Positions 1 to 25,740 of a DNA stretch of 25,740 bases are shown here, one piece after another. The notes beneath the pieces are model-generated. The model made no database searches and was not told where the DNA came from. It saw only the letters and a program-made list of their open reading frames with translations. The position numbers were made by a program, and so were the translations under genes. The first letter of the stretch is position 1, and each line of letters begins with the position of its first letter. The stretch is taken from positions 1 to 25,740 of IMG/VR virus record IMGVR_UViG_3300020436_000084, one strand, 5' to 3'. Source of the DNA: a virus.

Positions 1-486
1 TAGATTGGTCACAATTCTTGTGCGCTTGGCTTTGTGGTTTTTAATCGTGGTGCTTTCGTCCACCGCGAACATTACCTTCTGCCCCTCCATAAACTTCTGC
101 ACATACTTCACAGTCTTTGTGCTGACAAATGCTTCGACATTGACAACCAAGATGCGAAGTCCTTCGTGGTAGTGCAACAGGTCAGCCAGTTCTTTTTGTT
201 GTGACTTGTTCATTGTGCTACGCCACGTTCCTATCTCGCGCGGAATCCTGTCGGGCATATGTATGGGTATCTCTTTCAGCACCCAGTTCCGATAAACGCC
301 TTTCGGTGCTACGATCACAAGAGAAGTGATGCGCCCGGCCGCGTACAGATAGGCGGCGTTGTCGATCAGAACTTTCGACTTGCCACAACCCATCTCCATG
401 AAGTACGCATAGTTCTTCTGGTCTGCGCTTGCTTCGAAGGCATCGCGTTGATGTTTATAGGGCTCTGTCTTATATGTGTAGTTCAT
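1..486 (-). CDS. SF2 (SNF2-like) DNA helicase/ATPase, N-terminal part, cut by the window edge
   Basis: Only the first 162 codons are present; the gene continues beyond the left edge. The reverse complement from the ATG at 486..484 reads MNYTYKTEPYKHQ, with a Q-motif-like YKHQ near residue 10. A Walker A variant, MGCGKSK, lies at residues 32-38 (Lys36), followed by a motif Ia region LVIVAPKGVYRNW at 56-68. The Walker B/motif II is VDEST at 142-146, followed by TIKN. This DEST-TIKN form of the DEAD/DEAH box, with the spacing from Walker A, is typical of phage SNF2-family ATPases. The protein probably translocates on or remodels duplex DNA during replication or recombination. It is transcribed divergently from the plus-strand replication genes across a short control region, which suggests early expression. 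The helicase C-terminal domain (motifs IV-VI) is outside the window, so completeness cannot be judged. Confidence 0.88.
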   Translation of the reverse strand, partial: MNYTYKTEPYKHQRDAFEASADQKNYAYFMEMGCGKSKVLIDNAAYLYAAGRITSLVIVAPKGVYRNWVLKEIPIHMPDRIPREIGTWRSTMNKSQQKELADLLHYHEGLRILVVNVEAFVSTKTVKYVQKFMEGQKVMFAVDESTTIKNHKAKRTRIVTNL

Positions 487-510
487 CTCAATACATCTAA
501 AAATATGTTG

Positions 511-546
511 TTGACATGAAATAATATATCCAGTAAGAGTTGTCAA
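511..546. promoter_or_regulatory. Divergent promoter candidate with paired TTGACA boxes
   Basis: TTGACA at 511-516 and its reverse complement TGTCAA at 541-546 form a 6-base inverted repeat around an AT-rich core containing AATAATATAT. Read leftwards, the TTGACA at 546..541 is followed by TATTAT (526..521), a 5/6 match to a -10 box but at a short 14-base spacing. Read rightwards, only a weak TAAGAG (534-539) lies at 17 bases. The site is between the divergent helicase gene and the rightward replication operon, where early promoters are expected. It could also be an operator. It is inferred from motifs only. Confidence 0.35.
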
Positions 547-566
547 GTCAGGGAAATGAACGGGTG

Positions 567-668
567 ATGTGGCATCCGAAAGTTTACGTCGGTCCTGACG
601 AGGGCGTTGATCAAATCCGTCCTATTGTTGCTGATGTAGACACCCACATCCAAGCCGCCGGGCTCTAA
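567..668 (+). CDS. Candidate 33-aa small protein ahead of the replication operon
   Basis: An ATG at 567 opens 33 codons ending in TAA at 666-668. The product begins MWHPKVYVGPDEGVDQIRPI and ends IQAAGL. It is a mixed acidic peptide with no transmembrane segment or cysteine. A GGG-containing purine stretch (550-564) precedes the start, and the next gene begins 34 bases after the stop with its own ribosome site. The composition (VYVGPDEG, IVADVD) looks protein-like rather than random, and it fills an otherwise empty stretch in a tightly packed genome. No family is recognised. The alternative is a leader RNA that happens to contain a short open frame. Confidence 0.45.
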   Translation: MWHPKVYVGPDEGVDQIRPIVADVDTHIQAAGL

Positions 669-702
669 ACGTCGAAACGAGAACGAAGAAAGGAGTGTCC
701 TA

Positions 703-1260
703 ATGAGTGGACTATTCGAACAGATGGAAGCTGATGCAGATGCATTTGCCGACATCAAGACCGAGGGCGGGTCTAAACTGTCCAACCTGGTTCGAGAAGC
801 CATGAGACTTCAAGACGAAGTACGGCGATACGAACGCGCTGCGAAAGATGCTAAATCGGAATCCCTACGCATCATTCGCGAATTGATACCTTCCGAAATG
901 CAAGAGATGGGTCTAGACCGGGTGGACGTTGACGGTAACTCCGTAACGTTGAACCAGTTCTGTTACGCATCCATCCCAGCAGATAAGAAGGAAGAAGCTT
1001 TTGCTTTCCTCCGTAGTATTGGTCAGGATGATATTATCAAGAACGAAGTTAAGATTTCGTTCGGTAAGGGCCAGGACAACGAGGCAGGGGCTTTTCTAGA
1101 TGATTGTGCCCGACAAGGGTTAGATCCAGAACAGAAGACTTCGGTGCATCCAATGACGCTAGCAGCGTGGATCAAAGATCGACTTGCATCAGGTCAAGAA
1201 ATTAACCTTGAAACATTTGGCGCATTCATTGGCACAGAAGCCAAGATAAGGAGGAAGTAA
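703..1260 (+). CDS. Conserved phage protein of unknown function (coiled-coil N-terminus)
   Basis: This is a 185-aa soluble protein. The ATG at 703 has an AAAGGAG ribosome site about ten bases upstream. Residues about 25-60 are rich in Arg, Glu, Lys and Ala and look like a helix or coiled coil. A segment containing EMGLDRVDVDGNSVTL follows, then a SIPADKKEEAFAFLR block and a C-terminal VHPMTLAAWIKDRL / ETFGAFIGTEAKI region. From memory this layout belongs to a common but unnamed family found in phage replication regions. No enzymatic motif is seen. Its stop codon overlaps the ATG of the probable ssDNA-binding protein by one base (TAATG), so the two are likely made together. A role in DNA replication or recombination, perhaps as an accessory to the next gene product, is inferred only from position. 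Confidence 0.8.
   Translation: MSGLFEQMEADADAFADIKTEGGSKLSNLVREAMRLQDEVRRYERAAKDAKSESLRIIRELIPSEMQEMGLDRVDVDGNSVTLNQFCYASIPADKKEEAFAFLRSIGQDDIIKNEVKISFGKGQDNEAGAFLDDCARQGLDPEQKTSVHPMTLAAWIKDRLASGQEINLETFGAFIGTEAKIRRK
1248..1254 (+). promoter_or_regulatory. Strong ribosome binding site inside the preceding gene
   Basis: A full AAGGAGG sits in the last codons of the 185-aa gene, five bases before the ATG at 1260, whose first base is also the last base of the previous TAA stop. It fixes the start of the 266-aa protein and predicts high expression, as expected for a ssDNA-binding protein needed in bulk. Confidence 0.8.
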
Positions 1261-2060
1261 TGTCAGAGAACCAAGTAACGAAAACCAGCAAAAAAGCTGT
1301 AGCAATCCCGAAGGAACTTTTGGGTAGCTTTATGGAAGATGCCGGTGCTGGCACAGAGAACATCTCTGCCGATGATATGAAGATACCTTTTATTCGTATC
1401 ATTCAACCGACATCACCCGAGGTCAAAAAGAAGGACGAAAAATACATTGAAGGTGCCCAAGCGGGTCACATGTTCAATACTGTGACGCGTCAAACATGGG
1501 AAGACGAGGTCATCGTTATTCCTTGCGGGTACATCAAAAAGTATTTGGAGTTCGTACCACGAGAAAAGGGCGGCGGGTTCCAAGGCGAACTTGATCCAAA
1601 CAGCCCTGAAGTGCTCGGCGCAGTTCGTGATAAAGGCACGAATAAGGACATGATGAAGAACGGAAACGAACTTGTCATCTCCGCACAGCACTACTGCAAG
1701 ATTCGTGATCCAGAATCCGGGTCGTGGCAATCCGCGATCATCGACATGAAGTCTACCAACCTCAAGATTTCGCGTCAGTGGAATACCATGATCCAGATGC
1801 AGGAACACACGGCAGACGGGAAGACTTTCAAGATCCCAAGCTTCGGTGTTATCTGGAGACTTGAGTCGGACGAAGTTTCGAACGACAAGGGCACATGGAA
1901 TAGTTGGAAGATCGGTGGTCGTGAGGGTTACGTCGATGACCAAGATCTTTATAATTCATGTAAAGAACTCTCAGAAATGGTTGCGGATGGCACAGCCCAG
2001 GCTGAAGCTGATCCCGATCTAGTTGCTCCTGCCAATGACGGTGAACCAATCCCGTTCTAG
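1260..2060 (+). CDS. Probable phage single-stranded DNA-binding protein
   Basis: This 266-aa protein starts within the stop codon of the preceding gene. The central part (residues about 40-215) is rich in beta-prone and aromatic residues (TRQTWEDEVIVIPCGYIKKYLEF, interrupted, then HYCKIRD, IPSFGVIWRLES, WNSWKIGG), compatible with an OB-type fold. The last 35 residues are acidic and proline-rich and end in DGEPIPF. This resembles the acidic tail with terminal Pro-Phe by which bacterial SSB (ends DDDIPF) and, in a related way, T7 gp2.5 recruit partner proteins. It lies directly before the primase, helicase and polymerase genes and has a consensus ribosome site. The assignment rests on the tail, size and context, because the OB fold cannot be proved by eye. 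Alternatively it is a recombination-associated DNA-binding protein. Confidence 0.6.
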   Translation: MSENQVTKTSKKAVAIPKELLGSFMEDAGAGTENISADDMKIPFIRIIQPTSPEVKKKDEKYIEGAQAGHMFNTVTRQTWEDEVIVIPCGYIKKYLEFVPREKGGGFQGELDPNSPEVLGAVRDKGTNKDMMKNGNELVISAQHYCKIRDPESGSWQSAIIDMKSTNLKISRQWNTMIQMQEHTADGKTFKIPSFGVIWRLESDEVSNDKGTWNSWKIGGREGYVDDQDLYNSCKELSEMVADGTAQAEADPDLVAPANDGEPIPF

Positions 2061-2069
2061 GCGCAACGA

Positions 2070-2140
2070 TGGGGGCAGGGTGCTGGTATCCTAGTTTTCG
2101 GGAGACTACTAGGTGTACTCCACTGGTTACCTTGCCCCCA
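2070..2140 (+). ncRNA. Long two-part RNA hairpin between the SSB-like and primase genes
   Basis: The intergenic RNA can fold into one long stem. The outer stem is 2070-2082 with 2128-2140: TGGGGGCAGGGTG pairs with TATACCT-side bases ending TTGCCCCCA, giving 13 pairs including two G-U. After an internal loop, an inner stem pairs 2085-2095 with 2108-2119, giving 11 pairs with one bulged base at 2114. The apical loop is 12 bases (2096-2107). No U-tract follows directly; TTTT comes five bases after the stem. The primase ribosome site (GAGG, 2149-2152) lies just downstream and remains unpaired. Possible roles are an RNase III processing site as in T7 early mRNA, an attenuator separating high SSB from lower primase expression, or a replication origin structure. 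Confidence 0.6.
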
Positions 2141-2159
2141 CCAATTTTGAGGTTTTGTC

Positions 2160-3692
2160 ATGGACGACATACAAAAGTTCATGGCGGCTTTTTCAGGATT
2201 TGAAACCGCGCATGGACAAACAATTATCAAAGGTACGAGGAAGAACGGCAAAGAAGAAGCCGACTCTCGTGTAATTAGAGCACCGCTTGATGAAGAACAT
2301 ATTGAAAAACACTTCCAAGGAATCGTGGGCGCGGGGGCTATCCCGATCACTAGTAAGAACACTTGCCGGTTTGGTTGCATTGATGTGGATGTTTATCCTC
2401 TTGATCATGCTGGGCTTGTCCGTGACTGCGCTAGGCTTGATGTTCCTGCTGTGGTTTGTAGGTCTAAGTCTGGTGGAGCGCACGTCTATTTCTTTATCGA
2501 AGGATGGATCTCTGCCTCGGATATGCGCGACAAGCTATCGGAGATTGCTGCGTCTTTGGGCTACGGTTCGGCAGAAATTTTTCCAAAACAGGAAAAGCTA
2601 TTAGTCGAACGTGGTGACGTAGGCAATTTTATCAACCTTCCGTATTTCGACGTAGATCGAACACTACGCCCGGCGTTCAACGCCCGAGGCAAGGAGCTCA
2701 CGCTCAAACAATTCTTGAAGTATGTGGACAAGCAGACGGTGACACCGGCTGAGTTCATGGACTTGCAACTTAGCTCAAAGACAAACTTCATGCCGGAGTG
2801 TCCTCCGTGCCTAGTTACGCTGACCACAAACGGCATAGGCGAGGGTGGCCGCAATGAAACCATGTTCAACATCGGGGTCATGTACCAGAAAATGGACGAG
2901 GACAACTGGCCTAGTCTTCTGGAAAAGCACAACCAACAGTATTGCAAGCCTCCGCTGCCGGCCTCTGAGATAGTCGATATCCAGGATCAGCTTCGTAAAA
3001 AGGAATACCAGTACGGATGCAAGAAGTCTCCGTTGAAGGACTACTGCAACAAGACGCTGTGCCTGTCACGAAAGTATGGGGTGGGCAACGGATCAGGCCG
3101 AAGCCTTGAGATCACCGGGATGAGTGTCGTGTTGTCAGAGCCGCGTGTCTGGTTTGTCGATATCGGTGGCGAACGTTTGGAACTGACGAGTGAAGAAGTT
3201 CAGATGCAGTTGAAGTTCGGCCGTGCTTGTCTTGAGCAGTTGTCGTGGTTGCCTCCGCGTGTCAAAGAAGACGATTGGACGGCAATGATGAACCTAGCTT
3301 TGCAGGAGTGCATGAAGATTGAAGTTCCGCCAGAGCTCACGAACAAAGGGCAGTTCCAAGAATTGCTTGAGTCTTTCTGCACAGGGCGGGTGCAAGCCAT
3401 GAGCCTCGAAGAGCTCGTGCTTAACAAACCGTTCACTGAACATGGGCATGTATTCTTCAAACTAGATGCCTTGATGGACTATCTGAAAGGCAAGGGCTTC
3501 ACTCAGTATACAAGGGGTCAGGTACAGGAACGGCTAAAGGAACTTAATAACGGCGAGTCATCCAGCACGGTCAAAAACTTTTACGACAAAGCCAAGAAAC
3601 GCAAGAGCGTTCGGGTTTGGTCAGTGCCTGAGTTTGCAAGCGAGGCAGAGATACCGCCGGTTGATATCAATCCATACGAGGCACCGTTTTGA
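2160..3692 (+). CDS. DNA primase of the archaeo-eukaryotic (AEP) type with PriCT-like C-terminus
   Basis: This 510-aa protein makes primers for the phage polymerase. The AEP core spans residues about 5-190. The catalytic DxD is in GCIDVDVYPL (Asp75, Asp77). The second motif is SKSGGAHVYFF (His108). A SAEIFPKQ segment (Glu139) and GNFINLPYF follow, a pattern seen in the AEP primases associated with TOTE systems and with many phages. A helical region resembling PriCT domains follows (residues about 230-310), with a Cys cluster C287-x8-C296-x4-C301 that may bind metal. The remaining 200 residues are helical and unrecognised. No helicase motif is fused, so unwinding must come from the next gene. 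A GAGG site precedes the ATG, and the TGA overlaps the helicase start by one base. Confidence 0.87.
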   Translation: MDDIQKFMAAFSGFETAHGQTIIKGTRKNGKEEADSRVIRAPLDEEHIEKHFQGIVGAGAIPITSKNTCRFGCIDVDVYPLDHAGLVRDCARLDVPAVVCRSKSGGAHVYFFIEGWISASDMRDKLSEIAASLGYGSAEIFPKQEKLLVERGDVGNFINLPYFDVDRTLRPAFNARGKELTLKQFLKYVDKQTVTPAEFMDLQLSSKTNFMPECPPCLVTLTTNGIGEGGRNETMFNIGVMYQKMDEDNWPSLLEKHNQQYCKPPLPASEIVDIQDQLRKKEYQYGCKKSPLKDYCNKTLCLSRKYGVGNGSGRSLEITGMSVVLSEPRVWFVDIGGERLELTSEEVQMQLKFGRACLEQLSWLPPRVKEDDWTAMMNLALQECMKIEVPPELTNKGQFQELLESFCTGRVQAMSLEELVLNKPFTEHGHVFFKLDALMDYLKGKGFTQYTRGQVQERLKELNNGESSSTVKNFYDKAKKRKSVRVWSVPEFASEAEIPPVDINPYEAPF

Positions 3693-5215
3693 TGAAAACT
3701 TCTGCATACTTGGGCCCACCCGGAACGGGAAAAACACACACGTTGATCAATATCGTGAAGGATGCTTTGTCACAGGGTACGCCGCCAGAACGCATCGGCT
3801 TTGTCTCTTTCAGCAAGAAGGCAACAGAAGAAGCACGAACCCGTGCGTCGCGTGAGTTAGCACTCGACTATAAAAAGATGGTGCACTTCAGAACGCTACA
3901 CTCGTTAGCTTTTCGACAGCTAGGTTTGAAAACTGAAGCCGTCATGCGTAGCTTTGACTATCAGAGACTCGAGACAGAGCTCGGCTTGCCGTTCTCTTCC
4001 ACACAATCCATGAACATCAATGATGGTGAGTTCTTTCGGATAGGTGGCAAGGGTGACATGTATCTGTCTATTTACAACATGGCGCGTGTCAGAAAGGTGT
4101 CGCTGCAGGAACAGTTCAACCTTGCAAACAACTGGAACTTGCAAAGCATAGAGCTAGACCACGTTGTTCGAACATACGCTGCATACAAGCAAGCCCTTGA
4201 GAAGATTGACTTTGTTGATATGATTGAGATGTTCATCAGCCAGGGGGAGGCTCCTGAATTAGATCTTCTGATAGTTGATGAGGCACAAGATCTTGTTCCT
4301 CTACAGTGGGACATGGTTGATAAACTCAAAGATAACTCTCAACAAATCTATTACGCGGGAGACGATGATCAGGCGATTTACGAGTGGATGGGTGTGGACG
4401 CGTCCGAGTTTGTACAGCGGTGCAACTCGGCAGACGAAGCTGTCGTGCTTGATCAAAGTTTCCGAGTTCCAAGTTCCGTGCACGAAGAAGCAACGCGCAT
4501 GATCAAGTACGTTCAAGGCCGGATAGACAAGCGGTGGAATCCCAGAGAAGATCAAGGCAATGTTTCGTATCACTACAGGATAGACGAACTGCCTTTGGAA
4601 GAGGGGCAGTGGATGATACTTGCCCGGACAAACTATATTGCTAATCGTGTCGCGGCTGATTTGAAGAGCAACGGATATTTGTTTTGGCGAAACGGCAACG
4701 GCTGGAGCGTGGCGAAGTCAACGCTGGATGTTGTTCGAGGGTTTACCAAACTGACACGCGGCCAAGAGATAGACAGAGATGAACTGTCTCAAGTGTGGCG
4801 TAAAATTAAAGTAGATCGAAAGATCCGCACGGCTGGCAACAAAACACTCAAAGCATCTGAAAACGAAGTCTTTGATATTGAGTTTCTAGAGTCTCTGGTT
4901 CAACGTCCGTTACAAGACAAGAAGTGGTTTGAAGTTCTGGAAGTTAGTGACCAAGAGCGTATTTACATTACATCGGTTTTGGAATCTGGAGAGAAGTTCA
5001 ATGATGAAAACCCAAGACTTGTTTTGTCTACAATACATAAAGCCAAAGGCGGTGAGGCAGACAACGTGGCCTTGCTACTAGAATCTACCAAAGCGTGTTG
5101 CACGTTGAGTGAACCAGATGCAGAACGCCGTGTGTTTTATGTCGGTGCTACGAGAGCCAAGCAGAAATTGTTTGTAGTCGATAACCCAGAAGCTAGGTGG
5201 AGATTTCAGCTATGA
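3692..5215 (+). CDS. SF1 (UvrD/Rep/Dda-like) DNA helicase
   Basis: This is a 507-aa ATP-dependent DNA helicase. The motifs appear in order: Walker A GPPGTGKT (Lys14); Ia FVSFSKKA near residue 39; motif II DEAQD (Asp196, Glu197); motif III GDDDQAIYEW (223-232); motif IV DQSFRVP near 255; motif V STIHKAKGGEADNV (His449); motif VI YVGATRAKQKL (Arg488). At about 500 residues it is shorter than UvrD (about 720) and closer to T4 Dda, suggesting reduced 1B/2B insertions. I chose ATG 3692, whose A is the last base of the primase TGA, rather than the TTG one codon earlier. It probably serves replication-fork unwinding or recombination together with the primase and polymerase. Its own stop overlaps the polymerase ATG (ATGA). 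Confidence 0.93.
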   Translation: MKTSAYLGPPGTGKTHTLINIVKDALSQGTPPERIGFVSFSKKATEEARTRASRELALDYKKMVHFRTLHSLAFRQLGLKTEAVMRSFDYQRLETELGLPFSSTQSMNINDGEFFRIGGKGDMYLSIYNMARVRKVSLQEQFNLANNWNLQSIELDHVVRTYAAYKQALEKIDFVDMIEMFISQGEAPELDLLIVDEAQDLVPLQWDMVDKLKDNSQQIYYAGDDDQAIYEWMGVDASEFVQRCNSADEAVVLDQSFRVPSSVHEEATRMIKYVQGRIDKRWNPREDQGNVSYHYRIDELPLEEGQWMILARTNYIANRVAADLKSNGYLFWRNGNGWSVAKSTLDVVRGFTKLTRGQEIDRDELSQVWRKIKVDRKIRTAGNKTLKASENEVFDIEFLESLVQRPLQDKKWFEVLEVSDQERIYITSVLESGEKFNDENPRLVLSTIHKAKGGEADNVALLLESTKACCTLSEPDAERRVFYVGATRAKQKLFVVDNPEARWRFQL

Positions 5216-7161
5216 AAGAAAAGCAGTTATCTTTCGAACAAAAAGACACTGATTGGAAACTACAATCAAAAGAGATACCCGAGGAGGATATCCGCGAGGT
5301 AGCGTCAATTGCTTTGGATCAGGATTGGACACCACCCATGTCGTTCCCTGATCACTACAAAGATGCAAGCGTCATATCAATTGACCTCGAGACACGAGAT
5401 CCCAATCTTATGACACTAGGACCAGGTTGGGCGCGGGATGATGGCTACATCATTGGCTACGCTGTGGCGTTCAACGACTTCTGTGGGTACTACCCAGTGC
5501 GTCATGAAGTTGGCGGCAATATGCCTGAGAAAGCAGTGCACGGTTACATCAAGGAGATGATGGAGTGTGATGTGCCGAAGGTCATGCACAACGCACAATA
5601 CGATCTTGGATGGCTACGTTGGGCAGGGATTGAGGTCCGTGGTCCGGTGTACGACACTATGGTTGCGGCGGCTATGCTTGACGAGAACCGTCGCTGGTAC
5701 AATCTGAACTCGCTAGCGTTTGACTATCTACAAGAACGAAAGAACGAAAAGCTTTTGAAACTTGCCGCAGCGGATTATGGCGTGGACGCAAAATCAGAGA
5801 TGTGGAAACTACCAGCTAGGTTTGTTGGTCAATATGCAGAGCAGGATGCGGCAGTTACCAAACGGCTGTGGGATCGTATGCAACCCGACCTGGTGCGCGA
5901 AGAAGTCAGCAGTATCTTCGAACTTGAAACAGCCCTGACACCCATGCTCTTGGACATGCGGTGGCGTGGTGTTCGGGTAGATGAAGAGGGTTCTCGAAAA
6001 GCGCAATCCGCTCTTGAGGCGCGAGAGAAAGAGATACTTGGAGAGATAAAGAAGGAGACCGGGCTAGATGTGGAGCCTTGGAATGCGGTGTCAATCTCCA
6101 AAGTATTCGACAAACTTGACCTGTCATACCCGAGGACAGAGAAGTCTGATGCTCCCTCTTTTACTAAACAGTTCTTGGCATCCCATCAACATCCGATGGC
6201 AGAAAAGATTGTCAAACTACGAGAGCTCAATAAGGCGAACACGACCTTTATTACCAACATCTTGAAGTTTACACACAAAGGAAGAATACATGCGGAATTT
6301 CATCCTCTTCGGTCTGATGACGGCGGCACTGTTACTGGTCGTTTTTCCTCCTCTAACCCAAACCTCCAACAGATCCCAGCCCGTGACCCACAAATCAAGT
6401 CGATCATCCGAGGTTTGTTTCTACCCGAGGACGGACACAGGTGGGCTAGTTTTGACTACGCGTCACAAGAACCACGATGGCTGGCACACTACTGCGCGTC
6501 CATCAGCGGAGTGCATAGGCATCCTTCAATAGATGATGTAGTTGAAAGATATCAAAACGATGACGCTGACTTTCATCAGATGGTAGCTGATATGGCTGGT
6601 ATCTCTCGTAAAGATGCCAAGACAGTCAACCTGGGCATCATGTATGGCATGGGTGTAAACAAGATGGCTGGTGTCCTTGATACGACAGTCGAAGACGCAA
6701 AAGAATTGCTCAACGAATATCACGAAAAGGTTCCGTTTGTTCGAGGGTTGGCAACGATGGTGTCAAACCATGCATCGGAGAACGGTCAGATTAGAACAAT
6801 TCTAGGTAGGAAGTGCCGCTTTCCGCTTTGGGAGCCCAAGACATTTGGAATACATAAGCCCTTACCACTAGAACAAGCAATCCGAGAACACGGCAGAACA
6901 TCAATCAAACGAGCCTTCACATACAAAGCGTTGAATAGATTGATCCAAGGTTCGAGTGCCGACCAGACAAAGAAGGCGATGCTTGATTGCTACAAAGCAG
7001 GACACCTTCCCATGCTTCAGGTTCATGACGAACTATGCTTCAGCATAAATACAGACGATCAGGTGGAAGAGATCACGGGCATCATGGAGAACTGTGTCGA
7101 TGCCAAAGTACCTTTCAAAGTGGACTGTGCGATTGCAGATAACTGGGGGCAAGTAGATTGA
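5212..7161 (+). CDS. polA: Family A DNA polymerase with 3'-5' proofreading exonuclease
   Basis: This 649-aa replicative polymerase starts at ATG 5212 in an ATGA overlap with the helicase stop, with AGGTGGAG upstream; the in-frame GTG 15 bases earlier fits less well. The exonuclease domain holds Exo I IDLETRD (Asp58, Glu60), Exo II HNAQYDLGWL (Asp131) and Exo III YAEQDAAVT (Tyr208, Asp212), so proofreading should be intact. In the polymerase domain, motif A is FDYASQEPRWLAHY (Asp415), motif B is RKDAKTVNLGIMYGMG, and motif C is QVHDELCF (His605, Asp606). The residue equivalent to E. coli Phe762 is Leu474 (TVNLGIMYG). There is no 5' nuclease domain, as is usual for phage PolA. It is the third enzyme of a coupled primase-helicase-polymerase operon. 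Confidence 0.96.
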   Translation: MKEKQLSFEQKDTDWKLQSKEIPEEDIREVASIALDQDWTPPMSFPDHYKDASVISIDLETRDPNLMTLGPGWARDDGYIIGYAVAFNDFCGYYPVRHEVGGNMPEKAVHGYIKEMMECDVPKVMHNAQYDLGWLRWAGIEVRGPVYDTMVAAAMLDENRRWYNLNSLAFDYLQERKNEKLLKLAAADYGVDAKSEMWKLPARFVGQYAEQDAAVTKRLWDRMQPDLVREEVSSIFELETALTPMLLDMRWRGVRVDEEGSRKAQSALEAREKEILGEIKKETGLDVEPWNAVSISKVFDKLDLSYPRTEKSDAPSFTKQFLASHQHPMAEKIVKLRELNKANTTFITNILKFTHKGRIHAEFHPLRSDDGGTVTGRFSSSNPNLQQIPARDPQIKSIIRGLFLPEDGHRWASFDYASQEPRWLAHYCASISGVHRHPSIDDVVERYQNDDADFHQMVADMAGISRKDAKTVNLGIMYGMGVNKMAGVLDTTVEDAKELLNEYHEKVPFVRGLATMVSNHASENGQIRTILGRKCRFPLWEPKTFGIHKPLPLEQAIREHGRTSIKRAFTYKALNRLIQGSSADQTKKAMLDCYKAGHLPMLQVHDELCFSINTDDQVEEITGIMENCVDAKVPFKVDCAIADNWGQVD

Positions 7162-7688
7162 AGTACGAAATCATCGACAATGCGTATTCGGCTCAAGATA
7201 GAGAGAATATGTTTACTTTCGTTCGAAAGAGTAAGTATGTCCTTGGATGGGCAGACCAACACTGGGACGATGTGAATGGTCAACGCAGAATTTTGTACAG
7301 CCACTACTCTCTAGAAGACATTGAGAACATGGGCGTGTTTCGATTGCACAACAATCCCAGAATAGACGAGCTCATAAACGGCAGAACTCCAGTAAAACAA
7401 GTCATCAACTTGGCAGAACCTTCAAACACGTTCCTGCCTCATACTCATGTCAATGAAGAGGTCTTCATATATTACTGTAATCACAGATGGAATCCCGAGT
7501 GGGCAGGAGAAACGATTATATATTCTGAGCATGATTACGAAGCAGAACATGCAATTACGTTTAGACCCGGCAGAGTGTTGTGGTTGAAACGTGGGGTCAT
7601 GCACAGCTTACGCCCACCTAGTCAAGCAGCCCCTGAATACAGATTTACCTTTGCCGCGTTTTTTGCTTGTGAGCAAGAAACCGGTTAG
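7158..7688 (+). CDS. 2OG-Fe(II) oxygenase-like protein with HxN instead of HxD
   Basis: This 176-aa protein is the last gene of the replication operon. Its TTG start at 7158 overlaps the polymerase TGA; the next ATG (7209) would cut 17 residues. The double-stranded beta-helix signature is visible: LPHTHVNEEVFIYYCNHRW (H95, H97, N99), then NPEWAGETIIYSE, then KRGVMHSLRPP (His149) and Arg162 in YRFTFAAFF, the usual 2-oxoglutarate-binding position. Relatives carry the metal triad HxD...H; here the acid position appears to be Asn99, so activity or metal binding may be altered. Other oxygenases of this shape hydroxylate protein side chains or nucleobases. The location next to DNA polymerase could suggest nucleic-acid chemistry, but the substrate is unknown. 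Confidence 0.75.
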   Translation: MKYEIIDNAYSAQDRENMFTFVRKSKYVLGWADQHWDDVNGQRRILYSHYSLEDIENMGVFRLHNNPRIDELINGRTPVKQVINLAEPSNTFLPHTHVNEEVFIYYCNHRWNPEWAGETIIYSEHDYEAEHAITFRPGRVLWLKRGVMHSLRPPSQAAPEYRFTFAAFFACEQETG

Positions 7689-7692
7689 AGTT

Positions 7693-7727
7693 GCGGCGGA
7701 ACACTGAGGAGGTAAGCGTTCCGCCGC
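7693..7727. terminator. GC-rich hairpin between convergent operons (possible bidirectional terminator)
   Basis: GCGGCGGAAC at 7693-7702 pairs perfectly with GTTCCGCCGC at 7718-7727, giving a 10-bp stem with a 15-base loop. It begins four bases after the oxygenase stop on the plus strand and lies before the endolysin stop on the minus strand, where transcription from both operons must end. No U-tract follows in either direction, so it is not a canonical intrinsic terminator. The loop carries GAGGAGGT, a perfect Shine-Dalgarno core with no start codon behind it. Confidence 0.5.
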
Positions 7728-7739
7728 GCTCGGCCGAGC
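7728..7739. repeat. Perfect 12-base palindrome GCTCGGCCGAGC
   Basis: This sequence directly abuts the 10-bp hairpin and is fully self-complementary with no spacer. It may extend the terminator structure or be a protein-binding site. Only the symmetry is seen. Confidence 0.5.
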
Positions 7740-7748
7740 ATGTGTTTC

Positions 7749-8138
7749 TCAATAAGACCAGAGCGTGGGGCGGCGTTCGTTGTCTAGATCATCAAGGTGG
7801 ATAAACCTACGGCTGAAGTCTCCAGACTGTTGCACTCCTACGCCAGTGAAGTCTCCAGACTCGAGAGCTAGGTGCAAGAGATCCAGCGCATCCTCGCCGT
7901 ATATCCTGATATCACAAGCGCGACCTGATGCGTGAGCACCTGGACCGTTTGGTTTCCTAGCTTCGATGGGATGTTCGGGACTTCTGTATCCGCTGCTGAT
8001 CGTTAGACTATTGCCATACATGGTGCGGAGTCTTTGCACCTTTGCAACAAAGTTCAGATCCATACCGTCCTCCCCGGTATGCTGACAACGAAACTCTTCT
8101 ATTGAGAAATTTTTAAACTGTGACCAATCTTGTGACAT
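7749..8138 (-). CDS. Endolysin / peptidoglycan peptidase, M15 family
   Basis: This is a 129-aa zinc peptidase of the D-Ala-D-Ala carboxypeptidase type (M15A). It begins MSQDWSQFKNFS, with FRCQHTGEDGMD at 16-27, which matches the N-terminal FxCxCxxC-like region of M15A phage proteins in degraded form. The core is ISSGYRSPEHP (47-57), then GAHASGRACDI (His69, Asp76) and FIHLDD (His114, Asp116), so the zinc ligands and catalytic acid are all present. It has no signal peptide or membrane anchor, so release would need a holin, none of which is seen here. It is the last gene of the leftward late operon, fitting late lysis. The length is normal for a single-domain M15 endolysin. A tail-associated peptidase is less likely given its position and lack of other domains. 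Confidence 0.88.
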   Translation of the reverse strand: MSQDWSQFKNFSIEEFRCQHTGEDGMDLNFVAKVQRLRTMYGNSLTISSGYRSPEHPIEARKPNGPGAHASGRACDIRIYGEDALDLLHLALESGDFTGVGVQQSGDFSRRFIHLDDLDNERRPTLWSY

Positions 8139-8141
8139 ATC

Positions 8142-8342
8142 TTACCCGTAATACAGAGAGCGTGTGTGTTTATAAATATACTTGGGACACCGATCATCGT
8201 AATAAATCTGATGCGTTTTGAAGGACTGATCTTTGCACTTGAACGTGCAATGACGAACAAGAACATTCGCTCTTCCATCCATGTACGCTTGTGTCACGCC
8301 CTGGGTTGAAAGCTGACAGAGCACTGCCGCAACCTCAAGCAC
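8142..8342 (-). CDS. Small cysteine-containing protein of unknown function upstream of the endolysin
   Basis: This 66-aa product has a GTG start at 8342..8340, eight bases inside the end of the 1578-aa gene, with AAAGGA upstream. It ends three bases before the endolysin ATG. It begins MLEVAAVLCQLSTQGV, has Cys at positions 9, 32, 36 and 53, and carries CTFKCKDQ and YDDRCPKYIY segments. The basic, tyrosine-rich tail ends SLYYG. The N-terminus is mildly hydrophobic but too short to be a clear signal peptide or holin segment. Tight coupling on both sides supports a real gene. A lysis-accessory role is possible from position only. No family is recognised with confidence. Confidence 0.65.
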   Translation of the reverse strand: MLEVAAVLCQLSTQGVTQAYMDGRANVLVRHCTFKCKDQSFKTHQIYYDDRCPKYIYKHTRSLYYG

Positions 8343-11300
8343 CTCGCCGTGTCCTTTGTGCGAGTTCGAGGTTCCGAACTATCTCAACCGGATTATCCCC
8401 CAAAAGTCCCGGTGAAACAGGCTCTCTAGCTTGCACAGGAGCTACAGGAGCCGGGGCAATCGATGCTTCAGGCGACGAGAGAGCTAATTCTGGAGCGGGA
8501 TTTTCATCAATCAAAGACCCAAATTGCTGTTGAAACAATTCTTCTGAGGTTTGATCTCTGTATTTAAATGGTTTCGATAGAGGTAAGTCCTCAAACAAAT
8601 CTTGAGCAAGGTCATTGTAAATGCTTATTGAATCACCCAATTCCGTAGAATCTATTTCTCTCCTCAAGTTAAACACTTCCGTCTGAACTTCAGCATCATA
8701 CTCTCTGTCAGGATTTAACCTCAAAGGAAAGAACCGACCTTCTTGTATGGCTTCAAACTCCCCTCGACTAAGAGTAATGTTTTGTGCATCAAGAGCATCT
8801 TTAGCATCATCATAGTCAACACCCAAAATACCAGCGGCTCTGAGCTTTATATATTTATCCTGTTGCAATCTAAACAGTCTTGATTGTGCCTCCAAAACAT
8901 CTTGTTGAAAGTCTTCGATTGAGGCTGCGGGTCTAGACACGCGAAGCGAACGATATGCGTCTCTTCTGATATTGGATTCTGTTCGGTTATACTCAGCCAT
9001 TTCATAGCTAACTTGAAGAGGCACATTCATTTTGTGCGGAGTCAAACCAAACACTAATCGAAAAAACTCTTTCTGTAGTTCAGGAACTGTGCCACCAGTA
9101 AAGGTTTGTCCTTTTGCTGCGGCTGTTAGTCGTCCCGGACCAATACCCTTTGCGTTCACAGACATGAACTCGTTTACTATTGTGGGAGTCAATGCGCCAA
9201 AAATGTGAGGCAATCCAGCCTCCATCTTTTCAGCAAAAGTTAAATCGGGTGCAAAAATACGTCCTTGTCTTGTTTGCCCATTTCTAACGAAAACATCTAA
9301 AACACGTTCAGAAAGGATTGCTTCATCGCCAAATTGTGAAAGATTTCTTATTAAAAAATCTGCAAGAGCACGATTTGTAGAAATGAAATTGCCTTCACCT
9401 AATTGTTCTTTGTTCCGAGCAAAAGTACGCAAAGCCGCCATAGCAGATTCACCAACGAGAGGAGCACCATCATAAGGAAGGTTTGTGCTCAAATTTGTAA
9501 ATTCAACAAGTCCTTCGTTATCATTGAACAAAATAGCCAGATTTGAACCTTTGTAGTAATCAGCCGCAAGTTCTCTCAAAGCTTCTGCTTGTTCTTCATT
9601 GTTTCCAGATGCACCATTGATTGCCCGAACTGTGCTTCTGCCCGTGACCTGAGTAGATCCAATGTATCCTCCAAGCCGACGAACACCGATTGCATTTATC
9701 TCGTTTACAAACTTATCTGCTAATTTATTTGCAAGATCGTCATATTCCCCTGCTCGTATAGCTGCCTCAACAGCTTCATCGGACAAACCTTGAAGATCAA
9801 TATTTTGTTTGGCTATCACTTGCCGAAAGCCGTCCAACAATTCTGGTGTTTTTTTGAACGATAATTCTGCAAAACCTTGATTGAAAATGTTAACGCTGTT
9901 CCGAATGTTTTCCGCAGCGTATGCAACAAAATTACCAGCAATCGGGAACCGTGCGATATCTTGAGCCAGTTCATAGGTTCGACCATAGTTAGGCACGGTG
10001 TCACCAACAATATCCCCCATCATGATATCAAAGTTATTCCTGTAAGGACCAACAGTGGGGCCTTGTTCAATGGCTCGAGATCCGAGTCTCTTGGTCAAAC
10101 CTTGAGCATACATGGCTGGCATCAAAAGATCGTAAACATCAGAAGTTACTGCACCAACTCCCAAAACATCGTTCAAAGGATTACGAAGTGCGGCAGCATA
10201 TTTGCCTCTCTCAGCAACAAGACTAGCGATTCTTGTCAGGTTATCACTGAACCGATAAGCCCTAGTTGCAGCCTTAAAGGGAGAAGCAGCGGCATCTAAA
10301 ACCTGACTGCCTCCCGGTAACTTCGCAATCTGTGCTCCGGTCATATCAGCAAGACGCGCCAAACCACGACGTTTTACATCTGGGTCACGCATTTCTTTTC
10401 TTATGTAACCAAGCATGGACTGTAATTCTTGAAGCACGGGCCCTGAATCTAACACACCGCTTCTACCAAGATATTTCATAAACTCATTAAAATCGTCATC
10501 GGTAAAACTAAGAACTTTATTTGCGGCAAGGAGAACAGAATCTTCAAGACTAGCACCACGAAGAATATTGCCATTTGACGCTAAGAAGAACGGGATACTA
10601 TGAAAGTTCCGAGCTTGTGTTGCTAAACTCAAAACGGTTTTACTAGCTTGAGATAAGCCCTTCATCTGAATCAAGGTATCAATAATGTGTCCTGGTAACG
10701 TGTCTAATCTAGTTGGTTGTGTTATGGCTTGAAAAAACTCAGGCTTCACAAACGTCCCCGCCAAGTCTCCATATGATCCACCAAAGACTGTGTTTGAAGC
10801 GTCAGGAATTTTTATGTAACCAGCATTTTCAACTGCTTGTATGGCTGCTCTATCTTCTGGGTCAACGCCTTTTATAATGTATGGAGTTTCGCCAGCAGTA
10901 ATCTCGGCGTAGTTTTTTGCAAGCACAGGATCATTCAACAACTCTCTGTAAAAACCTATGGTCGCAGTAGCTCTCGACATATCACTTATAGTATCGGTCA
11001 GCCTAAGAGTAAGAGCTTCTTCCGCAGTCAACTCTGGTTTTTGAATTAATTTTTTAGCTTCAGGACTTACATAAGGTAGTGTGCCCGGTGCCCCATAACC
11101 ACGAGCCGTAACCTCACCCATAAGAGCTCTTAAAGTTTCAGAACCATCTAGAATTTTACTTCTGCTTTTCAAAAATTGTTCTGATAATCTATACAACGGA
11201 ACTCTTTTTTTAACGTTCTCTGCAACATCACTACCCTTGTTAAGGTTATCCGCTTGTGCCGCCGCAAGTTTGTTTGGAACAACTTTTGCCGCGCCAGGAT

Positions 11301-13071
11301 TTTCAAACCGTTCTAGTGAAATTTGTTTTGCAACATAATCTTCTGCAAACTCTCTTTTTTGTGCACTGTTTAAAGCAAGAAACTCAGGCTCTCCTAATTT
11401 TTCCATGGCTCTTAAAACTTCATCTGTGGCTCGTGCAAAATCAGGCAAAGCCTTAAATTTACCCATATCGCTACGCGATATTCCTGCGCTGAAAGACCGT
11501 TGCAGATATTGTCCTTCCAGTTTTTCAAAAGCTTGAACTAAATCAAGAGCAGCCGAGTCGTCTATAAGCCCATCCTCTCTTTGTCTTTTGATGTAGTCAA
11601 AAAGCATTGTTGAAAGTTTGTCTCTTTCATTTTTCATTCTTTGAGCAGCTTTTGCGGCAGTCGCGCCGTGCTTGGTTTGTATTTCTGACAGAGGAATTTG
11701 TCCGGTTAAATAGTCTTCAAGATCAATGTACGCGGCTTGATTTGCCCGTCGCCCAATACCCAAAGGTGCCATTTTTCCAACAGTTGTTTCTGTTGCTTGC
11801 CCAAACAAAGCAAGCTGTGTAGCCATGTCTCGGTCTGAGTCTGTAATCACGTTGCCTAAGTCAGCAATGTCTTCAAAAATATCCTCTCGCAAACCTCTGG
11901 CTGTTGTTAGCTTACGTTTTGTAAGACCGCCTAACCGGGTATTGCCAGCCGATTCTATGAGCCGACCAAACCCTCTAGAAATAATCTGCCCTGTTGCAAC
12001 ATCTCCAGCTTTTGCCGTAACTTGCACACCTGTTTTCACGCCCTTCGCTAGGGGTGCCGCTTTCTTTGCTGCTGGAGAAACAATAGTAAGTGCTAAATCC
12101 AAAGCTCCACTGATCAAAGCACCTTCGCCAGCGATGCGAAGTTTATTTCTCAAACGTCTAAGTGCTTCATCTCGACCTGTAAAACCAAAGTCTTCCTTTG
12201 CAAAATCGTAAGCATCCTCTGTCTTCATGAAATTAGGAGCAGAATCAAATGCATCGGAAATAGTTCCTACACCATCAGGAGCCATCGTAAAATCTGCCAC
12301 GGCAACTGAGCCTGACGTTGCAAGTGCTCTGCCTAGATTTCCTTTGAAGCCTTCTCCTGCAAATAGTTTCTGTCCTATCTTTGATCGACCAAGTCTTTCC
12401 GCTGGCATAATCATCGGGAGAATACTGGTTCCAATAGGAACCTTTTTTCGAGTGGTCCCCAGCCCGGTAATTGGACTTGCACCTCTGCTTATGATTTCTT
12501 TCGCACCGACTAAATCATCCACTTGCCGCACAGAAGCTGGACTAACTCCTCGCACAGCAGCTACATCGGCTATAGTGTCTAACATTTTTTGATTTTGAGC
12601 GGCTCTAAATGTGGCGTTTGCATATCTGATACCGCCTATCAAAGAAGTTCCGAACACACCAACTAGGTTTGCAATTTCGCCATACTCTGTTTCTGGCAAC
12701 AAACCAACTGATGACAAAACTTCTTCGTACTCACGACGCATTGTCGGAGCTATTCTTGTTCCAGCGGCAAGATCTACGCCCAAGGCCAACAATTCTGGAA
12801 TGGCTACAATAGTATCGGGGATCGTTTTGATCAGTCCTTTAGCCATGTCCAAAGTGCCACGACGATCTATTCTAGCCGCTTCAGGCGTTGGAAAAAATAC
12901 GGGGGAATAGAAACTGCTACCAACGTATTCTGGGTTGTCTGGAGTGTATGCAGATGGTCCCTCCATTTCTGAATATGGAAGGTCGTTTGGATCGACTACA
13001 GGTTCGTCTGGAACAGATGGGTCAGGATCGCCGAGAACTACCGTTCTGCCATTTATAGTAAATGTTGGCAT
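8335..13071 (-). CDS. Very large virion protein (1578 aa), probable internal/DNA-ejection protein
   Basis: The ATG at 13071..13069 lies three bases after the previous stop, with TGGAG upstream. The N-terminus (MPTFTINGRTVVLGDPDP) is acidic and proline-rich, residues 20-60. Most of the rest is predicted helical and Ala-, Arg-, Leu- and Asp-rich, with a few hydrophobic stretches such as GEGALISGALDLALTIV near residue 320. A segment near residues 800-825, SQASKTVLSLATQARNFHS, resembles one I recall from the giant structural proteins of marine phages. No lytic transglycosylase catalytic motif was spotted. Size, position after the other virion proteins and helical composition resemble internal core proteins such as T7 gp15/gp16, which form the DNA-ejection channel. 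That function is inferred. It is by far the largest gene in the window. Confidence 0.75.
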   Translation of the reverse strand: MPTFTINGRTVVLGDPDPSVPDEPVVDPNDLPYSEMEGPSAYTPDNPEYVGSSFYSPVFFPTPEAARIDRRGTLDMAKGLIKTIPDTIVAIPELLALGVDLAAGTRIAPTMRREYEEVLSSVGLLPETEYGEIANLVGVFGTSLIGGIRYANATFRAAQNQKMLDTIADVAAVRGVSPASVRQVDDLVGAKEIISRGASPITGLGTTRKKVPIGTSILPMIMPAERLGRSKIGQKLFAGEGFKGNLGRALATSGSVAVADFTMAPDGVGTISDAFDSAPNFMKTEDAYDFAKEDFGFTGRDEALRRLRNKLRIAGEGALISGALDLALTIVSPAAKKAAPLAKGVKTGVQVTAKAGDVATGQIISRGFGRLIESAGNTRLGGLTKRKLTTARGLREDIFEDIADLGNVITDSDRDMATQLALFGQATETTVGKMAPLGIGRRANQAAYIDLEDYLTGQIPLSEIQTKHGATAAKAAQRMKNERDKLSTMLFDYIKRQREDGLIDDSAALDLVQAFEKLEGQYLQRSFSAGISRSDMGKFKALPDFARATDEVLRAMEKLGEPEFLALNSAQKREFAEDYVAKQISLERFENPGAAKVVPNKLAAAQADNLNKGSDVAENVKKRVPLYRLSEQFLKSRSKILDGSETLRALMGEVTARGYGAPGTLPYVSPEAKKLIQKPELTAEEALTLRLTDTISDMSRATATIGFYRELLNDPVLAKNYAEITAGETPYIIKGVDPEDRAAIQAVENAGYIKIPDASNTVFGGSYGDLAGTFVKPEFFQAITQPTRLDTLPGHIIDTLIQMKGLSQASKTVLSLATQARNFHSIPFFLASNGNILRGASLEDSVLLAANKVLSFTDDDFNEFMKYLGRSGVLDSGPVLQELQSMLGYIRKEMRDPDVKRRGLARLADMTGAQIAKLPGGSQVLDAAASPFKAATRAYRFSDNLTRIASLVAERGKYAAALRNPLNDVLGVGAVTSDVYDLLMPAMYAQGLTKRLGSRAIEQGPTVGPYRNNFDIMMGDIVGDTVPNYGRTYELAQDIARFPIAGNFVAYAAENIRNSVNIFNQGFAELSFKKTPELLDGFRQVIAKQNIDLQGLSDEAVEAAIRAGEYDDLANKLADKFVNEINAIGVRRLGGYIGSTQVTGRSTVRAINGASGNNEEQAEALRELAADYYKGSNLAILFNDNEGLVEFTNLSTNLPYDGAPLVGESAMAALRTFARNKEQLGEGNFISTNRALADFLIRNLSQFGDEAILSERVLDVFVRNGQTRQGRIFAPDLTFAEKMEAGLPHIFGALTPTIVNEFMSVNAKGIGPGRLTAAAKGQTFTGGTVPELQKEFFRLVFGLTPHKMNVPLQVSYEMAEYNRTESNIRRDAYRSLRVSRPAASIEDFQQDVLEAQSRLFRLQQDKYIKLRAAGILGVDYDDAKDALDAQNITLSRGEFEAIQEGRFFPLRLNPDREYDAEVQTEVFNLRREIDSTELGDSISIYNDLAQDLFEDLPLSKPFKYRDQTSEELFQQQFGSLIDENPAPELALSSPEASIAPAPVAPVQAREPVSPGLLGDNPVEIVRNLELAQRTRRGA

Positions 13072-13074
13072 GAG

Positions 13075-14145
13075 CTACTCCACTTGTGGTGGGGGATTAG
13101 TCAGCCTCTCAGCATCATCCGCTGTAATGAATGTCCGTACGCCGTTGATGTCGAATAGTTCATACACCACTGTTCCTTCCTTTGTGGTCAAAGGTTTGGG
13201 GTTAAGATATTTCGTATCTCGTACTTTTGGTGTTCCTGATGCAGTATTCGGCCCTGGAATACGAATATAACCTCTAGCTTCAGCACCTTTGCTAGCTTGT
13301 GATTCTAATTGTGCGGTGTCGTTTCTATCAAAGTTTTCACTCAAAACAATCTTAGTCATGGCTTTGCCAAATGGCACGGCTGGGTCGAAAAGATCATTTG
13401 TTGTGCCCACAAGATCAGTTATTTTTCCGCTTTTGGTTATAGCCTCTGTGAGTGTAGCTCGTTCGGTTTCGTTTAAGGGTATGTCAACATAGTTGTCGAA
13501 ACTTCCAACGAATTTCCCATCTCGTGTAAAATCATATTTTCCGGTATCAGGATTAGGGACGACACCAACAATACTTAATTCTGGAGCCATTCTATTCATG
13601 GCAGTGACTTTTCTACTTAAACGAGTCTGCTCTAAAGCTTGTTTTTCTTTTCGTTTGTCATCTTGTAGTTTTGCTATGGCGAGTGTATTGGCAAGCTCCT
13701 GTTGTCTACGCTTACCAATTCCTTCAAGTGTAGGAATTAATCCTGCCGCGATGTTCTCTGTTGCTGATGTGCTTTGACCGGCGGCTATTCTTGCACCAAG
13801 TTCTAGCAAATCCATTCCAGATTGTTGTCGTGCTCGAGCAGGATCTGCGATACCAGAGAGACGCTGATAAGCACCGCTGAACCCGGGTACAGCTTGCAGT
13901 CTTGCATCGTCACCTTCACCAACTTGCGTAAAGCCAGCGGGACGAACACCTAAAGCATCAAATAAATAATTACTCATGGGCTGACTTTGAACAAACCCAC
14001 CTGGAGCAAAAGACTGAACCGGCTGCATCGGCATCTGACTACCTTGCGCCGCATCCATTAACTCTTTGGAAGAAGCTAGAATACCAATCGCTTGACGAGC
14101 CCTACCAGGCTTACGAAACATACGTCTGTTGCCACCCTTAATCAC
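13075..14145 (-). CDS. Virion-associated protein of unknown function (356 aa)
   Basis: I chose the GTG at 14145..14143 because AAGGAGG lies five bases before it and the previous gene stops just upstream. The longer frame to 14199 would overlap that gene by 44 bases. The protein begins MIKGGNRRMFRKPGRARQAI, a very basic head. A Met/Gln/Pro-rich linker (MPMQPVQSFAPGGF) follows, then a helical region LLELGARIAAGQ...IGKRRQQEL (about residues 115-190) with a charged coiled-coil-like stretch. The C-terminal half is beta-rich and ends ERLTNPPPQVE. The QSFAPGGF segment is like the glycine-rich motifs found in other proteins of this cluster. It sits between two likely structural genes and is probably a tail or internal virion component. 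No enzymatic motif is seen. Confidence 0.75.
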   Translation of the reverse strand: MIKGGNRRMFRKPGRARQAIGILASSKELMDAAQGSQMPMQPVQSFAPGGFVQSQPMSNYLFDALGVRPAGFTQVGEGDDARLQAVPGFSGAYQRLSGIADPARARQQSGMDLLELGARIAAGQSTSATENIAAGLIPTLEGIGKRRQQELANTLAIAKLQDDKRKEKQALEQTRLSRKVTAMNRMAPELSIVGVVPNPDTGKYDFTRDGKFVGSFDNYVDIPLNETERATLTEAITKSGKITDLVGTTNDLFDPAVPFGKAMTKIVLSENFDRNDTAQLESQASKGAEARGYIRIPGPNTASGTPKVRDTKYLNPKPLTTKEGTVVYELFDINGVRTFITADDAERLTNPPPQVE

Positions 14146-14150
14146 GTTAG

Positions 14151-14157
14151 CCTCCTT
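14151..14157 (-). promoter_or_regulatory. Consensus ribosome binding site that fixes a GTG start
   Basis: AAGGAGG on the minus strand overlaps the stop codon of the 318-aa gene (TAAGGAGG) and is followed after five bases by GTG at 14145. This is the best evidence that the 356-aa protein starts there rather than further upstream. Confidence 0.8.
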
Positions 14158-15112
14158 ATTGATTATACGCGAATGGATTACCAAGTGCACGACCAGCACC
14201 GAGGAGCGCGATGCCCGTTCCTAGCAATGCTGATTTTCTATCTCCGGTTTGCTGTGCTGGGCCCGTTTGGAAAGTCGTCGGAGTAGTAGGTTGACCAGCA
14301 AACAGATCTGCCACGAAGCCCAAACGTTTGTAAGGCTCTTGTATTTTTTCAAGCTCGGTTCTGAGTTGAGCGTCCAGCACTGATTGATCATATGCCATGC
14401 TGTCGCGTCCAAGTTGCTGTAGAGTAGCTACGTCTTGCAGACCCATTTGTTGTCCTTGTTCTGCTAGATTTGCATACATGACACCCGATTGACCGAATTG
14501 TGTACCGGTTGCCCCGAGAAGTTCTGCAATTCCTAGCTGTCGGCGTTTTTCATTTTCAAACGCCTCTTGCGCCATGTTACCCGCTGTTTGAAACCCTTGA
14601 TACTTCAGATTGCCAATCGTTTCCTGACGTTGACGTTCAAAGTCACGAGCGGCCGCTTGCTGTTGAAGCGCGGCACGAGAACCACCAAACGCACCAGATT
14701 GGACAGCCTGTGAACGAGCAAGGTTTTCGGATTCCAACTGTTGTTCGCGGATCCTTTGCAGAGCGGGATCAAGAACAAGTCTCTCGTAAGGATTCATGAA
14801 CTGTTCGATACCACTAGGATCGAACTGTCCTCCTGCCAGTTTTGCCGCTTCTGCTTGTTGTTTAAAGTAATCAGAAGCTAGATCAGTTTGAGTCTCTGCT
14901 TTATCAAGCAATGGCTGGTATGCGCCAATGCCTTCCTTACCTAATTCTTCTGCTTGAATTAAAAGAGGATCACGTTCCGCAATGAAAGTGTCGTAATCGA
15001 CAGTTGCCATGGGCTGATCCATCAATGCCTTGGCAGAAGCGAAGATGTCTTTTTGCATCTCCTCCTGATAAGGCTGTAGCCGGGTCTCTTGAATTGTGGT
15101 TTGCGTAGCCAT
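14156..15112 (-). CDS. Helical, Gln-rich virion protein (318 aa)
   Basis: The start overlaps the previous stop (TAATG), with AAGGGAAGG upstream. The protein is mostly helical and rich in Gln, Ala and Glu. The central motif FMNPYERLVLDPALQRIREQ (about residues 105-124) is one I have seen in structural proteins of many podovirus-like phages. It is followed by SQAVQSGAFGGSRAALQQQ and a long amphipathic region to about residue 255. The C-terminus has a small hydrophobic, glycine-rich segment (LLGTGIALLGAGRALG) that could interact with a membrane. The composition suits an internal or ejection protein that passes into the cell envelope during infection, but this is inference. Neighbours on both sides are likely virion proteins in the same coupled operon. 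Confidence 0.75.
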   Translation of the reverse strand: MATQTTIQETRLQPYQEEMQKDIFASAKALMDQPMATVDYDTFIAERDPLLIQAEELGKEGIGAYQPLLDKAETQTDLASDYFKQQAEAAKLAGGQFDPSGIEQFMNPYERLVLDPALQRIREQQLESENLARSQAVQSGAFGGSRAALQQQAAARDFERQRQETIGNLKYQGFQTAGNMAQEAFENEKRRQLGIAELLGATGTQFGQSGVMYANLAEQGQQMGLQDVATLQQLGRDSMAYDQSVLDAQLRTELEKIQEPYKRLGFVADLFAGQPTTPTTFQTGPAQQTGDRKSALLGTGIALLGAGRALGNPFAYNQ

Positions 15113-16644
15113 TATGCCTTCCCTTCAAGACGGTTCATAAGTTGATACATTTTAGCCGCCCCTTTTTCTCGGCTACCATCACCCATACCACGAACAGCTT
15201 TCGCCGTCATTACGAACTCACCATCTGACAGCATGGCAGGAATGCTATCAGAGGTCCCAGTTCCAGGTCCCGCGACTGCACCTCCTGCATTCACACGACG
15301 TATCGGTCCTTGGATCACACGAATGCCTTCAGGTGCTGTGTCTGAGTATTGCCCAGTAACAGGATCATAAAACAAACCAGGGAACGCCTGACCTTCTCGA
15401 GTCGGTTCATACTCATACGGTTCGTCAGCAATTTCCTCTGGATCCGTCAACAGCCCCGTGCCTATCATACCAAGGCCAGCGAGATTCGTTGTTTTATTAA
15501 GAGCATCTGGTCCTCTGAAAAAGCTTGGCTTGGGAGACATAGTATTATCAGCTACTCCCCCAAGTTGTCGCACTCTTCCAGTAGTTGGATTAAGGTTAGT
15601 AGGTGCAGTAGAGAAGATACTTTGTATGCCGCCGCTGGTTGGACCTTGAATAACTTGACCAGTGACTGCATCGACAGTTGGCGTAGAGCCAAATTTTGCT
15701 AATCCCTGTGTGCCAAATACATTCCCAAGTGTCCCTGTTACGGCTCCTGCTTGTATTCCTAATTTCAAAGAGTCTTTTAAGTTCTTACCTTTTGCAAGAC
15801 CTGTGGTTGTGCCAGCAATAAAACCAGCCGTGCCCGGATTAGTAGCAGCAAAAGTCGCCGCAGCTTTTGCAGTCGCAGCGATTTTGGCAGTAGTGCTGAC
15901 CTGGGCAGCAGTGGCAGCAGTGGTGCCAGCAGTCGTCCCATACGCACCCGCCCCAAACGGGCCAAGAAAGTAAATCCCTACGGCGGCGGCAATATAAGGA
16001 AGAGCTTTCTTAACTACGCCTTTAATCTTTTTCCATGCCTTGGAGAGAAAGCCAAACTCTTGCATACCAGTGTTGGGGTTTCGAGCCACCATCTCATCAC
16101 CAACGACAAACTCATTTGGATCAAGACCTTCGTTTCGTATGAGGGTGAATATCTGTTCTTTAATCTCTGGGTAGTATTTCATGATTGGAGCAGGAACAAT
16201 CACTTCGCCTTCGGCAACGTGAGCAATCTCATCGTCATCATATCGACCCATGGCCGCTAGCTTTTCTGCTATGTCCTGACGATTACCTAAAGCAGCAACA
16301 CCCACAGGTTGTTTAAGCTCGGATTGAGCTTTTCGCTTTTGTGACAAGCTGGCTAGCCCGTAGTTCATTACTCTTGGATCAACAGCCGCGCCTTTTTCAA
16401 AAAGGTTAATTAGTTCTTCTTCTTTTGCAGTGAGTGGAGGCGGCGCAGAAGAGTTTTGGGCTTGATTTTGTGAAACAACAGTAAAAGACCCTGGCTGCTT
16501 TCGGTTTGCTTCCAAAGCTAGTCGCGCAAACTTACCAAAGGCACCTCCACCTTTGGACATTTCCTCAAGCATTGCCTGGGGCGCATTAGCGAGTACGTCA
16601 CTTACCGCATCGAAACCTTTACCTGTTGCCGCTGTCGTGTTCAT
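15112..16644 (-). CDS. Virion/tail protein with hydrophobic core and C-terminal GTSDSIPAMLSDGEF motif (510 aa)
   Basis: The ATG at 16644..16642 overlaps the previous stop (ATGA). Residues about 135-195 contain HVAEGEVIVPAPIMKYYPEI and a GLDPNEFVVGDE segment. A basic amphipathic helix KAWKKIKGVVKKALPYIAAA (about 204-224) follows, then an Ala/Thr/Gly-rich hydrophobic stretch to about 290. The C-terminus has GPGTGTSDSIPAMLSDGEFV, a motif shared by many phage tail and tape-measure-like proteins, followed by MTAKAVRGMGDGSREKGA. The basic-then-hydrophobic middle could insert into membranes during DNA delivery. The two related EGEVIVPAP / DGEFVMTAK blocks look like repeats of the same short fold. 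The function is likely structural or ejection; no catalytic residues are recognised. Confidence 0.75.
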   Translation of the reverse strand: MNTTAATGKGFDAVSDVLANAPQAMLEEMSKGGGAFGKFARLALEANRKQPGSFTVVSQNQAQNSSAPPPLTAKEEELINLFEKGAAVDPRVMNYGLASLSQKRKAQSELKQPVGVAALGNRQDIAEKLAAMGRYDDDEIAHVAEGEVIVPAPIMKYYPEIKEQIFTLIRNEGLDPNEFVVGDEMVARNPNTGMQEFGFLSKAWKKIKGVVKKALPYIAAAVGIYFLGPFGAGAYGTTAGTTAATAAQVSTTAKIAATAKAAATFAATNPGTAGFIAGTTTGLAKGKNLKDSLKLGIQAGAVTGTLGNVFGTQGLAKFGSTPTVDAVTGQVIQGPTSGGIQSIFSTAPTNLNPTTGRVRQLGGVADNTMSPKPSFFRGPDALNKTTNLAGLGMIGTGLLTDPEEIADEPYEYEPTREGQAFPGLFYDPVTGQYSDTAPEGIRVIQGPIRRVNAGGAVAGPGTGTSDSIPAMLSDGEFVMTAKAVRGMGDGSREKGAAKMYQLMNRLEGKA

Positions 16645-16871
16645 GTGACTATCTTTATCGTCCCTGAATCATTATACAACGACCCCGTTGCCAGGCCCGA
16701 TGCGCTAGTTGGTAATGCTGTAAGTACGGCAGTGGTGGCGCGAAGCTGACCATCTGTGTTGACCTGATCAATCAAAAGGGTCAACGCTCTTGCAAGATCT
16801 GAAATATACGCCTGATCATATTCGGGCGGAGCGTTTGATATAACTGGAGGGACTAGTTCTCGTTGTGGCAC
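16641..16871 (-). CDS. Small conserved phage structural-region protein (76 aa)
   Basis: The GTG start at 16871..16869 overlaps the previous TAG (TAGTG), and GGGAGAAG precedes it. The product begins MPQRELVPPVISNAPPEYDQ, has a short helix DLARALTLLIDQVNT, and ends GLATGSLYNDSGTIKIVT. The C-terminal ALPTSASGLATGSLYND segment looks like the hinge repeated in tail-fibre and tail-tip proteins. It is sandwiched by stop/start overlaps between the 863-aa tail protein and the 510-aa protein, so expression is coupled to both. The role is probably a minor tail or neck component; this is inferred from position. Confidence 0.75.
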   Translation of the reverse strand: MPQRELVPPVISNAPPEYDQAYISDLARALTLLIDQVNTDGQLRATTAVLTALPTSASGLATGSLYNDSGTIKIVT

Positions 16872-19462
16872 TATCTTCTCCCATCCGGTCTTAAATCTAC
16901 TCTAGGTATCCCCAGCCGCCATTGTGTTCCAGTTCCTGTATTTTCTACTTTAACAGAAAACGCTCGGCCGCGAAGCCTTAAAAACAATTCGTCCGTGTAT
17001 TTTTCGACGGTTTCGCTAGCTTCTTTTGTAACGGTGCCATTAACAGAACCCTGCCCTGCCTGACCCGGTCTATCGTAACCCTGCAAAGTAAACTTAACAG
17101 TCGGTGTCGCTTGTTCTGATCCGTCAAAAGTAATGTCTGGTACTACTCTGCGTATTAATTGAAACTGATCGCCACCCTCTATGCTTAATGGACTGCTTTC
17201 GATAAAAGCTTGAATGGCTGTGGCAGGAGATGTCGAACCATCATCATTACCAAGCTCATGGTTGTACAGATATCGATCTGGAGAAGCAGCTACAGGATAC
17301 GAACGGATTTCAGCATCGATCCAGGCTGTTCTAGCCAAAGTGCCAAAATACCAGACCTGTTCGGAATAGTTGAACACGACATACTTATCGACTTCAGTTG
17401 AGTTCTTCGACGGATAGAACCAGAAGACTTCGTAATAGGCTGAGTTCAATCCCGCTGTGACAAGCTCTCGCTGGTCGTTGTTTATGTCGTCAAACACATA
17501 GTCTCGAACAGTACAAGGAATCTGTTGCGTCCTACCATCGTAAAGATAGAACTGGTTTTCACCCATCCAGAAAACCTGATCATTCACTGCTGTAACAGCA
17601 TTCGGCCCGATAATACTCAAACCCGAGGCGATTTGAACTAGACCAAAAGTGTTTGGCGCACCAATGAACTGCATGGAGTGCAAGCTCACATCTGTCCACA
17701 CCAGAATCTCACGCTTGGTTTCAAGTGCCGTGATAAACTGAGATCCAGAGCCGATAAGCAAGTCACCCGCATCTGTCCCCGTGGCTGTAATATCCCAATT
17801 AACAGCGTTCTCTGCTTTGGAAAAACGTATTAACAGCGGGTCTTGGGCTGTTTCCGTTTGTGCGTTAGTAGCAAATGCAATGCAGTGACGGCTCCTGTCC
17901 GACACCATAATTTGTCTCGCCATGAGAGGCACTTGACTCGCACCAGACCGATCTACCAACTTCACTGACCTAGTGGACAATCCATCTGTCTTGTCCCAAT
18001 AAAAAAGTTCGCCGTCTCTTACACAAGAAAGCAGATCTTCGCCAAAGTTATCCAGCGACCAGATCCGAGCTTCGGTGCCCGATGTCGCCGCTAGTGATGC
18101 CGCATCACCCCACCCGGTAATCGCGGCGGCACCGCGAACAGCAACACCATTAGCATGAGACACGGCTAGAGTGCCGTCTTGAGCACGAGTGATGCCCGTT
18201 AGAGTGTTACTCGTTTTGCCTGTATACGCGATGACCTCTATTTCATTGACTACAATTGAACCCGAACTCGGAAAGCTAGTCGCATCTGTAAGTACAATAG
18301 AAGAGCCACGAACAGACGCACCATCACTATGGGCGGCTGATGATGTGCTGTTTGCAGCACGAGTGATGGTCGTTAGATCATTACCCGATTTACCTGTGTA
18401 TGTAATAATCTCACTGCCAACAGTAATAGAACCCGAACTTGGGAAAGCAGTTGCATCAGTGAGAGTAATAGAAGTTCCTGAACCACCTGTGCCGTTAGTA
18501 TCGGCGAGAAGAGCACCGTTCAAAGTGCCAACAACACTTGCTTTAACAGCCACATCATCGGCATGTGCTACGGCAGTTGTGCCACCTGTGCCACGAGTAA
18601 TCCCTGTTAAATTATTGCTGCTTTTACCTGTGTAAGTAATTATTTCTTTGTCATCGACTACAATTGATCCTGCTGTTGGAAACCCACTAGCGTCGGTAAG
18701 AGTAATAGAAGTTCCTGAACCACCCGTGCCGTTACTTGTTGTCAAAGCTCCGTCGAGTGTAGTCGCTATACCACTGGCTGTGCCGTCAGTGCCAAGGTTA
18801 ATAGCACCGTTCAATGTTGTTGCCGGATCCGCAGCAGTTGTGCCACCCCACTGACCAGCACCCCAGCCGGTTCCTGACACAATTGTGTCTAGACCCGTAT
18901 TGATTTGAAAACGAGCCTTTATTGAACTACCGCCACCAGCGGTGTTGCCGCTTGTCGCTGTATCTGATGCAACGGTGATGGTGTATGTGTTTCCATCAAC
19001 TACTGTAACCTGATGCTCTGTGTTTAGTTGATCAGCGGTAATCCCATCAAAAGTTGCAGCACCAGAGATTGTTACAAAGTCATTCGTCACAGCCCCATGA
19101 CTCACATGCGTCACAGTAATTTCTTTGGAACCTGATGCTCCGGTTTTAAGAGCATCAGTTGACAAAGTAGCTTCAGCGGCACGAAAGGGTGTGATGTCGT
19201 AATACTGTGTTCCCTCTTCTATGTAGAGCTTCAAGTGCGTTCCAAGAGCAACATAGTTTGATTGATCCAGAGCAATCCAGTTATGCAATCTACGGCAAAT
19301 GCCAAGAAACTGAGTGTCCGAGTATCTTTGCCAGCCGTTTATTTTTTCAGGAACACCAAACCGAAAACGTATTTTGTCACAGTTGTACCAGCCACCCTCG
19401 TTCATGTAACGAGTAGTTTCTCGATTGATACCGGGTCGGAACTGTAGCTTCTGTAACGGCAT
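16871..19462 (-). CDS. Large tail protein with internal repeats (863 aa), P22 gp10/stabilisation-like
   Basis: The ATG at 19462..19460 has AAGGA upstream. The N-terminus MPLQKLQFRPGINRETTRY followed by GGWYNCDKIRFR, and the C-terminal half rich in Trp, Tyr and Phe beta-strands (VFWMGENQFYLYDGRTQQIP, FWFYPSKNSTEVDKYVVFNY), match the layout of phage stabilisation or tail-hub proteins such as P22 gp10-like beta-propellers, as far as memory serves. Between them (residues about 95-450) lies a low-complexity Thr/Gly/Ser insert with three copies of a unit LTDA-x-x-FP-x-x-GSI...I-x-YTGK...LT-x-ITR. The insert is probably a surface-exposed module added to a conserved core. The gene closes against the 76-aa gene with a TAGTG overlap. 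Confidence 0.78.
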   Translation of the reverse strand: MPLQKLQFRPGINRETTRYMNEGGWYNCDKIRFRFGVPEKINGWQRYSDTQFLGICRRLHNWIALDQSNYVALGTHLKLYIEEGTQYYDITPFRAAEATLSTDALKTGASGSKEITVTHVSHGAVTNDFVTISGAATFDGITADQLNTEHQVTVVDGNTYTITVASDTATSGNTAGGGSSIKARFQINTGLDTIVSGTGWGAGQWGGTTAADPATTLNGAINLGTDGTASGIATTLDGALTTSNGTGGSGTSITLTDASGFPTAGSIVVDDKEIITYTGKSSNNLTGITRGTGGTTAVAHADDVAVKASVVGTLNGALLADTNGTGGSGTSITLTDATAFPSSGSITVGSEIITYTGKSGNDLTTITRAANSTSSAAHSDGASVRGSSIVLTDATSFPSSGSIVVNEIEVIAYTGKTSNTLTGITRAQDGTLAVSHANGVAVRGAAAITGWGDAASLAATSGTEARIWSLDNFGEDLLSCVRDGELFYWDKTDGLSTRSVKLVDRSGASQVPLMARQIMVSDRSRHCIAFATNAQTETAQDPLLIRFSKAENAVNWDITATGTDAGDLLIGSGSQFITALETKREILVWTDVSLHSMQFIGAPNTFGLVQIASGLSIIGPNAVTAVNDQVFWMGENQFYLYDGRTQQIPCTVRDYVFDDINNDQRELVTAGLNSAYYEVFWFYPSKNSTEVDKYVVFNYSEQVWYFGTLARTAWIDAEIRSYPVAASPDRYLYNHELGNDDGSTSPATAIQAFIESSPLSIEGGDQFQLIRRVVPDITFDGSEQATPTVKFTLQGYDRPGQAGQGSVNGTVTKEASETVEKYTDELFLRLRGRAFSVKVENTGTGTQWRLGIPRVDLRPDGRR
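18130..18740 (-). repeat. Three tandem copies of a 55-80 aa repeat within the 863-aa tail protein
   Basis: Units begin near residues 249, 331 and 387 with SITLTDASGFP, SITLTDATAFP and SIVLTDATSFP. Each continues through a YTGK strand and an LTGITR-like strand to AVAHADDVAVKA-type ends. At DNA level, 18462-18497 and 18699-18734 are 35/36 identical, 237 bases apart, indicating recent duplication or selection for recombination. Such repeats in phage fibres vary in number between relatives and are likely surface beta-modules. Confidence 0.8.
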
Positions 19463-19470
19463 GGTAGTCC

Positions 19471-20199
19471 TTACGTCTTAATCACTGCTCTGAGTCTTGT
19501 AGAGGAAAATAACGGATCAAATGGATTGTAACCAAGGTTTAACGCTCCTCCAATATTGGTATTATTAGCATCAACAGCGATGTTGTGGTTATGGGTGTGA
19601 CTGCCGCTGTTACCAGCCGAACCACTTACCCCTAGATTAGCGGCATTATTAGAACGAGCCATGTTGTATTTAAAGTCTGTGGGACTATCACCAGGTCCAC
19701 CTCTTTGAACAGCAACCTGTGCAGTAGTGTTTATTTGAACGTCATTGTTAAACTTAACATCATTCGTAAACATCTTGTGTGTGTGCGAGGGAATCTGATT
19801 AATGTTAAGAGGATGACCAGCAATGTTACCAGTTAACCCGATGTTGTTAGCTATGGTTTGATTATCACTAAGAGTTACATGGTTCGTTGGATCGATGGTT
19901 GCAGATCCAGCTGTGCCCCCAACGTTACCATTTCCATCATTAGTACCCGAGGCTTGGAATAAAAGTTGACGACCATCAAGACTAGGTAAATTAAACGTTG
20001 TGCCACTGTTTGCATCTCCGTCTCCCGCACCGTAGGTAATTCCAATCGCGGCAAACAAATCAGCGTATGTAGTGCGACTTACAGGATCACCATTACAGAG
20101 CAGAAAACCAACGGGTATGGAGTTATGACCCCAAGGAATAATAAAACCCGGAGGAAATCCAGGGGCACCTGTAGATTTAAGAGTGCTATAATTCGTCAT
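19471..20199 (-). CDS. Phage tail collar domain protein, copy 1 (fibre tip, 242 aa)
   Basis: The ATG at 20199..20197 is preceded by AGGAGGAG inside the previous gene. The tail collar signature is near the N-terminus: GFIIPWGHNSIPVGFLLCNG (18-37), SRTTYADLFAAIGITYGAGD (42-61), TTFNLPSLDGR (67-77). The rest is Asn/Gly/Thr-rich with beta-strand and His-rich loops: PSHTHKMF and GSHTHNHNI, the latter resembling metal-coordinating HxH repeats of trimeric fibre tips such as T4 gp12. The C-terminus is TRLRAVIKT. It is likely a receptor-binding or collar protein that trimerises. It shares architecture with the gene at 20501-21238 (RATYAALFAVIG and VTFMIKT end) and is a paralogue. The two are separated only by a 103-aa gene. 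Confidence 0.88.
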   Translation of the reverse strand: MTNYSTLKSTGAPGFPPGFIIPWGHNSIPVGFLLCNGDPVSRTTYADLFAAIGITYGAGDGDANSGTTFNLPSLDGRQLLFQASGTNDGNGNVGGTAGSATIDPTNHVTLSDNQTIANNIGLTGNIAGHPLNINQIPSHTHKMFTNDVKFNNDVQINTTAQVAVQRGGPGDSPTDFKYNMARSNNAANLGVSGSAGNSGSHTHNHNIAVDANNTNIGGALNLGYNPFDPLFSSTRLRAVIKT

Positions 20200-20497
20200 T
20201 AACAGACTCCTCCTGATCTACCAAACCAACAAAAATATCGATGATTGTTTGAATGGCAGGATTTTCCTCCATAGTGCTTAGATAATTTTTGCCTTTCAGG
20301 TCTATCTCAAGACAAGTGTCTGTTTGATCGTCATACTGAATCGTATGTAAGTCTGCATGAAAGTTTTCTGAAATAATCGTATTCAAACGACCAGCGAGGG
20401 TTTCATCCATCCAATCAGGTTTTGTTTCTAAACCGAGCCAATACGTCTTGTCATCAGATCCTAACATTTTGGTTTGTGTGTTTACATAATACTTCAT
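20186..20497 (-). CDS. Unknown 103-aa protein between two tail-collar paralogues
   Basis: The ATG at 20497..20495 lies just after the stop of collar copy 2, and the end overlaps the start of collar copy 1 by 14 bases. It is an acidic, soluble protein: MKYYVNTQTKMLGSDDKTYW..., then HADLHTIQYDDQTDTCLEID and a C-terminal helix PAIQTIIDIFVGLVDQEES. No domain is recognised. Its placement between two fibre genes is where fibre-specific assembly chaperones or small fibre proteins often lie (compare T4 gp38 or lambda Tfa by location only, not sequence). The ribosome site is weak, and an inverted repeat (CTTCATG ... CATGAAG, 20492-20519) could hide the start codon in RNA structure. Confidence 0.72.
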   Translation of the reverse strand: MKYYVNTQTKMLGSDDKTYWLGLETKPDWMDETLAGRLNTIISENFHADLHTIQYDDQTDTCLEIDLKGKNYLSTMEENPAIQTIIDIFVGLVDQEESVNDEL

Positions 20498-20500
20498 GGC

Positions 20501-21238
20501 TTACGTCTTTATCATGAAGGTCACAGTTTGATAGGGTTGAATTATGTTCACTGCGTTTGCATTCGCAGATATATTGGATTGATTAAAGGATGAAGTAACC
20601 GAGCCGTTGAAATTGACACCATGGTTATGACTGCCGTTACCAGATCCAGCCGTAGATGTTTTACCAACATCAGCCGCTCCATTAAGCGCACCTAATTGAT
20701 AATGTAACTGATCAACGGGTGTGCCGCTCCTGCGAAACCGAGCTACTGTGGTATTCGCGGTAACGTCAGTTGTGCCTTGGTTAAAAGAATTGTTGGCTTT
20801 AGCAACAAGATGGTTATGCGCTGGAAGGTCTACATTTGCACTGTCGATACCAACAGCAAAATCGTCATTTGACGTTACGTTGACCGTAGCACTGCCAAAA
20901 ACAATAGTTGGAGTGTTGGTGTTAGCTCCACCACTGTCACCAATCGTATAGTTCGCATTCCCGTCCTGTCCTAGCATGACCTTCTGTTGAAAGTTTGGTA
21001 CATTGAAAGTACTACCAACTGATATATCAGACGGATCTCCATCCCCGTGTCCGTAGTTTATTCCAATTACAGCAAACAAAGCGGCGTAAGTAGCTCTGGA
21101 ATAAGCAGTGCCGTCGCAAATCAGAAAACCGGGAAGATCTGCTTGCGTGGTGGTTGTCCAAGGAATGATTGTGCCTGTTGAAAAATACCCGCCGCTTCCA
21201 GCCGCAGCACTAGCTTTGAAAGCAAAGTAGTTTGACAT
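20501..21238 (-). CDS. Phage tail collar domain protein, copy 2 (245 aa)
   Basis: The ATG at 21238..21236 is preceded by GGAGGT. The tail collar signature is GTIIPWTTTTQADLPGFLIC (22-41), SRATYAALFAVIGINYGHGD, and TFNVPNFQQKVMLGQD. As in copy 1, the distal half is Asn/Ser/Thr-rich with His loops (PAHNHLVA, GSHNHGVNF) and ends VTFMIKT, compared with RAVIKT in copy 1. The body sequences are clearly diverged in the putative receptor-binding region. Presence of two copies suggests two alternative or hetero-assembled tips, or duplication to broaden host range. It is translated in the leftward operon between the 236-aa fibre protein and the 103-aa protein. Confidence 0.87.
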   Translation of the reverse strand: MSNYFAFKASAAAGSGGYFSTGTIIPWTTTTQADLPGFLICDGTAYSRATYAALFAVIGINYGHGDGDPSDISVGSTFNVPNFQQKVMLGQDGNANYTIGDSGGANTNTPTIVFGSATVNVTSNDDFAVGIDSANVDLPAHNHLVAKANNSFNQGTTDVTANTTVARFRRSGTPVDQLHYQLGALNGAADVGKTSTAGSGNGSHNHGVNFNGSVTSSFNQSNISANANAVNIIQPYQTVTFMIKT

Positions 21239-21241
21239 CTA

Positions 21242-21952
21242 CTAGACCTCCAATAAACGCCAGCCAAAACTGCTGTCGGTATAAACTAATCCTAGTCCAG
21301 CATTTGCTGTGTCTATGGTCATGTCTGCCGCAGAACCCATGATTAGTTGGCTGTTCCGGCCAACGGTTATGTTATTTGATCCAGCACTTCCTAAATCGAT
21401 TATCCGAATGACATCCCCAAGACTAGGCGAAGCTGGTAAAGTCATTGTAATTGCACCGCTAGAACTTTTTACAAAGTATCCTTTTCCGCTTTCCATGGTG
21501 GTGTTACTGGTTACTATGGGTTGCCAAGTAAAGCCGCCGGGTAGAACTAATAGAATGTCAACTACGTTCGCGCTTGAACCGCCACCGTCGCAATAGATAA
21601 ATTTAAATGTTCCTGCGCCGACGGTTACATTGGTGCCACTACCTTGACTAATTACGACATCATGAGAGGTTGCGTTTTGAATGACATACACTTTTTCTGT
21701 GTCATTCGGACTAATTGTGACGGTAACAGAACTGCTCAAAGAGGACGTGAATTTTAGAACAAAATTACTTGCATCGACAGCGGCTCCATCTGACAAAGAA
21801 AGAGTTACATCCCCTGTGAGAGTTATTGATACAACACCAGTTATGGCACTGTCGAGAATATCAAAGTTGGTGTTAGTCGTGGTGCCCCAGGCACCCGACT
21901 GTTCACCAGTACCAATTTTTTCAATTCCAAGATTTGTGTATGTAGAAGGCAT
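21242..21952 (-). CDS. Tail-fibre-type protein with GTG-SGAWGTTTNTNF N-terminus (236 aa)
   Basis: The ATG at 21952..21950 overlaps the previous stop (TAATG). The N-terminal GIEKIGTGEQSGAWGTTTNT (9-28) is a short segment found at the start of many phage tail-fibre or attachment proteins, by analogy with a GTG-x-x-G-x-WG-x-x-TN pattern I recognise. The rest is predicted all-beta and rich in Ser, Thr, Val and Gly (VSITLTGDVTLSL, TVTISPNDTEKVYVI), with a repeated strand-turn character, and ends SFGWRLLEV. It probably builds the shaft or joint of a fibre. No catalytic residues are visible. Its neighbours are a repetitive 189-aa fibre protein and the collar proteins. Confidence 0.78.
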   Translation of the reverse strand: MPSTYTNLGIEKIGTGEQSGAWGTTTNTNFDILDSAITGVVSITLTGDVTLSLSDGAAVDASNFVLKFTSSLSSSVTVTISPNDTEKVYVIQNATSHDVVISQGSGTNVTVGAGTFKFIYCDGGGSSANVVDILLVLPGGFTWQPIVTSNTTMESGKGYFVKSSSGAITMTLPASPSLGDVIRIIDLGSAGSNNITVGRNSQLIMGSAADMTIDTANAGLGLVYTDSSFGWRLLEV

Positions 21953-22521
21953 TAGCTTACCCGATCACTCCATGTTTGCGAGGCACTCGTTGCCACACTG
22001 CTCCAGGTCTGTGTCGTCCCCTCGTTGACTTGTGTAAATGTTTCATCGGCTCCTGTATCGACAAGGTCCCAGATAACCGGGGCTGTGACAGAACCTGTGG
22101 CAGAGACACCCGTCAAGCTGTAAGTAACAGCATATTTTATGGTGCCTACTGAGGTGGTAGCAGAGACTCCTGTGGCCGCAACTGTTACAAAAACTCCGAC
22201 TTCAACGGATCCCACGGCTGTGGTTCCAGCAACTCCTGTTAAAGTCACAGTAACTCCAGTACCTTCGATAACTGTAACACTGTTGACAGACCCTGACAAT
22301 TGCTGACCTGTAACAGCGTTAGTTACATTTCCTATGAAAGCCACACTCCCTAGAGAACTGGTTGCAGCATTACCTGTAGCTCCAGTGGTAGCGTCTGTGA
22401 GAACCTGAACACTGGTCACAGAGGCTGTAGCCGACAGTCCTGTTGGTACAACTGTTACGTCAGGATTTATGCCGAGGGATGAAAACCCTCCCCTGGAATA
22501 TGATCTGTCGCCGAATGCCAT
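21952..22521 (-). CDS. Repetitive beta-rich fibre protein (189 aa)
   Basis: The ATG at 22521..22519 follows a 26-base intergenic stretch with no clear Shine-Dalgarno sequence. The sequence is very low in charge and rich in Val, Thr, Ser and Gly. A repeated element of the form TGVSATTSVGT recurs: PTGLSATASVTSVQV, LTGVAGTTAVGSVEV, ATGVSATTSVGTIKY and LTGVSATGSVTAPVI. The C-terminus contains two similar tryptophan units, TTQTWSSVATS and ASQTWSDRV. This composition is typical of repetitive fibre or adhesin segments. It is probably structural, forming a beta-helix or stacked strands. No domain is recognised with certainty. Confidence 0.72.
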   Translation of the reverse strand: MAFGDRSYSRGGFSSLGINPDVTVVPTGLSATASVTSVQVLTDATTGATGNAATSSLGSVAFIGNVTNAVTGQQLSGSVNSVTVIEGTGVTVTLTGVAGTTAVGSVEVGVFVTVAATGVSATTSVGTIKYAVTYSLTGVSATGSVTAPVIWDLVDTGADETFTQVNEGTTQTWSSVATSASQTWSDRVS

Positions 22522-22546
22522 ACGATATTCGTATCACATTTAAATG
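22520..22546. promoter_or_regulatory. Two adjacent palindromes covering a start region
   Basis: ATACGA (22520-22525) and TCGTAT (22529-22534) form a perfect inverted repeat with a three-base loop, and CATTTAAATG (22537-22546) is a perfect 10-base palindrome. Both lie in the short gap upstream of the 189-aa gene, whose ATG lies within the first repeat and which has no visible ribosome site. They could be a promoter, operator or translational switch. Only the symmetry is seen. Confidence 0.4.
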
Positions 22547-22547
22547 C

Positions 22548-23120
22548 TCACTGCCACTCAGGACCTCGACACCAAGCAACTAAAGATTTTCTTGTTCCTT
22601 TGGTAATCTTTGTAACTTCGTGTCGAAGATACGACGGAAAAACAATCATTGAGCCTTTGTGAGCAAATTGAGGTTCAGAAAAGGTTTCATCAGTGCCGTG
22701 GTGTTGAAAACGTAGTTCTCCTCCCTCATACTCCGAAGGATCGTTCAACTGCATCGATAAAGAAAGCTTTCGCTGTGTCCCGTCTTCTCTGCGTTGTGCG
22801 GGGTGTTCTGAATCCGTGTGAAAATTATAGAACATTCCCTCCTCGTAGATAGTGTACTGAGGAGGGGAGGTGTAGGATAGGTTGACTCTCCAGCCAGCCT
22901 CCATGTTAGCGATATTAAAATAGTGATTGCACAAGCCCGTAATCCAAGAACTTGGTTCAATCCAAGAAATAGAAGAGTCTCTGAACTCTGGTTTCAAACC
23001 TTCAAATATAGTTCCTTGTTCTGGCGTTAAGGTATCGCCAAAGTCCATGATTGCATCACAAACTTTCTCAGGAATCTTTTTTTCAAACACCCAATATTCT
23101 GAGCTTTCTAAACGAAACAT
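22548..23120 (-). CDS. 2-oxoglutarate/Fe(II)-dependent dioxygenase (PKHD-type hydroxylase family)
   Basis: This 190-aa protein starts at the ATG 23120..23118 with GAGG upstream. The facial triad is complete: FHTDSEHP (His101, Asp103) and SYLRHEVTKI (His167), and Arg177 in GTRKSLVAW binds 2-oxoglutarate. SLSMQLNDPSEYEGGELRF between them is the standard strand-loop-strand of PKHD or prolyl-4-hydroxylase-like enzymes such as PiuC. Such enzymes hydroxylate Pro, Lys or other side chains. The gene lies in the late tail operon, in a four-gene cassette downstream of the collagen-like fibre gene, which makes a virion-protein substrate plausible but unproven. Unlike the oxygenase-like protein at 7158-7688, no key residue is missing. 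Confidence 0.92.
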   Translation of the reverse strand: MFRLESSEYWVFEKKIPEKVCDAIMDFGDTLTPEQGTIFEGLKPEFRDSSISWIEPSSWITGLCNHYFNIANMEAGWRVNLSYTSPPQYTIYEEGMFYNFHTDSEHPAQRREDGTQRKLSLSMQLNDPSEYEGGELRFQHHGTDETFSEPQFAHKGSMIVFPSYLRHEVTKITKGTRKSLVAWCRGPEWQ

Positions 23121-23132
23121 GCGTCCTCAGAT

Positions 23133-23837
23133 CTATTTTTGGTGAACGCGCACTATTTTTGTAAACTCTGGGCATGTAATTTCTATCTCTCGTGTGGCTT
23201 TATAAGCCTTATGCTTTTGTAGATCTTGCCCGTTTTTCTTAACAACTGACCCAAAAACAAAATAGGTCTTACTGCCAAAAGGTTCCAAAGTAATCGTCTC
23301 TCCTGCCTGTGCGTCTCTGTAAGTGGTGAACCATTCGTCAGTATTTGGAGCCGATCTTATCACACACATCAAAGAAGAACCTTTTCTCAAATACCCTACC
23401 CGGTCTGCTTTTAAAATGTATTCCGGTCTTATCGGAGAGAACTCAGTTACTGATCCAATTGGGTGCATGTGTAACGTATGATATCCGTTCGGACGAATAC
23501 TGTGCTCTTTAGCGTTTTCCTTTTCTGGGAAAACTGTTTCAATATAGTGAGCATAGTTTCGTAAGTGATCCAAATCTAAATCGTCTTCCTCAGTCCAACT
23601 GTATGTGACATCACAAAGTCCTGAAGTCACGATGTGACAGCCAATGTTTTTTACCATAAGCGGATTAGTTGGATGTGGTGCACCTGCATCATGAGGGAAC
23701 AAAGAAATATCTTCTTTAGGATGTCTCCAGTACATGTCGTTAGCTGCTGAACCGATAGATCCTAACAAAAACTCGTTTTCAACATTTACAGTCGTATCGA
23801 AAACCCAGTTGTTGTCGCCTGAGTAGATTTGCTTCAC
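23133..23837 (-). CDS. Unknown protein with cupin-like C-terminal region (234 aa)
   Basis: The GTG at 23837..23835 is preceded by GAGGAG. The product has an N-terminal half with DMYWRHPKEDISLFPHDAGA and PTNPLMVKNIGCHIV, and a central HTLHMHPIGSVTEF containing HxH. The C-terminal region is RKGSSLMCVIRSAP, AGETITLEPFGSKTYFVFGSV, a pattern reminiscent of cupin strands (HxH...G). It ends TKIVRVHQK. It might be a metal-binding or sugar-binding accessory of the oxygenase whose gene follows 12 bases after its stop. This is an inference from strand pattern and order. No named family is recognised and no transmembrane segment is present. Confidence 0.65.
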   Translation of the reverse strand: MKQIYSGDNNWVFDTTVNVENEFLLGSIGSAANDMYWRHPKEDISLFPHDAGAPHPTNPLMVKNIGCHIVTSGLCDVTYSWTEEDDLDLDHLRNYAHYIETVFPEKENAKEHSIRPNGYHTLHMHPIGSVTEFSPIRPEYILKADRVGYLRKGSSLMCVIRSAPNTDEWFTTYRDAQAGETITLEPFGSKTYFVFGSVVKKNGQDLQKHKAYKATREIEITCPEFTKIVRVHQK

Positions 23838-23839
23838 GT

Positions 23840-24130
23840 TTATAACTCCTCTGCCGACTCCGCTTCTTGGGAAGGGTGGCTTCGCTCTGCGTTTACCTCA
23901 AACGTAGAGCCAATTATAGAGCCAGAGTTGCTTGGAGCGGAGGAATCTAGCTGTTCTTTAAAGTCAATAATCGCATTGGAAATAGCGTCTTTTGTATGCT
24001 CGATATGAACGGTGCCATCAGTATTAAGCACCGCCGTTACGCTGACTTGGTGTTCTTTTGATCCGTGCGAAAACACAGCAATATATATGTTTCCTGTTTT
24101 TACATAATCTATAATTTTGTAAGTGCTCAT
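23840..24130 (-). CDS. Small unknown protein in the tail cassette (96 aa)
   Basis: I chose the ATG at 24130..24128, which overlaps the previous stop (ATGA), over the GTG four codons upstream. The product begins MSTYKIIDYVKTGNIYIAVF, a likely beta-hairpin start, continues HQVSVTAVLNTDGTVHIEH, and then has a helix and an acidic Ser/Glu-rich tail ending AESAEEL. It is soluble and has no cysteine. It is tightly coupled to the 232-aa protein and precedes the cupin-like protein. No family is recognised. A small virion or assembly accessory protein is possible. Confidence 0.7.
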   Translation of the reverse strand: MSTYKIIDYVKTGNIYIAVFSHGSKEHQVSVTAVLNTDGTVHIEHTKDAISNAIIDFKEQLDSSAPSNSGSIIGSTFEVNAERSHPSQEAESAEEL

Positions 24131-24825
24131 TTTCTTTCCCACTGAGTGTTTCTGTAGGTGCTGGGCATCGCCGCATGGCGGCGGCTATTCAAGTTGCGTC
24201 TCAAGAGCTCGTCATTTGTAAAAGCTCGTACCGTTGGTTTCTTGTCAAAACCTCTCTTAAAAGGTATCGCTTGCACAATTGGTGTGCCAGCAGGAATTAT
24301 ATAAGAGCCATCTTCCTTTGTCACGAAAGACGGAAAGTTTACGTTCGCCTCATGCTTGTCTGTCTCAACGATACCAGACATTGGCGTGAAAAACTCCTGA
24401 TCTCTATTCAAAAGCGGCGTAAACAAAGTTGACCAACCGGGCGGAGTCTTCATATGCCAATAGTTTATAAACTTTAACGGAGGCTTTGGCAGATCAGGAT
24501 GACCCTTTATCTGCTCATTTGTGTGAGGCTCAATAACAGATCTGTCAAATTCTGTGTACCAAGACACCCCTTCACCATTATTTGAAACTACTATCTGTAT
24601 CTCAGCCACAGTGGGCAACAACCAGCCTGACACCATGGCATCCAAAACAGGAGGACATCTTTTTATCGTGCGTTGCTTTCTTTTTGTTTCTGGATGGTCG
24701 TAGTAAGAATCAAGCTTTTTGAACCAATCTGGTATCACAGATCTGGCTGGAATTGGTTTATGAATAAAATCAAACAAATCAGGCTCTGTCCGAAACAGAA
24801 CCCGTGGCTCCTCTTTAAAAAACAC
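24127..24825 (-). CDS. Phage/marine protein of unknown function, possibly DUF6065-like (232 aa)
   Basis: The GTG start at 24825..24823 is preceded by GGGAAAGG. The protein begins MFFKEEPRVLFRTEP, with PARSVIPDWFKKLD (27-40) and TIKRCPPVLDAMVSGWLLP (53-71). This combination of PDWFKKL with a Cys-Pro-Asp block resembles, from memory, the DUF6065 family of phage and marine bacterial proteins. The middle has NNGEGVSWYTEFD, then PPLKFINYWHMKTPPGWSTL and QEFFTPMSGIVETDKHEANV; the end is basic (RRHAAMPSTYRNTQWERK). It follows the collagen-like gene by one base and heads the four-gene cassette. The function is unknown; the family guess is tentative. Confidence 0.7.
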   Translation of the reverse strand: MFFKEEPRVLFRTEPDLFDFIHKPIPARSVIPDWFKKLDSYYDHPETKRKQRTIKRCPPVLDAMVSGWLLPTVAEIQIVVSNNGEGVSWYTEFDRSVIEPHTNEQIKGHPDLPKPPLKFINYWHMKTPPGWSTLFTPLLNRDQEFFTPMSGIVETDKHEANVNFPSFVTKEDGSYIIPAGTPIVQAIPFKRGFDKKPTVRAFTNDELLRRNLNSRRHAAMPSTYRNTQWERK

Positions 24826-24826
24826 G

Positions 24827-25740
24827 TTACTGCCTTTCCCAGTTGATGACCGCCTGACCGTTAGACGGGACAGTCACCGCTATCGCCTCCTGCGCGACAG
24901 TTAATCTTACATTAGTGTTATTTGTGGTTCCAGCGGAACCTGGATTTCCTGAACCTCCTGAATTTCCTGAACCCCCCGAACCACCAGCATTTGCGTTGCC
25001 GTCGGCACCAGCATTTCCCGCATTGCCGTTTGCGCCAGCACCTCCCGGATTGCCGTTTGTTGCGCCTGTGCCATTATTACCCGCGCTTCCTGCGTTTCCG
25101 CTTGAACCAGAGTTTCCGCTATTGCCAGAGTTACCAGCGTTTGGACGGCCACCGCGACCACCAGTTCCAGCATTGTGGGCAGATATACCAGAACCACCAG
25201 AACCACCCGCACCACCGTTACCAAAACTATTTACGTTCCCATCTGGACTTCCTATATTTCCTGGGTTTCCGTTTGCGCCGTTTCCGGCATTACCGCCGCC
25301 ACCTAGAGTCCCGCCGCTACCTCGTGATCCGCCGCTACCAGCACTTCCAGGATTCCCAGCAGAACCAGGATTTCCTGAGTTTCCTGCCGAACCTCCAGTT
25401 CCAGCTGCGCCATTAGTACCAGGATTACCATCATTTCCGTCAGCACCATCGTTAGCTGTACCAGCAGCACCAGCCGTTCCGCCAGTTCCTGCCGCTCCTC
25501 CGTTTCCGCCAGCACCACCCGTAGCAGTCAAATTATTTGCGTTACCAACAAAAGAGGTTGTACCTCCCGTGTTGCCGTTTGCACCAGCATTGCCATCTGC
25601 ACCAGCGTTGCCAGCGTTGCCATCACTACCGGGATTGCCTGACCCACCAGCACCTCCCGCAGTGGCACCTGTTCCAGCATTGCCGTCATTACCGTTTGCG
25701 CCAGCACCACCAGAACCGCCAGCACCACCCGCGTTAAAAT
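24827..25740 (-). CDS. Collagen-like Gly-X-Y-rich fibre protein, 5' end beyond the window
   Basis: The frame is open to the right edge; 303 residues are visible and the true start is outside. A TTG at 25531 is not the start, because the same frame continues upstream with the same composition. Nearly the whole visible sequence is glycine-rich with Gly mostly every third residue, for example GNPGSAGNPGSAGSGGSRGS, with Asn, Ala, Ser and Thr in the other positions. Seven prolines lie in Gly-Asn-Pro triplets. The last 30 residues (NVRLTVAQEAIAVTVPSNGQ and following) are non-repetitive and end INWERQ. Such proteins are either collagen triple helices or polyglycine-II lattices, as in the receptor-binding adhesins of T-even-type phages. 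It is probably a fibre shaft or tip. Lack of Lys and low aromatic content also fit a fibre. Confidence 0.82.
   Translation of the reverse strand, partial: FNAGGAGGSGGAGANGNDGNAGTGATAGGAGGSGNPGSDGNAGNAGADGNAGANGNTGGTTSFVGNANNLTATGGAGGNGGAAGTGGTAGAAGTANDGADGNDGNPGTNGAAGTGGSAGNSGNPGSAGNPGSAGSGGSRGSGGTLGGGGNAGNGANGNPGNIGSPDGNVNSFGNGGAGGSGGSGISAHNAGTGGRGGRPNAGNSGNSGNSGSSGNAGSAGNNGTGATNGNPGGAGANGNAGNAGADGNANAGGSGGSGNSGGSGNPGSAGTTNNTNVRLTVAQEAIAVTVPSNGQAVINWERQ

Follow-up and report, generated by a model that had tools for sequence, protein, structure and literature searches.

A gene block pairing a Gly-X-Y protein with a 2OG-Fe(II) oxygenase suggests that uncultured phages modify their own fibres

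Many uncultured bacterial viruses carry a conserved block of genes encoding a collagen-like tail protein and an intact oxygenase of hydroxylase type, an arrangement that suggests, from sequence comparison, that they modify their own fibres. We analysed one such block in a 25.7-kb fragment of an uncultured phage (25,740 nucleotides, here called the window) that ends within the Gly-X-Y gene. The best explanation is probably a self-modifying tail-fibre block, with hydroxylation of prolines at the Y position the most likely chemistry. A preliminary description of this DNA placed the Gly-X-Y and oxygenase genes in one operon. They share a strand, and the order is Gly-X-Y, DUF6065, a gene for a protein of about 100 aa, an orphan gene and the 2OG oxygenase. 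The features are as follows.

24827-25738, minus strand: Gly-X-Y (Gly-Asn-Pro/Ala rich) tail- or fibre-type protein, of which the contig holds the C-terminal 303 aa and lacks the 5' end of the gene
24127-24825, minus strand: DUF6065 (PF19541, phrog_7084), the constant middle gene of the block, from profile matches
23840-24142, minus strand: protein of 95-100 aa, kept in the window's clade
23133-23837, minus strand: 234-aa orphan protein, kept in the window's clade
22548-23120, minus strand: PKHD-type 2OG-Fe(II) oxygenase (PF13640, phrog_61), from profile matches and conserved residues
22812-22820, minus strand: HxD of the oxygenase, Fe-binding (His101, Asp103), in 49/49 non-redundant block enzymes
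22620-22622, minus strand: His167 of the oxygenase, Fe-binding, in 49/49 non-redundant block enzymes
22590-22592, minus strand: Arg177 of the oxygenase, 2OG-binding, in 49/49 non-redundant block enzymes
19471-22521, minus strand: tail-fibre module downstream of the oxygenase, from profile searches and relatives

The module at 19471-22521 encodes a 189-aa repeat protein, a 236-aa tail-fibre-like protein and two PF07484 tail-collar proteins with a small ORF between them.

The link between the two genes was examined in IMG/VR, where we found 80 relatives of DUF6065, with 69 loci testable upstream and 72 downstream. A Gly-X-Y gene was directly upstream of DUF6065 in all 69 (67 as called, and L100 and L106 after trimming an over-long DUF6065 start). 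Downstream, a 2OG gene was present in 72/72 loci, with gaps mostly of 0 to -18 bp, and the gene order was kept across dozens of divergent phages. In a neutral sample of 79 viral GXY loci, the retrieved DNA held such a 2OG gene at only 5, of which one was this block. Distances between DUF6065 proteins co-varied with those between the 2OG enzymes (Mantel r 0.77, permutation maximum 0.15), showing co-inheritance. The preliminary description held that relatives with the oxygenase and no Gly-X-Y gene would speak against the link; there were none in the DUF6065-linked group, but they were seen among distant relatives such as cultured cyanophages. Cyanophage 2OG oxygenases have been ascribed to 2OG metabolism (PMC3037559), and here too the enzyme could be imagined in an auxiliary metabolic role, changing the 2-oxoglutarate level of the host or its nitrogen signalling. 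However, the fixed neighbours of the gene are a structural gene and DUF6065 and not metabolic genes, making this role highly improbable.

Two other ideas were rejected. DUF6065 is not by itself a marker of the system: no Gly-X-Y/DUF6065/2OG block was seen with it in cultured phages (haloviruses and the cyanophages S-RIM4 and syn9), in rhizobial plasmids or in five bacterial genomes, and distant DUF6065 relatives are found without Gly-X-Y genes. A Coq4-like gene was considered as a core part, but it occurs in six related contigs and is missing from the window.

The oxygenase matched PF13640 (E 1.1e-15, 58.8 bits, cut-off 27) and phrog_61 (E 3.5e-38). The intact HxD...H...R set reported earlier was confirmed as H101, D103, H167 and R177, and was invariant in 49/49 non-redundant pairs. 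Among its closest relatives of solved structure are PKHD hydroxylases and also prolyl 4-hydroxylases, aligned over most of the length. The earlier PKHD-type label also held; the best sequence match was YbiX/PiuC (3dkq, 9ghl), with the same His-Asp-His-Arg set. Scores fell far below the NCBIfam equivalog cut-offs for PKHD-type YbiX/PiuC (60.5 versus 143 and 34.5 versus 399 bits); by these profiles the enzyme is related to YbiX/PiuC and is not an equivalog. YbiX and PiuC are PKHD enzymes linked to iron uptake that use Arg as the 2OG ligand and, unlike the phage enzyme, are cellular. Canonical prolyl 4-hydroxylases use Lys to bind the 2OG C5-carboxylate. This Lys was absent from the block enzymes, 49/49 of which have Arg, and judged by this residue the oxygenase is of the PKHD type (Arg) and not a canonical collagen prolyl 4-hydroxylase (Lys). 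PHD2 uses Arg, and Arg is therefore compatible with prolyl hydroxylation. A further 2OG-like ORF, absent from the preliminary description, is located at 7158-7688 of the window.

The Gly-X-Y ORF in the window contains seven GNPG and no GPxG, in agreement with the seven Gly-Asn-Pro triplets counted before, and nine of the ten prolines in its 303 aa are two residues past a glycine, placing them mostly at Y as had been claimed. Glycine occurs at every third residue more often than by chance (70 triplets in runs of at least 4, where shuffled sequences gave 12 on average and at most 29). The proline codons are mixed (CCC, CCT, CCA, CCG) and thus Gly-Asn-Pro is not a simple DNA repeat, which rules out repeat expansion at the DNA level as its source. 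The window copy is truncated; full-length proteins of close relatives are 480-503 aa long (for example L003:3839-5317, of 492 aa, and those of L009, L010 and L011). Both the window protein (15.6) and the full-length L003 protein (27.0) scored below the curated cut-off of 27.2 for the Collagen repeat PF01391. Across the block proteins, 33% of X/Y positions are Gly and 36% of X positions are Asn, which argues against an ordinary triple helix; the fibre may fold in a way other than the collagen one. An AlphaFold2 monomer of a full-length relative had a mean pLDDT of 36, with beta strands at the termini only, and does not discriminate between a triple helix and polyglycine II. PDB sequence matches were to animal collagens, as expected of any Gly-X-Y sequence, and were discarded as evidence. 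The block proteins have these beta termini and an N-terminal FNSSGTFxVPxG-like motif, features by which we take them to resemble Gly-rich phage tail-tip adhesins (Gly_rich_2; S16 gp38 polyglycine-II type), although they differ from those adhesins in having a strict GXY register and not GG runs. The full-length L003 protein had no match to Gly_rich_2 (PF21722) at E<=1; a neighbour in L004 matched it with an E of 7.7e-16.

Non-animal collagens are described as having no preference for Pro at Y, and viruses have been thought not to have the enzyme (PMC3368898; PMC8968730). In the block proteins the proline position is the inverse of that in other viral collagens, and Y is the position at which animal collagen hydroxylases act. 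Y carried more prolines than X in 43/44 proteins of the block (930 versus 111) and in 5/50 control viral GXY proteins (183 versus 742; Fisher P 6e-20), where the controls were chosen by long perfect GG-codon runs and the block proteins otherwise. On the 2OG tree, the distribution of partners with Pro at X and partners with Pro at Y required 2 changes, versus a shuffled mean of 13.5 and minimum of 9. Thus, the enzyme lineage tracks the proline position of its partner. The collagen-like neighbours of a related 2OG clade have their Pro at X and not at Y; specificity for Y-prolines may thus not extend to the whole family.

These results bear on whether the oxygenase is merely co-located and targets another fibre, tail or host component, with Y-proline a structural property of the repeat. 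The tail module is a common site of 2OG genes in marine phages, the 2OG genes in cyanophage fibre regions have Gly-rich neighbours in which GXY runs are few or absent, and the L004 fibre region holds a halogenase gene besides some seven that are 2OG-like. Nevertheless, we regard this reading as unlikely because the linkage in every downstream locus at near-zero gaps, and an enzyme phylogeny that follows the partner's proline position, both exceed what co-location alone predicts. Modification of the Gly-X-Y protein on Asn at X (asparaginyl hydroxylation), not on Pro, is rather unlikely too. Asn at X is as distinctive as Pro at Y (36% in block proteins versus 1.7% in controls), Asn precedes 679 of about 950 Y-prolines, and asparaginyl hydroxylase-like genes occur in cyanophages (PMC3037559). 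By contrast, the closest solved relatives of the oxygenase are PKHD and prolyl hydroxylases and not FIH or AspH types, and the Asn richness could also be structural, as part of polyglycine-II bundles.

The genes between the pair had been suggested to assist it. They are not alike in this respect: DUF6065 is a constant partner, whereas the gene for the ~100-aa protein and the orphan gene occur for the most part only in the window's own clade. The DUF6065 label was upheld by PF19541 (29.0 bits, cut-off 26.6) and phrog_7084 (E 5e-54). Its structure model (pLDDT 93.6) had dUTPases as best PDB matches (E 8e-5; TM 0.76 by target, 0.42 by query), and a dUTPase-like beta-clip fold is predicted; by eye, dUTPase motifs 3 and 4 are echoed only partially (SGIVETD, GTPIVQAIPF). 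A literature search limited to papers outside subscription found none that names DUF6065. The ~100-aa protein is 36-74% identical within the window's clade, with no family match in profile searches. The gene at 23133-23837 had been called cupin-like, a label that our searches did not confirm, with no Pfam, NCBIfam or PDB match; relatives of this orphan turned up almost exclusively within the same clade.

The proposal that the phage hydroxylates its own fibre is supported in part: gene order, catalytic residues and Y-proline bias favour the pairing of enzyme and substrate much more strongly than the first description could, and from these we infer the enzyme-substrate relation, the residue, the chemistry and the purpose. 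The Gly-X-Y protein would belong to the tail module as a fibre or tail-tip component and be hydroxylated by the linked PKHD-type oxygenase during assembly. The target would most likely be the Y-position proline of Gly-Asn-Pro/Gly-X-Pro, with Asn at X the main alternative residue. Hydroxylation may stiffen or stabilise polyproline/polyglycine-type helices, or tune receptor contact. DUF6065, with the predicted fold of trimeric dUTPases, would probably help to assemble or present the chains. A more specific version is possible but doubtful: a widespread and so far uncharacterised phage system in which Gly-Asn-Pro/Ala repeats form a tail-tip bundle of the polyglycine-II type, not a collagen, and receive hydroxyproline (or hydroxyasparagine) from an oxygenase dedicated to them, while a protein of dUTPase fold has been repurposed as the trimer-forming assembly factor.

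Several known systems share parts of this arrangement. The Bacillus anthracis prolyl 4-hydroxylase (3itq, 5hv0) is like the phage enzyme, to which it aligns by profile along almost the entire length, but is non-viral, has Lys where the phage enzymes carry Arg and, to our knowledge, is in no fixed operon with its substrate. The presumed substrates of this prokaryotic 2OG oxygenase are collagen-like (Gly-X-Y) proteins of the exosporium, for example BclA (PMC8968730). The prolyl 4-hydroxylase of the chlorella virus PBCV-1 is likewise virus-encoded, and evidence of hydroxyproline in viral proteins has been cited for it (PMC9301287). PBCV-1 differs from the block's phages in being a eukaryotic virus. 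Its enzyme was reportedly described by Eriksson et al. in 1999, and we know of no linked Gly-X-Y fibre block in this virus. Mimivirus collagens are modified by a viral lysyl hydroxylase/glucosyltransferase. As is proposed for the block's phages, the collagen-like proteins and the activity that modifies them come from one virus (PMC9546862), but mimivirus is a eukaryotic giant virus with lysine chemistry and another enzyme family. EPclA-type E. coli prophage tail fibres also have Gly-X-Y repeats (PMC3368898); these have Pro at X, charged residues and no hydroxylase, whereas the block has Pro at Y, Asn at X and Gly-rich X/Y positions.

Viral 'P4HA'-type genes are abundant among the auxiliary genes of aquatic viromes and their use by viruses has been termed cryptic (PMC9301287). 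The same literature search found no paper describing a phage that hydroxylates a collagen-like fibre. The block offers a compact enzyme-substrate pair for producing hydroxylated repeat proteins in bacteria. It runs counter to the view that the collagens of bacteria and phages are without Y-position proline hydroxylation (PMC3368898) and, together with the matched substrate signature, leads to one testable statement, that the phages carrying it hydroxylate their own fibres.

The window spans an entire IMG/VR record (25,740 bases) from a fragmentary phage and carries the block at its right end:

24827-25738, minus strand, Gly-X-Y gene, at the right end of the window and cut by the contig edge
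24127-24825, minus strand, DUF6065 gene
23840-24142, minus strand, 95-100-aa gene
23133-23837, minus strand, 234-aa orphan
22548-23120, minus strand, 2OG-Fe(II) oxygenase gene

Beyond the oxygenase lie tail genes, two PF07484 tail-collar proteins among them. A second 2OG-like ORF (7158-7688, plus strand) is outside the tail module; its matches to PF13640 (22.8 bits) and to an NCBIfam FlmC-type 2OG model (E 8e-12) are below cut-off. The Gly-X-Y register is far above chance, with 70 triplets in runs of at least four versus a shuffled mean of 12, and the proline codons of this gene are varied. The preliminary description of seven Gly-Asn-Pro triplets with prolines mostly at Y was borne out: nine of ten prolines are two residues past a glycine, and Gly-Asn-Pro-Gly accounts for seven of these.

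Using a DUF6065 profile, we found 80 loci in IMG/VR. A Gly-X-Y gene is directly upstream of DUF6065 in 67 of the 69 loci with enough contig, and in 69/69 once the over-long DUF6065 starts of loci L100 and L106 were corrected. A 2OG gene, mostly overlapping or touching, is downstream in 72/72 loci with enough contig on that side. The co-occurrence of oxygenase and Gly-X-Y gene that had been proposed as a check thus holds at these loci. Many loci are near-identical, so we used 49 non-redundant pairs for residue and distance tests. The Fe ligands H101, D103 and H167 and the 2OG-binding R177 are invariant in this set, and DUF6065 and 2OG distances are correlated (r=0.77; permutation maximum 0.15). 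No complete block was found in cultured phages in the collection searched. Judged from gene order, the block is general, extending beyond the window's close relatives.

Six more contigs (IMG/VR 3300033122_000198, 3300006916_002998, 3300020401_000078, 3300020409_000283, 3300020420_000003 and 3300047459_000347), two of which end inside the block, share the order Gly-X-Y, DUF6065, 100-aa, orphan, [Coq4-like], 2OG, tail genes. A seventh relative, L021 (3300031785_001616), has the core of this order. Full-length Gly-X-Y proteins of close relatives are 480-503 aa with conserved beta-type termini. The Coq4-like gene (PF05019, E 1e-11), an odd occupant of a phage tail-module operon, lies between orphan and oxygenase (L003:6972-7727; also L009, L010, L011, L012 and L021); the window has no counterpart, only 12 bp (23121-23132) separating the two genes.

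The AlphaFold2 model of DUF6065 (46 sequences) had a pLDDT of 93.6. Its top PDB matches, of partial coverage, were dUTPases (E 8e-5; TM 0.76 by target, 0.42 by query), a fold that viral matches also favour. dUTPases of this fold are trimers, making a role for DUF6065 in assembling fibre chains attractive but only inferred. Rhizobial plasmids commonly encode DUF6065 homologues (104 records), which share about 43% identity with the phage protein. The block is absent around the more distant DUF6065 proteins (rhizobial plasmids, haloviruses, five bacterial genomes), and the two Sinorhizobium plasmid loci read (L303, L304) have neither Gly-X-Y nor 2OG neighbours.

Other phage fibre regions also contain 2OG genes. 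At L004:2781-8660, about seven small 2OG-like genes in series, with a tryptophan-halogenase homologue (PF04820, E 2e-91), follow directly on a Gly_rich_2 adhesin. Cyanophage syn9 (L017) has a similar region, in which a divergent DUF6065-like gene also lies. Cultured cyanophages S-RSM4 (L307) and P-RSM4 (L308) have several 2OG genes, one annotated as leprecan-like, adjoining Gly-rich (32-33% Gly) fibre-region proteins with few Gly-X-Y triplets.

Among 44 non-redundant block proteins (6,140 triplets), proline occurs 930 times at Y versus 111 at X, and Y exceeds X in 43. Control proteins, from viral Gly-X-Y loci sampled by a DNA pattern blind to X and Y, were reversed (742 at X versus 183 at Y), although this sampling demands a long perfect GG-codon run and block sampling does not. 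Only 5/50 controls with at least three prolines favour Y (Fisher P=6e-20 versus block). L226, the sole block in the neutral control sample, has the block pattern (PX 0.00, PY 0.16). The control-type pattern has been described for bacteria and viruses and attributed to their missing prolyl hydroxylase (PMC3368898; PMC8968730).

The closest solved structures to the window oxygenase are PKHD hydroxylases and prolyl 4-hydroxylases. PKHD enzymes bind 2OG via Arg, whereas collagen P4Hs use Lys. The phage oxygenases share Arg with the former, unlike the latter, and we therefore do not class them as canonical P4Hs. We placed 70 phage enzymes on one tree, where block and other Y-proline partners versus X-proline partners required 2 changes (shuffles: mean 13.5, minimum 9), so enzyme lineage tracks the partner's proline position. 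A sister clade of the block oxygenases (L035, L044, L055, L059, L065, L073, L090, L093 and L096) adjoins ordinary collagen-like phage proteins with prolines almost all at X. The window oxygenase groups nearest to this clade at only moderate support (SH-aLRT 88), although its own Gly-X-Y partner has Y-prolines.

The Gly-X-Y protein is not clearly a collagen. Full-length relative L003 scored 27.0 against the Pfam collagen model, narrowly under the 27.2 cut-off, and AlphaFold2 gave no usable model of a full-length relative. Gly fills 33% of X/Y slots in block proteins versus 3% in controls, and Asn 36% of X slots versus 1.7%; Gly-rich X/Y positions weaken triple helices. The termini resemble those of Gly-rich phage adhesins. 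The repeats are at least as likely to form a bundle of polyglycine-II type as a triple helix, and hydroxyproline would promote extended helices in both folds alike. The evidence, all of it sequence based, makes the phage oxygenase a candidate hydroxylase of its Gly-X-Y partner.
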